This document shows positions 1 to 64,000 of a DNA stretch of 64,000 nt, in pieces; the stretch's first letter is position 1, and the number at the start of each line of letters is the position of its first letter. Below the pieces are notes generated by a model. That model was not told the DNA's origin. It made no database searches and saw nothing but the letters and a program-made list of their open reading frames with translations. This DNA is from Celeribacter litoreus (GTDB lineage Bacteria > Pseudomonadota > Alphaproteobacteria > Rhodobacterales > Rhodobacteraceae): contig NZ_JAIUFY010000005.1 of NCBI RefSeq assembly GCF_020165855.1, positions 793,243 through 857,242 on the forward strand, written 5' to 3'. Both the position numbers and the translations under genes were made by a program.

Positions 1-21
1 TGGTCTCCGGCCACATTATGT

Positions 22-1344
22 TTACTTTACAAGACGTAACGGAGGGCGAGGAGAAGCTGTGCCAGAGAGAAGTGCCGTGTCAGGGCTTTCCTTTGCGAGC
101 ATCAAATCCACAACCAGACGCAGGAGCCGCTTTCGTCCCCGATGGGAGTAGAATCCACCGGCGACCTGCGATGTTTCAAGAAGGAAGTGACGGTAGGTGC
201 TGTAGGCTTGTGCATTGGGGCGCGTCGGCGCGCGGAAGAACTCTTCGAGAGGCTGGGTCGAGACGAATTCCGGTTTGTTGTATACGGCGCTGCCGAGTGT
301 CCGGATCGGGAGGCCAAGCCAAAGCGCCTGCTGTCCTGCGGTCGAATTGACCGTCACGGCGGATCTGGCGTTGCTCAGAAGTTTCTGCAGTTTGCCGCCG
401 CGCACAAAGTGAACGCGGTCTTGCAAGCCGTGTTCGCCAGCAAGGCGTTTGATCTCGTGCTTGAGGTTGCGGCGGTCGTTTTCTAGCGGGTGGGCTTTGA
501 ACACGAGATGATGGTGTTTCGGTGCACCTTTCGCAAAGCCATCGATCACGTCGGCCATGAACTCCGTCATCGTGGCGTAGGGGCTATGAAACAGAAAGCT
601 CGTGTCATGCTCGATCTGGAGAAGCGCAATGTGGAACGGATGCCCTGCTCCGAGAATCGCGCGTGTCCGAAGTGCGCGGGAGATCCAATGAGTAGGCATC
701 ATCATGAGGCGTTTGAAATACAACAGGAACTCTCGATGAACAGGGAGTTCCCTGTGGCCGCGGTAATTCTTGAACGACGAATTCCTGAAGATCACGAACC
801 AGTGGTAGAGAGCGCCGTAGAAGATGTGTTCCTTCATATCCCCCCAGAGTGCGGGGGTCTCGATCGGGTCATGCTCGATCTCGTTGAGCGCGTCTGACAT
901 CTCATCCACGGTGAGGTCCATCAGAACGGAATGCCCGTTCGATCCGTCCCGCTCGTAAGTGACCCAGTATGGACGAATATACCCCTCTTCAAACACGTGG
1001 ACCGTCAGGCCCCGCGCCTTTGCCCGCTCAATCGCGAGCGCATGGACTGGCCGCGTGTCTCCGTAGAGCACGAGGTCAGTTACACCTTTTTCGGAGATGA
1101 TTTCTTCAAGGCGCTCGGGCCATGCGTCGGGAGAGTCGGTATAGGGGATGAAAGATGACTTCGAAAACCAGAACGCCCGATCGCCGGCATTAAAGCCCAC
1201 GCGCCAGACGTCTGCGCCTGCGGATTTGAGCATTTTCCCGAGCGACCAGAAAAAAGGCCCGTGAGGTCCTTGGAGAAGGAGAAAGACACGGTTCGTATCA
1301 GATGGGTCACTCGATAACACTGGCATGCAGACCTTTTGCGCCAT
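22..1344 (-). CDS. kpsS: Capsular polysaccharide export/biosynthesis protein, KpsS-like
   Basis: 440 aa protein of the capsule polysaccharide synthesis family (KpsS/LipB type), whose members work at the cytoplasmic side of group 2-type capsule assembly; KpsS-type enzymes add the Kdo linker to the lipid acceptor. The N-terminus shows the family signature FLLLQGPHGPFFWSLGKML at about residues 21-39, followed by GFNAGDRAFW. A second conserved part near residues 270-340 (HHHLVFKAHPLE, then VNSTAGQQALWLGLP) is the GT-B-like sugar-nucleotide half. The start at 1344 is supported by a GAAGA just upstream; Met7 is an alternative. No other capsule gene is visible, but the window edge cuts the neighbourhood. 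Family assignment is firm; exact substrate is inferred. Confidence 0.8.
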   Translation of the reverse strand: MAQKVCMPVLSSDPSDTNRVFLLLQGPHGPFFWSLGKMLKSAGADVWRVGFNAGDRAFWFSKSSFIPYTDSPDAWPERLEEIISEKGVTDLVLYGDTRPVHALAIERAKARGLTVHVFEEGYIRPYWVTYERDGSNGHSVLMDLTVDEMSDALNEIEHDPIETPALWGDMKEHIFYGALYHWFVIFRNSSFKNYRGHRELPVHREFLLYFKRLMMMPTHWISRALRTRAILGAGHPFHIALLQIEHDTSFLFHSPYATMTEFMADVIDGFAKGAPKHHHLVFKAHPLENDRRNLKHEIKRLAGEHGLQDRVHFVRGGKLQKLLSNARSAVTVNSTAGQQALWLGLPIRTLGSAVYNKPEFVSTQPLEEFFRAPTRPNAQAYSTYRHFLLETSQVAGGFYSHRGRKRLLRLVVDLMLAKESPDTALLSGTASPRPPLRLVK

Positions 1345-1443
1345 TCTTCGATAAATGTCTGTTAAAAACCTGACTGTCCGGGAAAAATCGGGCTGATTTG
1401 TGGCGCGAGGGCCGCAGGATTTTTTGCCGTCCTCTTGATCGAT

Positions 1444-1489
1444 GCAGGATCGGAAATCGCATTGTGAGATCCTGCCGCTTGCAGAGCGG
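1444..1489 (+). promoter_or_regulatory. Paired hairpins in the ribE 5' leader
   Basis: Two adjacent stems lie in the 190-nt gap before ribE: GCAGGATC (1444-1451) pairs with GATCCTGC (1468-1475), and CCGCT (1475-1479) pairs with AGCGG (1485-1489). They may fold in the leader of the riboflavin mRNA. The conserved FMN-riboswitch blocks are not visible here, so no ligand is proposed. The role (attenuation, mRNA stability or none) is inference. Confidence 0.3.
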
Positions 1490-1534
1490 CGTCGCGATGG
1501 CTAGGACTTTGTCAAAACACCTCAAGGAGACGGC

Positions 1535-2134
1535 ATGTTCACCGGCATTATCACCGACATCGGCAAGGTTCTTGAACTCGAGAAACGCGGGGATTTGCGG
1601 GCGCGCATCGGATGTGCCTACGATATCGCCGGCATCGAGATCGGCGCCTCTATCGCCTGTAACGGTGTGTGCCTGACGGTGATCGCCCTCGGCTCTGAGC
1701 CGCAAAACTGGTTCGATGTCGAAATCTCTGCCGAAAGTGTGTCGAAGACCAACATTGGCGATTGGGTCGAAGGCACCGCGCTCAATCTGGAGCGGGCGCT
1801 GAAACTGGGTGACGAACTGGGCGGTCATATCGTCTCGGGTCACGTGGATGGCGTCGCTGAAATCATTGGGCTGACCGATGAAGGCGACAGCACGCGGATC
1901 ACGTTCAAAGCTCCGGATGAACTCGCAAAATTCATTGCGCCGAAAGGGTCGGTTGCCCTGAATGGCACCTCGTTGACCGTGAATGAGGTCGACGGTGCGA
2001 CCTTCGGAATCAACGTCATCCCGCACACCCAAGAGGTGACGACATGGGGCCGGGCATCTGTCGGGGATAAGATCAATCTCGAGATTGACACCCTCGCGCG
2101 GTACGTCGCCCGACTGCAAGAGTGGCAGGCCTGA
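1535..2134 (+). CDS. ribE: Riboflavin synthase, alpha subunit
   Basis: 199 aa. Converts two molecules of 6,7-dimethyl-8-ribityllumazine into riboflavin and a pyrimidine, the last step of riboflavin synthesis. The classic start MFTGIITDIG and two tandem lumazine-binding barrels are visible (about residues 1-90 and 95-190), the second opening with GGHIVSGHVDGVAEI. Length is normal. AAGGAGACGGC sits right before the ATG and sets the start. It leads the cluster ribE-ribBA-ribH-nusB; no ribD is visible in the window. Assignment is firm. Confidence 0.97.
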   Translation: MFTGIITDIGKVLELEKRGDLRARIGCAYDIAGIEIGASIACNGVCLTVIALGSEPQNWFDVEISAESVSKTNIGDWVEGTALNLERALKLGDELGGHIVSGHVDGVAEIIGLTDEGDSTRITFKAPDELAKFIAPKGSVALNGTSLTVNEVDGATFGINVIPHTQEVTTWGRASVGDKINLEIDTLARYVARLQEWQA

Positions 2135-2398
2135 GCGGCGCGCACCACGGGAACCAATTGACCTGAGATTGCCAAGAAATGGCGTCGTTCGGAGTGCCGA
2201 GGCGCGATGAGAGGCAGAGCGGGTTCAGTCTCGCAAACTCGTTAGTCAGATCGATATCTGCCTGTTTTTCGGCTCCTGAACGCAAATTTCCTGCGGTTTC
2301 GCAAAAAAGCGTCGCAATTGTGCATCGCGTGAGACTCGCCTTTGCTCTCGCAAAGCTGTATCGGGATGCAAAGACTGATTTTAAGGCCCGCGACACCC
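2135..2398. other. ribE-ribBA intergenic region, no gene seen
   Basis: 264 nt between ribE and ribBA. No convincing ORF, no FMN riboswitch core and no strong terminator were seen. It probably carries a ribBA promoter or is simply transcribed through; a TAAGG about 12 nt before 2399 serves as ribosome binding site. Confidence 0.4.
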
Positions 2399-3499
2399 AT
2401 GACTCAACCTGACAGCTACCATGATGCCATCTCTCCCATTGAGGAGATTATCGAAGACGCCCGTAACGGTCGGATGTTCATTCTCGTTGACCACGAGGAT
2501 CGCGAAAACGAAGGCGATCTGGTGATCCCGTCCCAGATGGCGACTCCCGAAGCCATCAACTTCATGGCGACCTATGGTCGTGGTCTGATCTGCGTGACGC
2601 TCACCGGCGAGCGGATCGATGCGCTGGGCCTGCCGATGATGGCATCCAACAACTCTTCGCGTCACGAAACCGCGTTCACCGTGTCCATCGAAGCCCGCGA
2701 AGGCGTTTCGACCGGTATCTCCGCACATGACCGTGCGCGCACGGTTGCTGTCGCAATCGACCCTTCCAAAACGGCCGCTGACATCGCGACGCCGGGGCAC
2801 ATCTTCCCGCTGCGGGCGCGTGAAGGTGGTGTGCTTGTGCGTGCGGGTCACACAGAGGCCGGTGTCGATGTGGCGCGTCTTGCGGGTCTTCTGCCGAGCT
2901 CCGTGATCTGCGAGATCATGAACGAGGACGGCACCATGTCGCGTCTGCCCGATCTCGTGAGCTTCGCGCAAAAGCATAACCTCAAAATCGGCACGATCTC
3001 CGATCTGATCGCGTATCGCCGCCGCCACGACAACCTTGTGGAGTGCACGGGCAAACGCACCGTCACCTCCGAGTTCGGCGGTGAATGGGGCATGGAAATC
3101 TTTACCGACCGTCTGCACGGCGCAGAGCACATCGTGCTCACGAAGGGGGATTTGAGCGGGCCAGAGCCCGTTCTCGTGCGTGTGCACAACCTGAACCCGC
3201 TCCATGACGTTCTGGGCATCGGCGAAGGTGGCAGCGAGATCGAAGGTGCGATGAACCTCATCGCGAGCGAAGGTCGCGGTGTTGTCGTCCTGCTGCGTGA
3301 CACAACAATGAAGATGGTTACGGAAGGGCATGCCTCCCCGCAGACGCTGCGTCAGTATGGCCTCGGCGCGCAAATCCTCGCGGCGCTCGGTCTGTCCAAG
3401 ATCGAACTGGCCTCCAACAGCCCGATGCCGAAGGTCGTTGGTCTGGACGCTTACGGTCTCGAACTGACCGGCACGCGTAAAATTTCCGAAGGAGCTTGA
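2399..3499 (+). CDS. ribB: 3,4-dihydroxy-2-butanone-4-phosphate synthase with degenerate GTP cyclohydrolase II-like domain
   Basis: 366 aa from ATG 2399; an upstream ATG at 2342 would add 19 unconserved residues. The N-terminal half makes 3,4-dihydroxy-2-butanone 4-phosphate from ribulose 5-phosphate: the acidic loop [11 protein letters not shown] (about residues 31-41) and [20 protein letters not shown] are intact. The C-terminal half (about 210-360) has the GTP cyclohydrolase II fold pattern, but where RibA has an H-S-E-C-x-T-G-D segment with zinc cysteines this protein reads [14 protein letters not shown], so GTP cyclohydrolase activity is unlikely. Such RibBA-like proteins are common in alphaproteobacteria. 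ribH follows after 3 nt. Confidence 0.92.
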
Positions 3500-3502
3500 G
3501 CC

Positions 3503-4048
3503 ATGGCCGCTGCAGAACAACACCACATTCTCGATCTGCCGACGTTTGAGGCTCCGGTCAAAATCCTGATCGTTGTTGCCCCATACTACAAGGACATCGC
3601 GGACGAACTCGTTGCTGGCGCGAAAGCCACGGTCGAAGAGGTTGGCGGCACTTGGGAACTCGTGGAAGTCCCTGGCGCGCTCGAAGTGCCGACCGCGATC
3701 TCCATCGCCGACAAGCTGTCGAACTTCGACGGTTATGTCGCGCTCGGTTGCGTCATCCGCGGCGAGACCACGCATTATGAGACCGTTTGTAATGACAGTT
3801 CCCGTGCGATTCAGTTGATGGGGCTGCAGGGCGTTTGCATCGGCAACGGCATCCTGACCGTGGAAAACCGCGAGCAGGCCGTCGTGCGCGCAGAATCGAA
3901 AGGTCAGAATAAAGGTGGCGGCGCGGCTGCTGCGGCCTTGCATCTCATCGCGCTTTCGCGCAAATGGGCAAATCCGAGCAAGGGCGTGGGATTCCATTCC
4001 GACGCGATCCGTCTTGCCGGTGAAGCCAAGGGATCTGATACAGTATGA
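3503..4048 (+). CDS. ribH: 6,7-dimethyl-8-ribityllumazine synthase
   Basis: 181 aa. Condenses 5-amino-6-ribitylamino-uracil with dihydroxybutanone phosphate to make lumazine. Family blocks are visible: VEVPGALEVPTAI, then GCVIRGETTHYETVCNDSSR with the catalytic His, and GNGILTVENREQA. It carries about 20 extra N-terminal residues compared with typical 155-160 aa enzymes. A GGAGC lies just before the ATG. Its stop overlaps the nusB start by 4 nt (ATGA), so the two are translationally coupled. Confidence 0.97.
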   Translation: MAAAEQHHILDLPTFEAPVKILIVVAPYYKDIADELVAGAKATVEEVGGTWELVEVPGALEVPTAISIADKLSNFDGYVALGCVIRGETTHYETVCNDSSRAIQLMGLQGVCIGNGILTVENREQAVVRAESKGQNKGGGAAAAALHLIALSRKWANPSKGVGFHSDAIRLAGEAKGSDTV

Positions 4049-4530
4049 CCGACGAGAACGACCACCTGAAACCGCCTTCCAAACGCGAGATGAAATCCGC
4101 GGCGCGCCTCTATGCAGTGCAGGCGCTGTTTCAGATGGAAGCCTCCGACATGACCGTCGACAAGGTGCGGCGTCAGTTCTACGACCACTTCTTCGGTCTC
4201 GTGACCGAGGAAGAGGGCGAGTTCATCGACGGTGATAGCGACCTGTTCCACGAAGTCACCGAGATTGCCGTGAACGATCAGGCGAAAATTGACCAGATGA
4301 CTGACCGTGCGCTCGTCGCCAAATGGCCGATCGCGCGTATCGACTCGACGCTTCGTGCGCTGTTTCGTGCGGCAGGAGCCGAGCTCCTGTCCGAACGCAC
4401 GCCGCCGAAGGTTGTGATCGTGGAATACGTGGACGTCGCAAAGGCGTTCTTCCCTGAAGGACGCGAGCCGAAGTTCGTGAATGCTGTGCTCGACCACATG
4501 GCACGTGAGGCACGTCCGGAGGCGTTTTAA
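4045..4530 (+). CDS. nusB: Transcription antitermination factor NusB
   Basis: 161 aa all-helical NusB family protein. NusB with NusE binds boxA RNA in antitermination of rRNA operons. The N-terminal KREMKSAARLYAVQALFQME and C-terminal FVNAVLDHMAREARP helices are typical. The start overlaps the ribH stop, the usual arrangement in alphaproteobacteria. It ends the riboflavin operon, with a hairpin terminator at 4565. Confidence 0.96.
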   Translation: MTDENDHLKPPSKREMKSAARLYAVQALFQMEASDMTVDKVRRQFYDHFFGLVTEEEGEFIDGDSDLFHEVTEIAVNDQAKIDQMTDRALVAKWPIARIDSTLRALFRAAGAELLSERTPPKVVIVEYVDVAKAFFPEGREPKFVNAVLDHMAREARPEAF

Positions 4531-4564
4531 GCCGGAGATACGAATCTCGGTCGCGACTGATTTC

Positions 4565-4593
4565 AAAACGCTCCGCTCCGTGCGGGGCGTTTT
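4565..4593 (+). terminator. Terminator after nusB
   Basis: AAAACGC followed by a GC-rich stem (CCGC/GCGG) and closing GGCGTTTT. Nested stem with T run just downstream of the operon. Confidence 0.6.
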
Positions 4594-4681
4594 GCGTTTG
4601 GGGCTGCGACGGAATGGTTCTGGAAAGATTTGGCCGTTGTGCTATCATTCTTGAATATGTTCTGACGCACGGAGCACTGCC

Positions 4682-4993
4682 ATGCCCAAGCTTGTAAAAC
4701 TCTACATCACTCAGGTTCTCATCGGTTACGCGATTGCCGCCGCATTTGTCGGTGCGCTTCTGTATTTCAACGTGGCGAACCTCTGGCATCTCGTGACACA
4801 CAACGATGCGGGCAATCTGGCGGTTGTTATTCTCTGGTTTGCAAACGGCATCGTTTTTTCCGGTGTCCAGTTCGCTATTCGTATCATGGGGATGGCGGAA
4901 AAAGAGGGCGGTGACACCGGAGGCAAGCGCGATGATCTGCCTGTCTCGCTCGAACCGATCCCCGTGACGGTTGAGGTTCGCAAAAAGACCTGA
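4682..4993 (+). CDS. Conserved small membrane protein, function unknown
   Basis: 103 aa. Two hydrophobic segments are visible (about residues 7-30, QVLIGYAIAAAFVGALLYF, and 43-66, GNLAVVILWFANGIVFSGVQ), followed by a polar charged C-terminal tail, so it is probably an inner-membrane protein with both ends on one side. I do not recognise a characterised family. It stands alone between the nusB terminator and a bidirectional terminator at 5016. A GGAGC about 8 nt upstream supports the start. Confidence 0.75.
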   Translation: MPKLVKLYITQVLIGYAIAAAFVGALLYFNVANLWHLVTHNDAGNLAVVILWFANGIVFSGVQFAIRIMGMAEKEGGDTGGKRDDLPVSLEPIPVTVEVRKKT

Positions 4994-5015
4994 TCCGGTT
5001 TCGGAATTTCCACAC

Positions 5016-5051
5016 AAAAAACGCGCCCCCGGTGAGGAGGGCGCGTTTTTT
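5016..5051. terminator. Bidirectional terminator
   Basis: A-run plus ACGCGCCC (5021-5028) pairs with GGGCGCGT (5039-5046) plus a T-run. It works on paper in both directions: for the small membrane protein gene on the plus strand and for a structured RNA coming from the minus strand. Confidence 0.8.
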
Positions 5052-5052
5052 G

Positions 5053-5240
5053 TAGGTGGCGGGGGACCACAGCATCCGTAGCAGCGCGTTGCTCCCGAAG
5101 CCTGAAAAATCAGGTGGGCGCCGGGTAATCAAACCAGGGTCTGAACAGAGCCAGCTCCCATTCGGTTGCGTAAGGCCACCGGAGTCTTGCGCCCATGTGT
5201 ACGTGAAGAGCAGATCCCGCCAGCGCACCACTTAGGTCTC
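5053..5240 (-). ncRNA. Structured RNA, possible 6S RNA (ssrS)
   Basis: No ORF fills this gap, but long-range pairing does. GGCGGG (5058-5063) pairs with CCCGCC (5216-5221), TGGGCGC (5115-5121) pairs with GCGCCCA (5189-5195), and CCTGA/TCAGG forms a small hairpin at 5101-5114. Read on the minus strand this is a rod with an internal bubble whose 3' side holds a small hairpin, the general plan of 6S RNA, and it ends at the terminator at 5016-5051. The 6S label and the strand are inferred from shape only. A different structured RNA is possible. Confidence 0.45.
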
Positions 5241-5346
5241 TGTGACAGAGCCTGCAAGGGGGAATGCACAAAGAGTTATGACATGCGCGTGATACAGCTT
5301 AGGTCATTCGGGTGGACGGGATGATGAAAGCCCTTAGATTAGAGGC

Positions 5347-5823
5347 ATGACCGCTGACATCGATCCATTCATCTCGAACGCCCAGCCGGGCCAACTCCTT
5401 GCGCGTGGTGTGTGCCGCCATCTGCGCAGCTATGACTTTGTGACGGTTGAAGAGCTCGTCCCGACACGTGGTCTGCGGGTTGATGTGATGGCTCTGGGGC
5501 CGAAAGGTGAGGTTTGGGTGGTCGAGTGCAAATCCTCCCGCACGGATTTCACATCTGATTCCAAATGGCAGAACTACCTAGACTGGTGTGACCGCTATTT
5601 CTTCGCGGTCGATCAGGACTTTCCGACCGAAATTTTGCCGGATGACGCAGGGCTGATCATCGCCGACGCCTATCACGCAGAGATCATCCGAATGCCCGAC
5701 GAAGACAAACTCGCCGCCGCGCGCCGCAAGGTGCTTCACATGAAGTTTGCCCGCCACGCAGCGCTCAGGCTCCAGAGCTATCGGGACCCGGGTGTGCCTG
5801 CCATGTTCGGTGGCGAAACCTAG
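5347..5823 (+). CDS. mmcB: MmcB family DNA repair protein
   Basis: 158 aa. Matches the MmcB family, named from a Caulobacter DNA-damage protein linked to mitomycin C tolerance. A restriction-endonuclease-like core is visible: RVDVMALGP gives the Asp and VWVVECKSS gives the E-x-K at about residues 45-65, consistent with a PD-(D/E)XK fold. No clear alphaproteobacterial LexA box (GTTC-N7-GTTC) was found upstream, so SOS control is not supported here. Family assignment good, biochemical role uncertain. Confidence 0.8.
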   Translation: MTADIDPFISNAQPGQLLARGVCRHLRSYDFVTVEELVPTRGLRVDVMALGPKGEVWVVECKSSRTDFTSDSKWQNYLDWCDRYFFAVDQDFPTEILPDDAGLIIADAYHAEIIRMPDEDKLAAARRKVLHMKFARHAALRLQSYRDPGVPAMFGGET

Positions 5824-6012
5824 TTATTTGGAAAGCTTGCGCGCCTGAGCCGCGGCCGCCATGAGCTCTTCCGCGATCTCTTCGGCTTCTTCCGGCTCGA
5901 AATCCATCGGGATTTCCACGCCGCCGCCCTCGACAAACAAACGCACCATTCCCTCTGTGGTCGGACCGATTTGAAGGTTGGCTTCGATGTCGCGTTCAGA
6001 ATTGATGCCCAT
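5824..6012 (-). CDS. DUF6324 family protein
   Basis: 62 aa acidic protein starting MGINSERDIEANLQIGPT, as in the small Rhodobacteraceae-restricted DUF6324 family. The C-terminal half (EPEEAEEIAEELMAAAAQ) is predicted helical. Function unknown. It is convergent with the MmcB-like gene, with stop codons directly adjacent (5821-5826). A GGAGCC before the start supports 6012. Confidence 0.75.
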   Translation of the reverse strand: MGINSERDIEANLQIGPTTEGMVRLFVEGGGVEIPMDFEPEEAEEIAEELMAAAAQARKLSK

Positions 6013-6163
6013 GGCGGTGGCTCCTGTGTTTCGGCGTCATGGAATACGCGCTCGGGGGCGTTGGTGCAAGAGGGGCGGACATCAGGCGTTGTCGACTTCG
6101 TCGCATTTTTCGGCAGATCGCCTCTTGCAATCCCGAAATGAGACCAGTAAATGCTCCCTCAGT

Positions 6164-6240
6164 GCCGCCTTAGCTCAGTTGGTTAGAGCGCCTGATTGTG
6201 GATCAGGAGGTCCCCCGTTCGAGCCGGGGAGGTGGTACCA
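6164..6240 (+). tRNA. tRNA-His (GTG)
   Basis: Full cloverleaf of 77 nt with encoded CCA (6238-6240). Acceptor GCCGCCT (6164-6170) pairs with AGGTGGT (6230-6236); anticodon loop TTGTGGA (6196-6202) gives anticodon GTG; T loop is TTCGAGC. The base before position 1 is T and the discriminator is A, so the usual G-1:C73 pair of tRNA-His is absent. Confidence 0.97.
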
Positions 6241-6290
6241 CCCTCACTTCATTATTGGAATGTTCGCCCGGCTCTATGAGTGTGTCGGGT

Positions 6291-6611
6291 TCAGTCTGTT
6301 GTCACGGTCTTGCGTAGTGCACCGGTTTCGGCGTCGAAAATCAGAATATCGTTGTCGGACACGATGGCGACCCAATCCCCGCCGCGCGTAAAGGCCTCGG
6401 GCATAATTCCTTCCGGCAGATCGAGATGATCGGGCAGATCAAAGGACACCTGTGGTGCCTCATTCCCCTCCATCGACGGGAAGCGCGTGACAAGCAGGCC
6501 AATCAGCACTAGAAACCCGCCAATCATCACAACGAGAAGTGTCGTCACCAGCCGCCGCAACAGCGTCAGCTTCCTGGCTTCCTTCGGATCAATTTCAATC
6601 GGGTCACTCAT
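6291..6611 (-). CDS. DUF6476 family membrane protein
   Basis: 106 aa from the ATG at 6611; the open frame extends further upstream but only through rluD antisense sequence. Start MSDPIEIDPKEARKLTLLRR, then one membrane segment (about residues 20-44, LVTTLLVVMIGGFLVLIGLLV) and a C-terminal domain with DWVAIVSDNDILIFDAETG, a beta-propeller-like strand pattern, probably periplasmic. Matches the DUF6476 family of Rhodobacteraceae; function unknown. Its start codon overlaps that of rluD on the other strand within one CATG (6609-6612). Confidence 0.8.
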   Translation of the reverse strand: MSDPIEIDPKEARKLTLLRRLVTTLLVVMIGGFLVLIGLLVTRFPSMEGNEAPQVSFDLPDHLDLPEGIMPEAFTRGGDWVAIVSDNDILIFDAETGALRKTVTTD

Positions 6612-7641
6612 GTCAGCGTCCAATCCTGTCGCCAAAGTCGAATTCGTGATCGGGGAAGCCCCGCCCAAGCGCCTTGATAAGGCGATTGCCCGCGATGTGC
6701 CAGAAGAAGCCACTCTGTCGCGCTCCCGTTTGGTCAAATTGCTCGCCGATGGGGCGATCAAGGTGAACGGACAGGTGGTGACGGACCAAAAGGGCAAGGT
6801 CTCTGAGGGGGACGTGGTTGAGATCACTGTCGAGATTTCGTCCGATGTGGATGTTGTGGCGGAGGATATCCCGCTCGACGTGATCTATGAGGACGATGAC
6901 CTGATCGTGGTGAACAAGCCTGTCGGCATGGTCGTCCATCCTGCGCCTGGGTCTCCCTCAGGCACACTCGTCAACGCGCTGATGTATCATTGCGGCGATA
7001 GCCTGTCCGGCGTTGGCGGTGAAAAGCGTCCAGGCATCGTGCACAGGATCGACAAGGACACCTCCGGACTTTTGGTGGCCGCGAAGTCCGACAAGGCGCA
7101 TCAGGGCCTCGCCAAGCAGTTCGAGAAGCACACGGTCGAACGCAAATACCTCGCGCTCGTCTACGGCGCGCCGGATGTCATGGACCCGCGTCTGCGTGGT
7201 GTGAAGGGTGTTGGATTTGAGGGCTCGTCAGTGATGCGGATCACGTCCTATCTCGGTCGACACAAAACGGATCGTCAGCGGCAGGCCGTGTCCTTCGATG
7301 AGGGCCGCCACGCGATCACGCGTGCGCGTGTGCTCGAATACTTTGGCACGCCTCCACAGCTTGCCCTCATGGAATGCTGGCTGGAAACCGGTCGGACACA
7401 CCAGATTCGCGTGCATATGTCTCATGCGGGTCACGGTCTCGTCGGGGATCAAACCTATGGCGGGCGTCGCAAGCTCAATCACAAAGCTCTGTCCGACGCC
7501 GCGCGCGTTGCCGTTGCAGAGTTTCCTCGTCAGGCGCTGCACGCTGCCGTCCTTGGATTCGTGCATCCTGTGACGGGCGAGGACATGCGCTTTGAGGCGC
7601 CGCTGCCCGAAGACATGCAGCACCTCATCGACACGTTGTAA
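6610..7641 (+). CDS. rluD: RluA/RluD family ribosomal large subunit pseudouridine synthase
   Basis: 343 aa. Isomerises uridines of 23S rRNA to pseudouridine. An S4 RNA-binding domain (RSRLVKLLADGAIKVNG, about residues 35-95) is followed by the catalytic domain with HRIDKDTSGLLV, where Asp is the nucleophile, and GRTHQIRVHMSHAGHGLVGD. I chose ATG 6610; upstream Met codons lie in antisense DUF6476 sequence and add nothing conserved. rpoH lies 1.8 kb downstream, a neighbourhood often seen in this family. RluD versus another RluA paralogue is inferred. Confidence 0.9.
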   Translation: MSASNPVAKVEFVIGEAPPKRLDKAIARDVPEEATLSRSRLVKLLADGAIKVNGQVVTDQKGKVSEGDVVEITVEISSDVDVVAEDIPLDVIYEDDDLIVVNKPVGMVVHPAPGSPSGTLVNALMYHCGDSLSGVGGEKRPGIVHRIDKDTSGLLVAAKSDKAHQGLAKQFEKHTVERKYLALVYGAPDVMDPRLRGVKGVGFEGSSVMRITSYLGRHKTDRQRQAVSFDEGRHAITRARVLEYFGTPPQLALMECWLETGRTHQIRVHMSHAGHGLVGDQTYGGRRKLNHKALSDAARVAVAEFPRQALHAAVLGFVHPVTGEDMRFEAPLPEDMQHLIDTL

Positions 7642-7645
7642 GCGT

Positions 7646-8287
7646 TTAGGCTACTGCGCCTCGCATGTTGCGGTGCCCGAACAAGAGCCAGAGGCAGAAA
7701 CCCGTTTCCGCAATGAGCGGAAGAACGTAAGCCGGTTCGATCAGGTCCGCGACGGCTGGCGCGAGCAGAGCGGAGAGGCTTCCGACGGCGTAGACCACTG
7801 CCGCTCCGAAGAGGGCAGGGGGTAGCCACTTCGGGGTAAGCCCCGAATGGCAGAGGATGCGTGCCATCAGGACTGTATTCACAGCAAAGAACAGCAGGCC
7901 GAGGTCATAGCCGTCCGCGCCTATGGCCATCAGAACGGGGGCCTGTTCCGGCAAATGAATGGCCGCAATTTGCGCCATCAGGGAGGCACCAATGATCCCG
8001 CCCTGAATGAGACGAAAGATCATCGCGGCAAGGGCTTCGTTCGGGGAGACGTGGCGGAAGGCGAGAAAGAGCAGGATAGCGAGCGCCGCATCTGCCGCGA
8101 CCATCAATGCATCGAAGACGAGACCGAGGCGGAGATAGCCGACGCGCTCAGTCAGGTCGGCGGTAGCAAGCGCCATAGGGCGCAGGACCATATCGGCTGA
8201 AATGCCGAAAAAGATGATGACGAGATAGGCGACACCAGCTGCGATCATCAGGTTGTGGCGGGTGGTAATTGTGAGCGTATGGGGCAT
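7646..8287 (-). CDS. DUF4386 family membrane protein
   Basis: 213 aa with about six hydrophobic segments, beginning at residues 11-33 (NLMIAAGVAYLVIIFFGISAD). The order and the short loop RVGYLRLGLVFDALMVAADA match DUF4386 integral membrane proteins. No enzyme motif is visible. Convergent with rluD (4 nt apart) and divergent from the LysR regulator, which may control it. Confidence 0.75.
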   Translation of the reverse strand: MPHTLTITTRHNLMIAAGVAYLVIIFFGISADMVLRPMALATADLTERVGYLRLGLVFDALMVAADAALAILLFLAFRHVSPNEALAAMIFRLIQGGIIGASLMAQIAAIHLPEQAPVLMAIGADGYDLGLLFFAVNTVLMARILCHSGLTPKWLPPALFGAAVVYAVGSLSALLAPAVADLIEPAYVLPLIAETGFCLWLLFGHRNMRGAVA

Positions 8288-8344
8288 GGGGATACCTTTC
8301 GAAACAGGGACGCCCCTATTATGTGTATGTGATATTGAATAATA

Positions 8345-8356
8345 TATTGCCCAATA
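8345..8356. promoter_or_regulatory. Possible LysR operator in divergent intergenic region
   Basis: Inverted repeat TATTG-CC-CAATA in the AT-rich 82-nt gap between the divergent DUF4386 and LysR genes. LysR regulators usually bind dyads of this kind next to their own gene. Binding is inferred. Confidence 0.35.
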
Positions 8357-8369
8357 GCGTCTCTATGAT

Positions 8370-9263
8370 ATGCAAAAATGCATGGATAAGCCGAACCGAA
8401 ACTGGTCAGCCATCAATTTTGATTGGACCCGCGCCCGCGCATTCCTCGTCACGGCGGAGGAGGGGTCTTTGTCTGCGGCGGCGCGCGCCCTAAGGATGAG
8501 CCAGCCGACCTTGGGCCGACAGGTGGCGGCACTTGAGGAGGAATTGGGTGTCACCTTGTTTGACCGCGTTCCGCGTGGCCTTGCGCTGACACCGACGGGT
8601 CTCGCTCTCTTACCGCATATGCGCGCGATGGCCGAGGCGGCGATGGAGGTTCGTTTGATTGCGTCGGGCGAGGCTGAGGCGCTCGATGGGACGGTTGCGA
8701 TCTCTGTGTCGGAAATCGTCGCGGCCTATTACATGCCGCCCGTGCTCAAGGCGCTGCGGCAGCGCGCGCCGAATTTGCAGGTGGAGCTGGTCGTCACGAA
8801 TGATCCCTCTGATTTGCGGAGGAGGGAGGCGGATGTGGCGATCCGGTCATTCTGCCCGAAAGAGCCGGATTTGATCACGCGGAAGATCGGTGACGAAAGC
8901 GTGCATCTCTATGCGGCCAAAAGCTACGCCGCAAAGCTACCTGACGACATCACGCAGGCGGATTTCATCGGCTATGACACCGGGCCGCGTCTCCGGCAGG
9001 CACTTTCAAGCATCGGCCTTGACGTCGCGGCAGAGCGCTTTCTCGCGGTGTCGAATTCCCACCTCGTTGTCATGGACATGATCCGCGCAGGTCTCGGGGT
9101 CGGGATTGTCCCAGATCGGGTGGCGGCGCGGGACCCGTCGCTCGTGCGGGTCGGTTCCTATCCGGCGCTTTCCCACGAAATGTGGGCGGTTGCGCATAGA
9201 GAGTTGCGCACATCTGCACGTATCAGGGTGTTGTTTGATGCTTTGGTGCAAAATATAAGGTAG
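8370..9263 (+). CDS. LysR family transcriptional regulator
   Basis: 297 aa. N-terminal winged helix-turn-helix: FLVTAEEGSLSAAARALRMSQPTLGRQVAALEEELGV is typical (written here in parts: SLSAAARALRMSQPTLGRQV at about residues 32-51). The C-terminal part is a periplasmic-binding-like effector domain (about 95-295). It faces the DUF4386 gene across a short AT-rich gap holding a dyad, so that gene is the likely target. Start at 8370; Met5 (8382) is an alternative. Effector unknown. Confidence 0.9.
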   Translation: MQKCMDKPNRNWSAINFDWTRARAFLVTAEEGSLSAAARALRMSQPTLGRQVAALEEELGVTLFDRVPRGLALTPTGLALLPHMRAMAEAAMEVRLIASGEAEALDGTVAISVSEIVAAYYMPPVLKALRQRAPNLQVELVVTNDPSDLRRREADVAIRSFCPKEPDLITRKIGDESVHLYAAKSYAAKLPDDITQADFIGYDTGPRLRQALSSIGLDVAAERFLAVSNSHLVVMDMIRAGLGVGIVPDRVAARDPSLVRVGSYPALSHEMWAVAHRELRTSARIRVLFDALVQNIR

Positions 9264-9381
9264 GCAACAGCCCTGTAACAGAGGGCACATTGCTGTGAAA
9301 ACGATGAAATGCCGTGGAACAAAGACGGAAACGCGCTCATTTTACGTATAACAGTTGAGTTTAAGAAAAACGCAACACGCA

Positions 9382-9410
9382 CTTGAAAGGCAAAGTCGAC
9401 GTCCCCAGAT
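9382..9410 (+). promoter_or_regulatory. Sigma-32-type promoter upstream of rpoH
   Basis: CTTGAA (9382-9387), 15 nt spacer, then CCCCAGAT (9403-9410). This is close to the RpoH consensus CTTGAA/CCCCATNT. It lies about 50 nt before the rpoH start, suggesting self-activation or activation by a second RpoH. Confidence 0.5.
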
Positions 9411-9460
9411 GGATGTTAAGCCTTGTTACATAGGCGTTCGATGCGGGAGAAATGTGAGAC

Positions 9461-10357
9461 ATGAGTAACTACGCCAATTTGCCAGCCCCCAGCCCGGAAC
9501 AGGGTCTGAACCGCTATCTTCAGGAAATCCGCAAATTCCCCATGCTGGAGCCTGAGGAAGAATACATGCTGGCCAAACGGTGGGTGGATCATGAGGATGC
9601 ACCTGCTGCCCACAAACTTGTCACATCCCACCTGCGCTTGGCGGCTAAAATCGCTATGGGCTATCGCGGCTACGGACTGCCGCAGGCAGAAGTGATCTCC
9701 GAGGCCAACGTCGGTCTCATGCAGGCGGTGAAACGCTTCGATCCCGAAAAGGGTTTCCGCCTCGCGACCTACGCGATGTGGTGGATCCGTGCGAGCATTC
9801 AGGAATACATCCTCCGCTCCTGGTCGCTCGTGAAACTCGGCACCACGTCCGCACAGAAGAAACTGTTCTTTAACCTGCGCAAGGCGAAGGCGCGGATCGG
9901 TGCGTTTGAAGAGGGCGATCTGCGCCCGGAAAACGTCCAGCGGATTGCGAACGATCTCGGTGTGACCGAGGAAGAAGTGATCTCCATGAACCGTCGTATG
10001 TCGGGCGGGGATGCGTCCCTAAATGCCACCGTCGGCAGCGATGAAGACGGATCTGCGCAATGGCAGGATTGGCTCGAAGACGAATCCGCGAACACCGCGG
10101 CTGACTATGAAGCCCGCGATGAAATGGACAGCCGCCGCGAACTTCTCGTGCGGGCGATGGAAGCGCTCAATGATCGTGAGAAAGACATCCTGATGGAACG
10201 TCGCCTCAAGGATCAGCCTGTTACGCTCGAAGACCTTTCGGTGAAATACGAGGTGTCGCGCGAGCGGATTCGCCAGATCGAGGTCCGCGCGTTCGAGAAA
10301 CTGCAGGCGCGGATGCAGGAGCTTGCGAAAGAGCAAGGAATGCTCGAACAGGCCTGA
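9461..10357 (+). CDS. rpoH: RNA polymerase heat-shock sigma factor RpoH (sigma-32)
   Basis: 298 aa. Directs RNA polymerase to heat-shock and, in Rhodobacter relatives, oxidative-stress promoters. Sigma-70 region 2 is clear (about residues 50-120, GFRLATYAMWWIRASIQEYI), followed by the RpoH box QKKLFFNLR that separates RpoH from other group 3/4 sigmas, and region 4 with VSRERIRQIEVRAFEKLQ. Length is normal. A sigma-32-like promoter precedes it and a hairpin terminator follows at 10384. Rhodobacteraceae often have two RpoH; which one this is cannot be told. Confidence 0.95.
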   Translation: MSNYANLPAPSPEQGLNRYLQEIRKFPMLEPEEEYMLAKRWVDHEDAPAAHKLVTSHLRLAAKIAMGYRGYGLPQAEVISEANVGLMQAVKRFDPEKGFRLATYAMWWIRASIQEYILRSWSLVKLGTTSAQKKLFFNLRKAKARIGAFEEGDLRPENVQRIANDLGVTEEEVISMNRRMSGGDASLNATVGSDEDGSAQWQDWLEDESANTAADYEARDEMDSRRELLVRAMEALNDREKDILMERRLKDQPVTLEDLSVKYEVSRERIRQIEVRAFEKLQARMQELAKEQGMLEQA

Positions 10358-10383
10358 TATCGCTCGTTATTTTGAAATGAAGG

Positions 10384-10414
10384 AAACCCGTTGCCTGTCG
10401 TGGCGGCGGGTTTT
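10384..10414 (+). terminator. Terminator after rpoH
   Basis: AAACCCG (10384-10390) pairs with CGGGTTT (10407-10413), with an inner GCC/GGC pair and a T-rich tail. Confidence 0.75.
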
Positions 10415-10473
10415 CTGTTTTTGTTTCGGGGGCTCCTGCGGTTAGGGTTCCTCAACAGACAAAGGAGTTCCTG

Positions 10474-11454
10474 ATGACCCGACCGATCAGATTTGGTGTT
10501 CTCGGTGCCGCGAAGTTCGCGCGTGAGTTCATGGCGCCAGCGATCCATGAAGCGAGCGGGGCTGTGTTTGCCGCTCTCGCGACCTCAAGCGCGGAGAAGG
10601 CAGCGCCGTTTCAGGCGTTTCAGCCGGACCTTAAGGTCTTTGATGACTACGATGCACTCCTGAAGAGCGACGACATTGATGCCGTTTACGTCCCGCTGCC
10701 CAATAGTCTGCATGTAGAATGGTGCCTCAAGGCGATGGACGCGGGCAAACATGTGCTCTGCGAAAAGCCGATTGCGATGAAGGCGGAGGAAATCGACCAA
10801 CTGATTGCGAAGCGGGATGAAACGGGCCTGATGTGCGTAGAGGCCTACATGATTGCGCATCACCCACAGTGGCATCGTGTGCGAGAGTTGATTGCCACAG
10901 GCGAAATCGGCGAGTTGAAGCGCGTTGAAACGGCTTTCAGTTTCAATCTCTCCGATGCGGAGAACATTCGTCTGAGACCGGAAACGGGAGGCGGGGCGCT
11001 CGGCGATATCGGAGTTTATGCTTTGGGCTGCGCACGATTGGTGACGGGCGAGGAACCGGAAAAAATCACTTACGCAAAGATCGAGTATGAGAATGGGGTG
11101 GATGTGACTGCGGAGGTGTCCGCTCGCTTCCCGTCCTTCGATTTCCATGGATACGTGTCAATGCAATTGGCCCGCTGTCAAACAGTGCGGTTTCACGGTC
11201 GCGAAGGCGTCATCACCCTGAGGACACCCTTTAACGCCAGCACACCGGCGGGTGCTCCGGAAATCGAGATATCTGATGGGAGCGGGAGCTATCGCGTGGA
11301 GACTTTCCATCCGGCGCGGCAATACAAGCTACAGGTCGAGAACTTTGTGCGGACCCTGACGGAGGGCGCGGAATACCCTTGGACGCTTGAAAATGCGCGC
11401 GGGACGCAGGCAATGATTGATGCCGTCTTTGATGCGGATCAAGGTTGGAAATAG
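10474..11454 (+). CDS. Gfo/Idh/MocA family oxidoreductase
   Basis: 326 aa NAD(P)-dependent dehydrogenase, acting on a sugar or cyclitol-type substrate. The N-terminal Rossmann motif is GVLGAAKFA (residues 6-14) and the family signature HVLCEKPIAM is at about 91-100, with Lys as likely catalytic residue. The C-terminal alpha/beta domain starts near 125. AAAGGAG lies 8 nt before the ATG. It is monocistronic or reads into the structured region behind it. Substrate unknown. Confidence 0.88.
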   Translation: MTRPIRFGVLGAAKFAREFMAPAIHEASGAVFAALATSSAEKAAPFQAFQPDLKVFDDYDALLKSDDIDAVYVPLPNSLHVEWCLKAMDAGKHVLCEKPIAMKAEEIDQLIAKRDETGLMCVEAYMIAHHPQWHRVRELIATGEIGELKRVETAFSFNLSDAENIRLRPETGGGALGDIGVYALGCARLVTGEEPEKITYAKIEYENGVDVTAEVSARFPSFDFHGYVSMQLARCQTVRFHGREGVITLRTPFNASTPAGAPEIEISDGSGSYRVETFHPARQYKLQVENFVRTLTEGAEYPWTLENARGTQAMIDAVFDADQGWK

Positions 11455-11503
11455 CGACTCGCCGTAGCCTGTAGATGTTGGAAAGGCAAAGAGAGGAGGA
11501 AAC

Positions 11504-11557
11504 ATGATGATGTTCCGAGGTTCTGGCCCAGACAACGCGGAGGAACCGCCGCAATAG
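11504..11557 (+). CDS. Possible 17-codon small ORF
   Basis: Three consecutive ATGs follow a near-perfect Shine-Dalgarno (AGAGGAGGAAAC), giving a 17-residue peptide MMMFRGSGPDNAEEPPQ that ends in TAG at 11555. The ribosome binding site is better than that of many genes in this window, which is the only support. It lies between the oxidoreductase and the folded RNA region, so it could be a leader peptide or a small protein. Not recognised. Confidence 0.3.
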   Translation: MMMFRGSGPDNAEEPPQ

Positions 11558-11559
11558 CT

Positions 11560-11807
11560 GGTGCCTCCGGCTCAGGTCTTCCGAATCCGTGGAGGGAATT
11601 CGGGGACACGGCCGAGTGAGGTTCCGGTGAACGATCCGCCGAGTGGGTGCTGTCGATTGAGACTCATGAGGCCCCGGATGAAGCGAGACGGAGGAGCATG
11701 TGCCCCCTCGCTCAAAGGGCCAACACCCGCGGCGGATCTGGCGGGGGTCTATATCTCCAAGGGAGGAAAACGCGGAACGGGCGCCCGATTGGGCGCCCTT
11801 GTTTTTT
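11560..11807 (+). ncRNA. Unassigned structured RNA with intrinsic terminator
   Basis: No conserved ORF, but strong nested pairing. A hairpin CCGAAT/ATTCGG spans 11581-11603. GATCCGCCG (11633-11641) pairs with CGGCGGATC (11730-11738); inside it GGGTG (11645-11649) pairs with CACCC (11724-11728), GGCCC (11670-11674) with GGGCC (11717-11721), and AGCGAG (11682-11687) with CTCGCT (11707-11712). A plus-strand terminator follows at 11779-11807. The nested order and the terminator suggest a stable RNA on the plus strand, or a structured 3' UTR of the oxidoreductase mRNA. It does not show the signatures of SRP RNA, RNase P RNA or tmRNA. The 5' end is not defined. Confidence 0.45.
11779..11807 (+). 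terminator. Strong terminator after structured RNA
   Basis: GGGCGCCC (11779-11786), loop GATT, GGGCGCCC (11791-11798), then TTGTTTTTT. Confidence 0.9.
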
Positions 11808-11852
11808 GAAGCGCATGTTGTCGGACCGGCGTCGCATCTCCATATCGTTGGG

Positions 11853-12614
11853 ATGAAGCGATTTTTATTTATTATATGGAGCCTTTCGGGCGCGGTTCTC
11901 GCTGCGCCAGCGACCGCAGGCGATGCGTCTTGCGTCATCCTTCTCCATGGCCTCGCCCGCACCGATGCGTCCATGTTGGTCATGGAGCAGGCCCTTCGTG
12001 CCTCGGGGTATGACACAGTTAACAGGAGTTACCCTTCGCGAGATGCCCCTGTCGCAATATTGGCTGATACCGTTCTGCGAGACGCGCGTTCTGCCTGTGA
12101 GGCCGCCGCTCAAGACACCGCCCCCAACGTTGTGACCCACTCTATGGGTGCAATCTTGTTGCGGAGTTTTGCGGCGGATCACCCCGATTTAGAATGGGGG
12201 AGGGTGGTCATGCTAGGCCCGCCGAACCACGGGTCTGAAATCATAGATACCTTCGGGAGCTAAGAAGCATTTGCGGTGATGAACGGACCTGCGGGGCTCC
12301 AACTCGGAACCGATGGACTGCCCACGACCCTCCCGCCGCTGCCGTTTGAGACCGGCATCATCGCGGGGAGCCAGTCTCTCAATCCGATCCTGTCAGGGAT
12401 CGTAGAGGGGCAGGACGACGGCAAGGTCTCGATCGAAAGCACAAAGGTCGAAGGCATGTCCGCGCACCTGACGCTGCCGGTGACGCACACGTTCATGATG
12501 CAGAACCCGCGCGTGATTGTGCAGACCTTGTCCTTCCTCGAGACCGGAGCGTTCGAGCCGAATGTGGGCGTGACGGATGCACTTCAGCGCCTTTTGGAAC
12601 TTGGCCTGCGATAG
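11853..12614 (+). pseudogene. Alpha/beta hydrolase (lipase-like) interrupted by in-frame TAA
   Basis: The frame from ATG 11853 codes for a signal-peptide-like N-terminus ([20 protein letters not shown]), a [14 protein letters not shown] block and the nucleophile elbow VVTHSMGAI (Ser about residue 97). At 12261-12263 a TAA stops translation at codon 137, right after DTFGS. The same frame continues without any shift as EAFAVMNGPAGLQLGTDG and on to TLPVTHTFMMQNP, which holds the likely catalytic His, ending at 12614. The two halves together have the normal length (about 250 aa). So a single base change broke an otherwise intact gene, or there is a sequencing error. The ribosome binding site is weak. 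Confidence 0.75.
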
Positions 12615-12716
12615 TGAGTTGCTTGGCGCCGCAAGAGATTTTGGTTTCACGCTGTTCGCGCTAAGGTCGTGCCGACGCGGAAAAGGAATCAATCAGGAAA
12701 GAGAGGGAGACCTTCC

Positions 12717-13034
12717 ATGGCCGATCCGAACGAATTCGACCACGTGATGCCCGATCTCGGTGGGTCCAAGCCGAACGAACCCAAAGAGGTTCAGGAAAAC
12801 TTTGGTGCCCGTATTCTCTTTTCGATCATCATCTGGGTGATGATGAGCTTTGCGTCCACGATCATCGGGGTGCTTGCGATCCTGCAGGCGATCATCATGC
12901 TCACGAGCGGCAAGAAACCGAACCCGCGTGTGGCAGGGTTTGGCACGGATGTCGGCATCTGGTTCGCCAAAGCGACGCGCTACATCACCGCAGACAGCGA
13001 AGTGAAGCCGTGGCCGTGGACGGAGCTGGACTAA
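12717..13034 (+). CDS. DUF4389 domain-containing membrane protein
   Basis: 105 aa from ATG 12717, preceded by GAGAGGGAGA. Residues 35-63 (LFSIIIWVMMSFASTIIGVL and on) form a membrane segment, followed by a conserved tail with FGTDVGIWFAKATRYIT and KPWPW, typical of DUF4389. Function unknown. The zinc-finger gene behind it starts 4 nt after its stop, so they are likely co-transcribed. Confidence 0.8.
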   Translation: MADPNEFDHVMPDLGGSKPNEPKEVQENFGARILFSIIIWVMMSFASTIIGVLAILQAIIMLTSGKKPNPRVAGFGTDVGIWFAKATRYITADSEVKPWPWTELD

Positions 13035-13037
13035 GCC

Positions 13038-13307
13038 ATGGCAGGCGGTTGGGCGAAAGACGGGGCCGTGAGCGAACAGATTGAGGCCTCGATCAACGAC
13101 GAATTGGCGCGGCTGAAACAGCATCGCGCGCCGGTGGGCGAAAGCTTTGCGGAATGCGCCGAATGCGGCGAGGACATTCCTGAGGCGCGTAGAATTGCCA
13201 TTCCCGGTGTGAAGCTCTGCATCGACTGTCAGCGCGAACGTGACGGTGCCTACAAAGCGCGCGGCGGGATCAACCGGCGCGGCTCGAAAGACAGCCAGCT
13301 CAAGTGA
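13038..13307 (+). CDS. DksA/TraR C4-type zinc finger protein
   Basis: 89 aa. Short DksA/TraR family protein: two CxxC pairs (CAEC and CIDC) about 18 residues apart at roughly residues 40-65 make the C4 zinc finger, followed by QRERDGAYKARGG. It lacks most of the N-terminal coiled coil of full-length DksA (151 aa in E. coli), like other short TraR-type members that bind RNA polymerase in the secondary channel. Its 3' end overlaps the GNAT gene on the other strand by 8 nt. Confidence 0.88.
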   Translation: MAGGWAKDGAVSEQIEASINDELARLKQHRAPVGESFAECAECGEDIPEARRIAIPGVKLCIDCQRERDGAYKARGGINRRGSKDSQLK

Positions 13308-13773
13308 TCAGATCAAGCTGCAAGATGTGTTGCGGCCCAAATCCCCCATCGAGATAAAGCGCCCCAGTGTCCTCAAACCCGCCTTTGAGGTAGGCGGCGC
13401 GCGCGTTTGGATTGCGGCAATTCACGGTGAGGTAACAGTCAATCGCCTGCGGGTAATGGTGCCGGAGATAGGGGGAAAGCGCGAGACAGGCGCTTCCTGC
13501 GTGGCCTCGCCCTTGATGTGGGTGGTCAATGAGAAACTGCCGCAGGCCAATCGATCCCTCCTGCGCAAACTCATGTGTCTGCGCATAGTCGCGATCTATG
13601 GCGAAAAAACCGACGGGTGTCTGGCCGAAAAGGATCATATGCCCGTCGCGCGCCGCGCCAGTGGCCATTGTCACCGTCGGAAGATCGGCAAAGCCGGCTT
13701 GGTCCTCCGGCAAAGAAAACCCCGCGACACGAGGCAGCGCATCGCGGGGAAGAGGGGTAAGCGTGAGCGTCAC
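13300..13773 (-). CDS. GNAT family N-acetyltransferase
   Basis: 157 aa. Transfers an acetyl group from acetyl-CoA. Motif A is visible as RQFLIDHPHQGRGHAGSACL (about residues 77-96; Q-x-x-G-x-A/G loop binding the CoA pyrophosphate), and NPNARAAYLKGGFEDTG is the usual C-terminal motif B. Substrate unknown. The start overlaps the pepF stop by 4 nt, so it is probably translated from the pepF mRNA. Confidence 0.85.
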   Translation of the reverse strand: MTLTLTPLPRDALPRVAGFSLPEDQAGFADLPTVTMATGAARDGHMILFGQTPVGFFAIDRDYAQTHEFAQEGSIGLRQFLIDHPHQGRGHAGSACLALSPYLRHHYPQAIDCYLTVNCRNPNARAAYLKGGFEDTGALYLDGGFGPQHILQLDLIT

Positions 13774-15590
13774 TCCATTGCTTCCAGCTCGTCGATAAAT
13801 CCGGAGATCATCGACAGGCCCTTGTCCCAGAATTTCGGGTCGGAGGCGTCGAGTCCGAAGGGGGCGAGGAGTTCGGGGTGGTGTTTCGAGCCGCCCGCTT
13901 TGAGCATGTCGAAATACTTGTCCTGGAACCCTTCCGGCGCTTCTTGGTAGGCCGCATAGAGCGCGTTCACGAGGCCATCGCCGAACGCATAGGCATAGAC
14001 GTAGAACGGCGAGTGGACGAAGTGCGGGATATAGGCCCAGAAGGTCTCGTACTCCGGCATGAACTCGAACGCCGGCCCGAGGCTCTCACCCTGCACGGAC
14101 ATCCAGATTTTGTTGATGTCTTGCGGAGTGAGTTCTCCACCGCGACGGGCTTCGTGCAGTTTGCACTCGAAGTCATAGAAAGCGATCTGACGGACGACCG
14201 TGTTGATCATGTCCTCGACTTTCCCCGCGAGCAGGACTTTGCGCTCTGCCGGTGTTTTTGCCTCGGACAGAAGTTTCTGGAAGGTCAGCATCTCACCAAA
14301 CACGGACGCGGTTTCCGCGAGGGTCAGCGGCGTGTTGGCGAGCAGTTCGCCCTGTTCTGCGGCGAGGACCTGATGGACGCCGTGGCCCAGTTCGTGGGCG
14401 AGGGTCATCACATCGCGCTGTTTGCCGAGGTAGTTGAGCATCACATAGGGGTGCGCGTCGGTCACGGTCGGGTGCGCAAAGGCCCCCGGGGCTTTGCCCG
14501 GTTTCACGCCCGCGTCGATCCAGCCGTCGGTGAAGAACGGTTTCGCGATCTCCGCCATTTTCGGATCAAAGCCCGCATAGGCCTCCATCACCATCTTCTC
14601 GGCAGCATCCCAAGAGACGACGCGCTTTTCTTCCATCGGCAGGGGCGCATTGCGGTCCCAGACTTGAAGCTTGTCGAGACCGAGCCAGCCGCGTTTCAGC
14701 TCGTAGTAGCGATGCGAGAGTTTCGGGTAGGCAGCGACGACGGCATCGCGCAGCGCCTGCACGACCTCTGGCTCCACATCGTTGGACAGATGACGGCCTG
14801 TCTGCGGCGTCGGCATCCCGCGCCATTTGTCCTCAACCTCACCCATTTTGGCGAGCGTGTTGTGGACGCGCGTAAAAATCTTGATGTTATCGTTCAGCAC
14901 CTTGCCGATTTCACGGGCGGCGGCCTCACGGGTCGCGCGGTCCTGTTCAGTGAGGAGTGTGCTTGTGGCTTCGAGGCCGAGTTTCTCACCGTTCACTTCG
15001 AATGTCAGGTCTGCAACGGTCTCGTCAAAGAGCTTGTTCCACGCAGACGCGCCAACAATCGACATGTCGTGCTCATAGCGCTCCAGCTCGTCGGAGAGCT
15101 GATAGGGGCGCATTTTGCGCATCCGCTCAAAAATCGGGCGATAGCGCGAGAGGCCCTCATGTTTGAGCATCTCCTCAAGGGTCTCGTCCGGAATGCGGTT
15201 TACTTCGAGGGAGAAGAATACGAGCGAGGCGGTGTAGGTCGTGATCTTGTCCTGAATGTCGGAAAAGAACTTCGCGCGCTCGCTGTCGACGGTGTTCTGG
15301 TAGTAGAGCAGACCCGCGAAGGACCCGAGGCGACCGGCGACCTGAGAAATCCGTTCGTCGCGCAGGATGCACTGATACATGCCCTCGCCGTCGAGATCGG
15401 CAAGCTTGCCTTCGTAGTCGGCGGCAAAGCTGCGACAGGCGTCTTCGAGCCAATCAAGGTCGCGTTTGACCTCGGGTGCGTCTGTGGACGGGTAAAGATC
15501 GGTTAGGTCCCAATCAGGAAGGTCTCCGAAGTCATTCGAGCCCTCTGCCGGGCGTGCATCGAAAACCATTTTAGGTTGGAAAAACCGCAT
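13770..15590 (-). CDS. pepF: Oligoendopeptidase F (M3B metallopeptidase)
   Basis: 606 aa zinc peptidase that cleaves short peptides in the cytoplasm. The zinc motif is in LAHELGHGVHQ (HEXXH), and the third ligand Glu lies in the following AETASVFGE. Length fits M3B enzymes. I chose the ATG at 15590 because AAGGAG lies 8 nt before it; the upstream ATG at 15620 lies inside a TATCTGTT/AACAGATA dyad and lacks a ribosome binding site. The GNAT gene is coupled behind it. Confidence 0.93.
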   Translation of the reverse strand: MRFFQPKMVFDARPAEGSNDFGDLPDWDLTDLYPSTDAPEVKRDLDWLEDACRSFAADYEGKLADLDGEGMYQCILRDERISQVAGRLGSFAGLLYYQNTVDSERAKFFSDIQDKITTYTASLVFFSLEVNRIPDETLEEMLKHEGLSRYRPIFERMRKMRPYQLSDELERYEHDMSIVGASAWNKLFDETVADLTFEVNGEKLGLEATSTLLTEQDRATREAAAREIGKVLNDNIKIFTRVHNTLAKMGEVEDKWRGMPTPQTGRHLSNDVEPEVVQALRDAVVAAYPKLSHRYYELKRGWLGLDKLQVWDRNAPLPMEEKRVVSWDAAEKMVMEAYAGFDPKMAEIAKPFFTDGWIDAGVKPGKAPGAFAHPTVTDAHPYVMLNYLGKQRDVMTLAHELGHGVHQVLAAEQGELLANTPLTLAETASVFGEMLTFQKLLSEAKTPAERKVLLAGKVEDMINTVVRQIAFYDFECKLHEARRGGELTPQDINKIWMSVQGESLGPAFEFMPEYETFWAYIPHFVHSPFYVYAYAFGDGLVNALYAAYQEAPEGFQDKYFDMLKAGGSKHHPELLAPFGLDASDPKFWDKGLSMISGFIDELEAME

Positions 15591-15653
15591 CTCGTTGCTC
15601 CTTATCTGTTCGTTGAACAACAGATAGGGTCAGATGCGGCAGGATGCAAAGGA

Positions 15654-16595
15654 TCAGCGGCTTGCGGCGTCGAAATGTTCTGCGAGCCGGTCGAAGAATA
15701 GGGATTGCGTCTCGGGAGTTTCCATCGGGATTTCGTGGCGCGCCCCCGGAATTTCGATCAACTCACAGGTCGCCCAGCGCTCCGCGAGCGCACGCACGGA
15801 GTTTTTGCAGACAATTTCTTCGTCCCCGCCGATGAAGGTGAGAACCGGTATATCCGGAAGGGCCTGTGCATGTGCCCAATCGTTCTCCGCGAGGGCTTCC
15901 GTGACCCAATGGCTCGACGGACCGCCAAGTCCGAGGCGAGGTTCTGCGAGAGCCTGACGGGTCATGTAGTCGAACATGCCTTTGTCTGAGGTGAGGAGAT
16001 TGTCCTCAAACCCGTGCCAGATCATGTAAGTTTCTGCCTTGGTGCCCGGCGCGCGGCGGGTGTCGAGGCCGAGCGCACGAACGAGCGGTGAGGCGAACCG
16101 CACCATCAGCTTTTGCCATGGCGTCAGGCCGATGCCCCACATGGGCGCGGAGAAACCGGCGGCTTTGAAGGGTTTGCCTTCGATGAGAGCGCGCACACCA
16201 ATGGCGCCCCCCATGGAATGTCCGATGAGAAACCATGGTTTCGGGCACTTGTGGGCGTGGGCATAGGCGATCACCGCGTCGAGGTCTTTCTGATAGTCGG
16301 GAAACTGCGCAACGTGACCGGTGCGCGGATCATCCAAAAGCCGATCTGCGAGCCCCTGTCCCCGCCAGTCGATGGCGAGGCTGGCATAGCCGCGCTTTGC
16401 GAGATGTTTGGCGGCGCGGCCATACTTTTCGATACATTCCGTGCGGCCCGGGAACATGAAGACGCTGCCTTTCGCATCGTCCATATCCCAAACGCCCACG
16501 CGAATGCGCACCCCATCAGAGGCCGTGAGCCAGTGGGCGTGCCCGCCCTCTGGGCCATCGGCCAACTCAGCAAAGAATGGGGCGCTTTCGGGCAT
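15654..16595 (-). CDS. Alpha/beta hydrolase, lysophospholipase/monoacylglycerol lipase-like
   Basis: 313 aa. Serine hydrolase: oxyanion region VFMFPGRTECIEKYG, nucleophile elbow IGHSMGGA (Ser about residue 126), acid near FIGGDEEIV and catalytic His in GARHEIPMET near the C-terminus. The pattern matches bacterial PldB-like lysophospholipases. No signal peptide, so cytoplasmic or membrane-associated. The SCP2-like gene lies 9 nt upstream on the same strand, probably one operon. Confidence 0.85.
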   Translation of the reverse strand: MPESAPFFAELADGPEGGHAHWLTASDGVRIRVGVWDMDDAKGSVFMFPGRTECIEKYGRAAKHLAKRGYASLAIDWRGQGLADRLLDDPRTGHVAQFPDYQKDLDAVIAYAHAHKCPKPWFLIGHSMGGAIGVRALIEGKPFKAAGFSAPMWGIGLTPWQKLMVRFASPLVRALGLDTRRAPGTKAETYMIWHGFEDNLLTSDKGMFDYMTRQALAEPRLGLGGPSSHWVTEALAENDWAHAQALPDIPVLTFIGGDEEIVCKNSVRALAERWATCELIEIPGARHEIPMETPETQSLFFDRLAEHFDAASR

Positions 16596-16604
16596 CGGTG
16601 AGCC

Positions 16605-16898
16605 TCAGGAAGAGAGCGCGGAGCCAAGCTGCATGGCGAGCCCCATGTTGCCGTCAATCGAGAGTTTACCCGTCATAAAGGCAGACGTCGGGTTGATGTC
16701 GCCTTCCATCATGCCCTGAAACGTCTCGAGGCTCGCTGTGAGGGTCACATCGGCTTCGTCGTCGCCTTCGCGCACGCCGTCACTATCGACAACAATCGCG
16801 CCTTCGTCTTCGATCACGAATTTGGCGACACCCGCGGCAAAGCCGTCTTCCAGTTTTTCAGAGAGGGCTTCGACGGCCTTCGAAATGATCTTGCTCAT
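16605..16898 (-). CDS. SCP2 sterol-binding domain protein
   Basis: 97 aa from the ATG at 16898, which has GGAGGAAAAC directly upstream. Single SCP2 domain: FVIEDEGAIVVDSDG, then ADVTLTASLETFQGMMEGDI and the FMTGKLSIDGNMGLAMQLG end typical of the family. These domains bind lipids such as fatty acyl chains. It precedes a lysophospholipase-like gene, which fits a role in lipid turnover (inference). Confidence 0.88.
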   Translation of the reverse strand: MSKIISKAVEALSEKLEDGFAAGVAKFVIEDEGAIVVDSDGVREGDDEADVTLTASLETFQGMMEGDINPTSAFMTGKLSIDGNMGLAMQLGSALSS

Positions 16899-17004
16899 GT
16901 TTTCCTCCATTCGGTCCGGCACGGGTCACTTTTGTGGGTTTGATGGGATGCCACTTATTTGTGACTTTGAACATGGGGGCCGGAAAGCTACAATCTAGAG
17001 TGTT

Positions 17005-17553
17005 ATGAAAGGAATACGACAGTTTCACAAATGTGCCGTTGCGTTCTGGCTGATTTTGGCCGGTTCGTCCGTCTCTGCGGCGGACTTGGATGAGTTGTTT
17101 GATCAACTCGCCGAGGCGCAGGGCTATAACGCGACGATGATCGAACAGGAGATCGCGCTCGAAATGTCGCGGTCCGGTTCTGACGCGATGGATTTGCTGC
17201 TCGAACGCGGTCGGGCGGCGATTGATCAGGGCGACCTGAGTGGAGCAATCGGGCATCTAACGGCGCTCGTCGATCACGCGCCAGATTTCGCCGAAGGTTA
17301 CAATGCCAGAGCGACAGCCTATTACCTATCTGGCCTTTATGGTCCTGCAATCTACGACATTGCCGAAGTGCTCAATCGTGTGCCGCGCCACTTCGGGGCG
17401 CTTTCCGGGCTTGCATTGATCCTTGAAGAGACCGGCGAAACCGAACGCGCCCTCGACGTTCTCTACGTGATTGAAGGCATCCACCCCAACATGTCTGGTT
17501 TGCAGGAGCGGATTTCCTATCTCGAACTCTTGACCCAAGGGACGGCGCTTTAG
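17005..17553 (+). CDS. Exported tetratricopeptide repeat protein
   Basis: 182 aa. A signal peptide is likely (residues 1-25, ending SVSAA). The remainder shows at least two TPR-like helical pairs: AIDQGDLSGAIGHLTALVDH and NARATAYYLSGLYGPAIYDI. Probably a periplasmic scaffold protein. Partner unknown. It precedes the helicase gene by 94 nt on the same strand. Confidence 0.8.
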   Translation: MKGIRQFHKCAVAFWLILAGSSVSAADLDELFDQLAEAQGYNATMIEQEIALEMSRSGSDAMDLLLERGRAAIDQGDLSGAIGHLTALVDHAPDFAEGYNARATAYYLSGLYGPAIYDIAEVLNRVPRHFGALSGLALILEETGETERALDVLYVIEGIHPNMSGLQERISYLELLTQGTAL

Positions 17554-17647
17554 GCGGCGGGTTGGCTTGCGCTCGGGGAAGGGGCCACCTACAACTCTTC
17601 CGAACGCGAAAACCATAAGAACAGACTCTCAGTAAAAGGGCCCTCAG

Positions 17648-20503
17648 ATGACGGGCATGTCTGGCCGGATCACTGCGGTGCTCGGCCCCACGAATACCGG
17701 AAAAACTCACTACGCAATCGAACGCATGCTGGCCTACCGGACGGGTGTGATCGGGTTGCCGCTGCGTCTTTTGGCGCGGGAGGTCTATGACCGGATCGTG
17801 GCGATCCGAGGCCCGTCTGTTGTCGCACTTGTCACAGGCGAAGAGCGGATCGTCCCGACTCGGGCGCAATACTGGGTCTGTACGGTCGAAGCGATGCCGA
17901 CGGGGATGGGGACAGATTTCCTCGCCGTGGATGAGATTCAACTGTGTGCCGATCCAGAGCGCGGGCATGTGTTCACAGATCGTCTGCTCCATGCACGCGG
18001 CACGCATGAGACGCTGTTCATGGGCTCGGATTCGATGCGTTCGGTGATCGCGCAACTCGTGCCCAAAGCACAGTTCATGCATCGTGACCGGTTTTCCAAG
18101 CTGACCTATGCGGGATCGAAAAAGATTAGCCGGATGCCGTCCCGTGCGGCCATCGTCGGGTTCTCTGTGGATGACGTCTACGCCATTGCAGAGCTTCTGC
18201 GTCGGCAAAAAGGCGGGGCTGCGGTCGTGATGGGCGCTCTGTCTCCGCGAACGCGCAATGCACAGGTGGAGATGTATCAGAACGGCGATGTGGATTACCT
18301 CGTTGCAACGGACGCCATCGGGATGGGCCTGAACCTCGACGTCACGCACGTCGCGTTCTCCTCCACCGTGAAATTCGATGGGCGACGCATGCGGCATCTC
18401 ATGCCAAACGAGCTTGCCCAGATCGCGGGGCGGGCAGGGCGCTACAAGACCGATGGCACCTTTGGCGTCACGGGAGAGGCGGAGCCGTTCGATGAAGAGG
18501 TGATCGAAGCCATCGAAGAGCATCGTTTCACGCCTCAGAAAAAGCTCAACTGGCGCAACTCTCGGCTCGAATTCGGGTCTGTGGATCGGTTGATTGCTTC
18601 GCTCGAAATGGCTCCGAATGACCCGTCGCTCGTGCGCGCACGCGAGGCAGATGACCTTCTCGCGCTTAAAACGCTCTCTGATCTCAAGTCCGTACGCCCG
18701 CGTCTCAGAGGCGGAAAAGACGTCAAACTGCTCTGGGATGTCTGCCGGATTCCCGATTTTCGGGGAATCAGTCATGGGGAGCACACGTCACTTCTTGAGC
18801 GAATTTATGAATTTTTGCACGAATTCGGGCGCGTTCCGGACGATTGGCTTGCGGCACAGATCAAGCGCATTGATCATACGAACGGCAATATTGACACTTT
18901 GTCTAAAAGACTCGCCTACATACGCACTTGGACTTATGTTGCGCAGCGCAGCGGTTGGGTTGATGACGAAAGCCATTGGCGCGGCACGACACGCGCTGTA
19001 GAAGACCGATTGTCTGATGCGCTCCATGGCGCATTAACACAGAGATTTGTGGACCGGCGGACGAGTGTGCTCCTTCGGCGGCTCAAACAGAAGGAGGGCC
19101 TTGTGGCCGACGTAAACGACAAGGGTGAAGTGACGGTTGAAGGCGAATTCGTCGGCCGTCTCGAAGGGTTCCGGTTTATCCAGGACAAGGCATCCACGCC
19201 AGACGAGGCAAAGACCCTCGCGCAGGCCGCAATGGCGGCACTGACACCGGAGTTCAGCCTGCGGGCCGACCGGTTCTACAATGCTCCCGACACGGAAATG
19301 GATTTCACCGATCAGGGTGGTCTGATGTGGGGCGAGCATGCCGTGGGCAAACTGGTTCCGGGCGATGACGCGCTCAAACCGCGCGCAGTTGCGTTTGTCG
19401 ACGATGGTGTCGCGCAGGACGTGGTGGAGAAAGTGACCCGCCGCCTGCAGCACTTCATCGACCGCAAGATCGCGACCCTCTTTGAGCCGCTTCTGAACAT
19501 GTCGCGCGACGAAACCCTCGCCGGACTTCCGCGCGGGTTTGCTTTCCGTCTGGTTGAAAACCTCGGCGTGATCCCGCGTGACGCTGTCGCTGGTGAAGTC
19601 AAAGAGCTCGATCAGGACGCGCGTGGCGCACTGCGCAAGCACGGTGTGCGTTTCGGTCAATACACGATCTTCATGCCGCTCCTGCTCAAACCGGCGCCGA
19701 CGCGTCTGCGTCTGCTGCTCTGGGCTTTGAACGCGAAGTTCGACGAATTCCCCGACGCACCGCCGCCGGGTCTCGTGACCATTCCCGCCGTTGTGGATGC
19801 ACCGGAAGGCTACTACGCCATGTCCGGTTACCGTCTCTCCGGCACGCGAGCAATCCGGATTGATATGCTCGAACGTCTCGCTGACCTGCTTCGCAGCCAG
19901 GACAGCCGTGGCGGGTTTGAGGCAACGCCGGATATGCTCTCGATCACGGGTATGACGCTTGAGCAATTTGCCGATCTAATGGGCGGCATGGGCTACAAGG
20001 CCGAGAAAGGCGAGCGCCAGAAGGTGAAGCCGGTCGATGAGGTTGTGGCTGATGCTGCGGCTTCTGCACCTGAAGTGACCGAAGCCGCCGATCTATCTGG
20101 TATCGCAACTGAGATTCCGGATGAGGGTGAAGCTCCGTCTGCAGAGATCGCAGAACCTGCGCCGTCCGAAGACGAAGCCGCACAGTTTGCAGAGACCGAA
20201 GTGCCGGAAGGCGTTGCAGCCGATGCGTCTGTTGCCGAGGCCGAGACTGAGGTGTTCTACACCTTCACTTGGGGCGGCAACCGTGGTGGTCAGAACCGTG
20301 GTCCGCGTCGCCAGCAGGGCGGTGATCGTCCGCAGGGCAAAAAGGGCGGCGGCAAGCCGAAAGGTAAAGGTGGTCCGCGCCGCGATGGCGGCAAAGGCAA
20401 CCAACAGCCTAAGACCTTCTCTGCGCGTCCGCCGAAGAAAGAGAAGCCGATCGATCCGGACAACCCGTTCGCGGCTCTCATGGCGCTTAAGGACAAGAAG
20501 TAA
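17648..20503 (+). CDS. SUV3-like ATP-dependent RNA helicase
   Basis: 951 aa. Superfamily 2 helicase resembling mitochondrial SUV3 (RNA turnover). Walker A is LGPTNTGKTHY (about residues 12-22), the DEAD-box position reads VDEIQ, and motif VI is QIAGRAGRYKTDG. The middle carries the SUV3 C-terminal region (LDKI-like helices). The last 200 residues are a long acidic low-complexity stretch (many Ala/Glu) followed by a Gly/Lys/Arg-rich tail, likely disordered RNA-binding. It overlaps nothing; the S4 gene follows after 6 nt, so both act in RNA metabolism. Confidence 0.9.
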   Translation: MTGMSGRITAVLGPTNTGKTHYAIERMLAYRTGVIGLPLRLLAREVYDRIVAIRGPSVVALVTGEERIVPTRAQYWVCTVEAMPTGMGTDFLAVDEIQLCADPERGHVFTDRLLHARGTHETLFMGSDSMRSVIAQLVPKAQFMHRDRFSKLTYAGSKKISRMPSRAAIVGFSVDDVYAIAELLRRQKGGAAVVMGALSPRTRNAQVEMYQNGDVDYLVATDAIGMGLNLDVTHVAFSSTVKFDGRRMRHLMPNELAQIAGRAGRYKTDGTFGVTGEAEPFDEEVIEAIEEHRFTPQKKLNWRNSRLEFGSVDRLIASLEMAPNDPSLVRAREADDLLALKTLSDLKSVRPRLRGGKDVKLLWDVCRIPDFRGISHGEHTSLLERIYEFLHEFGRVPDDWLAAQIKRIDHTNGNIDTLSKRLAYIRTWTYVAQRSGWVDDESHWRGTTRAVEDRLSDALHGALTQRFVDRRTSVLLRRLKQKEGLVADVNDKGEVTVEGEFVGRLEGFRFIQDKASTPDEAKTLAQAAMAALTPEFSLRADRFYNAPDTEMDFTDQGGLMWGEHAVGKLVPGDDALKPRAVAFVDDGVAQDVVEKVTRRLQHFIDRKIATLFEPLLNMSRDETLAGLPRGFAFRLVENLGVIPRDAVAGEVKELDQDARGALRKHGVRFGQYTIFMPLLLKPAPTRLRLLLWALNAKFDEFPDAPPPGLVTIPAVVDAPEGYYAMSGYRLSGTRAIRIDMLERLADLLRSQDSRGGFEATPDMLSITGMTLEQFADLMGGMGYKAEKGERQKVKPVDEVVADAAASAPEVTEAADLSGIATEIPDEGEAPSAEIAEPAPSEDEAAQFAETEVPEGVAADASVAEAETEVFYTFTWGGNRGGQNRGPRRQQGGDRPQGKKGGGKPKGKGGPRRDGGKGNQQPKTFSARPPKKEKPIDPDNPFAALMALKDKK

Positions 20504-20509
20504 GATTCT

Positions 20510-20890
20510 ATGGAGAAGCGGGAGACCATTCGTCTCGACAAGTGGCTTTGGTATGCCCGCTTTTTCAAAACCCGCGGCCTTGCTGCAAAGGTCGTGACCG
20601 GTGGCCACGTTCGCGTCAATTCAGCGAAGGTTTCCAAGGCGGCGACCTCGGTTGGGGAGGGGGATGTGCTGACGTTTCCCCAAGCCAACCGAATCCGCGT
20701 GGTACGGATCGAGGCCTGCGGTCAACGCCGTGGCCCCGCTCCCGAGGCCCAAGGGCTCTACGACGATCTGAGCCCGCCCGCGCCTGAAAAGAACGACATT
20801 CCTCCCGCGCCGAGATTTGAGGGAAAAGGACGTCCCACGAAGAAAGATCGTCGCACCGGCCTCCTTAAGGGGTCGGACATGCTTGAATGA
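20510..20890 (+). CDS. S4 domain RNA-binding protein (HslR-like)
   Basis: 126 aa. S4 domain at residues 5-60 (IRLDKWLWYARFFKTRGLAA, then GHVRVNSAKVSKAAT), as in HslR/Hsp15, which binds 50S subunits with stalled nascent chains. The C-terminal half is basic and Pro-rich (GRPTKKDRRTGLLKG). It follows the helicase closely and precedes ferredoxin, a conserved order in Rhodobacteraceae. Confidence 0.9.
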   Translation: MEKRETIRLDKWLWYARFFKTRGLAAKVVTGGHVRVNSAKVSKAATSVGEGDVLTFPQANRIRVVRIEACGQRRGPAPEAQGLYDDLSPPAPEKNDIPPAPRFEGKGRPTKKDRRTGLLKGSDMLE

Positions 20891-20944
20891 TTGCGGGCAA
20901 CGCTTTAGCTAGGTCCGAAAGATCGAAATTTTGGATGAGCCGAC

Positions 20945-21283
20945 ATGACCTACGTCGTTATCGATAACTGCATCGCCTGCAAATACACCGACTGTGTGGA
21001 AGTCTGCCCTGTGGACTGTTTCTACGAGGGTGAGAATATGCTGGTGATCCATCCGGATGAATGCATCGACTGTGGTGTGTGTGAACCGGAATGTCCCGCC
21101 GACGCAATCCGTCCGGATACCGAGCCGGAAATGGAGAAATGGGTCGAACTGAACCGCAAGTATGCGGAGCTTTGGCCTGTGATCCTCGAGAAGAAAGATC
21201 CGCTTCCGGACTCTGAGGAGCGCGACGGTGAGAGCGATAAGCTCAACAAATACTTCTCGGAAGCGCCGGGCGAAGGGTCCTGA
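20945..21283 (+). CDS. fdxA: 7Fe ferredoxin FdxA
   Basis: 112 aa. Small electron carrier with one 3Fe-4S and one 4Fe-4S cluster. The N-terminal half has the two Cys-rich blocks [18 protein letters not shown] and [12 protein letters not shown], in the arrangement of FdxA/Azotobacter FdI. The tail (residues 65-112) is acidic. GAGCCGAC precedes the ATG. It comes before carD, as in many alphaproteobacteria, but terminators separate the two. Confidence 0.95.
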
Positions 21284-21330
21284 TCAGGACCCTACGTCCC
21301 CGACTGAACGCATGATTCGATTCGTCGCTT

Positions 21331-21376
21331 GGAATTGCGCTGCATGTGCACCTGCAGCAATTCCGCGGGGCTTTTC
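21331..21376 (+). terminator. Hairpin downstream of fdxA
   Basis: GGAATTG (21331-21337) pairs with CAATTCC (21358-21364), with inner CTGCA/TGCAG. A short T-run comes 6 nt later, so it is a weak terminator or a processing/stability hairpin. Confidence 0.45.
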
Positions 21377-21407
21377 CTGTTTATGAGAGGCGAAATCCTG
21401 CGAATTC

Positions 21408-21448
21408 CGCGGGGTCTCATCGCTCGAAAAGCCCGCGACGCTTTTTTT
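21408..21448. terminator. Second terminator-like hairpin, fdxA-carD gap
   Basis: CGCGGG (21408-21413) pairs with CCCGCG (21432-21437), followed after 4 nt by seven T. The block AATTCCGCGGGG also occurs 39 nt earlier, so the region holds a small direct repeat. Confidence 0.5.
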
Positions 21449-21470
21449 CATGCGAATTTTATGGTATAAA

Positions 21471-21539
21471 GGTTGAACCATCACAGGGCATATCAACCTC
21501 AACCCCCTAAGCAACGCTTACCTAGGGGCTTGAGTTTTT
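21471..21539 (+). ncRNA. Candidate small RNA in fdxA-carD gap
   Basis: A TATAAA box at 21465-21470 precedes GGTTGA (21471-21476), which pairs with TCAACC (21493-21498). Directly behind it, CTCAA/TTGAG and CCCCTA/TAGGGG (21498-21534) form a long stem with five T: a textbook terminator. The unit would make a transcript of about 70 nt with two stem-loops. No ORF. It may instead be a carD leader attenuator. Expression is not shown. Confidence 0.35.
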
Positions 21540-21623
21540 CGCGCCCAAAACTGGTCACGAGCGGGTTTGCAGCCGTGCGGAAAAAATCCGGCATGTGCGC
21601 GAATTGTATCGAGACCGAGTGTT

Positions 21624-21650
21624 CGGACAGGCTTTGTGTGTCCCTGTCCG
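21624..21650 (+). promoter_or_regulatory. Hairpin in carD 5' leader
   Basis: CGGACAGG (21624-21631) pairs perfectly with CCTGTCCG (21643-21650), about 95 nt before the carD start. Possible leader structure; function unknown. Confidence 0.35.
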
Positions 21651-21745
21651 GATGAGCGCGCGAAAGAGAAGAGACTGTCTGGTGGTGGTGAAAATGGTTT
21701 CCCGATGAGGAAAAGCCTGCACCCGTGTGAGGATAAAGCCTGCAA

Positions 21746-22255
21746 ATGAGCAAGACCAAGAAATCTGAATTCCGCCCGAACGATTTCGTTGTTTACCCGG
21801 CCCATGGCGTCGGTCAGATCATCTCGATCGAAGAACAAGAAATCGCGGGTATGTCCCTCGAACTGTTCGTTATCGCGTTTGAAAAAGACAAGATGACCCT
21901 GCGCGTTCCGACCAACAAAGCCGTGGAAAGCGGCCTTAGGTCCCTGTCGTCGCCGGAACTGATCCAGGACGCCATGAAGACCCTGAAGGGCAAAGCCAAA
22001 GTCAAACGCGCCATGTGGTCCCGCCGTGCTCAGGAATATGAGCAGAAGATCAACTCTGGCGACCTGATTGCGATTGCCGAGGTGGTTCGCGACCTGCACC
22101 GCACCGACGACCAGCGCGAGCAATCCTATTCCGAGCGCCAGCTTTACGAAGCTGCTCTGGACCGTCTGACCCGCGAAGTCGCGGCTGTGTCCGGCTCCGA
22201 TGAGGCCGATGCGCAGAAAAAAGTGAGCGACGTGCTCGTGAGCCGCGCTGCTTAA
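21746..22255 (+). CDS. carD: CarD/CdnL family transcription regulator
   Basis: 169 aa. RNA polymerase-binding factor that stabilises open complexes; in Rhodobacter it acts mainly at promoters with weak -10 elements. The Tudor-like RNA polymerase-interaction domain is at residues 10-65 (FRPNDFVVYPAHGVGQIISI), followed by the helical DNA-binding domain with ARGIN-like WSRRAQEYEQKINSGDL. Length is normal. A long leader precedes it; a terminator at 22283 serves both carD and convergent cobS. Confidence 0.95.
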   Translation: MSKTKKSEFRPNDFVVYPAHGVGQIISIEEQEIAGMSLELFVIAFEKDKMTLRVPTNKAVESGLRSLSSPELIQDAMKTLKGKAKVKRAMWSRRAQEYEQKINSGDLIAIAEVVRDLHRTDDQREQSYSERQLYEAALDRLTREVAAVSGSDEADAQKKVSDVLVSRAA

Positions 22256-22282
22256 ACGCACGCTTTTCAAGACTTATGAGAG

Positions 22283-22310
22283 CCGCCGGATGGAAACGTC
22301 CGGCGGTTTT
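22283..22310. terminator. Terminator between carD and cobS
   Basis: CCGCCGGA (22283-22290) pairs with TCCGGCGG (22299-22306), followed by TTTTC. Confidence 0.8.
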
Positions 22311-22311
22311 C

Positions 22312-23064
22312 TTATGCGAGGACGGTAAAGGCGGTGAGTGCCGCGATTTCGCAAAGGACCTGCGTGGCCCCAAGCACATCTCCGGTCTGGCCGCCGATTT
22401 TGGTCATCGCAATCCGCGCCGCGGCGAAGGCTGTACCCGCGATGGCCGCGCTCGCAATCACCGCAGGAACAAAGCCGACGACGATCCATGCGAGGGCGAA
22501 CGCCACGATGAGCGCGAGCGCTGCGGCCTCACACGGCGGGCGACCGGTTTTGACCGAAAGGCCGTCACTACGCGCGGGAGGAAGGAGCATCATCAGCGCG
22601 GGCAGGGGCGCACGTGAAAGCAGTGCAGCGGCGATCATGGCGGTGACGATCAGGTCCTCATGTGCGAGTTGGCTCAGCGCGGTAAAGCGGATCAGCAGTC
22701 CGAGGATCAATGCGATCACACCATAGGCGCCGATGCGGCTGTCGCGCATGATCTCGAGGCGGCGGAGTTTTTCGAATCCACCCCAGAACCCGTCGGCGCA
22801 ATCCGCAAGGCCGTCTTCGTGCATCGCACCCGTTGTGATCACCAGCGCCGAGAGCGCAAAGCCCGCAATCAGAGACGCGCCAAGGCCGAACCAACCGGCA
22901 ATCGTCGCAACCGCCCCCGCGACCAATCCGACGGCGAGACCCGCAAGCGGAAAGGCCCATGTCGCCTCGGAGGTCCGCTCAAACGTCGCCCGCACCGGAA
23001 TACGGGTCATGAGCGCCAGCGCCGTTGCGGCGTCGCTGAGTTTGGGCGTGAAACGTGCGGTCAT
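22312..23064 (-). CDS. cobS: Adenosylcobinamide-GDP ribazoletransferase (cobalamin synthase)
   Basis: 250 aa integral membrane enzyme that joins alpha-ribazole to adenosylcobinamide-GDP. Several hydrophobic helices and the conserved ALMTRIPV start and [18 protein letters not shown] (with the metal-binding DGLAD-x-D) are visible; RDSRIGAYG follows. ATG 23064 has GGAGGTGCGCAAG before it and is chosen over Met at 23079. It is divergent from cobT, which makes the alpha-ribazole phosphate precursor. Confidence 0.95.
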
Positions 23065-23157
23065 CTTGCGCACCTCCATGTGGCATTCTGCTCTGTATTT
23101 GCGGCCTCCTCCGAGATAGAAGCTCAGAGGCGTGAAGACAATGAGGGAGACAGACGC

Positions 23158-24162
23158 ATGGCATTTTCCGATCTGGCAGGGTTCGAAGCACTCTTGAAAC
23201 AGGCGCCTGGTCCCGATGTCGCGGCACAGCAGGGCGCAGAAGCCCGAAATACCCAGTTGACCAAGCCAGCGGGCTCTCTCGGACGTCTCGAAGAGGTTGG
23301 TATTTGGTATGCGACTTGGCGTGGCGAAGAGCGTCCGCGCATTCAGAAACCTCAAGTCGCGATTTTCGCGGGCAACCACGGCGTGACGGCCAAAGGCGTC
23401 TCCGCGTTTCCTGCCGAAGTCACCGTTCAAATGGTGATCAATTTCGAACATGGCGGAGCGGCGATCAACCAGCTCTCACGCAATGCGGGCGCGAGTATGT
23501 CCGTGCATCCCATCGACCTTGAACGCCCGACAGCAGATTTCACCGAAGATACCGCCATGTCCGAAGAGGACTGTGTGAACGCGCTTAAAGTCGGCTGGAA
23601 CGCCGTCGATCCGCAGTCTGATCTCTTGGTCGTTGGCGAAATGGGAATCGGAAACACGACATCTGCGGCTGCGATTGCGCATGCGCTCTTTGGCGGCACA
23701 GCGGCCGAGTGGATCGGGCGTGGCACGGGCGTGGATGACGCTGGCCTGAAAATCAAGGAAGAGGTGGCTGCCGCCGGTGTTGCGCTCCATGGTGGCTTGG
23801 CGCCGCTTGACCTTTTGGCGGCGCTCGGTGGGCGTGAACTGGCCGCGATGGCGGGCGCTGTGGCGCGTGCCCGTGCTCTGCGTATTCCGGTCATCATGGA
23901 CGGGTTCATTTGCACGGCTGCGCTGGCCTGTCTCGAAAAGGCCGTTCCGGGATCTCTGGATCACTGCATTGCAGGACATGTGTCCGAAGAGCCAGGTCAC
24001 AAGAAGCTTTTGGCGGCCCTCGGAAAAGAGCCGCTCGTCGCGCTGAACCTGCGCCTCGGCGAAGGCTCTGGTGCAGGTCTTGTGATCCCGTTGGTTAAAG
24101 GGGCCGTCGAATGCCTGTCCGGCATGGCGACCTTTGCTGAGGCGGGGGTGTCCGGCGCCTGA
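23158..24162 (+). CDS. cobT: Nicotinate-nucleotide-dimethylbenzimidazole phosphoribosyltransferase
   Basis: 334 aa from ATG 23158. Makes alpha-ribazole phosphate for the lower ligand of cobalamin. Motifs: [12 protein letters not shown] near residue 40, [32 protein letters not shown] and GRGTGVDD. The open frame runs 166 codons further upstream, but that part is antisense to cobS. A GGGAGA lies 11 nt before the ATG. The 93-nt gap to cobS is too short for a cobalamin riboswitch. Confidence 0.95.
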
Positions 24163-24165
24163 TCG

Positions 24166-26055
24166 TCAGGCGGCGCCGGATTTTTCTCGGGCTTGATCGA
24201 GCTGGGTGATCAGCGCGGCCTCGAACTCTTTGTCGAGGGCGCGTGAGCGGTCCACATAGGCTTGGTTTTCCGACACGGGGACTTTTGGGTCCCAAAGTTC
24301 TGCGAGGCTGCGAAGCGCCTCGCGGTCGTGTTGATAGTAGGCCTGTTCCGTCATGGCCGCGTCGTATTCCGAGAAGCCCATCTCTTCGAGGACATAGCGT
24401 CCTGCACGCAAAGAGCTGTCGAACATCTCGCGGACAATCTTGTCTGCGCCAGCCTTAAACAACTCATACACGTGGATGCGGTTGCGCGCCCGCGCGATGA
24501 TAAAGATGTCGGGGCGCTGACTGCGAGCGTATTTCACGAGGCGGGTGGCTGCAGCCGGATCATCAAGTGCAACCACAAGGATGCGCGCACTCTCGATCCC
24601 TGCGGCCTTGAGCAACTCAGGACGTGTGGGGTCTCCAAAGAACCCCTTAAATCCGAATTTCCGCATGAGCTGGATTGTTTTCAGATCATGGTCGAGAACC
24701 GTCGTGTGAAAGCCAGAGGCCTGCACGAGGCGGTTCACCATCTGGCCGAACCGCCCGATGCCCGCGATGATGATCGCCTGCTGATCGTCGATATCATCAT
24801 GCGGTGTTTCTTCCTGACGCTCCGAAATCTTTTTCCGCAGATAGTCTTGCAGAATAAAGAACAGCGGGGTGAAAAGCAGCGACAATGCGATCACGAGCAA
24901 GACGCGCGCCCCGAGGTAGGTCGAGAGTACCCCCTGCTGAAGCGCGAATGTCGTCAGCACCATACCGAATTCCCCCGCCTGTGCCAGTGAGAGGGTAAAG
25001 AGCCACTGACCCCGCGTACGCAATTTGAAAATTCGCCCGATGACGTAGAGGACGGCCCCTTTCGTCACCATGAGTGCGACGGTCAGGCCGATGATCAGGA
25101 ACGGATCACGGAACAGGACGGCAAAGTTGATCCCTGCGCCCACCGCGATGAAGAACAGGCCGAGCAACAGGCCCTTGAACGGCTCGATGGAGCTCTCGAG
25201 TTCGTGACGGAATTCGGAGTTGGCGAGAACGACACCCGCGAGGAATGTTCCGAGCGCAGGGGAGAGGCCGACAGCATTCATCAGAAGCGCAATGCCAACC
25301 ACCATCAGTAGCGCCACCGCCGTGTAAATCTCGCGCAGGTTTGCCTGGTGAATGTAGCGGAACAGCGGGCGGGTCAGAAAGATACCCGCGAAAATGATTG
25401 CCCCAACAGCGCCCAAAGTGACCAGTGTCACACCCCAACCGGGTAGCCCCTCCACGAGAGACGCACCGTGTGCTGCGGTGTCGTGGGCCGCATCCGATGC
25501 GCGGCTGATAGAGCCATCGGGATTGATTGTCAGCCGTCCCGCTGTCGCGAGGAGGGGCATAACTGCGAGCATCGGGATGACGGCGATATCCTGCGTCAAC
25601 AGCACAGAAAAGGCGGCACGGCCGCCGCCGGTGTGGATGAGGTTCTTCTCCGAGAGGGTTTGGAGCACGACAGCCGTCGAGGACAAAGACAGGATCATCC
25701 CGAGCGCGAGACCGGTTTGCCACGTCTGTCCGGCCCAGATCGTGGCGCCCATGATGACGCCACCGGTGATCAGAATTTGCAGCCCGCCCATGCCGATCAG
25801 TTTGTGGCGCATATTCCAGAGGCCGCGCGGGTCGAGTTCGAGGCCGATGATGAACAGCATCATCACAACGCCGAACTCGGCAAAATGTAGGAGGTCTTCA
25901 CTTTCGTTGTGGTGGACAAGACCCAGCACGGGGCCAATGATCATGCCCGCAATCAGATATCCCAAGACGGATCCAAGGCCGAGGCGGCGCGCCAGCGGCA
26001 CGGCAATGACGATGGATAGGAGGTAGACGGTGGCTTGGGCCAGCAGGCCTTCCAT
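24166..26055 (-). CDS. CPA2 family cation:proton antiporter, KefB/KefC-like
   Basis: 629 aa. N-terminal Na+/H+ exchanger domain with about 12 membrane helices (residues 5-385, including GSVLGYLIAGMIIGPVLG and the conserved LSPALGTFLAGVVLANSEF), then an RCK/TrkA-N domain (about 410-530) with the nucleotide-binding IIAGIGRFGQMVNRL. Resembles glutathione-gated potassium efflux systems KefB/C, likely potassium or sodium for proton exchange. No KefF/KefG partner is adjacent. Convergent with cobT by 3 nt. Confidence 0.88.
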   Translation of the reverse strand: MEGLLAQATVYLLSIVIAVPLARRLGLGSVLGYLIAGMIIGPVLGLVHHNESEDLLHFAEFGVVMMLFIIGLELDPRGLWNMRHKLIGMGGLQILITGGVIMGATIWAGQTWQTGLALGMILSLSSTAVVLQTLSEKNLIHTGGGRAAFSVLLTQDIAVIPMLAVMPLLATAGRLTINPDGSISRASDAAHDTAAHGASLVEGLPGWGVTLVTLGAVGAIIFAGIFLTRPLFRYIHQANLREIYTAVALLMVVGIALLMNAVGLSPALGTFLAGVVLANSEFRHELESSIEPFKGLLLGLFFIAVGAGINFAVLFRDPFLIIGLTVALMVTKGAVLYVIGRIFKLRTRGQWLFTLSLAQAGEFGMVLTTFALQQGVLSTYLGARVLLVIALSLLFTPLFFILQDYLRKKISERQEETPHDDIDDQQAIIIAGIGRFGQMVNRLVQASGFHTTVLDHDLKTIQLMRKFGFKGFFGDPTRPELLKAAGIESARILVVALDDPAAATRLVKYARSQRPDIFIIARARNRIHVYELFKAGADKIVREMFDSSLRAGRYVLEEMGFSEYDAAMTEQAYYQHDREALRSLAELWDPKVPVSENQAYVDRSRALDKEFEAALITQLDQAREKSGAA

Positions 26056-26200
26056 AGTGAAGCTGTCCTCTCATAACTGCCGCGCTTCGTTTGTTCGGCG
26101 CAGATCTTGTTCGTCTCCTTAACTTAGGGCGAAGCCCCGCGTTTTCATACGAAAGAACTCGGTCTTTTTTAATTTTTGTGTGCGCGGCGCGAGGGAGCGC

Positions 26201-28966
26201 TCAGCCCTCTATCTCGAGCGTGATTGACCGACCGCCCTTCACATATGTCAGGCTCGAGGTGCCAATGGATTGCACGCGTCCGCCGTCGAGACGATCTCCC
26301 GTTTCGACCATTGCAAAGCGCCCAGTCGGCAGCCGGACGAGTGCCCGTCTGTCCGAGCTCGACCCGTAGACGCCCATCAGATTGAGCTTGCGAAGGTTGA
26401 TCGCGTTTTTCACCGTCGCGGCTTGAGCGACGCTAGCAGGCGCGGCTGAGGGAAGTCTGGTCTCGGGAACGCGGGCTGTTACCTGAGTTGCCGTCGAGGT
26501 GCTCGTCGTCTGCGCGTCAGAGGCGGCAGCGGCGGCTTCTTCGGCCGCGCGGGCCGCAGCTGCGAGTTTGTCAAAGTCCTGGGGACGTGGCTTTGGCATC
26601 AGCGACGCCGTCATAACGGGCGCAGTTCGCCCGTCAGCATTTTCGCCAGCGAACCGTGCTTCGGCTTCGGCCAGCTCCTGCTCCGAAGCAGGACGCAGGG
26701 ATGGCTGGATTCGACCGAGCTCTTCGCGCGTTCTGCCGCCGAGTTTGGCTTTTTCTGTCGTCTCAACAAGCCCATCAGGGCGCAGCGTCGGCCGGAATGC
26801 CGCGAGCTGTTCATACAGCGGGTTTGCGGCCTGTGCGGCGTCAGTGAGGTCAGTCTGGGGCGCGGCAGTTCCCGGTCGAGGTCCTGGAACCGCAGCGGGA
26901 CGTCCGGCGTAAACGACGACGCCGTCTGGTGTTACGGTTCCTTCGGGTGTCGCGCGAATGAAACCGTCGTCATCATAATCATAACGTGTCCCCAGAGGCG
27001 CCGGGGGCAGAGCCGCGCGTGGAGGCAGATCTGGGGCAAGCGTTTGTTCCTCGGGAAGTGCCACAGCGTCCTGAGACGAAATCGTCGGATCAATGGAGGC
27101 GGAGTAGAGGTCATCGAGCGTGTCCTCCCCGACGTCAGTCGATCCGTTTTCTGGCGGCAAAGGCCAAATACCTGTTGCCGCATATTGCGCGAGCAACTCT
27201 TCACGGTCGATCTCCGTGGGTTCGTTGCCGCCCGGAGGTGCGGGAACCGCTGCCTGCTCAAGCAACTCTGGCGTCAGTTCGTCTTCCTCGCCAATTGCGG
27301 TCACATCGGTCGACAATGCGGTGTCTGGCGCTGTTTCTTCAAACGCTGCGGGTTCGGGTGCTTCGACGGGGGCAGTCTCCGCTGTAGGGAGTTCGTTTTG
27401 TGCTGTGTCCTCAACACGTGGTGGGGTGTCTTCCGTAAATGCTACGTCTTCTTCCTCACCGCGACCGAAGATCAGAGCAACAAGAATTATCAGGACAACC
27501 AGCCCACCCGTGAGCATCAGGCCGAGGTGGCGCGGCTTGTTTCGCGACGCGCGCGCGCGGCCCCGAGCGCCGAAGATTGTCAGGGCCTCTGCCTCGTCGA
27601 GTGTATTTTCGACGGTGTCGAGGCCTGCTGCGCGATCAGACAGAGGTGCGATCTCGGAATCAGCAGTCGTTGATTTCTGCGCCTTGAGCGGATCTGTCTC
27701 GGTCTCTGTGTCTGTCACAGGGGCCTTTTTAAGCGCCGTTTTCGGAGACAGGGCCGTGAGCGATTTCAGGGCGCCTTTTGCTGTGCCCGCTGCCGCTCCG
27801 GAGACCGCCTTTGCTCGCGTGGGGGGCGTGTCCTGCGTCCCTGCCTCGCTTTGTGCGGCCTCTGCGCTGACGGGCGGTGCGGGCATTGGGGGCGGTTCGG
27901 GCAAGGGGGCGCTGATCTTCGCACGATTCGACTTCGGTTTCGCGCTTTCGGGCTCTTCCTCTTCGGGAAGATCGCCAGACGTCACCGGAACATGCGGAGA
28001 GATCAGGGGTTTCGCTGTAGGCACTAACGGCGGTGTCGGAGCAGACAGGCGCGGGGCGTTCGGAGCCTCGGCCTTAGCGTATTCGGATGGCGCGGCGTGC
28101 TCAGGCTCTTTGCTCACTGTACCGAGAAGACGTGAGGGTTGAGCCGAAAGGCGACTCTGAGCCTCAGCGCCCTCGGCGGGCCCCGCCTCCTCCGGGAGGG
28201 TGGCGTCCGGTGTTTTGGTGCGGCTTGTGTGAAAGCCGGTGCTGTTGACGTCCGAATTTACTTCAGGCGGTGTGGTCTGAGTTTCGGCCTCATCAACTGC
28301 TTCTGGTGTCGGTTCTGGAGTGGCGTCCGGCTCGACGGTTGTTTCGACCTCAACAGTCGCCTGAATTTCCTCAGCCTCAGCCTCAACCTCAGCCGCAAGG
28401 TCAGGGAGAGAGACCTGACGCTGCGCGATAATTTGCATGACACCAGTGTCCGGCTCGACAGGTGTGCCTTCTCCGATCAGGGCATCTGCACCCTTGGCGC
28501 GGCCGAAAAACGGTTCACCAGTGTAGCGTTCCGGATCTGGCATGGCGGCGAAGGATACCGGGTTGAACCCATGCTCGGACGCGAAGGTTTCCGCCTCCAG
28601 CAAAGTCTCGCGTGCGATGACAGCAACCTGCAGGCCCGCATCGGTTAGGCCCCAATCCCACACCAGCTCATCGACTGGATAGGGAGTAGCCCCTTTGAGA
28701 GCTTCACGAATGGCGCGATCCCGAGACGCATCGGAGATGCCAGGATCAGGCAACTCCCGATACAGGATCTGGCTGTTCGGTATGATGAGCTTGGTTGAAA
28801 GGCCGGACGTGCCGAGATGTGTCGCCCGCTCTCTCAACTGAGCGAGCTCACCGGAAAGGTCAGCCGCAGTCAGCGCAACTTCGCCTATGACCATCCAACC
28901 CGAGGAGGCACGATGCAAAAGCACGATCCCGTCATGGCTGAGATTGAGGGCGAAATTCGGTTTCAT
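26201..28966 (-). CDS. Large PilM/GspL-like and GspC/PilP-like membrane protein, function unknown
   Basis: 921 aa from Met at 28966 (a longer start at 29002 is possible). Residues 1-150 look like the cytoplasmic actin-fold part of PilM/GspL (SRDRAIREALKGATPYPVDE, LQVAVIARETL). Then comes a long Pro/Glu/Ala/Thr-rich low-complexity linker, one membrane helix at about 482-500 (GLMLTGGLVVLIILVALIFG), a second low-complexity linker, and a compact C-terminal domain (about 860-921; LNLMGVYGSSSDRRALVRLP, then DRLDGGRVQSIG) resembling the HR domain of GspC/PilP. No other type II secretion or type IV pilus gene is nearby. The similarity is my reading of the sequence and function is unknown. Confidence 0.6.
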   Translation of the reverse strand: MKPNFALNLSHDGIVLLHRASSGWMVIGEVALTAADLSGELAQLRERATHLGTSGLSTKLIIPNSQILYRELPDPGISDASRDRAIREALKGATPYPVDELVWDWGLTDAGLQVAVIARETLLEAETFASEHGFNPVSFAAMPDPERYTGEPFFGRAKGADALIGEGTPVEPDTGVMQIIAQRQVSLPDLAAEVEAEAEEIQATVEVETTVEPDATPEPTPEAVDEAETQTTPPEVNSDVNSTGFHTSRTKTPDATLPEEAGPAEGAEAQSRLSAQPSRLLGTVSKEPEHAAPSEYAKAEAPNAPRLSAPTPPLVPTAKPLISPHVPVTSGDLPEEEEPESAKPKSNRAKISAPLPEPPPMPAPPVSAEAAQSEAGTQDTPPTRAKAVSGAAAGTAKGALKSLTALSPKTALKKAPVTDTETETDPLKAQKSTTADSEIAPLSDRAAGLDTVENTLDEAEALTIFGARGRARASRNKPRHLGLMLTGGLVVLIILVALIFGRGEEEDVAFTEDTPPRVEDTAQNELPTAETAPVEAPEPAAFEETAPDTALSTDVTAIGEEDELTPELLEQAAVPAPPGGNEPTEIDREELLAQYAATGIWPLPPENGSTDVGEDTLDDLYSASIDPTISSQDAVALPEEQTLAPDLPPRAALPPAPLGTRYDYDDDGFIRATPEGTVTPDGVVVYAGRPAAVPGPRPGTAAPQTDLTDAAQAANPLYEQLAAFRPTLRPDGLVETTEKAKLGGRTREELGRIQPSLRPASEQELAEAEARFAGENADGRTAPVMTASLMPKPRPQDFDKLAAAARAAEEAAAAASDAQTTSTSTATQVTARVPETRLPSAAPASVAQAATVKNAINLRKLNLMGVYGSSSDRRALVRLPTGRFAMVETGDRLDGGRVQSIGTSSLTYVKGGRSITLEIEG

Positions 28967-29149
28967 TCCTGAGCGCTGGCCTGTTCTTGCCCGTGATTTC
29001 AATGGGCTTTAACGTCTTCGAGGCACCCTAGCGCAGCTTGTGGGGGGATCAAAGCGAAACCACAAAGCGGGGATGTCGCAGCCTCGGGAGTGGCGGAAGC
29101 TTGCCTGCCCTGCATCGGAAGTAACTTGCGCTCAGATGTTTTGCGCGCC

Positions 29150-30154
29150 TCAGCGCATCCAGAGACCAGCCTTCTTGATCTGGTTCCGGATCATCTGTTC
29201 GCGTCGAGGCAGGTGATCCTGATCGAACATATCGCGGATTTTGTCGCCCTTGGACTGATACACGAGCCGTTTGATTGGATCGTATTCTTTCAGAACCTTC
29301 TTGAGCCAGTTGGGTTTGCTCACGGTGCGGAGGACCTCAATGACATGGTCGCTCTCGCGGGCAAACAAGAGCGGGAATGTGCGGTAGTGGCAGGACATAG
29401 CGCCGTCTAGCGTATCCTTCGGCAACGTATATCGCTCGCCCCCGAAGGAATGGATCACCAAAGGCAAAGCGACCTGATCGAGCCACGGGTCATAGGACTG
29501 CAGTTCGGCCGCTTGCGGCGGGTTGTCACGGATTTCGAGCGCGTATTCGAGGAAGCGGTCGCCGAACTTGCGTGGGCATTCGTAGAAGAAGAAGCCGGCG
29601 TTAAAGTAGAGATAGCGCTTCCAGTATTCATCCGGCTGGTCGCGGTCGAGCGAGCTCTCGAAATCGAGGCCGAAGCGTTCGTAGAGCGAGGACCAGATTT
29701 CGGTGTATCCGGGCCCGTAGAGTTCGATTTGTGGCCATGTGCCTTCGACCTTCATGCTCGCGCATGGTTTGGAAAAATCGAACGGCACTGTGCTCAGTGG
29801 GCCCGTGATCAATGTGTCGCTGTCAAAGAACACAAAGGGCTCTCCCTCGGGGAGGGATGAAAGGGCTTCGATCTTGTTCCCGTAGGGATAGGCCTGTCCG
29901 AAGTGGCGACTCTCGAACGGAAGAATTTCTGCATCCAGCCGTTTCAGAGCCGAGAGAAGATCTGGGTGCTTCATGCGCGGATCATTTCCCCAGCGTGCGC
30001 CCGGTTGTGGCTCGGCGATGAAGAGTCGGCCCGCAAAATCGGGGTCCATAGCCCGCAGGCTCGCCGCAAAAAGGAGGGCTTCATACATCAAACGCCCGTC
30101 CTGCCCGATCACGAGGATGTTGAAGGCAGGGCGCGTTTCTGGATTGCTGGACAT
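29150..30154 (-). CDS. Glycosyltransferase-like protein (DxD motif)
   Basis: 334 aa from Met at 30154; the frame is open to 30214 and the true start is unsure, since neither has a strong ribosome binding site. Starts with AFNILVIGQDGRLMYEALLF and holds PFVFFDSDTLITGPL at about residues 105-119, a DxD-type metal/sugar-nucleotide motif seen in GT-A glycosyltransferases. No membrane segment. Conserved in roseobacters as a hypothetical protein as far as I recall. Sugar and acceptor unknown. Confidence 0.6.
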   Translation of the reverse strand: MSSNPETRPAFNILVIGQDGRLMYEALLFAASLRAMDPDFAGRLFIAEPQPGARWGNDPRMKHPDLLSALKRLDAEILPFESRHFGQAYPYGNKIEALSSLPEGEPFVFFDSDTLITGPLSTVPFDFSKPCASMKVEGTWPQIELYGPGYTEIWSSLYERFGLDFESSLDRDQPDEYWKRYLYFNAGFFFYECPRKFGDRFLEYALEIRDNPPQAAELQSYDPWLDQVALPLVIHSFGGERYTLPKDTLDGAMSCHYRTFPLLFARESDHVIEVLRTVSKPNWLKKVLKEYDPIKRLVYQSKGDKIRDMFDQDHLPRREQMIRNQIKKAGLWMR

Positions 30155-30252
30155 ACTCAACTCAATAACCGGAAAAGCTATATCTGTGTTATAAGTGGTT
30201 TTGTGCATTATCAAAAGTTGCGAATGCGCGAAGTGTGAAAAGGAGTGTTTTG

Positions 30253-30678
30253 ATGCGGCGTGAGAAAATCACATTGAGTTTTTTGACTGTTTTTTGTGCG
30301 CTTCCTCTCGCAGCACAGGCCGAGAATTTTACCACAGCTGCTGAAGTGAAGCCGATCCTACAAGCGACCAAGCCGCAGTGGGCCGCGGTGCGCAACTATG
30401 ACGGGAAGGACCTGTTATATTTCACAAATTTGCTGAGCTGGCGCTGCGGTTTGACGGAAATTTCTTACTCTGTGAACGGTTCTGATCCTGCGATTTTCGA
30501 AATGGAGCCCTGTTACACCGAGACCGCGCAGCCGAATGCGCTTAAGGCCGAGACGCTCGACGCCATTTTGGTGAGCTTTCCGCCTGACACTGTGGAGACG
30601 GTGGACGTGACTGTGACCTTTGATGACGGAAGTGTCGAAGAGGCACATTACATGCGGGCCGCGATCCAGATCCAGTGA
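30253..30678 (+). CDS. Exported protein of unknown function
   Basis: 141 aa. ATG 30253 has AAAAGGAG 8 nt upstream. A signal peptide is clear (residues 1-22, LSFLTVFCALPLAAQA). The mature part has two cysteines (WRCGL and EPCY), possibly a periplasmic disulfide, and ends in VDVTVTFDDGSVEEAHYMRA. I do not recognise the family. Convergent with the dienelactone hydrolase gene. Confidence 0.7.
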   Translation: MRREKITLSFLTVFCALPLAAQAENFTTAAEVKPILQATKPQWAAVRNYDGKDLLYFTNLLSWRCGLTEISYSVNGSDPAIFEMEPCYTETAQPNALKAETLDAILVSFPPDTVETVDVTVTFDDGSVEEAHYMRAAIQIQ

Positions 30679-30679
30679 G

Positions 30680-31414
30680 TTAGGCGAACACCTCTTTCAG
30701 GAACTCGCACATGGAGCGCCAGCTGCGTGTGGCGGAACTTTCACTATACCCGAAGCCTGGTTGTCCGCCCGGTTTGACGGCGGGGTTCGTGAAGGCGTGC
30801 CCAGTGTTGCCATAGGCGTGGAGTTGCCAGCCTGCGCCGCGCTCCGTCATCTCCTGTCCGAATTCGACGACGCTCTGCGGTGTGGCGAGCGGATCGTCCC
30901 ATCCGTGCAGCACGAGAACCTGACTCTTGATCGCGACATCCGGTGCGCTTTCCGCGCGGTCCAGAATGCCATGGAAGGAGGCTACGCCGCCGATGTCAGC
31001 ACCTTCACGGGCTAGATCGAGGACCGCCTTGCCGCCGAAGCAATATCCGATAGCTGCGGTGCGCGCCGGGTCGACGGGGTCCTGCGCTTTGAGCGTCTCG
31101 AGCGCGGCTACCATACGGGCTGCGAGAGCGGCGCGATTGGCGTCGAGCTTGCCTTTGGCCGCATGCGCCTCATCCGCATCCGTCGTCGTCCACCCCTGAC
31201 CGTAATAATCAATCGCGAAGCCGACGTAGCCCATCTCCGCGATTTTTCTGGCGCTCTCTTCCTCAAAGGCTGCACGCCCGCGGAAGGCGGGGGCGACGAG
31301 AACGCCGGGGCGGGGGCCTGCGATGGCACTATCCCAGAAGAGCGCGCCGACAAATGGCCCGCCCTGACACGCGTCTGATCCGTTGTAGGTGATTTCAAGG
31401 CGTTCGATGGTCAT
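30680..31414 (-). CDS. Dienelactone hydrolase family protein
   Basis: 244 aa from the ATG at 31414, which has AGGAG 8 nt upstream. Alpha/beta hydrolase with Cys nucleophile in AIGYCFGGKAV (about residue 118), Asp in LHGWDDPLATP and His in GNTGHAFTNPA, the Cys-Asp-His triad of dienelactone hydrolases. Likely a cytoplasmic esterase; the substrate may not be a dienelactone, as no aromatic degradation genes are nearby. Confidence 0.88.
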   Translation of the reverse strand: MTIERLEITYNGSDACQGGPFVGALFWDSAIAGPRPGVLVAPAFRGRAAFEEESARKIAEMGYVGFAIDYYGQGWTTTDADEAHAAKGKLDANRAALAARMVAALETLKAQDPVDPARTAAIGYCFGGKAVLDLAREGADIGGVASFHGILDRAESAPDVAIKSQVLVLHGWDDPLATPQSVVEFGQEMTERGAGWQLHAYGNTGHAFTNPAVKPGGQPGFGYSESSATRSWRSMCEFLKEVFA

Positions 31415-31544
31415 GGGCGGTCTCCTGTTCTTAGGAGCAACATGCCTCATCTGCATGGAGTTTCAACTGCCGAATTCGGTTGAGTGGACACACTCACGCC
31501 ATCGTGGGTGATCACCAATTTTCTTTTTCATGTTGAGAGAAAAG

Positions 31545-31628
31545 TGGTGGGCGACCCTGGAATCGAACCAGGCATGAGTCTCCTCGGCGGAGTTACAGTC
31601 CGCTGCCGCACCTTGCAGCCCGTCGCCC
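31545..31628 (-). tRNA. tRNA-Tyr (GTA)
   Basis: 84 nt on the minus strand with encoded CCA. Acceptor GGGCGAC pairs with GTCGCCC; the anticodon stem-loop GCGGA-CTGTAAC-TCCGC gives GTA; a long variable arm marks a class II tRNA, as expected for Tyr; T loop TTCGATT. T-rich sequence follows. Confidence 0.96.
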
Positions 31629-31764
31629 ACTTTGCGAAGCATCTTCGCGTTGTGTGGGCGGTGGATACCGTTGCGGGTTGGGGGCGTCAACAGGAAAATT
31701 GCTTGTGCTCGGCAATTCCTCGCGGCAGGAAGGGGTAAGCCCCACAGCAAGGAACGTCATCGCT

Positions 31765-32562
31765 ATGAAAAAGCCCAAATGGGTCATCGAAAAAGAGCAG
31801 CACAAGCGCAAAGCGGCTGCAGAAACCGTGTGGCTTTTCGGGCTTCATGCCGTGCGCGACGCGCTCGCGAATCCAGCGCGCGAAAAACTGCGCCTACTGG
31901 TGACGAAGAATGCGATGGCGAAATTGGAGGCCGATATCGCCGCCTCCGGAATCACGCCCGAAGAAATCGACCCGCGCAAATTCCATGATCCGCGCAATCA
32001 CGGAGTGCCGATTGATCCGGCGTCGGTGCACCAAGGCGCGATGCTTGAGGTCAAACCGCTCAAATGGGGCTCTGTCGAAGAGGTCTGTCTTGCGGCGGGC
32101 GAGGGGCAGCCGACGGTTGTTTTGCTCGACCAAGTGACCGATCCGCATAACGTCGGTGCGATTCTGCGCTCTGCCGAGGTGTTCGGGGCCGAGGCGGTGA
32201 TCGCAACGGCGCGCCATGCTGCGCCCGAGACAGGGGCCTTGGCGAAAACGGCGTCTGGTGCTTTGGAGCGGCAACCGTATCTGCGGGTGCGGAATTTGTC
32301 GGATACGATCGTGCAGTTGCAGGGACTCGGATTTATTTGTCTTGGGCTTGATGGTGAGGCAACCGTCACGATCGACGAAGCTCTCTCCGATCTGGGTGAA
32401 CGTCCTGTCGCGCTTGTGATGGGCGCAGAAGGGCCGGGCTTGCGTCAGAAAACGCGTGAGACGGTTGACCAACTCGTGAAAATCCCCTTCGCACGGGATT
32501 TCGGGTCGCTCAACGTGTCGAATGCTGCCGCGGTCGCTTTGTTCGCTGCGTCGAAGCGGTAA
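31765..32562 (+). CDS. rlmB: 23S rRNA 2'-O-methyltransferase, TrmH/RlmB family
   Basis: 265 aa from ATG 31765. SPOUT-fold enzyme that methylates a ribose 2'-OH of rRNA using SAM (G2251 in E. coli). An N-terminal substrate-binding domain (WLFGLHAVRDALANP) is followed by the SPOUT domain with DPHNVGAILRSAEVFGA, LVMGAEGPGLRQKT and LNVSNAAAVALF, which form the knot and SAM site. The basic N-terminal extension is common in Rhodobacteraceae. The upstream part of the open frame runs into the tRNA-Tyr region and is rejected. Confidence 0.9.
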   Translation: MKKPKWVIEKEQHKRKAAAETVWLFGLHAVRDALANPAREKLRLLVTKNAMAKLEADIAASGITPEEIDPRKFHDPRNHGVPIDPASVHQGAMLEVKPLKWGSVEEVCLAAGEGQPTVVLLDQVTDPHNVGAILRSAEVFGAEAVIATARHAAPETGALAKTASGALERQPYLRVRNLSDTIVQLQGLGFICLGLDGEATVTIDEALSDLGERPVALVMGAEGPGLRQKTRETVDQLVKIPFARDFGSLNVSNAAAVALFAASKR

Positions 32563-32639
32563 AGGCAGATCCGCTCGGTTCACGTGATGTTCACGTTTTT
32601 CTTACAGGCTCTTCCATTCCGGATAGCGATGCCTATCTG

Positions 32640-32731
32640 ACTCTGTGAGACGCGCAAGTTGGAACACGCGCGTTACTCTCACTGTCCCTCGTTCCAAACT
32701 TTCGCCCGGGTCTTGTTGCCCGGGCTTTTTT
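32640..32731 (+). ncRNA. Candidate small RNA with orphan terminator
   Basis: TTGGAAC (32659-32665) pairs with GTTCCAA (32691-32697), and directly behind it a strong terminator GCCCGGG/CCCGGGC with six T ends at 32731. No ORF. The terminator lies about 140 nt beyond rlmB, so this could be an independent sRNA, a 3'-UTR-derived sRNA, or only the rlmB terminator region. The 5' end is a guess. Confidence 0.4.
32704..32731 (+). terminator. Intrinsic terminator
   Basis: GCCCGGG (32704-32710), loop, CCCGGGC (32719-32725), six T. Confidence 0.85.
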
Positions 32732-32760
32732 CTTCTCCGAGAGCACCTATTATCAAAGTT

Positions 32761-33192
32761 ATGACGCATATCGACAATCTCACAGATGACGACATCCGGC
32801 GTATTCTCACAGATACGAAGGTGATTGCTTTGGTCGGCGCGAGCCCGCGTCCGGAGCGCGCCTCCAATCAGGTGGGACGCTATCTCGCTGCACGTGGCTA
32901 CACGGTGATCCCTGTGAACCCGCGAGAGACTGGCACCGAAATGTTCGGTCAGACATGTGTCGGCTCTTTGTCGGACATCCGTCAGCCCGTCGACATGGTG
33001 GACATTTTCCGCCGGACCGAAGAGGTCGAGCCGGTCGTGGATGAAGCGCTTCACGCGCTCTTGGGGCTGAAATACATCTGGATGCAGCTTGAGATCGTGA
33101 ACGAGAAAGCCGCCGCTCTCGCGCGGGCGCAAGGGGCGGGGGTGGTCATGGATAGGTGCCCTGCAATTGAAATCCCTCGGCTCGGGATGTGA
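32761..33192 (+). CDS. CoA-binding domain protein
   Basis: 143 aa from ATG 32761. Single Rossmann-like CoA-binding domain (CoA_binding_2): VIALVGASPRPERASNQVGR (about residues 22-41), then GYTVIPVNPRETGTE and DMVDIFRRTEEV. Such proteins, like E. coli YccU, bind CoA or acyl-CoA; role unknown. The open frame extends upstream through the terminator and is not used. Confidence 0.85.
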   Translation: MTHIDNLTDDDIRRILTDTKVIALVGASPRPERASNQVGRYLAARGYTVIPVNPRETGTEMFGQTCVGSLSDIRQPVDMVDIFRRTEEVEPVVDEALHALLGLKYIWMQLEIVNEKAAALARAQGAGVVMDRCPAIEIPRLGM

Positions 33193-33201
33193 GGGCAGGG
33201 A

Positions 33202-33227
33202 TTTTGAGTATTTATGCCAAGAAGAAG
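33202..33227 (+). repeat. Intergenic repeat element, copy 1
   Basis: Two blocks, TTTTGAGTATTT and CCAAGAAGAAG, separated by 3 nt. The same two blocks with the same spacing recur at 58475-58500, 25 kb away. It lies in the 47-nt gap between the CoA-binding gene and hisE. Role unknown. Confidence 0.6.
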
Positions 33228-33239
33228 TGAGGGACGTTC

Positions 33240-33551
33240 TTAGGGCCGAGCGGCCTTTTCCGCAATTCCCGAAAGTCCCTGACGGCGGGCCAGTTCATTT
33301 AGGACGTCGTCGAGCGGGATGTCGCGGGCGGCGAGCATGACGAGCATGTGGTAAAGCACATCGGCGGCCTCATAGGTGAGGTTCTCTCGGTCGTTTTTTG
33401 CGGCGGCGATGATGGCCTCAATCGCTTCCTCACCGAATTTCTCGGCGCACTTTTCTGGTCCTTTGGACAGGAGCTTCGCGGTCCAAGAGCTTTCGGGATC
33501 TGCGTCTTTGCGCGAGAGGATCACCTGTTCGAGATCGTTGAGAACGGACAT
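33240..33551 (-). CDS. hisE: Phosphoribosyl-ATP diphosphatase
   Basis: 103 aa from the ATG at 33551. Second step of histidine synthesis: hydrolyses phosphoribosyl-ATP to phosphoribosyl-AMP and pyrophosphate. All-alpha MazG-like fold with SWTAKLLSKGPEKCAEKFGE and the metal-binding EEAIEAIIAAAKNDRENLTYE pattern (shown here as EAADVLYHMLVMLAARD in its second half). hisF lies 10 nt upstream. HisE is separate from HisI, as usual in alphaproteobacteria. Confidence 0.95.
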   Translation of the reverse strand: MSVLNDLEQVILSRKDADPESSWTAKLLSKGPEKCAEKFGEEAIEAIIAAAKNDRENLTYEAADVLYHMLVMLAARDIPLDDVLNELARRQGLSGIAEKAARP

Positions 33552-33561
33552 GAGCGGCTCC

Positions 33562-34359
33562 TTAATTGAGGCGCATGGGAATACCCTTGGCGGCCATGTA
33601 TTCTTTGGCCTCCTGAATGGTGTAATCCCCGAAATGGAAAATGGAGGCGGCGAGCACGGCGCTTGCATGACCTTCGGTGACGCCTTCGACGAGGTGGTCG
33701 AGATTGCCGACGCCGCCTGAGGCGATGACCGGAATGTTGACGCTATCCGCGATGGTGCGCGTCATGCCGAGGTTGAAGCCTGCGCGGGTACCGTCGCGGT
33801 CCATGGACGTTAGGAGTATTTCCCCTGCGCCTTTGCTTTCAATGAGTTTCGCGAACTCTACGGCATCAATCGGATGACCGTCTGCGTCGAGCGCGGCTTT
33901 GCGCCCCCCGTGCGTGAAGATCGCCCATTTGGTTGGATTGCCGTCGGCGTCCCACTCGACTGTCTTCGCGTCGATTGCGCAGACGATGCATTGGCTGCCG
34001 AAGCGGTCGGCGGCGCGTGCGATCACGTCGGGATCGGCCACTGCGGCGGAGTTGAAGCTCACCTTGTCCGCGCCTGCAAGCAGCAGGTTCCGAACGTCTT
34101 CGGTCGTGCGGACGCCACCGCCGATCGTCAGGGGCATAAAGCACTGTTCTGCGGTGCGGGTCGCAAGGTCATACATCGTGCCGCGGTTTTCGTGCGTGGC
34201 GTGGATGTCGAGGAAGCACAATTCGTCCGCGCCTGCCGCGTCATAGGCCCGCGCGCTTTCCACCGGATCACCCGCGTCGATCAGATCGACGAAGTTGACA
34301 CCTTTGACCACACGGCCATCAGCCACGTCGAGGCAGGGGATGATACGGGTTTTGAGCAT
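33562..34359 (-). CDS. hisF: Imidazole glycerol phosphate synthase, cyclase subunit
   Basis: 265 aa from ATG 34359. TIM barrel that with HisH turns PRFAR and ammonia into imidazole glycerol phosphate and AICAR. Starts [20 protein letters not shown] with the catalytic Asp in CLDV; the second catalytic Asp is in [21 protein letters not shown] is the phosphate-binding loop. In one transcription unit with hisE; its partner hisH is 1.8 kb away. Confidence 0.96.
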
Positions 34360-34556
34360 GGGCGGACCTTCGCGTTTGATCGCTCTCGTCTTACTGCGGT
34401 GACAGTCCCTATGCAACGCTCGGCTCTCTCGAATCGAAGCACATCTCTTGCTGAAACACACCTTTCCTGTGCAAATTTGACCTATCTGTAAAGACAGGCT
34501 TCAATTTGTAACGGCTGTGCTACGCTCGACTTTGTCTAGCTTTGGGGGGAGAGAAA

Positions 34557-34580
34557 GTGGCCGGTCTTCGGGTCGGCCAC
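34557..34580 (+). promoter_or_regulatory. Hairpin before small membrane protein gene
   Basis: GTGGCCG (34557-34563) pairs with CGGCCAC (34574-34580), followed by only three T. It ends 11 nt before the small ORF, so it may control its translation; terminator function is weak. Confidence 0.35.
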
Positions 34581-34591
34581 TTTCAGACATT

Positions 34592-34774
34592 ATGAAAATG
34601 ACAGCAATGCATCATGTGCCGTCTGCGGCGGCTGTTCGATTCGAGGAACTCAAAACACCCGAGGAACTGGAGGCAGAGGATCGTGAGAACCTTCCGTCCG
34701 GTTGGTGGCTTTTGCCCGCAGTCATCCTCGGCATCTGTTTTTGGGTGGCCGTATTCTGGTTCCTGATCTTCTGA
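34592..34774 (+). CDS. Small single-span membrane protein
   Basis: 60 aa from ATG 34592. Polar N-terminal half (FEELKTPEELEAEDRENLP) and one C-terminal membrane helix (WWLLPAVILGICFWVAVFWF), so tail-anchored or N-in. The frame opens further upstream (34517), but a strong hairpin lies there. It sits on the plus strand between hisA and hisF, against the direction of the his genes. Unknown function; coding status moderately sure. Confidence 0.55.
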   Translation: MKMTAMHHVPSAAAVRFEELKTPEELEAEDRENLPSGWWLLPAVILGICFWVAVFWFLIF

Positions 34775-34787
34775 TCCGAACCTTGAT

Positions 34788-35510
34788 TTAGCCTTTGAGA
34801 ACGGCGAGGGCCTCTGTGAGGTCAATCGCGCCGTCATAGAGCGCGCGACCTGAAATTGCGCCGTTCAGAGCTGCGCCGCAGTTTTTCAGGTTTTCCAAAT
34901 CTGCAATCGAAGACACGCCGCCGGACGCGATGACCGGAATGGAGACTGCGTTCGCAAGGGCGGCAGTCTCTTCCACGTTCGGGCCTTGCATTGCGCCGTC
35001 ACGGTTGATGTCAGTGTAGATGATGGCTGCGACGCCTGCGTCCTCGAAGGATTTCGCGAGATCGGTGGCATTCACATTGGTTTCTTCGGCCCAGCCTTTG
35101 GTGGCGACCATGCCTTTGCGCGCGTCGATGCCGACGGCCACGTGGCCCGGGAAGGCTTTGGCAGCTTCGCGGACGAGATCGGGGTTCTCAACGGCGACGG
35201 TGCCGAGGATCACGCGCTGAAGGCCTTTGTCGAGCCAGCGTTCGATGGTCGCCATGTCGCGGATGCCGCCGCCGAGCTGGGCGGGCACTTTGCACTGTTT
35301 GAGGATTTCTTCGACGGGGGCGGCGTTCACCGGCTCGCCCGCAAAAGCACCGTTCAGGTCGACAAGGTGAAGCCACTCACATCCTGCTTCGACGAATTCG
35401 AGCGCCTGCGCGGCAGGGTTGTCGTTGAAGACCGTCGCCTTCTCCATCTCGCCTTTGTAGAGGCGCACGGCGTTGCCGTCTTTCAGGTCGATAGCGGGAT
35501 AGAGGATCAT
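34788..35510 (-). CDS. hisA: Phosphoribosylformimino-AICAR phosphate isomerase
   Basis: 240 aa from ATG 35510. TIM-barrel isomerase (ProFAR to PRFAR) of histidine synthesis. Starts [20 protein letters not shown] with the catalytic Asp in AIDL; second Asp in [12 protein letters not shown]; phosphate loops AQLGGGIRD and [10 protein letters not shown]. Separated from hisF by a plus-strand small ORF and from hisH by a plus-strand DUF2147 gene. Confidence 0.96.
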
Positions 35511-35661
35511 GGTGCGCTCCTGTCGTGAAACTGTCGCGCTCCCTTTGGCACGATTGCGCGGGAATTGCAAAACCCGCGTGAGGATAGTTGTGCCGCCGCG
35601 TCACTCTTGCCTCAAATACAGGTCCGGCGACAGGATGCGGGCTCATAGGGAGGATATATGA

Positions 35662-36048
35662 ATGAAGACATTGGGGATGGCTGCGGCGCTTGCGCTCGGA
35701 CTGGTAGGGACCGCGTTTGCGAGCGATCCGGTGGAAGGGCTGTGGCAGACGCAGGTGGATGACGGCCATTACGCCCATATCGCCATTGCACCGTGTGGGG
35801 AGAGCATCTGCGGCACGATTTCAAAGGCCTTTGATCTGGACGGGCCGGTTGAGTCGGAAAATGTCGGCAAGCCCATCGTCTGGGATATGCAGCCGCAGGG
35901 GGAGGGGAGTTATAAAAAGGGCAAAATCTGGCAGCCATCGACGGGCAAGATCTTCAACTCCAAGATGACGCTCACCGGCGATACGCTCAAGGTCTCGGGA
36001 TGTATCGGGCCGATCTGCAAGGGGCAGACTTGGGTGCGCATTCAGTAA
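35662..36048 (+). CDS. DUF2147 domain-containing exported protein
   Basis: 128 aa. Signal peptide at residues 1-20 (LGMAAALALGLVGTAFA). The mature part begins DPVEGLWQTQVDDG and shows the DUF2147 pattern with ESICGTISK, GKIWQPSTGKIF and a final CIGPICKGQTWVRI; four cysteines may pair in the periplasm. AGGGAGGA sets the start. It lies on the opposite strand within the histidine cluster. Function of the family is not known. Confidence 0.85.
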   Translation: MKTLGMAAALALGLVGTAFASDPVEGLWQTQVDDGHYAHIAIAPCGESICGTISKAFDLDGPVESENVGKPIVWDMQPQGEGSYKKGKIWQPSTGKIFNSKMTLTGDTLKVSGCIGPICKGQTWVRIQ

Positions 36049-36064
36049 AGTCTCTTGAAAACGA

Positions 36065-36090
36065 AAAGGGCCCGGAGGGGCCCTTTTTTT
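36065..36090. terminator. Bidirectional terminator between DUF2147 gene and hisH
   Basis: AAAAGGGCCC, loop GGAG, GGGCCCTTTTTTT. Symmetric, so it can end both the plus-strand DUF2147 transcript and the minus-strand hisBH transcript. Confidence 0.9.
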
Positions 36091-36112
36091 ATTGCGGTCG
36101 GTTTGGCCCTGA

Positions 36113-36751
36113 TCAGGGTTTCCAGCCGAGAAAGTTCGACACGATCTTGAGACCGGCGCGCTGGCTCTTTTCCGGGTGGAACTGGGTGCCGATCATGTTG
36201 TCGCGGGCGACGATGGCCGTGACTTCTTCGCCGTAATCGACATAGGCGAGACGATGCGCGGGGTTGGCGACCTTGAAGTGGTAGGAGTGGACGAAATAGG
36301 CGTGGTCGCCCGTTTCAATTCCGTCGAGCACAGGGTGTGCTCCCTCGAGGTGGAGATTGTTCCAGCCCATGTGCGGCACTTTGAGCGTTGGGTCGGACGG
36401 TTCGATCTTCACGACCTCGCCACCGATCCAGTCAAAGCCCTGCGTTTCTTCATATTCGAGGCCGCGGGTGGCGAGCATCTGCATCCCGATGCAAATGCCC
36501 ATGAAGGGGCGGCCCTTAACGGTGACAGCCTCGGAAATCGCTTCGAACAGCCCAGTGTAATCGAAGAGCTGCTTTTTACAGGCCGGAAATGCGCCGTCGC
36601 CCGGCAGGACGATGCGGTCAGCCTTGGCAACGACATCAGGTTCGGAGGTGACGACGATGGTCCCCTCGCCACGCTCGCGCGCCATCCGCTCGAACGCTTT
36701 ATGCGCGGAGTGTAGGTTGCCGCTGTCGTAATCAACGAGTGCTGTGAGCAT
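36113..36751 (-). CDS. hisH: Imidazole glycerol phosphate synthase, glutaminase subunit
   Basis: 212 aa class I glutamine amidotransferase that feeds ammonia to HisF. Catalytic Cys in FMGICIGMQML (about residue 87), His and Glu in GTQFHPEKSQ near the C-terminus; PGDGAFPACK forms the oxyanion-strand region. 32 nt behind hisB in the same direction. Confidence 0.96.
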   Translation of the reverse strand: MLTALVDYDSGNLHSAHKAFERMARERGEGTIVVTSEPDVVAKADRIVLPGDGAFPACKKQLFDYTGLFEAISEAVTVKGRPFMGICIGMQMLATRGLEYEETQGFDWIGGEVVKIEPSDPTLKVPHMGWNNLHLEGAHPVLDGIETGDHAYFVHSYHFKVANPAHRLAYVDYGEEVTAIVARDNMIGTQFHPEKSQRAGLKIVSNFLGWKP

Positions 36752-36783
36752 GTCTTGGTCTTTCTAGCCGTGTCGGGCGCGCG

Positions 36784-37371
36784 TCAGAGCGCGCCCTTGG
36801 TCGAGGGCAGGCTGTCCGCCATACGCGGGTCGATCTCAAGCGCCATGCGCAGGGCGCGGGCGACGGATTTGAACGCGGCTTCGGCGATGTGGTGGGAGTT
36901 GAACCCGTGCACCTTGTCGATGTGGAGCGTGATGCCGCCGTGGGTCGACAGGGCCTGAAAGAACTCGCGCACCAGTTCGGTGTCAAACGTGCCGATTTTC
37001 GCGGTCGGGAAGTCGACATTCCACACGAGGAACGGACGCGCCGACAGATCGAGCGCTGTCATCACCTGTGTGTCGTCCATTGCCAACGCAAAGTTGCCGT
37101 AGCGGTAGATGCCTTTTTTGTCGCCGACCGCCTGCACGAGCGCTTGCCCGATTGCAATGCCGGTGTCTTCGACAGTGTGGTGGTCGTCGATGTGATAATC
37201 ACCCTTCGCGCGGATGGTCATGTCGATGAGGGAGTGGCGCGACAGCTGGTCGAGCATGTGGTCGAAAAAGCCCACGCCCGTCTGGTTGTCATACTTGCCG
37301 GTCCCGTCGAGATTGATCTCGACCGTGATCTCCGTTTCCGCCGTCTTGCGGGTGATGCTGGCCTTGCGCAT
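36784..37371 (-). CDS. hisB: Imidazoleglycerol-phosphate dehydratase
   Basis: 195 aa. Dehydrates imidazole glycerol phosphate. The manganese-binding motifs are visible: [14 protein letters not shown] (about residues 35-48), [10 protein letters not shown] and, later, [19 protein letters not shown]. Monofunctional, without the phosphatase half found in E. coli. First gene of the minus-strand his cluster; GGAGAGCGCCG precedes the start. Confidence 0.96.
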
Positions 37372-37576
37372 CGGCGCTCTCCTGTCTGTGTCGCGCCCGT
37401 TATAGGGGTGGTGTGCGCACTTGCCAATGGTTGCGAGTAGCAGTCGACAGACGGCTGTTCAAAAAGCGAGAGGGTGATCGTGAAGATTTTCTGGAGTTGA
37501 TTAAGACGTTGTTAACGTTTGTGGCGCAAATTGGCCCGATATGGCCTGTTTTGCCATTCTTATTAAGGGGGGATTC

Positions 37577-38080
37577 ATGCGCATCCTCATTTGTCACGAT
37601 AATATTGAACGCGTTACGAAATGGCAGTCAGGATTTGGACAGCGCGGACATGAGGTCCGACGCGCGCGATCCGTCGATGCTGCTTTGAACTTGCTGCGTC
37701 AGGACACGTATCAGGTCCTGATCTTTGATTTGATGTTCGGCGGGGAAAACGGGCTCGCCGTCGCCCTCATGGCCGAATTCCATCACCCGAACATTGTCTC
37801 GCTCCTGATGTCGGACCGCGCGCCGGAATTTCATCAGGATGTGTTCGAACGTCTCTCCGGACTGCGATGCATTCTCGGAACCGCGACTGCCGTGTCCGAT
37901 CTGATCGCGATCGCAGAGTCGCTGATTGAACGTAGCCCCAGCGATTGCCGCGCGCTGGCCGAGACGGTTCCGCAGATGTGTGAGACCTGCCAGATTCGTG
38001 GGGCTTGTATGAAAGAAGGAAAGACGCCGGTGTTCCACGCGCGCGTCGCGCAGGTGGTTGGCCTGTCTTCCATCGCCTGA
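37577..38080 (+). CDS. Receiver-like protein with C-terminal cysteine motif
   Basis: 167 aa from ATG 37577, with AAGGGGGG upstream. Residues 1-115 follow the CheY-like receiver pattern: MRILICHDN start and a phospho-acceptor-like Asp in QVLIFDLMFGGENGLAVALM (about residue 51). There is no output DNA-binding domain; instead the tail (about 138-165) has CETCQIRGAC, three cysteines that could bind metal or sense redox state. The acidic pair near the N-terminus is reduced (CHDN). No histidine kinase is adjacent. Function unknown. Confidence 0.7.
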   Translation: MRILICHDNIERVTKWQSGFGQRGHEVRRARSVDAALNLLRQDTYQVLIFDLMFGGENGLAVALMAEFHHPNIVSLLMSDRAPEFHQDVFERLSGLRCILGTATAVSDLIAIAESLIERSPSDCRALAETVPQMCETCQIRGACMKEGKTPVFHARVAQVVGLSSIA

Positions 38081-38108
38081 GCTTTAGTTCGCAGCTTGAA
38101 ATGCAAAA

Positions 38109-38130
38109 AGGCCTCCCCGAAGGGAGGCCT
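38109..38130. terminator. Bidirectional terminator
   Basis: AGGCCTCCC (38109-38117), loop CGAA, GGGAGGCCT (38122-38130), with GTTTT on one side and AAAAA on the other. Serves the receiver-like gene and the minus-strand tRNA-Gly genes. Confidence 0.8.
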
Positions 38131-38139
38131 GTTTTGAAT

Positions 38140-38214
38140 TGGAGCGGGTGATGAGATTCGAACTCACGACATTTACCTTGGCAAGGTAACGCTCTACCCC
38201 TGAGCTACACCCGC
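38140..38214 (-). tRNA. tRNA-Gly (GCC), copy 1
   Basis: 75 nt with encoded CCA. Acceptor GCGGGTG with matching 3' side, anticodon stem-loop TTACC-TTGCCAA-GGTAA giving GCC, T loop TTCGAAT. Identical to the copy at 38263. Confidence 0.97.
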
Positions 38215-38262
38215 TCGCGTCCAGCCTGTAACATCGGCTCGGTTATGTCCCCGAAGGGAAGT

Positions 38263-38337
38263 TGGAGCGGGTGATGAGATTCGAACTCACGACATTTACC
38301 TTGGCAAGGTAACGCTCTACCCCTGAGCTACACCCGC
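38263..38337 (-). tRNA. tRNA-Gly (GCC), copy 2
   Basis: Same 75-nt sequence as the copy at 38140-38214, in the same direction, 48 nt upstream of it. The pair is likely made from one precursor ending at the terminator at 38109. Confidence 0.97.
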
Positions 38338-38658
38338 ATCCGTTGGGTGAGGCGTGATTTAAGAAATAGCGACGGGGGCTGCAAGAGGAAAATCGCTCTT
38401 TTCGGCGAAAAAGTTTCTCGGCGAAAATTTCACGGGGGATTTCTACGGATTTTGCGCGCGGAGGTCTGGGGGGGCGGACGAAGCTTTTCGGCCTAATGGA
38501 GGGAGCGGAAAAGCCACATCTTCTTTGTTCCAAAAGAAACATTCCGCACACTTTTTTTTGATGTTGGTGCGTTTTTGCGTCGAGCGATGTGCTGTTTCGA
38601 AGAATGTCAGGTATACGGCGGCACACTATTTCTTCCGTATAATCAATGGAGAAAGACA
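38338..38658. other. Intergenic region between tRNA-Gly and SDR gene
   Basis: About 320 nt with no supported gene. It must hold the tRNA promoter (minus strand) and the SDR promoter (plus strand). No clear operator or strong hairpin was seen. Confidence 0.4.
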
Positions 38659-39414
38659 ATGGATATTCGCTTTGACGAAAAAACCGCAATTGTAACCGGC
38701 GGAGCCTCAGGCATTGGTAAAGCTATTGTTGAAGAACTTGCGACATCGGGTGCGACGGTCATCGTCGCCGACCTGAACAAAGATGCTGCCGACGCGACCG
38801 CAGCAGAGATTGTCGCTGCGGGCGGCAAAGCATTCGGGATTGCTGGCGATGTCTCTAATCCGGACGATGTCAAAGCCAGCGTCGATTTCGCAGTCGAGAA
38901 AACGGGTAAACTGGACTACATCGTGAACAACGCAGGCATCGGTGGGCCGCTTGAGCCGGTTTCCGACGTTGATATCGCGAAATGGAAGCAGACCATCGAT
39001 ATCAACCTGATGGGCGTGTTCTACGGCATGCACTTTGGCGCAAAAGCGATGAAGGAAAACGGCGGCGGCGCAATCGTTAACATCGCGTCGATTCTCGGCT
39101 CCGTCGGTGGTCCGAACATCTCGGCCTATGTGACGGCGAAACATGGCGTTGTCGGTATGACGAAATCCGCTGCGCTGGAAATGGCTGCCGACAATATCCG
39201 CGTCAATTCTGTTGGGCCGGGCTATATCCAGACACCCTTGGTTGAAAGCAACCTTGATGAGGAAGCGCGCACCCAACTCGCGAGCCTGCATGCCATGAAA
39301 CGTCTTGGTAAGCCGGAAGAAGTTGCGGCTCTGGTCGCCTTCCTGCTGTCCGACCGCGCGAGCTTCATCACCGGCTCCTACCATCTCGTAGACTCGGGCT
39401 ATACGGCTCAGTGA
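38659..39414 (+). CDS. SDR family oxidoreductase
   Basis: 251 aa from ATG 38659, preceded by GGAG. Classical short-chain dehydrogenase: cofactor motif TGGASGIGKA (residues 12-21), VNNAGIGG, catalytic Ser in NIASILGSVGG and YVTAKHG with Tyr and Lys, then VNSVGPGYIQTPL. ADLNKD after strand 2 suggests NAD(H) preference. Substrate unknown. It ends facing the pyc gene. Confidence 0.9.
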   Translation: MDIRFDEKTAIVTGGASGIGKAIVEELATSGATVIVADLNKDAADATAAEIVAAGGKAFGIAGDVSNPDDVKASVDFAVEKTGKLDYIVNNAGIGGPLEPVSDVDIAKWKQTIDINLMGVFYGMHFGAKAMKENGGGAIVNIASILGSVGGPNISAYVTAKHGVVGMTKSAALEMAADNIRVNSVGPGYIQTPLVESNLDEEARTQLASLHAMKRLGKPEEVAALVAFLLSDRASFITGSYHLVDSGYTAQ

Positions 39415-39456
39415 AGCGGACTGCGTGTCCGACCTCCTAGCGGTCTGAAAAAGAAA

Positions 39457-39480
39457 CAGGCGCCGTTTTCGCGGCGCCTG
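39457..39480. terminator. Terminator between SDR gene and pyc
   Basis: CAGGCGCC (39457-39464) pairs with GGCGCCTG (39473-39480). On the minus strand it is followed by TTTCTTTTT, so it best serves pyc. Confidence 0.75.
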
Positions 39481-39508
39481 CTCTCGTTTCTGGTGTCTTG
39501 CGTGAGCC

Positions 39509-42500
39509 TTATTCGAACTCGACCAAGAGGTCTTTCGCGTCGATCTGGCTGCTTGGCGTGACGTGGACGGCTTTGATTATGCCGTCTTGGTCGGCGGTGA
39601 TGGAGGTCTCCATTTTCATCGCCTCAATCGTCAGGAGCACATCGCCCTTCTTCACCGGAGAACCCGCACTGACGGCAACGGTCGCGACCACGCCCGGCAT
39701 CGGTGCGCCAACGTGTTTGGCGTTGCCGACTTCGGCCTTCTGGTTGGCGATCACGGAGGACGCAGCCGAGCGGTCTTTGACGCGCACGGTGCGGGGCTGG
39801 CCGTTCAGTTCGAAGAAGACCTTCACTTCGCCCATCTCGTTCGGCTCGGACACCGCCTGACAGCGGATTTCGAGCGTCACGCCCGGATCGATGGAGGCAG
39901 AGATCTCTTCGCCGGTGTCCATGCCGTAGAAGAAGTTCCGCGTCGGCAGGGTGCGGACAGGGCCGTATTGCTCGTGGCGCGTCATGTAGTCGGAGAAGAC
40001 TTTCGGATACATGAGGTAGCCGTTGAGATCCTCGTTATCGATCGTCTCGCAGTCGAACTTGTCGCAAAGCTCTTTGCGCGTGGCTTCGAGATCGACCGGC
40101 GGTAGATGTTTGCCCGGACGCTCGGTGTTCGGCTTCTCGGAGCCGAGGACCTTTTTGAGGATTTTCTCGGGGAAGCCGCCCGGCGGTTGGCCGAGGTTGC
40201 CGCGCATCATGTCGACCACAGAGTCGGGGAAAGCCACGTCGGTTTTCGGGTTTTCCACGTCGTCGCGGGTGAGACCTTGGGAGACCATCATGAGGGCCAT
40301 GTCGCCGACCACTTTCGAGGACGGGGTCACTTTGACAATGTCGCCGAACATCATGTTCACATCGGCGTAGCAATGCGCCACCTCATGCCAGCGCTCTTCG
40401 AGACCGAGAGAGCGGGCCTGTGCCTTGAGGTTGGTGAACTGGCCGCCCGGCATTTCGTGCAGATAGACCTCGGAGGCAGGGGCCTGAAGACCGGCCTCAA
40501 AGGCGGTGTACTGCGCGCGCACGGCTTCCCAGTAGTTCGACATTTCGCGGATGGCTTCGATGTCGAGGCCGGTGTCGCGGCCGGTGAAGCGGGTGGCTTC
40601 GACAATGGAGCCGAGACAGGCCTGCGATGTGCCGCCGGAGAAGGCGTCCATAGCTGCGTCCACCGCGTCCACGCCAGCGTCTGCCGCAGCGAGGATCGTC
40701 GCCGCCGCTGCGCCGGAGGTGTCATGCGTGTGGAAATGGATCGGGATGCCGATTTCTTGCTTGAGCGCGGAAACGAGCATACGAGCCTGTGCAGGCTTCA
40801 GCAGGCCTGCCATGTCTTTGAGACCGAGAACGTGGGCACCAGCGGCCTCAAGCTCTTTTGCCATGCCGACGTAGTATTTCAGGTCGTATTTTGGGCGTGT
40901 CGGGTCGAGCAGATCACCGGTATAGCAAATCGTGCCTTCACAGACCTTGCCGCTCTCGATGACGGCGTCCATCGCGACGCGCATGTTTTCGACCCAGTTG
41001 AGGCTGTCGAACACACGGAACACATCGACGCCGGTCTCTGCGGCTTGCGCCACAAAGCTCTGGACCACGTTGTCGGGGTAGTTCGTGTAGCCCACACCGT
41101 TCGACGCGCGCAGGAGCATCTGCGTCATGATGTTCGGCATTTTCTCACGGATGTCGCGCAGGCGCTGCCACGGGCATTCCTGCAAGAAACGATAGGCCAC
41201 GTCGAATGTCGCGCCGCCCCAGCATTCGACCGAGAAGAGGCCGGAAAGGTTCGCGGCATAGGACGGGGCTGCGTTGATCATGTCGATGGACCGCATCCGC
41301 GTCGCCAGAAGGGATTGGTGCCCGTCACGCATCGTGGTGTCGGTGAGGAGAAGTTTCTTCTGTTCGAGCATCCAGTCCGCGACGGCTTTCGCGCCTTTGT
41401 CCTCAAGGAGCTGGCGTGTGCCCGCAGGCGGTGTCGCGGATTTCGGTGCAGGGGCCACAGGCTTGCGCGCATCAGCGGCAGGTTTCGCGCGGCCGAGTGT
41501 TTCCGGATGACCGTTGACGGTGATGTCCGCAAGATAGGTCAGGATTTTCGTCGCGCGGTCACGGCGCGGTTTGAAGTCGAACAGTTCCGGCGTCGTGTCG
41601 ATAAACTTTGTCGTGTATTCATTCGACAGGAACACAGGGTGTTTCAGCAGGTTTTCGACGAAGGCGATGTTCGTCTGCACGCCGCGGATACGGAATTCAC
41701 GTAGGGCGCGGTCCATACGGGCAATCGCGGCCTCGGGCGTGCGTGCCCATGCCGTCACTTTCGTGAGCAGCGAGTCATAGTAGCGCGTGATGACTGCGCC
41801 GGAATAGGCCGTACCACCGTCGAGACGGATGCCCATACCTGTCGCAGAGCGATAGGTGGTGATGCGGCCGTAGTCGGGAATGAAGTTGTTCGTCGGGTCT
41901 TCGGTCGTCACACGCGTCTGAAGCGCATGGCCGTCGAGTTTCACATCATATTGTGACGCAACGCCCGTGGCCTCAACGAGGGACTTGCCCTCGGCAATCA
42001 GGATTTGCGCACGCACGATGTCGATGCCGGTGACTTCTTCTGTGACGGTGTGCTCCACCTGAACGCGTGGGTTCACCTCGATGAAGTAGAATTTGCCGGT
42101 CTCCATATCCATCAGGAATTCGACGGTGCCGGCGCATTCGTAGTTCACGTGTTCACAGATACGCTTGCCGAGATTACAGAGCTCTTCACGCTGCGCGGAG
42201 GACAGGAACGGGGCAGGGGCGCGTTCGACAACCTTTTGGTTGCGGCGCTGTACGGAACAGTCGCGTTCGTAGAGGTGATAGATGTTACCTTTGCTGTCCC
42301 CGAGGATCTGAACCTCGACGTGACGCGCCTTGATGATCATCTTTTCGAGATAGCCCTCGCCATTGCCAAAGGCGGCTTCGGCTTCGCGACGGCCCTCTTT
42401 GACCTTCTCTTCGAGTTCGTCGGAGTTGTTGATCGGACGCATGCCGCGACCGCCACCGCCCCAAGAGGCCTTGAGCATCAGCGGGAAACCGATCTCAGCG

Positions 42501-42952
42501 GCTTCTTTGCGGATCGCATCGAAATCGTCGCCGAGCACTTCGGTCGCCGGAATGACCGGCACACCGGCCTCAATCGCGACTTTACGCGCGCTGGCCTTGT
42601 CGCCGAGTTGGCGCATGGTTTTGGCTTTGGGGCCGATGAAGGTGATGCCGGCCTCGGTGCAGGCATCTACAAAGTCAGGGTTCTCCGACAGCAGGCCGTA
42701 GCCGGGGTGGATGGCATCTGCGCCCGCAAGCTTTGCAACGCGGATGATTTCTTCGATCGACAGATACGCCGCGACGGGGCCCATGCCCTCACCGATTTTG
42801 TAGGCTTCGTCGGCTTTGAAACGGTGCAGAGAGAGTTTGTCCTCCTCGGCGTAAACGGCGACTGTGCGTTTCCCCATTTCGTTCGCGGCACGCATAACGC
42901 GGATCGCAATCTCACCGCGGTTTGCGATGAGGACCTTATTGAATTCGGCCAT
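39509..42952 (-). CDS. pyc: Pyruvate carboxylase
   Basis: 1147 aa. Biotin enzyme that carboxylates pyruvate to oxaloacetate with ATP and bicarbonate. Order: biotin carboxylase (residues 1-460; KASWGGGGRGM, FIEVNPRVQVEHTVTEE), carboxyltransferase barrel (about 540-830; TTMRDGHQSLLATRMR), allosteric/tetramer region, and biotin carboxyl carrier at the end with EAMKMETS, where Lys takes biotin. The start at 42952 matches the family's MAEFNKVLIANRGEIAIRV; an upstream ATG at 43021 is rejected. A dyad lies 43 nt upstream. Confidence 0.97.
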   Translation of the reverse strand: MAEFNKVLIANRGEIAIRVMRAANEMGKRTVAVYAEEDKLSLHRFKADEAYKIGEGMGPVAAYLSIEEIIRVAKLAGADAIHPGYGLLSENPDFVDACTEAGITFIGPKAKTMRQLGDKASARKVAIEAGVPVIPATEVLGDDFDAIRKEAAEIGFPLMLKASWGGGGRGMRPINNSDELEEKVKEGRREAEAAFGNGEGYLEKMIIKARHVEVQILGDSKGNIYHLYERDCSVQRRNQKVVERAPAPFLSSAQREELCNLGKRICEHVNYECAGTVEFLMDMETGKFYFIEVNPRVQVEHTVTEEVTGIDIVRAQILIAEGKSLVEATGVASQYDVKLDGHALQTRVTTEDPTNNFIPDYGRITTYRSATGMGIRLDGGTAYSGAVITRYYDSLLTKVTAWARTPEAAIARMDRALREFRIRGVQTNIAFVENLLKHPVFLSNEYTTKFIDTTPELFDFKPRRDRATKILTYLADITVNGHPETLGRAKPAADARKPVAPAPKSATPPAGTRQLLEDKGAKAVADWMLEQKKLLLTDTTMRDGHQSLLATRMRSIDMINAAPSYAANLSGLFSVECWGGATFDVAYRFLQECPWQRLRDIREKMPNIMTQMLLRASNGVGYTNYPDNVVQSFVAQAAETGVDVFRVFDSLNWVENMRVAMDAVIESGKVCEGTICYTGDLLDPTRPKYDLKYYVGMAKELEAAGAHVLGLKDMAGLLKPAQARMLVSALKQEIGIPIHFHTHDTSGAAAATILAAADAGVDAVDAAMDAFSGGTSQACLGSIVEATRFTGRDTGLDIEAIREMSNYWEAVRAQYTAFEAGLQAPASEVYLHEMPGGQFTNLKAQARSLGLEERWHEVAHCYADVNMMFGDIVKVTPSSKVVGDMALMMVSQGLTRDDVENPKTDVAFPDSVVDMMRGNLGQPPGGFPEKILKKVLGSEKPNTERPGKHLPPVDLEATRKELCDKFDCETIDNEDLNGYLMYPKVFSDYMTRHEQYGPVRTLPTRNFFYGMDTGEEISASIDPGVTLEIRCQAVSEPNEMGEVKVFFELNGQPRTVRVKDRSAASSVIANQKAEVGNAKHVGAPMPGVVATVAVSAGSPVKKGDVLLTIEAMKMETSITADQDGIIKAVHVTPSSQIDAKDLLVEFE

Positions 42953-42994
42953 GGCAAGTTTCCCCTTCCTTGCTATTTTTACAGTCACGTTAGT

Positions 42995-43016
42995 GATTTC
43001 TGCATTGCAGTAAATC
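42995..43016 (-). promoter_or_regulatory. Possible operator upstream of pyc
   Basis: Near-perfect dyad: ATTT-CTGCA and TGCAG-AAAT around a central T, 43 nt before the pyc start. Two more dyads of related composition, GCAAGATTTGC (43110-43120) and GATTTTGCAAATC (43165-43177), lie in the same gap. Similar TTTGC/GCAAA sites are bound by ScfR/RamB-type carbon regulators in other bacteria; the link here is inference. Confidence 0.35.
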
Positions 43017-43209
43017 CCCAATTCCCCTGAGACCGCTCACAAATCTTGGCAGAGAAAGGGCGCGCAAAGCCTTGCGCGCCCGTCAGTGCCTGTAATCGCA
43101 GGGAAATTTGCAAGATTTGCTGATAAAAATCAGTGACTAGCAAAGCAGATCATTTCTGCAGGATGATTTTGCAAATCGCGACAGGAGGAGAAAACGTGTC
43201 GCAAATCTC

Positions 43210-44730
43210 CTAGCTCTCGCGCGTTTGCAGGGGGATTTCACGCATGAAACAGGCGATGATAAATCCGGTCACGGCGAGTGCTGTGGCGATCGCGTAAATC
43301 GGGTGCAGCGCAACCGCGACATTGGTCGCAATCTCGCTCTGAACTGCGCCAGACAAGCCGCTGATCGCTTTTGGCCCGAGCTCTGACACATTGCCAACCT
43401 CGATGCCGCTGGTTCCCATCAGGGCCGCAAAGCGCGCGGCGAACAGGGCACCGAACAGCGCGACGGCGATGGAACCGCCGACCTGACGGAACATCAGGCC
43501 TGCCGCGGTGGCCGTGCCGATTTGAGTGCGTTTGACAGCGTTCTGCACGGCGGTCGTCATGACCGGGATCGTGGAGCCCATCCCGAGGCCGAGCAGGAGC
43601 AAGGCTCCCCACAAAACCGCACTCGGCAGGTCAGCTGTGAGTTGCGTCAGGGTGAGGACGGCGACGCTCACAAAACCCAATCCGAAAATGGGCAGGCGGC
43701 GGTAGCGGCCCGTCGCGGTCATGTAGCGGCCTGACCCAGTCGAGGCGATGAGCATCCCGAGGGTCATGGGGATGAGTTGGAGGCCGGAGACCGTCGCGCT
43801 CTGACCTTTTGCCAGTTGCAAGAAGACTGGAATGAAGGTGAGCGACCCGAACATCACGGCGCCGGTGACGAAGGACACGAGCGATGTGACCGTGAAGACG
43901 TTGTTTTTGAACAGGCTCAGGGGAATGATTGGCTCCTGTGCGCGCTGTTCAATGAGCGCGAATGCGATGAGCGAGGCAAAGAAGAGGGCAACAATTCCGA
44001 GCGCAATCGGATCCGTCCAGCCGAATTCAACGCCGCCGAGCGCGGTGAGAATAACAATAGAGGACAGTGCGAGGGTCAGGGCCACAGCGCCTGCATAGTC
44101 GATCTTGTGCGATACACGCTCGGTCTGTTTGTGGAACCCGAAGGTAAAGCCCAGAAGTGCCAGAATGCCGAAGGGCAGGTTGATGTAGAAAATCCAGTGC
44201 CAGCTGAAGGCATCGACGAACCAACCGCCGAGCAGGGGGCCTGCAACAGAGGCGACGCCGAAAACGCCGGCAAAGAGGCCTTGCACGCGGCCGCGCTCGC
44301 GGGGCGGGATCACGTCGCCGATGATTGAGAGGGCGAGAACGAATAGACCGCCGCCGCCGAGACCCTGAAGCGCACGTGCGCCAATGAGAAACGGCATGTT
44401 CGTCGCCACGCCACAGAGGGCCGAGCCGATCAGGAAGATCACGACGGCAAAGATCACGACGTTCCGGCGGCCGAAAAGGTCGCCCACCTTGCCGTAAAGC
44501 GGCGCCACGACCGTTGAGGCGAGGATGTAGGCCGTAACGACCCACGAGAGATGCTCCAACCCGCCAAGGTCCGCGACGATGGTCGGCAGGGCGGTGGAAA
44601 CGATTGTTTGGTCAAGCGCCGCGAGCAGCATCAGCACGGCGACAGAAGGGATGACAAGGCGCGCAGAGGTCGGGCCGGATGTCCGGTCGCCCTGTGCGGC
44701 GGTGTCGTGAGTGAGATGTGCGTCTGACAT
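43210..44730 (-). CDS. DHA2-type MFS multidrug transporter (EmrB/QacA family)
   Basis: 506 aa with about 14 hydrophobic helices, the number of the DHA2 drug:proton antiporters. Family motifs: LDQTIVSTALPTIVADLGG in helix 1, LYGKVGDLFGRRNV as motif A, and GPLLGGWFVDAFSWHWIFYI as motif C. It exports drugs or toxic compounds using the proton gradient. It is divergent from a MarR-type gene with palindromes between, so MarR repression is likely. Confidence 0.9.
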   Translation of the reverse strand: MSDAHLTHDTAAQGDRTSGPTSARLVIPSVAVLMLLAALDQTIVSTALPTIVADLGGLEHLSWVVTAYILASTVVAPLYGKVGDLFGRRNVVIFAVVIFLIGSALCGVATNMPFLIGARALQGLGGGGLFVLALSIIGDVIPPRERGRVQGLFAGVFGVASVAGPLLGGWFVDAFSWHWIFYINLPFGILALLGFTFGFHKQTERVSHKIDYAGAVALTLALSSIVILTALGGVEFGWTDPIALGIVALFFASLIAFALIEQRAQEPIIPLSLFKNNVFTVTSLVSFVTGAVMFGSLTFIPVFLQLAKGQSATVSGLQLIPMTLGMLIASTGSGRYMTATGRYRRLPIFGLGFVSVAVLTLTQLTADLPSAVLWGALLLLGLGMGSTIPVMTTAVQNAVKRTQIGTATAAGLMFRQVGGSIAVALFGALFAARFAALMGTSGIEVGNVSELGPKAISGLSGAVQSEIATNVAVALHPIYAIATALAVTGFIIACFMREIPLQTRES

Positions 44731-44784
44731 GTGTCACCTGGTTCAAATGAAAAAGGGCGCGTCTTCAGGCGCGCTGTTGCGTCA

Positions 44785-44846
44785 GATGTAGGATGATGAT
44801 GAATATGTGTCAACAGCACATAAATGTGTATAGCACATAGTTGACA
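44785..44846. promoter_or_regulatory. Divergent promoter/operator between MFS and MarR genes
   Basis: On the minus strand TTGACA (44813-44808), 17 nt, TACATC (44790-44785) makes a good sigma-70 promoter for the transporter. On the plus strand TTGACA at 44841-44846 may serve the MarR gene. Between the two -35 boxes lies the perfect palindrome CACAT-AA-ATGTG (44817-44828), a likely MarR operator. Confidence 0.5.
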
Positions 44847-44876
44847 AGCGCACAGGTAGATGCCACTTCACACGGT

Positions 44877-45494
44877 ATGACCGAGAAAGCAGACATAATG
44901 CCAAACCCTCCGCTCGATGAGGTGTCCAAGAAACCCGAGGCGGACGTCCTCGGCGATCCACGCATCCGCGCGGGCGTGCCGGATCTTCTGGCTGCGCAAG
45001 GCTTCAGTGCAGGCTCCATTGAGGCGCTTTTGGCGCTCGACATCGCGCTCTTCAAGTGGCGCAGGATGGCGGAAAAGGGAGAGTTCAAAGGTAAGGTCCT
45101 CAAGGATATGCCTGAAACGCTTGAACCTGCGTTGTTGCAGGGTCTGTTCTCTGTGGCGCAAATCTCTGCAGGTCTCGGGCGCGAGAAAGCCGAATTGCCG
45201 ACCATCGGCATGGTGGCAGAGGTGATGGCTGTCGATCCGTCCCGCGCATCTCGTGTCACGTCTGAACTCGTCTCTCGGGGGTATCTCGAACGTCGGCCCT
45301 CCCAAGAAGATGCGCGCAAGTCCGTCCTCGCCATGACGCCGATGGCGAGAAAGTTCATGGCTGGTTTTACATTGTCCAAGTGGCGTGTTCTGACGCAGGT
45401 GTTCGACGGCTGGTCCGAAGAAGACGTCGTTGCGTTCAATCGTCTCTTTACCAAATACGCCTCCGGTTTGAGTGCGGCCTTGGCGTCTGATTGA
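44877..45494 (+). CDS. MarR family transcriptional regulator
   Basis: 205 aa from ATG 44877. The winged helix-turn-helix reads LPTIGMVAEVMAVDPSRASR (about residues 107-126), followed by the wing SRGYLERRPSQEDARKS, as in MarR repressors. The N-terminal 60 residues are longer than in typical MarR proteins (about 145 aa). It faces the MFS efflux gene, probably its repressor, releasing on a toxic ligand. Confidence 0.85.
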   Translation: MTEKADIMPNPPLDEVSKKPEADVLGDPRIRAGVPDLLAAQGFSAGSIEALLALDIALFKWRRMAEKGEFKGKVLKDMPETLEPALLQGLFSVAQISAGLGREKAELPTIGMVAEVMAVDPSRASRVTSELVSRGYLERRPSQEDARKSVLAMTPMARKFMAGFTLSKWRVLTQVFDGWSEEDVVAFNRLFTKYASGLSAALASD

Positions 45495-45578
45495 CGTAGT
45501 TGGGCCATGTAGGGAACAGTGGAGAACAATTGCAGAACGCGCTTTTCCTCCGTCGCGGCCTGATGTAGTTTGCTCTCC

Positions 45579-48047
45579 ATGAGCAGTTTCAATGAAGATG
45601 ACGCCTTCGAGGCCGCCGCCCAGCCGCCGGGCCCCTCTCTATCGCAGCTTGCGATGGGGAATGCGATGGCTGCACGTCAACCGGCAGATTACCTGGACAC
45701 CCTGAACCACGCGCAAAGAGAGGCCGTCGAAACGCTCGACGGACCCGTTCTCATGCTTGCAGGCGCAGGGACGGGGAAGACCAAGGCCCTGACCGCCCGT
45801 ATTGCGCATCTTCTGAACACCGGACGGGCGCGCCCGAACGAAATTCTCGCCGTGACCTTCACAAACAAGGCCGCGCGCGAGATGAAGGAGCGCGTCGCGA
45901 CCCTGATGAACCAGCCGATCGACGGGATGCCGTGGCTCGGCACGTTCCACTCGGTCTGCGTCAAACTCCTGCGCCGTCACGCGGAACTCGTGGGCCTGAA
46001 GTCGAACTTCACCATCCTCGACACGGACGACCAAATCCGCCTGCTGAAGCAGTTGATCAATGCGGCTGGTATTGATGAAAAGCGGTGGCCCGCGCGGCAA
46101 TTGTCCGGAATGATCGACAGCTGGAAAAACCGTGCGCTGACACCGGAGAAAGTGTCCTCGGGTGAAGGCAGCGAGTTCAACGGGTTGGGTGTAAAACTCT
46201 ATACCCAATACCAAGACCGCCTCGTGACACTGAATGCCGTCGATTTCGGTGATCTGCTGCTCCACATGGTGACGATCTTTCAGAAGAACCCTGATCTTTT
46301 GGAGCAATATCAGCGCTGGTTCCGCTACATCCTCGTGGACGAGTATCAGGATACGAACGTTGCGCAGTATCTGTGGCTTCGCCTCCTCGCGGGTGGGCAC
46401 AAGAATATCTGCTGCGTAGGCGACGACGACCAGTCGATCTATGGCTGGCGCGGGGCCGAAGTGGGGAACATCCTGCGGTTTGAAAAGGATTTTCCCGGCG
46501 CGAAGGTGGTTCGCCTCGAACAGAACTACCGCTCGACACCGCATATCCTCGCGGCGGCGTCCTCAGTCATTGCGGGCAACTCCGACCGCCTTGGTAAAGA
46601 GCTTTGGACCGCTGAAACCGACGGTGAAAAAGTCCGCCTCGTTGGCCATTGGGATGGCGAGGAAGAGGCGCGCTGGGTCGGGGAAGAGATTGAAGCGATG
46701 CACGGCGGGACACGTTCACGCCTGCGCAAATATTCCCTCGACGACATGGCGATTCTCGTGCGGGCTTCACATCAGATGCGGGCGTTTGAGGACCGTTTTC
46801 TTTCCATCGGTCTGCCCTATCGCGTGATCGGCGGCCCGCGGTTCTATGAGCGGATGGAGATTCGGGATGCGATGGCCTATTTCCGCATCGTGACGCAGCC
46901 CGAGGATGATCTTGCGTTTGAACGGATCATCAACACGCCGAAACGTGGCGTGGGGGATAAAGCCCTGCAAGAAATCCAGATCGCGGCGCGGTCGAATGGT
47001 GTGTCACTCCTTGAGGGCGCGCGGATTGCGGTGGAGGACGGTCTGCTAAAGGGCAAGGCCAGGGCCGGTGTCGCGCAACTCGTAGAACAGATTGAGCAGT
47101 GGGCCTCTCTCAACGTTCAGCAGATTCGCTATGGTGTTGAAGACGAAGATGCACTTGTTGAGGACGTGTCTTATGAGCCCGCCGAGATCGGACATATCGA
47201 ACTCGCAGAGAAGATTCTCGACGAGTCCGGCTACACGGCGATGTGGCAGAACGACAAAACGCCCGAAGCGCCGGGGCGGCTCGAAAACCTCAAGGAACTT
47301 GTGAAAGCACTCGAGCAGTTCGAGAACCTCGCGGGATTCCTCGAGCACGTCTCGCTGATCATGGACAATGACAGCGAAAAGGACGGCGAAAAGGTCACGA
47401 TCATGACCTTGCACGGGGCGAAGGGCCTCGAATTCCCTGTCGTCTTCCTGCCGGGTTGGGAAGAGGGGCTTTTCCCGTCTCAGCGGTCAATGGACGAGAG
47501 CGGAATCAAGGGCCTCGAAGAAGAGCGACGCCTCGCTTACGTGGGCATCACGCGGGCCGAAGAGCTCTGCACGATCAGCTTTGCGGCGAACCGTCGGGTC
47601 TATGGACAATGGCAATCGCAACTAGCCTCGCGGTTCATCGATGAATTGCCGGCCGACCATGTCGATGTCGAAACGCCCTCCGGTCTCGGCGGGCGTCAGG
47701 CGGGTGGGTATGGTTCAACCGGCATGAGCTATGAGCCAGAACCGATCGAGAGCAGCTTTTCGCGCAAGGCGGCGAAGGCGGACGTTTACAGCTCCCCCGG
47801 CTGGAAGCGGATGCAGGCGCGGACGGCGCAGCGTGGTGCGCGGTCTCCGAAGATGACGACCATTGATGCGAAGGCAGCGGCGAGCTTTACCGAGGGGACG
47901 CGGGTCTTCCATAAAAAGTTCGGCTATGGCGAAGTCATGGAGATCGAGGGCGATAAGCTCACAATCGAATTCGATCACTCCGGAACAAAGAAACTCATGG
48001 CGAGCTTTGTTCTTCCGGCGGATCAGGCCGGAGACGTGCCGTTCTAA
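45579..48047 (+). CDS. uvrD: UvrD/PcrA-type ATP-dependent DNA helicase
   Basis: 822 aa. Superfamily 1A 3'-5' helicase for nucleotide excision and mismatch repair and removal of RecA. Motifs in order: LAGAGTGKTKALTARI (Walker A), TFTNKAAREMKER, LVDEYQDTN (Walker B), CCVGDDDQSIYGWRGA, LEQNYRST, TLHGAKGLEFPVVF and YVGITRAEE. The C-terminal 45 residues (VFHKKFGYGEVMEIEGDKL) form the Tudor-like RNA polymerase-binding module known from UvrD/PcrA. ATG 45579 chosen; 45570 also possible. Confidence 0.95.
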   Translation: MSSFNEDDAFEAAAQPPGPSLSQLAMGNAMAARQPADYLDTLNHAQREAVETLDGPVLMLAGAGTGKTKALTARIAHLLNTGRARPNEILAVTFTNKAAREMKERVATLMNQPIDGMPWLGTFHSVCVKLLRRHAELVGLKSNFTILDTDDQIRLLKQLINAAGIDEKRWPARQLSGMIDSWKNRALTPEKVSSGEGSEFNGLGVKLYTQYQDRLVTLNAVDFGDLLLHMVTIFQKNPDLLEQYQRWFRYILVDEYQDTNVAQYLWLRLLAGGHKNICCVGDDDQSIYGWRGAEVGNILRFEKDFPGAKVVRLEQNYRSTPHILAAASSVIAGNSDRLGKELWTAETDGEKVRLVGHWDGEEEARWVGEEIEAMHGGTRSRLRKYSLDDMAILVRASHQMRAFEDRFLSIGLPYRVIGGPRFYERMEIRDAMAYFRIVTQPEDDLAFERIINTPKRGVGDKALQEIQIAARSNGVSLLEGARIAVEDGLLKGKARAGVAQLVEQIEQWASLNVQQIRYGVEDEDALVEDVSYEPAEIGHIELAEKILDESGYTAMWQNDKTPEAPGRLENLKELVKALEQFENLAGFLEHVSLIMDNDSEKDGEKVTIMTLHGAKGLEFPVVFLPGWEEGLFPSQRSMDESGIKGLEEERRLAYVGITRAEELCTISFAANRRVYGQWQSQLASRFIDELPADHVDVETPSGLGGRQAGGYGSTGMSYEPEPIESSFSRKAAKADVYSSPGWKRMQARTAQRGARSPKMTTIDAKAAASFTEGTRVFHKKFGYGEVMEIEGDKLTIEFDHSGTKKLMASFVLPADQAGDVPF

Positions 48048-48200
48048 GTTCTCGATACATGCGCGGCTTGCATGAGTGCGTCCTGCGGTGACGTGGGGCG
48101 AACTATCCTCATTTGAAAATCCGGAAGACAAACGCACAAACACTCGCACCCATCGGGAGGCGAGTTGCGAGACAGTTGTCAATGTCAGGGAGGGTCTAAA

Positions 48201-48276
48201 GCGCGGCGGTGCCAGGGAGGAGGAGAGGCACCGCCGCCTTCAGTAACGGCCCTCTAGGGAGGAGGAGAGAGGGACC
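48201..48276 (-). ncRNA. CcsR-type (cuckoo) sRNA, third unit
   Basis: Two stem-loops on the minus strand, both exposing a CCUCCUCCC loop: a short stem at 48250-48273 (CCCTCT/AGAGGG) and a perfect 11-bp stem at 48203-48237. Same short-long pair as in the two units nearer to the DUF1127 gene. An extra hairpin without the motif (48286-48301) separates it from the second unit. Confidence 0.7.
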
Positions 48277-48306
48277 GATCCGAACCGGGGTTTGATCCCC
48301 GTATAG

Positions 48307-48378
48307 GTGCGGTGATGCAGGGAGGAGGACGCATCACCGCTCAGGTACCCAAGGCCCAAGGGAGGAGGAGGGGCCTCG
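48307..48378 (-). ncRNA. CcsR-type (cuckoo) sRNA, second unit
   Basis: Short stem AGGCCC/GGGCCT (48352-48376) and a 10-bp stem GCGGTGATGC/GCATCACCGC (48309-48340), each with a CCUCCUCCC-type loop on the minus strand. Such RNAs in Rhodobacter sphaeroides are processed from the DUF1127 transcript and act in stress responses. Confidence 0.7.
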
Positions 48379-48392
48379 AATTCCGGAATTTG

Positions 48393-48464
48393 ATGCGGTA
48401 GCGCCAGGGAGGAGGAGGGGCGCTACCGCTGTATCAAGGCCCAAGGGAGGAGGAGAGGGCCTGA
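48393..48464 (-). ncRNA. CcsR-type (cuckoo) sRNA, first unit
   Basis: First unit behind the DUF1127 stop. Short stem AGGCCC/GGGCCT (48437-48462) and an 11-bp stem GCGGTAGCGCC/GGCGCTACCGC (48395-48429), each closing a loop with CUCCUCCUCCCU on the minus strand. The loops resemble anti-Shine-Dalgarno sequences. Confidence 0.7.
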
Positions 48465-48474
48465 TGAGAAACTC

Positions 48475-48690
48475 TTATGCGCCGTAGGCGGCTTCGTAGG
48501 CGACTGCCTTGATGGTTGCGCGGGACAGGCCCAAGTCAGCCAGATCGCGATCGCTCAGGCCGCTCAACTCAAGCGTCGTCTCGCGGTACACGCGGTAACG
48601 CGCAAAGCGCTCTTGAACCGTGCGGAACAGTCCTGCGAAAGGACGGGCAGAGGCCGTTGCGGCATTGTTGATGTCGTTTGCGTAAGCCAT
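48475..48690 (-). CDS. DUF1127 domain protein, CcaF1-like
   Basis: 71 aa. The C-terminal half holds the DUF1127 pattern: RYRVYRETTLELSGLSDRDL then ADLGLSRATIKAVA, arginine-rich and helical. In Rhodobacter sphaeroides the homologue CcaF1 binds RNA and affects maturation of the CcsR sRNAs that follow it. Here the same order is seen: the sRNA array starts 12 nt after the stop codon, so one transcript probably gives both protein and sRNAs. RpoH control, known in Rhodobacter, is likely but no clear promoter was identified. Confidence 0.85.
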   Translation of the reverse strand: MAYANDINNAATASARPFAGLFRTVQERFARYRVYRETTLELSGLSDRDLADLGLSRATIKAVAYEAAYGA

Positions 48691-49017
48691 CGGACTTGAA
48701 CCTTAGTATGCGTTAGGGCCGCGTCATTGCCTCACTTGGTTAACCGCTTCGGACTGCGTTGGTTCCGTAGGGCGTCGTCATCTCGACTGTGTGGCAAAGC
48801 TTGGCCGCTCTGTTGAGTTGAATATCGGTGTTTTGCTGCAGATGCACAATCCACCGGTTGGTCATTGCCGCTATGCAGAAAATGCATAACCCTAACTGAC
48901 CTATTTGTCTGGGATGTTTCCGCTAGCGGGAGGCTGCTTTGCATGTGCGTGAAAATGTCGGGTAGAATTAGGTCAGCAAAGGGCCTATTTCCGTCAGAGC
49001 AGATAAGAGAGGGTCCT
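48691..49017. other. DUF1127-apbC divergent intergenic region
   Basis: 327 nt holding the promoters of two divergent genes. No ORF with support and no strong dyad was seen. The sequence GGAACC upstream of the DUF1127 gene resembles an ECF -35 box, but no matching -10 was found. Confidence 0.4.
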
Positions 49018-50106
49018 ATGTCCGTAGATCGCAACAAAGTTCTGGAAGCGTTGAATGCCGTGAAGGTTCCGAGCGGCCAATCGCTCGTTGATGCAGACTT
49101 GGTGAGGGCGCTCGCGATCAATGATGGCGCTGTAAGTTTTGTGCTTGAGGCGCGTGATGCAAATGAAGCTCGGACACTTGCGCCTGTCGAGGCGGCTGCG
49201 CGGACGGCTCTTCTCGCGCTCGGCGGGGTTGAGAAGGTTTCCATTGTCACCACAGCACATGGGCCGAGTGGGTCGGCGGCAAAAGCCCCAGGCGGCGAGC
49301 CGCCCGCACTGAAGGTGGGGCGTCACCCCACGCCGCAGCAGGGCAAGACAAAACCGGCGGGCGTTAAAAGCGTGATTGCAATTGCGTCGGGCAAGGGCGG
49401 CGTTGGTAAATCGACAGTCTCCGCAAACCTCGCCGTCGCGCTCGCGCGACAGGGGCGGAAGGTGGGTCTTCTGGACGCCGATATCTATGGTCCGTCGCAG
49501 CCGCGAATGATGGGTGTGAACAAGCGTCCCGCCTCGCCGGACGGTGAAACGATTGAGCCGCTGCACGCGCATGGCGTGACGCTAATGTCGATTGGCTTCA
49601 TGATCCCCGATGGTGAAGCCGTCGTGTGGCGTGGCCCTATGTTGATGGGTGCCATGCAGCAGATGCTGGGCCAGGTCGCATGGGGGGAGTTGGATGTGCT
49701 CCTGATTGATATGCCGCCGGGTACGGGTGATGTGCAGCTGACCTTGGGGCAGAAAACGGAACTCACCGGCGCGCTCGTGGTGTCCACGCCGCAGGATGTT
49801 GCGCTCATTGATGCGCGTCGTGGGATTTCGATGTTCGAGAAGCTGAAGGTGCCGGTGCTTGGTCTGATTGAAAATATGTCGACCTACACCTGTCCGAATT
49901 GCGGCCATGAGGCGCATATCTTCGGCCATGGCGGTGTGGCGCAGGAAGCCGAGAAGATGGGTGTCCCGCTGCTCGCGCAACTGCCGCTCGCGCTTGAGGC
50001 GCGGATCGCGGGGGATGAGGGGACACCAGTCGCTGCGACGGAGAGTCCGCTCGCAGATCCCTATGCCCAACTCGCACAGCGTTTGGTGGAGACGGGCGTC
50101 GCCTAA
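49018..50106 (+). CDS. apbC: Mrp/NBP35 family iron-sulfur carrier ATPase ApbC
   Basis: 362 aa from ATG 49018. Scaffold/carrier that loads Fe-S clusters onto apoproteins. N-terminal MIP18-like domain (residues 1-85), a Gly/Pro-rich linker, then the deviant Walker A IASGKGGVGKSTVSANLAVA (about 117-136), LLDADIYGPSQP, LLIDMPPGTGDVQL and the cluster-binding CPNCGHE. Length is normal. A terminator follows at 50137. Confidence 0.94.
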   Translation: MSVDRNKVLEALNAVKVPSGQSLVDADLVRALAINDGAVSFVLEARDANEARTLAPVEAAARTALLALGGVEKVSIVTTAHGPSGSAAKAPGGEPPALKVGRHPTPQQGKTKPAGVKSVIAIASGKGGVGKSTVSANLAVALARQGRKVGLLDADIYGPSQPRMMGVNKRPASPDGETIEPLHAHGVTLMSIGFMIPDGEAVVWRGPMLMGAMQQMLGQVAWGELDVLLIDMPPGTGDVQLTLGQKTELTGALVVSTPQDVALIDARRGISMFEKLKVPVLGLIENMSTYTCPNCGHEAHIFGHGGVAQEAEKMGVPLLAQLPLALEARIAGDEGTPVAATESPLADPYAQLAQRLVETGVA

Positions 50107-50136
50107 GTGGGCGATTTACGTCATTGGGAGTGAAAT

Positions 50137-50158
50137 GGGGCCTTCGGGCCCCTTTTTT
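50137..50158 (+). terminator. Terminator after apbC
   Basis: GGGGCC, loop TTCG, GGCCCC, six T. Confidence 0.9.
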
Positions 50159-50199
50159 GTGGCTCTTTTGCGTGTGAGGCGTCCTATGTAGGGGTGCTA

Positions 50200-50242
50200 T
50201 GGGAAGTCATGGGAACTCTGGGAAAGTATGGGAAGTTCTGGG
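50200..50242 (+). promoter_or_regulatory. MraZ-box run (five TGGG direct repeats)
   Basis: TGGG occurs at 50200, 50210, 50219, 50229 and 50239, that is, five direct repeats with a 10-9-10-10 period, mostly as TGGGAA. MraZ is known to bind TGGGN repeats with a 10-bp period in front of its own operon. The site lies about 560 nt before mraZ, so the dcw promoter is probably here and the operon has a long leader. Confidence 0.65.
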
Positions 50243-50280
50243 CCGCTCTGTCGCATTTTCTGAAAACGAATCACTTTGCC

Positions 50281-50289
50281 TGTGGATAA
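50281..50289. promoter_or_regulatory. DnaA box
   Basis: TGTGGATAA, the exact complement of the consensus TTATCCACA, 40 nt downstream of the MraZ boxes. A single box can occur by chance, but the position in front of the division operon is suggestive. Confidence 0.4.
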
Positions 50290-50761
50290 CTCGGTGGATT
50301 TTTGACCGGATGGTTGTGTGGGTATCGGGTCGCGTGGGAAAAATCTCGGTTTTCTGCTGAGGTGAAGTGCGTCCGTATGTGGTGTTTTTTGTTCTTATTT
50401 TGTCTAAATATAGATTTTTTGGCCCATAATTCTGTCCCATATCCTGTTTTTGAGGGTGTTGTGGAGCAAGATGTTGTGTCCTGTGGGTAATAAATCCATT
50501 GATTACCATGAAATCCCGTGTAATCTCTATTTATCCGGTGAGACGGGAATGAGCGGCACATCAAAGACCGCGAATAAAGAACAAAGTCAGGTTCATACAG
50601 GCATCCGCCCTCACCAGAATAAAGAGATCCGGCGCGCGAGCGAGCAGACATCCCCCCAAGGTGGCGCGCGACGACCGGACAGCCCCGAAATTTCGGGATG
50701 AGGGCGGCGGATTGAGCAGTGGCAGCAGCTCGGTCCGCCGTTTCGGTTTAAGGCCCCGGAC
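50290..50761 (+). other. Long leader of the dcw cluster
   Basis: About 470 nt without a supported gene, AT-rich in its middle (50390-50470). It holds a palindrome CCCGAAATTTCGGG near 50685 and a stable hairpin CGGCGGA/TCCGCCG at 50705-50740 just before mraZ. Likely an untranslated leader where mraZ translation is controlled. Confidence 0.4.
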
Positions 50762-50800
50762 ATGGGGTGGGACAGTGAGAGGAGCCGACGCTTGGTTGGC

Positions 50801-51292
50801 ATGTTTATAGGCGAACACACCTTTAAGGTGGACGGGAAGGGACGCGTGTCGATCCCTGCCGATTTTCGTCGTGAACTTGAACTTGGCGATCCTCTCGCTG
50901 GCGAAACCGGTCGTCCCCGCATGGTCATCGTCTATGGTCATGACAAACAAAAGCAACTCATCGTTCACACCTATGACGGCTACCGCGCGCTGGCGGCCGA
51001 TATCGCGCGTCTGCCGCGCGGGTCTGAAAAGCGGAAGATCATGGAGCGCATGATCCTCAACCGTGCCAAGCCGACCGAGGTGGACAACGATGGTCGTCTC
51101 GTCCTGCCGCAGGCGCTGCGCGACAAGATTGCGCTCGACGGCACCGCCTATTTCGCCGGGATGGGGGAGACGTTCGAGATTTGGAAGCCGGAGACCCATA
51201 AAGAGGTTGAGGCCGCCGTGTCCGAAAAATGGCTTGAAGAGCAGGGTGAGGATTTCGATCCTCTGAGCCTGCTGGATGATTTGGAGGTCTGA
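50801..51292 (+). CDS. mraZ: Transcriptional regulator MraZ
   Basis: 163 aa from ATG 50801, the position where the family normally begins ([20 protein letters not shown]). In-frame alternatives are TTG 50792, which has GGAG 8 nt upstream, and ATG 50762. Two SpoVT/AbrB-like halves are visible: residues 1-60 and [18 protein letters not shown] at about 98-115. MraZ is a ring-shaped DNA-binding repressor of the dcw operon; its likely boxes are at 50200. Longer than E. coli MraZ (152 aa). Confidence 0.9.
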
Positions 51293-51293
51293 G

Positions 51294-52283
51294 ATGGCCA
51301 CCGACGAAGATAAGAAACCCCACGTTCCGGTCCTCCTTCGCCCCTTGTTGCGGGAATGCGCGCCGATTTCCGGTCGCTGGCTCGATGGTACCTTTGGGGC
51401 TGGCGGGTATACGAAGGGTTTGATTGCTGAAGGCGCAGATCATGTGACAGGCGTGGATCGTGATCCGCTCGCGCATGAGATGGCCGCAAAATGGATCAAC
51501 AAGCCGCCTTATGAGGGCAAAATCTCTCTCGTTCTCGGCACTTTCGGTCAGATGGATGAATACGCCCAAGATCTCGATGGCGTTGTCCTTGATCTCGGGG
51601 TGTCGTCAATGCAGCTCGACATGGCTGAGCGCGGGTTCTCCTTTATGAAAGACGGCCCGCTCGACATGCGGATGTCGCAGGAAGGGCCGTCTGCTGCGGA
51701 TTTCGTCAATACGGCGGATGAGGCGGAGATCGCCGAAGTGCTTTTTCACTACGGTGAAGAAAAACAGTCTCGCAAAATCGCCCGTGCGATTGTCAAAGAC
51801 CGTGCGGAAAAGGCGCCGTTTACCACGACACTTCAGCTTGCGGGCCTGATCGAACGTATTCTGCCGCGCAAGAAACCGGGTGCGAGCCATCCGGCAACAC
51901 GCACGTTTCAGGCCATTCGCATCGCTGTGAACGATGAATTCGGCCAGTTGATCGAAGGGCTGGAGGCCGCTGAGCGCGCGCTCGCTCCTGGTGGGCAACT
52001 CGCCGTAGTGACGTTCCACTCGCTCGAAGATCGCGTGGTCAAACGCTTCTTTCAGGAACGCGCCTCGACGGGCGGCGGCGGATCGCGCTATGCGCCTGAG
52101 CAAGATGTCAAAATTCCCGGTTTTGAGCGGCTGTCAAAAGCCATTTCGCCGGATGAAGAAGAGTTGGAAGGCAACCCGCGGGCCCGCTCAGCGCGGCTTA
52201 GGGTCGGACGTCGGACCGATGCGCCGGCAGTGCCGGTTGATCGGGCGGCGATGGGACTACCGAAACCAGTTTTAAAGCGGTGA
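51294..52283 (+). CDS. rsmH: 16S rRNA (cytosine1402-N4)-methyltransferase
   Basis: 329 aa from ATG 51294, with GGAGG upstream that overlaps the mraZ end. SAM-dependent enzyme acting on the 30S P-site. [14 protein letters not shown] is the SAM loop, [20 protein letters not shown] and PLDMRMS are family blocks, and [16 protein letters not shown] lies near the active site. Second gene of the dcw cluster as usual. Confidence 0.95.
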
Positions 52284-52296
52284 GTGTGAGGCAGAC

Positions 52297-52668
52297 ATGC
52301 GTGGTTTCTATATGATCTTTGCAGCGTTGGTCCTGATGGGCCTCGCGTTTTGGGCCTATCGTGAGAACTACGCGACGCAACAGGTCCTTCGTGAGGTCAG
52401 CCAGATCCAGCGTGAAATCGGTCATCAACGCGAAGAGCTTGCAGTGCTCAAAGCCGAATGGGCTTACCTCAACCGTCCGCAGCGCCTTCGCGATCTTGCT
52501 GCGATCAACTTTGACCGCCTGCGCCTCCTGCCGTTCCAGCCGGAGCAATTCGGTCGTGTAGACCAAGTGTCCTTCCCGGAGGAAGACGATCTGATCTTTG
52601 AACTCGACGGTGCTGTCGATGTGGTCGGACAATTGAGCGCGATTGACACAGGCGAGGCGCAGCAATGA
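52297..52668 (+). CDS. ftsL: Cell division protein FtsL
   Basis: 123 aa bitopic protein: membrane helix at residues 4-21 (FYMIFAALVLMGLAFWAY), then a periplasmic coiled coil (EVSQIQREIGHQREELAVLK) and a short tail. Position between rsmH and ftsI and the size fit FtsL, which with FtsB/FtsQ activates septal wall synthesis. Sequence conservation in the family is low, so context carries part of the call. Overlaps ftsI by 4 nt. Confidence 0.88.
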   Translation: MRGFYMIFAALVLMGLAFWAYRENYATQQVLREVSQIQREIGHQREELAVLKAEWAYLNRPQRLRDLAAINFDRLRLLPFQPEQFGRVDQVSFPEEDDLIFELDGAVDVVGQLSAIDTGEAQQ

Positions 52669-54464
52669 GTATCCGCACTCCACTCCGCCCGCTCGCCCGC
52701 GTTCTTGAGGCCCGTGCGAAGGGCGAAAACCCGGACGTGATCGAGCGCGAGAACCTGCGCCTTCGTCACGAGGAAATGCGTGACAAATCCCGTCTGCGCG
52801 CGGAGGGGCGTTTGCTCGTTCTGGGGCTGTGCTTCATGTCGGCGTTCCTTCTCGTCGGTGTGCGCATGGGGCAGGTCGCGGCGACCGTGCCAGCCGAGCC
52901 GAAAGCGGCAGCCACCGGCACGCCGATCCTTGCGCAACGCGCGGACATTGTGGACCGCAACGGTCGTATTCTCGCGACCAACCGCGTGACCCACAGTCTC
53001 TATGCGCAGCCGCAGGAGATGATTGATCCTGTGCATGCAGCCAAAGAACTCGCGCGCATTTTCCCCGATCTTGAAGAAGAGCGCTTGATTCGTGATTTCA
53101 CCGGGTCGCGCAAGTTCTTGTGGATCAAAAAGAAAATCGCGCCGGAACAGCAGCAGGCGGTCCACGATATTGGTGAGCCGGGGTTGCTCTTCGGGCCGCG
53201 TGAGGAACGTCTCTATCCGAACGGTAAACTCGCTGCGCACGTGCTTGGCGGAACGAAGTTCGGACGCGAAGGCGTCATGAGCGCCGAGATCGTCGGCCAG
53301 TTCGGCATTGAAAAAGCGCGCGACGACTACCTTAGCAATCCAGCCAATGGAGACAAACCGCTTCAGCTTTCCCTTGATCTGACGGTGCAATCGACCGTTC
53401 GCGAGGTGCTCTATGGCGGTATGCGGATGCTTGATGCCAAGGGAGCTGCCGCAGTCCTGATGGACATTCACACGGGGGAAATCATTTCCCTCGTCTCGCT
53501 GCCCGATTTTGATCCGAACTCCCGTCCGTCTTTCGCGGCAAAAAATCCAGAGGACAACCCGCGGTTCAACCGGACCGTTCAGGGTGTCTATGAACTCGGC
53601 TCGACGTTTAAAATTTTCGCGGCAGCTCAGGCGATGGAACTTGGCCTCGCAGGGCCGGACACAGAGATTCCCGCAACGCCGCCGTTCCGTTGGGGCAAAT
53701 ACACAATCGGTGAGTTTGAGGGCCATAACTACGGTCCGACGCTGTCGCTCTCGGGCATGATCGTCAAGTCGTCCAACGTCGCGACCGCGCATGTGGCGCA
53801 AGAGATCGGTGTCGAACGCCAGAAAGCGTTCCTGAAACAGCTCGGCTTCTTCGAGCCTGTTCCCGTCGAACTCGCAGAAGCACCGGCGGGCAAGCCACTC
53901 CTTCCGCCGAATTGGTCTGAACTTTCCACACTGACCATCGGTTTCGGGCACGGCCTGTCTGCCTCGCCGCTTCACCTTGCGACGGCTTACGCCTCGTTGC
54001 TCAACGGCGGGACGCTCGTGGAGCCGACCTTGATCAAACGCGAAGGCTATACGCCGAAGGGCGAACGGATTGTGAGCGAAGAGGTTTCCGCCGCCTCGCG
54101 TCAGATGCTTCGCGAAGTTGTGACCGATCCGGAAGGTACGGCGAGTTTCGCCGAAGTCACGGGGTACAAAGTTGGCGGTAAAACCGGCACGGCGGACAAG
54201 CCGAAGCCTACCGGCGGCTACTACGACGACAAGACGATCACCACGTTTGCTTCGGTTTTCCCGACGGATAAGCCCAAGTATGTGCTGATCGTCTCCCTCG
54301 ATGAACCGATTGAGACCTCTGGTAGCAAGCCGCGCCGCACGGCCGGTTGGACGGCCGTGCCGGTCGCTGCCGAAGTGATCCGGCGCACAGCTCCGCTCAT
54401 GGGATTGAGACCCGAGATTGAATCCCCTGCCCAAGCTGGGATAACACTGACATCAACGCAGTGA
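52665..54464 (+). CDS. ftsI: Peptidoglycan D,D-transpeptidase FtsI (PBP3)
   Basis: 599 aa class B penicillin-binding protein for septal cross-linking. Membrane anchor at about residues 47-65 (LLVLGLCFMSAFLLVGVRMG), dimerisation domain from ILAQRADIVDRNGRILA, transpeptidase domain with the active Ser in LGSTFKIFAA (STFK), KSSNVA (SxN) and GGKTGTADKP (KTG). Length is normal. Start ATGA overlaps the ftsL stop. Confidence 0.96.
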   Translation: MSIRTPLRPLARVLEARAKGENPDVIERENLRLRHEEMRDKSRLRAEGRLLVLGLCFMSAFLLVGVRMGQVAATVPAEPKAAATGTPILAQRADIVDRNGRILATNRVTHSLYAQPQEMIDPVHAAKELARIFPDLEEERLIRDFTGSRKFLWIKKKIAPEQQQAVHDIGEPGLLFGPREERLYPNGKLAAHVLGGTKFGREGVMSAEIVGQFGIEKARDDYLSNPANGDKPLQLSLDLTVQSTVREVLYGGMRMLDAKGAAAVLMDIHTGEIISLVSLPDFDPNSRPSFAAKNPEDNPRFNRTVQGVYELGSTFKIFAAAQAMELGLAGPDTEIPATPPFRWGKYTIGEFEGHNYGPTLSLSGMIVKSSNVATAHVAQEIGVERQKAFLKQLGFFEPVPVELAEAPAGKPLLPPNWSELSTLTIGFGHGLSASPLHLATAYASLLNGGTLVEPTLIKREGYTPKGERIVSEEVSAASRQMLREVVTDPEGTASFAEVTGYKVGGKTGTADKPKPTGGYYDDKTITTFASVFPTDKPKYVLIVSLDEPIETSGSKPRRTAGWTAVPVAAEVIRRTAPLMGLRPEIESPAQAGITLTSTQ

Positions 54465-54485
54465 TCAACGAAAGGCGCGGGCAGC

Positions 54486-55955
54486 ATGACATCACTCACA
54501 GAGTTGGGATTGACCGCGCAAGGTGGTCGCGATGTTCAGATCACGGGTCTCTCGGTCGATAGCCGGAAGGTAGAAGAGGGGCATCTCTTCGCCGCGCTCC
54601 CCGGGTCGAGCGTCCATGGCGCGACATTTGTTCCGATGGCCCTTTCAATGGGCGCGCGCGCGATTCTGACCGATCCGGCAGGCGCGCGGATCGCCTCTGA
54701 GGCGGTTGCAGAGCATGATGCTGCGCTTGTTGTGGTCGAGGACGCGCGTCAGGCGCTCGCCTACACGGCTGCATTGTTCTTCGGTCGTCAGCCGGATGTG
54801 ATGGTCGCCGTGACGGGCACCAATGGCAAAACGTCTGTCGCCACCTTTGCACGTCAGATTTGGCAGTTGCTCGGGGCCTCAGCGATCAATATCGGCACGA
54901 CCGGTGTCGAAGGCGACTGGCAAGCCCCGAGTCCTCACACCACACCTGAGCCGATAACGCTGCATCGCATGTTGGCCGATGCGGCGCATGCCGGGGTTGA
55001 ATACGGCGCGATGGAAGCCTCTTCGCATGGCTTGGCCCAGCGGCGTCTCGACGGAGTAAGCGTCACTGCTGCGGCCTTTACGAACTTCACCCAAGACCAC
55101 CTAGATTACCACGCGACGTTTGAGGCTTATTTCGCGGCGAAGGCAGGGCTCTTCACCCGCGTTTTGCCGGAAGACGGGGTTGCCGTCGTCAATGTGGACG
55201 ACCCGAAAGGCGTCGAAATCGAGGGCCTGTGCGCAGAACGCGGTGTCGATGTGATGCGCATTGGTCGTTCTGATGCGGCGGACCTGCGTGTGCTTTCTCA
55301 GCGGTTCGATCCGACGGGGCAGGAGCTGCGCGTCGATTTTGTAGGGAATATCTATCAAATTCGTTTAGACCTCATTGGCGGTTTTCAGGCCGAGAATGTA
55401 ATGACGGCGGCGGGCCTTGTGATGGCCTGCGGTGCTGATCCGGAAGAGGTCTTCTCCTGTCTGCCGGAACTCACGGGGGTCCGTGGCCGGATGGAACACG
55501 CCGCGACGCGGGCGAATGGCGCGACGGTCTTTGTCGATTATGCCCATACGCCGGATGCGGTCGCGACGGCGATCAAGGCACTGCGTCCGCACGTTATGGG
55601 ACGTGTCATTGCCATCATCGGCGCGGGCGGAGATCGTGACAAGACCAAGCGCCCGCTGATGGGGCAGGCTGCGGCAGAGAATGCCGATCTTGTGATTGTG
55701 ACCGATGACAACCCGCGCTCAGAAGACCCAGCGGCGATCCGTGCGGAAGTTCTGGTCGGTGCACCGGACGCCATCGAGATCGGTGATCGCGCCGAAGCGA
55801 TCCTGCGCGGGGTGGATTCCCTACAGCCCGGTGATGCGCTCCTGATTTGCGGAAAGGGTCACGAGAGCGGCCAGATTATCGGCAATGACGTCTATCCGTT
55901 TGATGACGTGGAGCAGGCCTCTCTTGCCGTCGGGGCTCTGGAGGGGCGGATATGA
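54486..55955 (+). CDS. murE: UDP-MurNAc-tripeptide synthetase (meso-DAP-adding)
   Basis: 489 aa Mur ligase adding the third residue of the peptide stem. ATP loop VTGTNGKTSVATFA (about residues 108-121), TNFTQDHLDYHATFEAYFAA, FVDYAHTPDAV, and VTDDNPRSEDP; the DNPR motif marks meso-diaminopimelate specificity. Overlaps murF by 4 nt. Confidence 0.95.
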   Translation: MTSLTELGLTAQGGRDVQITGLSVDSRKVEEGHLFAALPGSSVHGATFVPMALSMGARAILTDPAGARIASEAVAEHDAALVVVEDARQALAYTAALFFGRQPDVMVAVTGTNGKTSVATFARQIWQLLGASAINIGTTGVEGDWQAPSPHTTPEPITLHRMLADAAHAGVEYGAMEASSHGLAQRRLDGVSVTAAAFTNFTQDHLDYHATFEAYFAAKAGLFTRVLPEDGVAVVNVDDPKGVEIEGLCAERGVDVMRIGRSDAADLRVLSQRFDPTGQELRVDFVGNIYQIRLDLIGGFQAENVMTAAGLVMACGADPEEVFSCLPELTGVRGRMEHAATRANGATVFVDYAHTPDAVATAIKALRPHVMGRVIAIIGAGGDRDKTKRPLMGQAAAENADLVIVTDDNPRSEDPAAIRAEVLVGAPDAIEIGDRAEAILRGVDSLQPGDALLICGKGHESGQIIGNDVYPFDDVEQASLAVGALEGRI

Positions 55956-57346
55956 GCGCGCTCTGGACGACGGCTGAGGTTGCCGCCGCGACGGGTGGAG
56001 CCGCGACCAAAGACGCCGAGATCACCGGTATTTCCATCGACACGCGGACTATCCAGCCGGGTGACCTGTTCGTCGCGCTGCAGGCGGCGCGGGATGGCCA
56101 TGATTTTGTGGCCCAAGCGCTCGACAAAGGGGCGGCTGCGGCGCTCGTGTCGCGTCGGCCGGAAGGTGTGGCCAAAAACGCATCGTTGGTTGTCGTAGAC
56201 GATGTCTTGCCAGCCTTGGAGCGCCTCGGCGCCGCTGCGCGTGCCCGTGTTGCAGGCAAGGTCGTCGGCGTCACCGGCTCTGTCGGGAAGACCTCGACCA
56301 AGGAAATGCTCCGCGCCATTCTCGGACCGCAGGGTAAAACACATGCTGCGGAAGCCAGTTACAACAACCATTGGGGCGTGCCACTGACCTTGGCGCGGAT
56401 GTCGGCGGACACGGATTTCGCGGTCATCGAGATCGGGATGAACCACCCGGGCGAGATTGCGCCACTGGCCGAACTGGCCGAGCCGGACGTTGCGATGATC
56501 ACCACCGTCGCGCCTGCGCATATGGCCGCGTTCGAGAGCCTTGAGGGGATCGCCAGAGAGAAGTCCGATATTTTCAAAGGATTGGTTGAAGACGGGGTGG
56601 CCGTGTTCAACGGAGACCTCCCCGTCACCGATATCCTTGCCGCTGCATGGTCCGGCGCGTCGATCCGGTTTGGTGAGGACGAAACCTGCGCGGCGCGGCT
56701 GACGTCTGTGGAGATCGAAGATCGCGTGACGCGAGGTTCGGCGGTCGTGGATACAACGCACGTCGATTTTTCGCTTTCCACCGCAGGGCGCCATTTCGCG
56801 ACCAATGCGGTCGGCTGCTTGGCCGTCGTGGATGCGCTCGGCGCTGACGTGGTGAAAGCCGCAGCCGATCTGTCGCTTTGGGCGCCGCCGGAAGGGCGGG
56901 GCGCGCGTGAGACGGTGCAACTCCCGATTGGTAAGCCGCTCGAACTCATCGACGACGCGTTCAACGCCAACCCGACGTCCATGTCGGCGGCGCTTGAGGT
57001 GCTTGCGAAAGCAACCCCAGCGGACACCGGACGACGCATCGCGATTTTGGGAGATATGCTAGAGCTCGGCGAAAAGGAAGTTGCGATCCATGAGGGCCTC
57101 GCCGCACTGCCTTGGTTTGCCAATCTGGATGCCGTGCATTGCGTTGGGCCTTTGATGCGGGCGTTGTTTGACGTTCTGCCGGATGGACGGCGCGGGCAGT
57201 GGTTTGAAACGGCACAGGATGCAGTGCCTGCGCTTGCGAGTCTCACAGGTCCCGGCGATGTCGTGCTTTTGAAGGGCTCCAAAGGGTCGAAAGTGAGCCT
57301 ACTGGTTGACGAATTGCGCAAATTGGGCCAAGCGCAGCCGAAATAA
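55952..57346 (+). CDS. murF: UDP-MurNAc-tripeptide:D-alanyl-D-alanine ligase
   Basis: 464 aa Mur ligase adding D-Ala-D-Ala. ATP loop VTGSVGKTSTKEMLRAIL (about residues 106-123), EIGMNHPGEIAPLAELAEPD, and LIDDAFNANPTSMSAALEVL, the block typical of MurF. Last part ends in VLLKGSKGSKVSLLVDEL. mraY follows after 21 nt. Confidence 0.95.
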   Translation: MSALWTTAEVAAATGGAATKDAEITGISIDTRTIQPGDLFVALQAARDGHDFVAQALDKGAAAALVSRRPEGVAKNASLVVVDDVLPALERLGAAARARVAGKVVGVTGSVGKTSTKEMLRAILGPQGKTHAAEASYNNHWGVPLTLARMSADTDFAVIEIGMNHPGEIAPLAELAEPDVAMITTVAPAHMAAFESLEGIAREKSDIFKGLVEDGVAVFNGDLPVTDILAAAWSGASIRFGEDETCAARLTSVEIEDRVTRGSAVVDTTHVDFSLSTAGRHFATNAVGCLAVVDALGADVVKAAADLSLWAPPEGRGARETVQLPIGKPLELIDDAFNANPTSMSAALEVLAKATPADTGRRIAILGDMLELGEKEVAIHEGLAALPWFANLDAVHCVGPLMRALFDVLPDGRRGQWFETAQDAVPALASLTGPGDVVLLKGSKGSKVSLLVDELRKLGQAQPK

Positions 57347-57367
57347 GCAAAAGGAAGATGTAAGCGG

Positions 57368-58450
57368 ATGTTGTATTGGATTTCTGGCCTGTCGGACGGG
57401 GGAGACCTGTTCAACCTGTTTCGCTACATCACGATGCGGTCTGGCGGTGCCTTTTTCACGGCGCTGCTGTTCTCGATGATCTTCGGCCGTCCGCTGATCG
57501 ACTTTCTTCGTCGCCGTCAGGGCAAGGGCCAGCCGATCCGTGAGGACGGCCCTGAGGGGCACTTTGCCAAAGCCGGCACGCCGACGATGGGCGGATTGCT
57601 GATCCTGACCGCGCTTCTGATTTCGACGCTTCTCTGGGCGCGACTGGATATCGGCTATGTCTGGATCGTGCTCTTTGTGACTTATGGCTATGGTCTGATC
57701 GGTTTTGCAGATGACTATGCGAAAGTGTCCAAGGCGAACACGAAGGGCGTTCCCGGTCGTGTGCGTCTCGGCCTTGGCTTCCTGATCGCGGCAATTGCGG
57801 CTGTGTGGTCCGCGATGATCCATCCCGATGACCTCGCGTTCCAACTCGCCATGCCGGTGTTCAAAGACCTGCTGATCAACCTGTCTTGGTTCTTTGTCCC
57901 GTTTGCGATGATCGTCATCGTTGGGGCTGCGAATGCGGTGAACCTCACGGATGGTCTCGATGGTCTCGCGATCATGCCTGTGATGATCGCAGCGGGGACT
58001 TTGGGCGCGATTGCCTATGTCGTGGGGCGTGTCGACTTTACCGAGTATCTCGGGCTGCACTACGTGCCGGGCACGGGGGAAATCCTCGTGTTTACCGCCG
58101 CGCTGATCGGTGGCGGTCTCGGGTTCCTGTGGTTCAATGCGCCGCCTGCGGCTGTATTTATGGGGGATACGGGGTCTCTGGCGCTCGGTGGCGCGTTGGG
58201 TGCGATTGCGGTTGCGACCAAGCACGAGATCGTTTTGGCGATTGTGGGTGGTCTGTTTGTGGTCGAGGCGCTGTCTGTGATCATTCAGGTGGCCTACTTC
58301 AAACGCACCGGTAAACGCGTGTTCCTGATGGCGCCGATCCATCACCACTATGAGAAGAAAGGGTGGTCGGAGCCGACCATCGTGATCCGGTTCTGGATCA
58401 TCTCTCTGGTGCTCGCACTGATCGGTCTGGCGACGCTGAAACTGCGCTAA
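57368..58450 (+). CDS. mraY: Phospho-MurNAc-pentapeptide transferase
   Basis: 360 aa with about ten membrane helices. Makes lipid I on undecaprenyl phosphate at the inner membrane. Conserved active-site blocks: GFADDYAKV (two Asp), [28 protein letters not shown] and [13 protein letters not shown]. Length equals that of E. coli MraY. A terminator follows at once, unusual inside this operon. Confidence 0.97.
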
Positions 58451-58456
58451 ACGAGA

Positions 58457-58478
58457 GGGGGCCAAGGCCCCCTTTTTT
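58457..58478 (+). terminator. Terminator between mraY and murD
   Basis: GGGGGCC (58457-58463), AA, GGCCCCC (58466-58472), six T. The loop of two is tight, so the stem probably opens by a pair. It would end or weaken transcription within the dcw cluster. Confidence 0.7.
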
Positions 58479-58500
58479 GAGTATTTGACCCAAGAAGAAG
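58475..58500 (+). repeat. Intergenic repeat element, copy 2
   Basis: TTTTGAGTATTT and CCAAGAAGAAG with a 3-nt gap, the same as at 33202-33227. Here the second block runs into GAAGGA, which may act as the murD ribosome binding site. Confidence 0.6.
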
Positions 58501-58511
58501 GATGGGGCGCG

Positions 58512-59909
58512 ATGATCCCTGTGCTCGGATACGAAGACAAGAAAGTGGCGGTTTTGGGCCTCGGGCGTTCCGGTCTTGCGACAGCGCGGGCGTTGGAGGC
58601 CGGCGGAGCGGAGGCGCTGTGCTGGGACGACTCTGTTGAGGCGCGTGAGCGGGCGGAGGCGGAAGGGTTCGTCATCCATGATTTGCACAAGGCGGACAGC
58701 TTTGAAGGGGTTGACGTTCTCGTCGTCTCACCGGGCATTCCGCATCTCTATCCGGAGCCAAACAAGGTGATCGCACGCGCATGGGACGCGGGTGTGCCTG
58801 TCGACAACGACATCGGGTTGTTTTTCCGTTCTCTCGGTTTGGGAGAGTGGATGGACTATGCCACTCCACCGCGTGTGATTGCGGTGACGGGATCGAACGG
58901 GAAGTCTACGACCTCGGCGCTTATTCACCACATTTTCGAAGAGAACGGGACGCCGTGTCAATTGGCGGGCAACATCGGGCGTGGGGTGCTCGACATTGAG
59001 CCGCCGGAGGATGGCGAGGTCATTGTGCTCGAGCTGTCGTCCTACCAGACGGATCTCGCGCGGGCGCTGACGCCGGATGTGGCTGTGTTCACGAACCTAT
59101 CGCCGGATCATCTCGACCGTCACGGCGGGATGGGCGGATACTTTGCGGCCAAGCGTCGGCTCTTTGCCGAGGGCGGTCCGGATCGTGCGGTGATTGGTGT
59201 CGATGAGAAAGAGGGGCGGTATCTCGCCAACCAGCTCGTCGAGAGCCCTGAAGACATGCGTCTCATTCGTGTGTCGTCGGGTCAGAAGCTCGGCGGGCCG
59301 GGGTGGAATGTCTTCGCGCGGAAGGGGTTTCTATCCGAGTACCGCAAAGGCAAACAGGCGGCGTCTATCGATTTGCGTGAGATCGACGGCTTGCCGGGGG
59401 CGCATAACCATCAGAATGCTTGTGCAGCCTATGCTGCAGCGCGGGCCCTCAATCTATCGCCGCGCGGGATTGAGGCAGCGCTTCGCAGTTTTAAAGGGCT
59501 TCCGCATCGCTCGCAGCTCGTCCGTGAATTGGATGGCGTGCGCTATGTGAATGACTCGAAAGCGACCAATGTGGATGCGGCGGCGAAGGCGCTTCAGGCG
59601 TTTTCAAAAATCCGCTGGATCGCGGGCGGCCTCGGGAAAGATGGCGGGATCGAGGATCTCAAGCCGTTCCTCGGGTCTGTTGTGAAAGCCTATCTGATCG
59701 GTTTTTCCGCGCGGGATTTCGCTCTTCAGATTGGCGATACGCCCTACGAGATTTGCGATACGATGGAGGTAGCGGTGGCCAAGGCGGCTGCAGAGGCGGA
59801 GGCGGATGAGACGGTGCTCTTGGCACCTGCGGCAGCGTCATTTGACCAGTTTCCGAACTTCGAGAAGCGGGGGGATGCCTTTGCTGACGAGGTGGCAAAG
59901 CTCGGGTGA
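58512..59909 (+). CDS. murD: UDP-MurNAc-L-alanine:D-glutamate ligase
   Basis: 465 aa from ATG 58512; an upstream Met at 58485 lies inside the repeat element. Mur ligase adding D-Glu. N-terminal [23 protein letters not shown] loop [14 protein letters not shown] (about residues 119-132), [21 protein letters not shown] and [17 protein letters not shown]. Separated from mraY by a terminator and from ftsW by two foreign-looking insertions. Confidence 0.95.
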
Positions 59910-60037
59910 GTGAGGCGGGGCTTTCTGTGTCAGTCCCGCTGCCTTTCACCTAACGTCTATCCAATGCGTGTTTTGCATTTGAAGTTGCGATATAATCTCT
60001 GACAACACGAGTGCCTCAAACCAGATAGAGAACGGCA

Positions 60038-60835
60038 ATGTTGCAAGAGATCATGAATTTACCGCCGCTCCTTGCGGCCAGTATCATTGTCCTGTCGATT
60101 GTTCTCCTGTCCCTCTCGTCCTATGGCATCACGCGAAAACTCTTGGGGCATGGGGCCGACTCGGAGCGGCGTGAGCTTGCTGGATCCGTGATCTTTCGCG
60201 TCAGCGCCTTGCATGGTCTCGTTCTTGCGCTTGTGTTCGCGCAAGAGGTGGTCAACCTGCGCGATGTGACGACGGTGTCGTCGCGTGAAGCGGCGTTGGT
60301 GGGGGACGTCTTTTATGACCTGAAACGGTACGATGCCGAGGGCACCCTGCCGATCCGAGAGGACCTCGCCTCCTACACGCGTCATGTTTTGGAGACAGAG
60401 TGGGGGGCGTTGGCCGATGAGAACACGCTGCACGATCCGGCGTGGGCGGAGTGGGAGTCGGCCTATGAAGCGATTCTCGATCTGGAGCCTGAAACACTCC
60501 GACAGGAAAGTCTCCGGTCGATTATGCTCGGCGGCATCAGGGATGTGTCGATGCTCCGGCTCGAGCGGGAAGAGGCCGCGCGGGCGGGGGTCAATCCGCT
60601 GTTTCTCACCGCGGCCATCGTTGGGGTCGTCCTGACCGCAGCGGCCTATTTTACGTTTGAGCCGACGCGGTTGAACATTCTGCTCCTCACGATTTTCTCG
60701 TCCTATACAGGGCTGATCATCTTTTTCATTATCGCTTTTGCGAACCCCTACCATTCCCCGGGCAAAGCCGCGCCTGTGAGTTTCGAACTTTTGTATCAGG
60801 GTGAAGTGCGGGAGTTGGCCGAACGGGCGCGTTAG
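60038..60835 (+). CDS. DUF4239 domain-containing membrane protein
   Basis: 265 aa. Membrane helices at about residues 8-30 (LAASIIVLSIVLLSLSSYGI), 48-66, 184-206 and 212-236, with a polar middle part (VSSREAALVGDVFYDLKRYD). This is the DUF4239 pattern, a family distantly bestrophin-like; function unknown. It lies between murD and ftsW, where the dcw cluster normally has no such gene. Confidence 0.8.
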   Translation: MLQEIMNLPPLLAASIIVLSIVLLSLSSYGITRKLLGHGADSERRELAGSVIFRVSALHGLVLALVFAQEVVNLRDVTTVSSREAALVGDVFYDLKRYDAEGTLPIREDLASYTRHVLETEWGALADENTLHDPAWAEWESAYEAILDLEPETLRQESLRSIMLGGIRDVSMLRLEREEAARAGVNPLFLTAAIVGVVLTAAAYFTFEPTRLNILLLTIFSSYTGLIIFFIIAFANPYHSPGKAAPVSFELLYQGEVRELAERAR

Positions 60836-60841
60836 GTGTGC

Positions 60842-61846
<1,005 letters not shown>

Positions 61847-61990
61847 TCAAAATCGGGGTGGCGAAACCCTGCTGTGCTGCAGGATCGGGCACAATCTGTT
61901 GTGGCGCGGGAGGGCAAAAAAGGCTACTCTTGTGGGATAGACCCGAAAAATCGGGCGTTCAGGCGTAATCGAGGCAGTAGGCGGTTAGCA

Positions 61991-63160
61991 ATGACAGAGA
62001 TGGTGTATGGCGCGACTCCCGTAGCAGGGGGCGAGCCGGTGTTGCCCCGTTGGTGGCGCACGATCGACAAATGGACCCTGTCCTGTGTGTTTATTCTGTT
62101 CGGTATCGGGCTTTTGCTCGGGCTGGCAGCGTCGCCGCCTCTGGCCGAGAAGAACGGCTTTGCAGACATGTTCTACTACGTGAAGCGGCAGGCCTTTTTT
62201 GGCACTGTCGGCCTCACGGTGATGGTCGCGATCACGATGATGGACCCTGCGCGGGTGCGGCGGTTGGCGGTGCTCGGGTTTGGCGCGGCGTTTGTCGCGC
62301 TCCTGCTGCTGCCGTTTCTTGGCACCGATTTCGGGAAGGGGGCGACGCGGTGGTTCTCCTTCGGGTTCGCCTCTGTTCAACCGTCGGAGTTTCTGAAGCC
62401 TGCCTTTGTCGTGACGGCTGCGTGGCTCATGGCGGCCTCTTTGGAAATCGGTGGACCTCCGGGCAAGATGTATTCCTTTGCGCTCGCGGGGATCATCGTA
62501 ATCCTGCTCGCGCTGCAGCCGGATTTCGGGCAGGCCTCTTTGATCCTGTTTTCCTGGGGCGTGATGTATTTCGTTGCGGGGGCGCCGATGATGCTCCTCG
62601 CGGGGATTGCGGGGCTTGTCGTGATGGGCGGTTTCTTCGCCTATGAGAATTCCGAGCACTTCGCCCGCCGCATCGACGGCTTTCTGAACCCGACAATCGA
62701 TCCGACGACCCAGATCGGCTACGCGACGAACGCGATCCGCGAGGGCGGTATCTTCGGCGTCGGCGTGGGTGAGGGGACGGTGAAATGGTCTCTGCCGGAT
62801 GCGCATACCGATTTCATCATTGCCGTCGCAGCCGAAGAATATGGGCTGTTGCTCGTTCTGATCATCATCTCGCTTTACGCGACGATCACTGTGCGTTCTA
62901 TGTGGCGGCTGCTCCGAGAGCGTGATCCGTTCATCCGCCTTGCGGGGACGGGGCTTGCCTGTGCGTTCGGTGTTCAGGCCTTTATCAATATGGGTGTGGC
63001 CGTTCGCCTGTTGCCTGCCAAGGGGATGACGCTTCCATTCGTTTCCTATGGTGGCTCGTCTGTGATTGCGTCGGGCATTGCGCTCGGCGCGCTTTTGGCT
63101 TTTACCCGCACGCGACCGCAGGGCGAGATCGGGGACATCCTGATCCGGCGCGGACGTTAA
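61991..63160 (+). CDS. ftsW: Septal peptidoglycan glycosyltransferase FtsW
   Basis: 389 aa SEDS protein with about ten membrane helices, partner of FtsI in polymerising septal glycan. Conserved parts: [20 protein letters not shown] with [24 protein letters not shown] with the catalytic Asp, and [22 protein letters not shown] 61991 chosen; the frame upstream to 61874 is unconserved. murG follows after 20 nt. Confidence 0.95.
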
Positions 63161-63180
63161 GAACCGGAATGAGTGGACCT

Positions 63181-64000
63181 ATGACCCAAGACGCCCCCCT
63201 CCTCGTGATCGCAGCCGGTGGCACCGGAGGACATATGTTTCCGGCGCAGTCGCTCGCCGAGGTGATGCTTGCGCGTGGCTGGCGAGTGAAACTGTCGACC
63301 GACGCCCGCGGTGCGCGTTACACGGGGGCTTTCCCGAAAGCCGTTGAAATCGACGTGCTGCCTTCCGCGACCTTTGCGCGGGGCGGAATTGCGGCGAAAG
63401 CCATGGTGTTCCCGCGTATCCTTGGCGGTGTTGCAAAAGCGATCCGCCACTTTTTGCGCGACAAGCCCGCCGTCGTCGTGGGTTTTGGTGGCTATCCGGC
63501 TATTCCGGCGGTGGCGGCCGCGACGCTGATGAAGCTGCCGCGCATGATCCACGAACAGAACGGCATTCTCGGCAAGGTCAATCAGGTCTTCGCCAAACGC
63601 GTGAACCAAGTTGCCTGCGGGACATGGCCGACGACGCTTCCCGAAGGAGTTCATGGTCTGCACGTTGGCAACCCCGTGCGGGGCGCCGTTCTCGAAAAAC
63701 ACGCGGCTGCTTACATCGCGCCGGGCGATTACCCGATGGAAATTCTTGTGATCGGTGGCTCCCAGGGCGCGCGCATTCTGTCGGATGTGGTGCCCTCCGC
63801 TGTCGCGCAGCTCCCGCAGTCGCTTCTCTCACACCTCCGAGTGAGCCAACAGGCGCGGCCCGAAGATCTCGACCGCGTGACGGAGTTTTATGAGGCGCAG
63901 GGCATTCAGGCCGATGTGCGGACCTTCTTTGACGATATCCCGAAACGGATGAGCGAAGCACAGCTCGTGATTTCGCGTTCTGGCGCCTCGACTGTCGCAG
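63181..64000 (+). CDS. murG: UDP-GlcNAc:lipid I N-acetylglucosaminyltransferase (partial)
   Basis: First about 273 residues; the gene runs off the window end (usual length about 360). Makes lipid II by adding GlcNAc to lipid I at the inner face of the membrane. GT-B fold with the family loop [20 protein letters not shown] (residues 9-28), [31 protein letters not shown] and [13 protein letters not shown]. No stop is seen within the window. Confidence 0.95.

Follow-up and report, generated by a model that had tools for sequence, protein, structure and literature searches.

A predicted LsrB/VtlR-type promoter module at a ccaF1-CcsR (cuckoo RNA) locus of Celeribacter litoreus

Organization and family identity of the locus

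The minus strand of the 64,000-nt stretch of Celeribacter litoreus DNA analyzed here (the window) carries a short DUF1127 gene followed by three tandem pairs of hairpins, which are listed with the associated features in Table 1. A previous sequence-only reading of the same DNA had described six hairpins in this region, and all six are found where it placed them, with TCCTCCTCCC in the loops on the minus strand. Its proposals that 12 nt separate the DUF1127 stop codon from the first hairpin and that short and long stems alternate (6, 11, 6, 11, 6, and 11 bp, with the motif in every loop) are likewise correct. The sequence GGGAGGAGG occurs in six copies in the window, all of them in the array, whereas 0.45 copies were expected and at most two were seen in 100 dinucleotide shuffles. 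The 361-nt array region folds at z = -8.8 relative to shuffles. Taken singly, the three long hairpins each have z below -6, the three short hairpins gain little or nothing over shuffles (z = -2.0, -1.0, and +0.1), and the motif-free spacer hairpin has z = -1.6. Three things had escaped the sequence-only reading: a probable degenerate terminal pair, the promoter module, and two other genomic places where the motif occurs. Simple pattern scans for sigma-70 promoters and terminators returned no match at the locus, and a 13-codon upstream ORF seen by eye in the leader had no counterpart that could be spotted by eye in C. baekdonensis.

Table 1. Features of the locus, in window coordinates
Feature	Position	Strand	Evidence or details
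LsrB/VtlR-type LysR box TGCATTTTCTGCAT (TGCA-N6-GCAT), predicted	48873-48886	minus	conservation; resembles the PnfeR1 site
VtlR-like stretch TGCATAGCGGCAATG	48863-48877	minus	12/15 identical to reverse-complemented Brucella VtlR motif
Promoter core, predicted	TTGTGC 48849-48844; -10 region CGATAT/GATATT 48827-48821	minus	predicted start near 48814
Promoter module (whole)	48821-48886	minus	conserved boxes and spacing
DUF1127 (CcaF1-like) gene, 71 aa	48475-48690	minus	PF06568, E = 1.5e-11
CcsR unit 1	48390-48472	minus	hairpins 48437-48462 (6 bp) and 48395-48429 (11 bp)
CcsR unit 2	48304-48383	minus	hairpins 48352-48376 (6 bp) and 48309-48340 (11 bp)
Spacer hairpin between units 2 and 3, motif-free, CGGGG-AUCAAA-CCCCG	48286-48301	minus	-8.0 kcal/mol
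CcsR unit 3	48198-48280	minus	hairpins 48250-48273 (6 bp) and 48203-48237 (11 bp)
Decayed fourth (terminal) pair, probable	48142-48195	minus	weak alignment with Celeribacter relatives

At Rfam gathering thresholds, no match is found at the locus. The gathering score of RF02791 (CcsR1) is 65.3 bits, and matches were recovered with an E-value threshold instead. Units 1, 2, and 3 score 54.7 bits (E = 1.4e-12), 34.7 bits (E = 1.1e-6), and 52.6 bits (E = 5.7e-12), respectively, all under gathering. This covariance-model search had been suggested by the sequence-only reading, and its three matches with strong E-values, one per pair and adjoined by a DUF1127 gene, uphold the proposed assignment to CcaF1, CcsR, and the cuckoo RNAs. 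The ar14 model (RF02344) also matches at the locus (56.0 bits, E = 1.9e-9), under its gathering score of 58.8. Genome-wide, the CcsR1 matches with E < 0.1 comprise the three array units and one orphan pair, and nothing else.

Cuckoo RNAs are defined as having two to four hairpins, a conserved loop motif, and helices without sequence conservation (PMC4504443); each unit here has two hairpins with an identical loop motif, and its helices behave as described in the arm- and flank-swap controls below. The term CIN1 locus denotes a short DUF1127 gene that occurs together with CcsR-like RNAs (PMC10253847), and here a DUF1127 gene lies beside CcsR1 matches. We consider it very probable that the locus is an operon of the ccaF1-CcsR type (CIN1, cuckoo RNA), contains three CcsR units, and works by the mechanism proposed below. 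The RNAs are of a known kind, and the layout of the array is ordinary.

In R. sphaeroides, ccaF1, encoding a DUF1127 protein of 71 aa, is co-transcribed with CcsR1-4, which are released from the ccaF1 3' UTR by RNase E with CcaF1 playing a role, and CcaF1 is reported to promote CcsR maturation (PMC10253847). Overproduction of CcaF1 is reported elsewhere in print to interfere with CcsR maturation, and flhR is a reported CcsR target. The C. litoreus locus resembles this system in its 71-aa DUF1127 gene followed by tandem RNAs that fit the CcsR1 model (RF02791). It differs in having three units and a probable decayed fourth, whereas R. sphaeroides has four, in unit scores that fall under CcsR1 gathering, and in a sequence-predicted LsrB-type promoter module where RpoHI/RpoHII control is reported for R. 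sphaeroides. The S. meliloti RNA NfeR1 (ar14, RF02344) is similar in that its hairpins have anti-Shine-Dalgarno loops and that TGCA-N6-GCAT lies approximately 72 nt before the start (a predicted start in our case), but it is free-standing with three hairpins, unlike the two-hairpin units behind a DUF1127 gene that are found here. The loop motif CCUCCUCCC was given the name anti-Shine-Dalgarno in the S. meliloti relatives of the CcsR RNAs (PMC3927594, section 2.7).

Stem pairing, spacers, and the end of the array

The sequence-only reading had also claimed that pairing is kept although the stems differ in sequence, and two swap controls agree with it. Within the window, the arms of all six hairpins (6/6) pair fully with their own partners, compared with 2/30 swapped combinations. 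We then took 550 exact motif copies, without any stem filter, from the arrays of the window and of the best 80 of at least 547 relatives, and swapped their flanks between loci. The mean stem was 10.0 bp with a motif copy's own flanks and 5.0 bp with swapped flanks; stems of at least 9 bp were formed by 70% versus 9%, and stems of at least 5 bp by 96% versus 49%, so that a 5-bp stem alone proves little. These differences support selection on pairing with the stem sequence left free. Stem figures obtained from hairpins preselected for 5 bp were biased and were replaced by this control. A claim of loop invariance over 566 hairpins was dropped, since the search expression itself fixes most of the motif.

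The motif-free hairpin between units 2 and 3 had rightly been singled out as worth study. It is real, and similar hairpins separate pairs in C. baekdonensis and, at two places, in a same-genus genome (G260). Among 116 spacers drawn from the long inter-hairpin gaps of 52 loci, 93 contain a perfect stem of at least 5 bp (shuffles: mean 33, maximum 42), and their mean energy is -9.2, compared with -4.7 in shuffles. As spacer stems exceed shuffles in this way, a frequent repeat unit is a short hairpin, a long hairpin, and a motif-free spacer hairpin.

Beyond unit 3, CCCTCCC is found near 48194-48188 without an evident stem, followed by a hairpin (48165-48142, z = -2.1) whose loop holds CTCCC and whose tail is T-rich. 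This hairpin is probably a degenerate terminator, and the stretch as a whole is probably a decayed fourth, terminal pair. In both C. baekdonensis (L071) and G260 (L161), the last array hairpin bears the motif and is followed by TTTTC; the alignment of the relic with their terminal pairs is weak, with 60% mean column identity. At least five T residues occur in the 8 nt after the last array hairpin in 30 of 79 loci, compared with 9 of 487 other hairpins (best 80 of at least 547 relatives). In part of the relatives, the last hairpin thus seems to double as a terminator.

Distribution and copy number among relatives

The comparison set consists of the best 80 of at least 547 relatives, taken from named genomes by their DUF1127 protein. 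It contains near-duplicates (L071/L072 and L102/L104), and R. sphaeroides is absent from its 80 named loci. The closest protein among the named matches listed is that of C. baekdonensis (74% identity over 70 residues). Downstream of the gene, 79/80 of these best-matching loci carry at least one motif hairpin when stems of at least 5 bp are counted, and the figure is likewise 79/80 when at least 9 bp is demanded. Hairpin counts per locus rest on stems of at least 5 bp, a length reached by 49% of swapped flanks as well, and they may be low in three loci that stop within 1200 nt of the DUF1127 stop codon. Counted in this way, six hairpins are the commonest number in the 80 loci (14/80, range 0-14), and six exact motif copies are also the commonest (15/80). 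The three-pair layout is therefore typical, and the special status that had been proposed for it is not supported.

The association is also apparent when loci are retrieved without the protein. A pair pattern built on the motif is present in 241/394 genomes of the family Rhodobacteraceae, compared with one genome for the reversed pattern (control read by eye), and 29 of 30 motif-retrieved loci from these 241 genomes have a DUF1127 gene, the exception being L026. The pattern occurs in 7/385 genomes of a class sample, three of them inside the family, and in 7/299 genomes of a phylum sample, six of them inside the family; as an exact pattern it may overlook rhizobial forms. Three class-sample matches outside the family (L048-L050) were rejected: none has a frame above 6 bits for DUF1127, and the stems at the motif are 1-2 bp in two of them and a mismatched 8 bp in L049. 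The out-of-family matches in G696 (class) and G963 (phylum) were set aside as low-complexity repeats by their appearance to the eye.

One genome (G165, L163) has 26 motif copies in a row, 24 of them with stems of at least 5 bp, in a 140-bp unit repeated 6.5 times with 97% matches, which looks like a recent tandem expansion. A second very long cuckoo array (G272, L162) has similar units of 140-142 bp with 89% matches and is apparently also a tandem expansion.

The promoter module

The leader upstream of the DUF1127 gene reads ATGCATTTTCTGCATAGCGGCAATG...GGATTGTGCATCTGCAGCA. We compared 81 leaders, namely those of the window and of the best 80 of at least 547 relatives. TGCA-N6-GCAT is found within 330 nt upstream in 73/81 loci (mononucleotide shuffles: mean 0.26, maximum 2). 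Measured from the start of a looser TGC-N8-CAT box, TTGTG follows at 37 nt in 53 loci and at 36 nt in 20, 73/81 in total. The overlapping sequence TGCATRGCNGCATTG agrees at 12/15 positions or more with the reverse complement of the Brucella VtlR motif (published in PMC12595884) in 73/81 loci, compared with 11/15 at most in shuffled leaders (one per locus). The NfeR1 promoter of S. meliloti has TGCA-N6-GCAT at -72 to -60, where LsrB binds, and depends on LsrB for its activity (PMC10746234). The C. litoreus box lies at -72 to -59 of a start that we infer from the conserved hexamers, so that by sequence the promoter has the features of an LsrB-activated one.

Searched alone as DNA, the module is present in 248/394 family genomes, and in C. 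litoreus exactly once, at this locus; the reversed module is found in 15 of the 394 genomes (counted by eye). Among 30 loci that the module alone retrieved from the 248 genomes, a DUF1127 gene lies within 900 nt in 26, and the cuckoo motif is present in 21 of these 26 and absent from five. In the C. litoreus genome, TGCA-N6-GCAT is found upstream of four of the six DUF1127 genes. In the loci scanned, the exact box was not found at the DUF1127 genes at C8:713 kb and on C13, nor at the orphan CcsR pair.

It could be argued that RpoH-type sigma factors are the sole drivers of the operon and that the TGCA-rich module is the site of some other regulator, since R. sphaeroides ccaF1-CcsR1-4 has been placed under RpoHI/RpoHII and not under LsrB (PMC10253847). 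We regard this as unlikely, given that the spacing between module and TTGTGC is fixed in 73 of the 81 leaders and that the module resembles published LsrB/VtlR sites in both sequence and place. RpoH-type and LsrB-type control may also act together on the operon.

A candidate LsrB-like regulator

As anchors for LsrB, we used the LysR genes adjoining AbcR (RF02345) in five genomes that belong to a single family of the class, Rhizobiaceae by our reading. The best match in C. litoreus (C9:38572-39441) scores 255 bits, compared with 131.6 bits for the next LysR protein, and is 39-40% identical to the Rhizobiaceae anchors. Searched back in four of the five AbcR-bearing genomes, it ranks the AbcR-adjacent LysR first in 4/4, and is thus the reciprocal best hit expected of an LsrB/VtlR orthologue. 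In a survey of 20 hand-chosen genomes, the LsrB-like gene is present in 13/13 other family genomes tried, at 60-84% identity. A SorY/SorX/suhB-like sRNA is predicted downstream of the C. litoreus gene on the same strand (L230 3816-3893, minus) and in 13/13 other family genomes, with E = 3e-6 or better in each; most of these SorX/SorY matches are under their gathering scores, and their Rfam family is other than AbcR. The LsrB-like gene with its predicted downstream sRNA mirrors lsrB-AbcR. The downstream sRNA was not found in two out-of-family genomes (L223, L224). Besides the low identity to the anchors, two observations count against the assignment. One is that trxB, a neighbour of the Rhizobiaceae genes that was found in L223-L228, was not found beside the LsrB-like gene in the family loci L210-L222 or L230. 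The other is that no cysteine of the C. litoreus protein lines up with any cysteine of the three anchors, so that the conserved effector-domain cysteines expected for redox sensing by LsrB are missing and the signal of the LsrB-like protein may differ. Another LysR gene, divergent from a different DUF1127 gene (L010/L016), was dropped as a candidate regulator because it scores 44 bits to the LsrB anchor.

The arrangement recalls the VtlR regulons of Brucella (DUF1127 genes and AbcR2) and Agrobacterium (sRNAs), in which a similar box is found at DUF1127 genes and the LysR gene has an sRNA beside it, as here. It differs in that the DUF1127 gene and the sRNAs are joined in one locus, and in that the sRNA beside the LysR gene is SorX/SorY-like here, compared with AbcR in VtlR systems. 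The conserved regulator site in the ccaF1-CcsR promoter suggests that the rhizobial control circuit also works in Rhodobacteraceae. We think it reasonably probable that an ancient alphaproteobacterial circuit extends beyond Rhizobiales, in which an sRNA-adjacent LysR regulator of the LsrB/VtlR type switches on DUF1127 proteins and cuckoo RNAs; in Rhodobacteraceae, it would control the fused ccaF1-CcsR operon together with other DUF1127 genes, and the dose would be tuned by tandem duplication of the CcsR unit.

LsrB control of a cuckoo-type RNA is already known for NfeR1 in S. meliloti (PMC10746234), and its extension to the CcsR RNAs of Rhodobacteraceae appears to be new. In the literature searched, with subscription papers outside its scope, we found no paper that brings CcsR together with LsrB or VtlR; PMC12501420 treats CcaF1 and has LsrB solely in its reference list. 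The locus itself is one more ccaF1-CcsR operon, and its promoter module is of greater importance. What is new and open to testing is a conserved promoter, LsrB-type by its sequence, of the ccaF1-CcsR operon across Rhodobacteraceae. If it is real, the module would explain the co-regulation of cuckoo RNAs and DUF1127 proteins outside Rhizobiales and would link the R. sphaeroides work on CcaF1 with the rhizobial work on LsrB and VtlR, and it would conflict with the statement in PMC11975290 that LsrB is unique to Rhizobiales.

Proposed mechanism and predicted targets

By analogy with studies of R. sphaeroides and S. meliloti, on which the steps of transcription, processing, LsrB binding, and target repression are modelled, we propose that an LsrB/VtlR-type LysR regulator would bind TGCA-N6-GCAT and activate a sigma70-type promoter with its start near 48814. 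The transcript would encode the small CcaF1-like protein and continue through the array, and RNase E, influenced by CcaF1, would cut it into three CcsR RNAs of approximately 80 nt, each with one short and one long hairpin that present CCUCCUCCC in their loops. Being copies of the anti-Shine-Dalgarno sequence, these loops would pair with purine-rich Shine-Dalgarno sites of the GGGAGGAG class and lower the translation of uptake and catabolic mRNAs under stress.

Genes with an 8-nt Shine-Dalgarno sequence complementary to the loop are present in C. litoreus: GGGAGGAG lies 2-10 nt before an ATG at 33 sites in the genome, compared with three for the reversed pattern. For these 33 sites, 30 loci were fetched and 29 recovered, giving 19 distinct genes with frames of at least 50 codons, 17 of which have a Pfam match. 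The predicted targets include two ABC solute-binding proteins (genes at C8:972895 and C9:373812), the ATPase of a branched-chain amino-acid transporter, acetyl-CoA synthetase, two aldehyde dehydrogenases, PHB polymerase, and a catechol dioxygenase. As a gene list, they resemble published NfeR1 and CcsR targets of the transport and carbon classes.

A different role for the hairpins, mainly in the stability or decay of the ccaF1 mRNA or as docking sites for CcaF1 and without any action in trans, would accord with their position closely behind a protein gene and with the T-runs that follow the last hairpin in 30/79 loci (9/487 for other hairpins; best 80 of at least 547 relatives). We consider it improbable in view of the CcsR pair on C14 with no DUF1127 gene found nearby, the free stem sequence combined with an anti-Shine-Dalgarno loop, and the published action of CcsR and NfeR1 on targets. 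The idea that the array is made of chance C-rich repeats, to which the singly unremarkable short hairpins might lend themselves, is refuted by the motif count, the covariance matches, and the conservation, and carries virtually no weight.

Other DUF1127 and CcsR loci in the genome

From C10:191285 onward (L011/L013), a second DUF1127 gene is followed, as judged by eye, by a single hairpin with CCUCCUCCC and by another that resembles a terminator and has GATCCTCCCC as its loop. The Rfam ar14 model scores 48.1 bits at this locus, and the gene has an exact TGCA-N6-GCAT upstream with TTGTG at 36 nt. The orphan CcsR pair (C14:31315-31397, L014 3016-3098, minus, E = 5e-8), with no DUF1127 gene found nearby, lies approximately 160 nt downstream of a SorY-like sRNA (L014 3261-3337). 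At approximately 189.5-190.4 kb on C8 (L008 1296-2260), there are two consecutive DUF1127 genes, the second recognized by a purpose-built model (E = 8.7e-9). Each has an exact TGCA-N6-GCAT upstream, with TTGTG not in place. Elsewhere in the window, two tandem tRNA genes with identical Rfam scores are found on the minus strand at 38143-38337.
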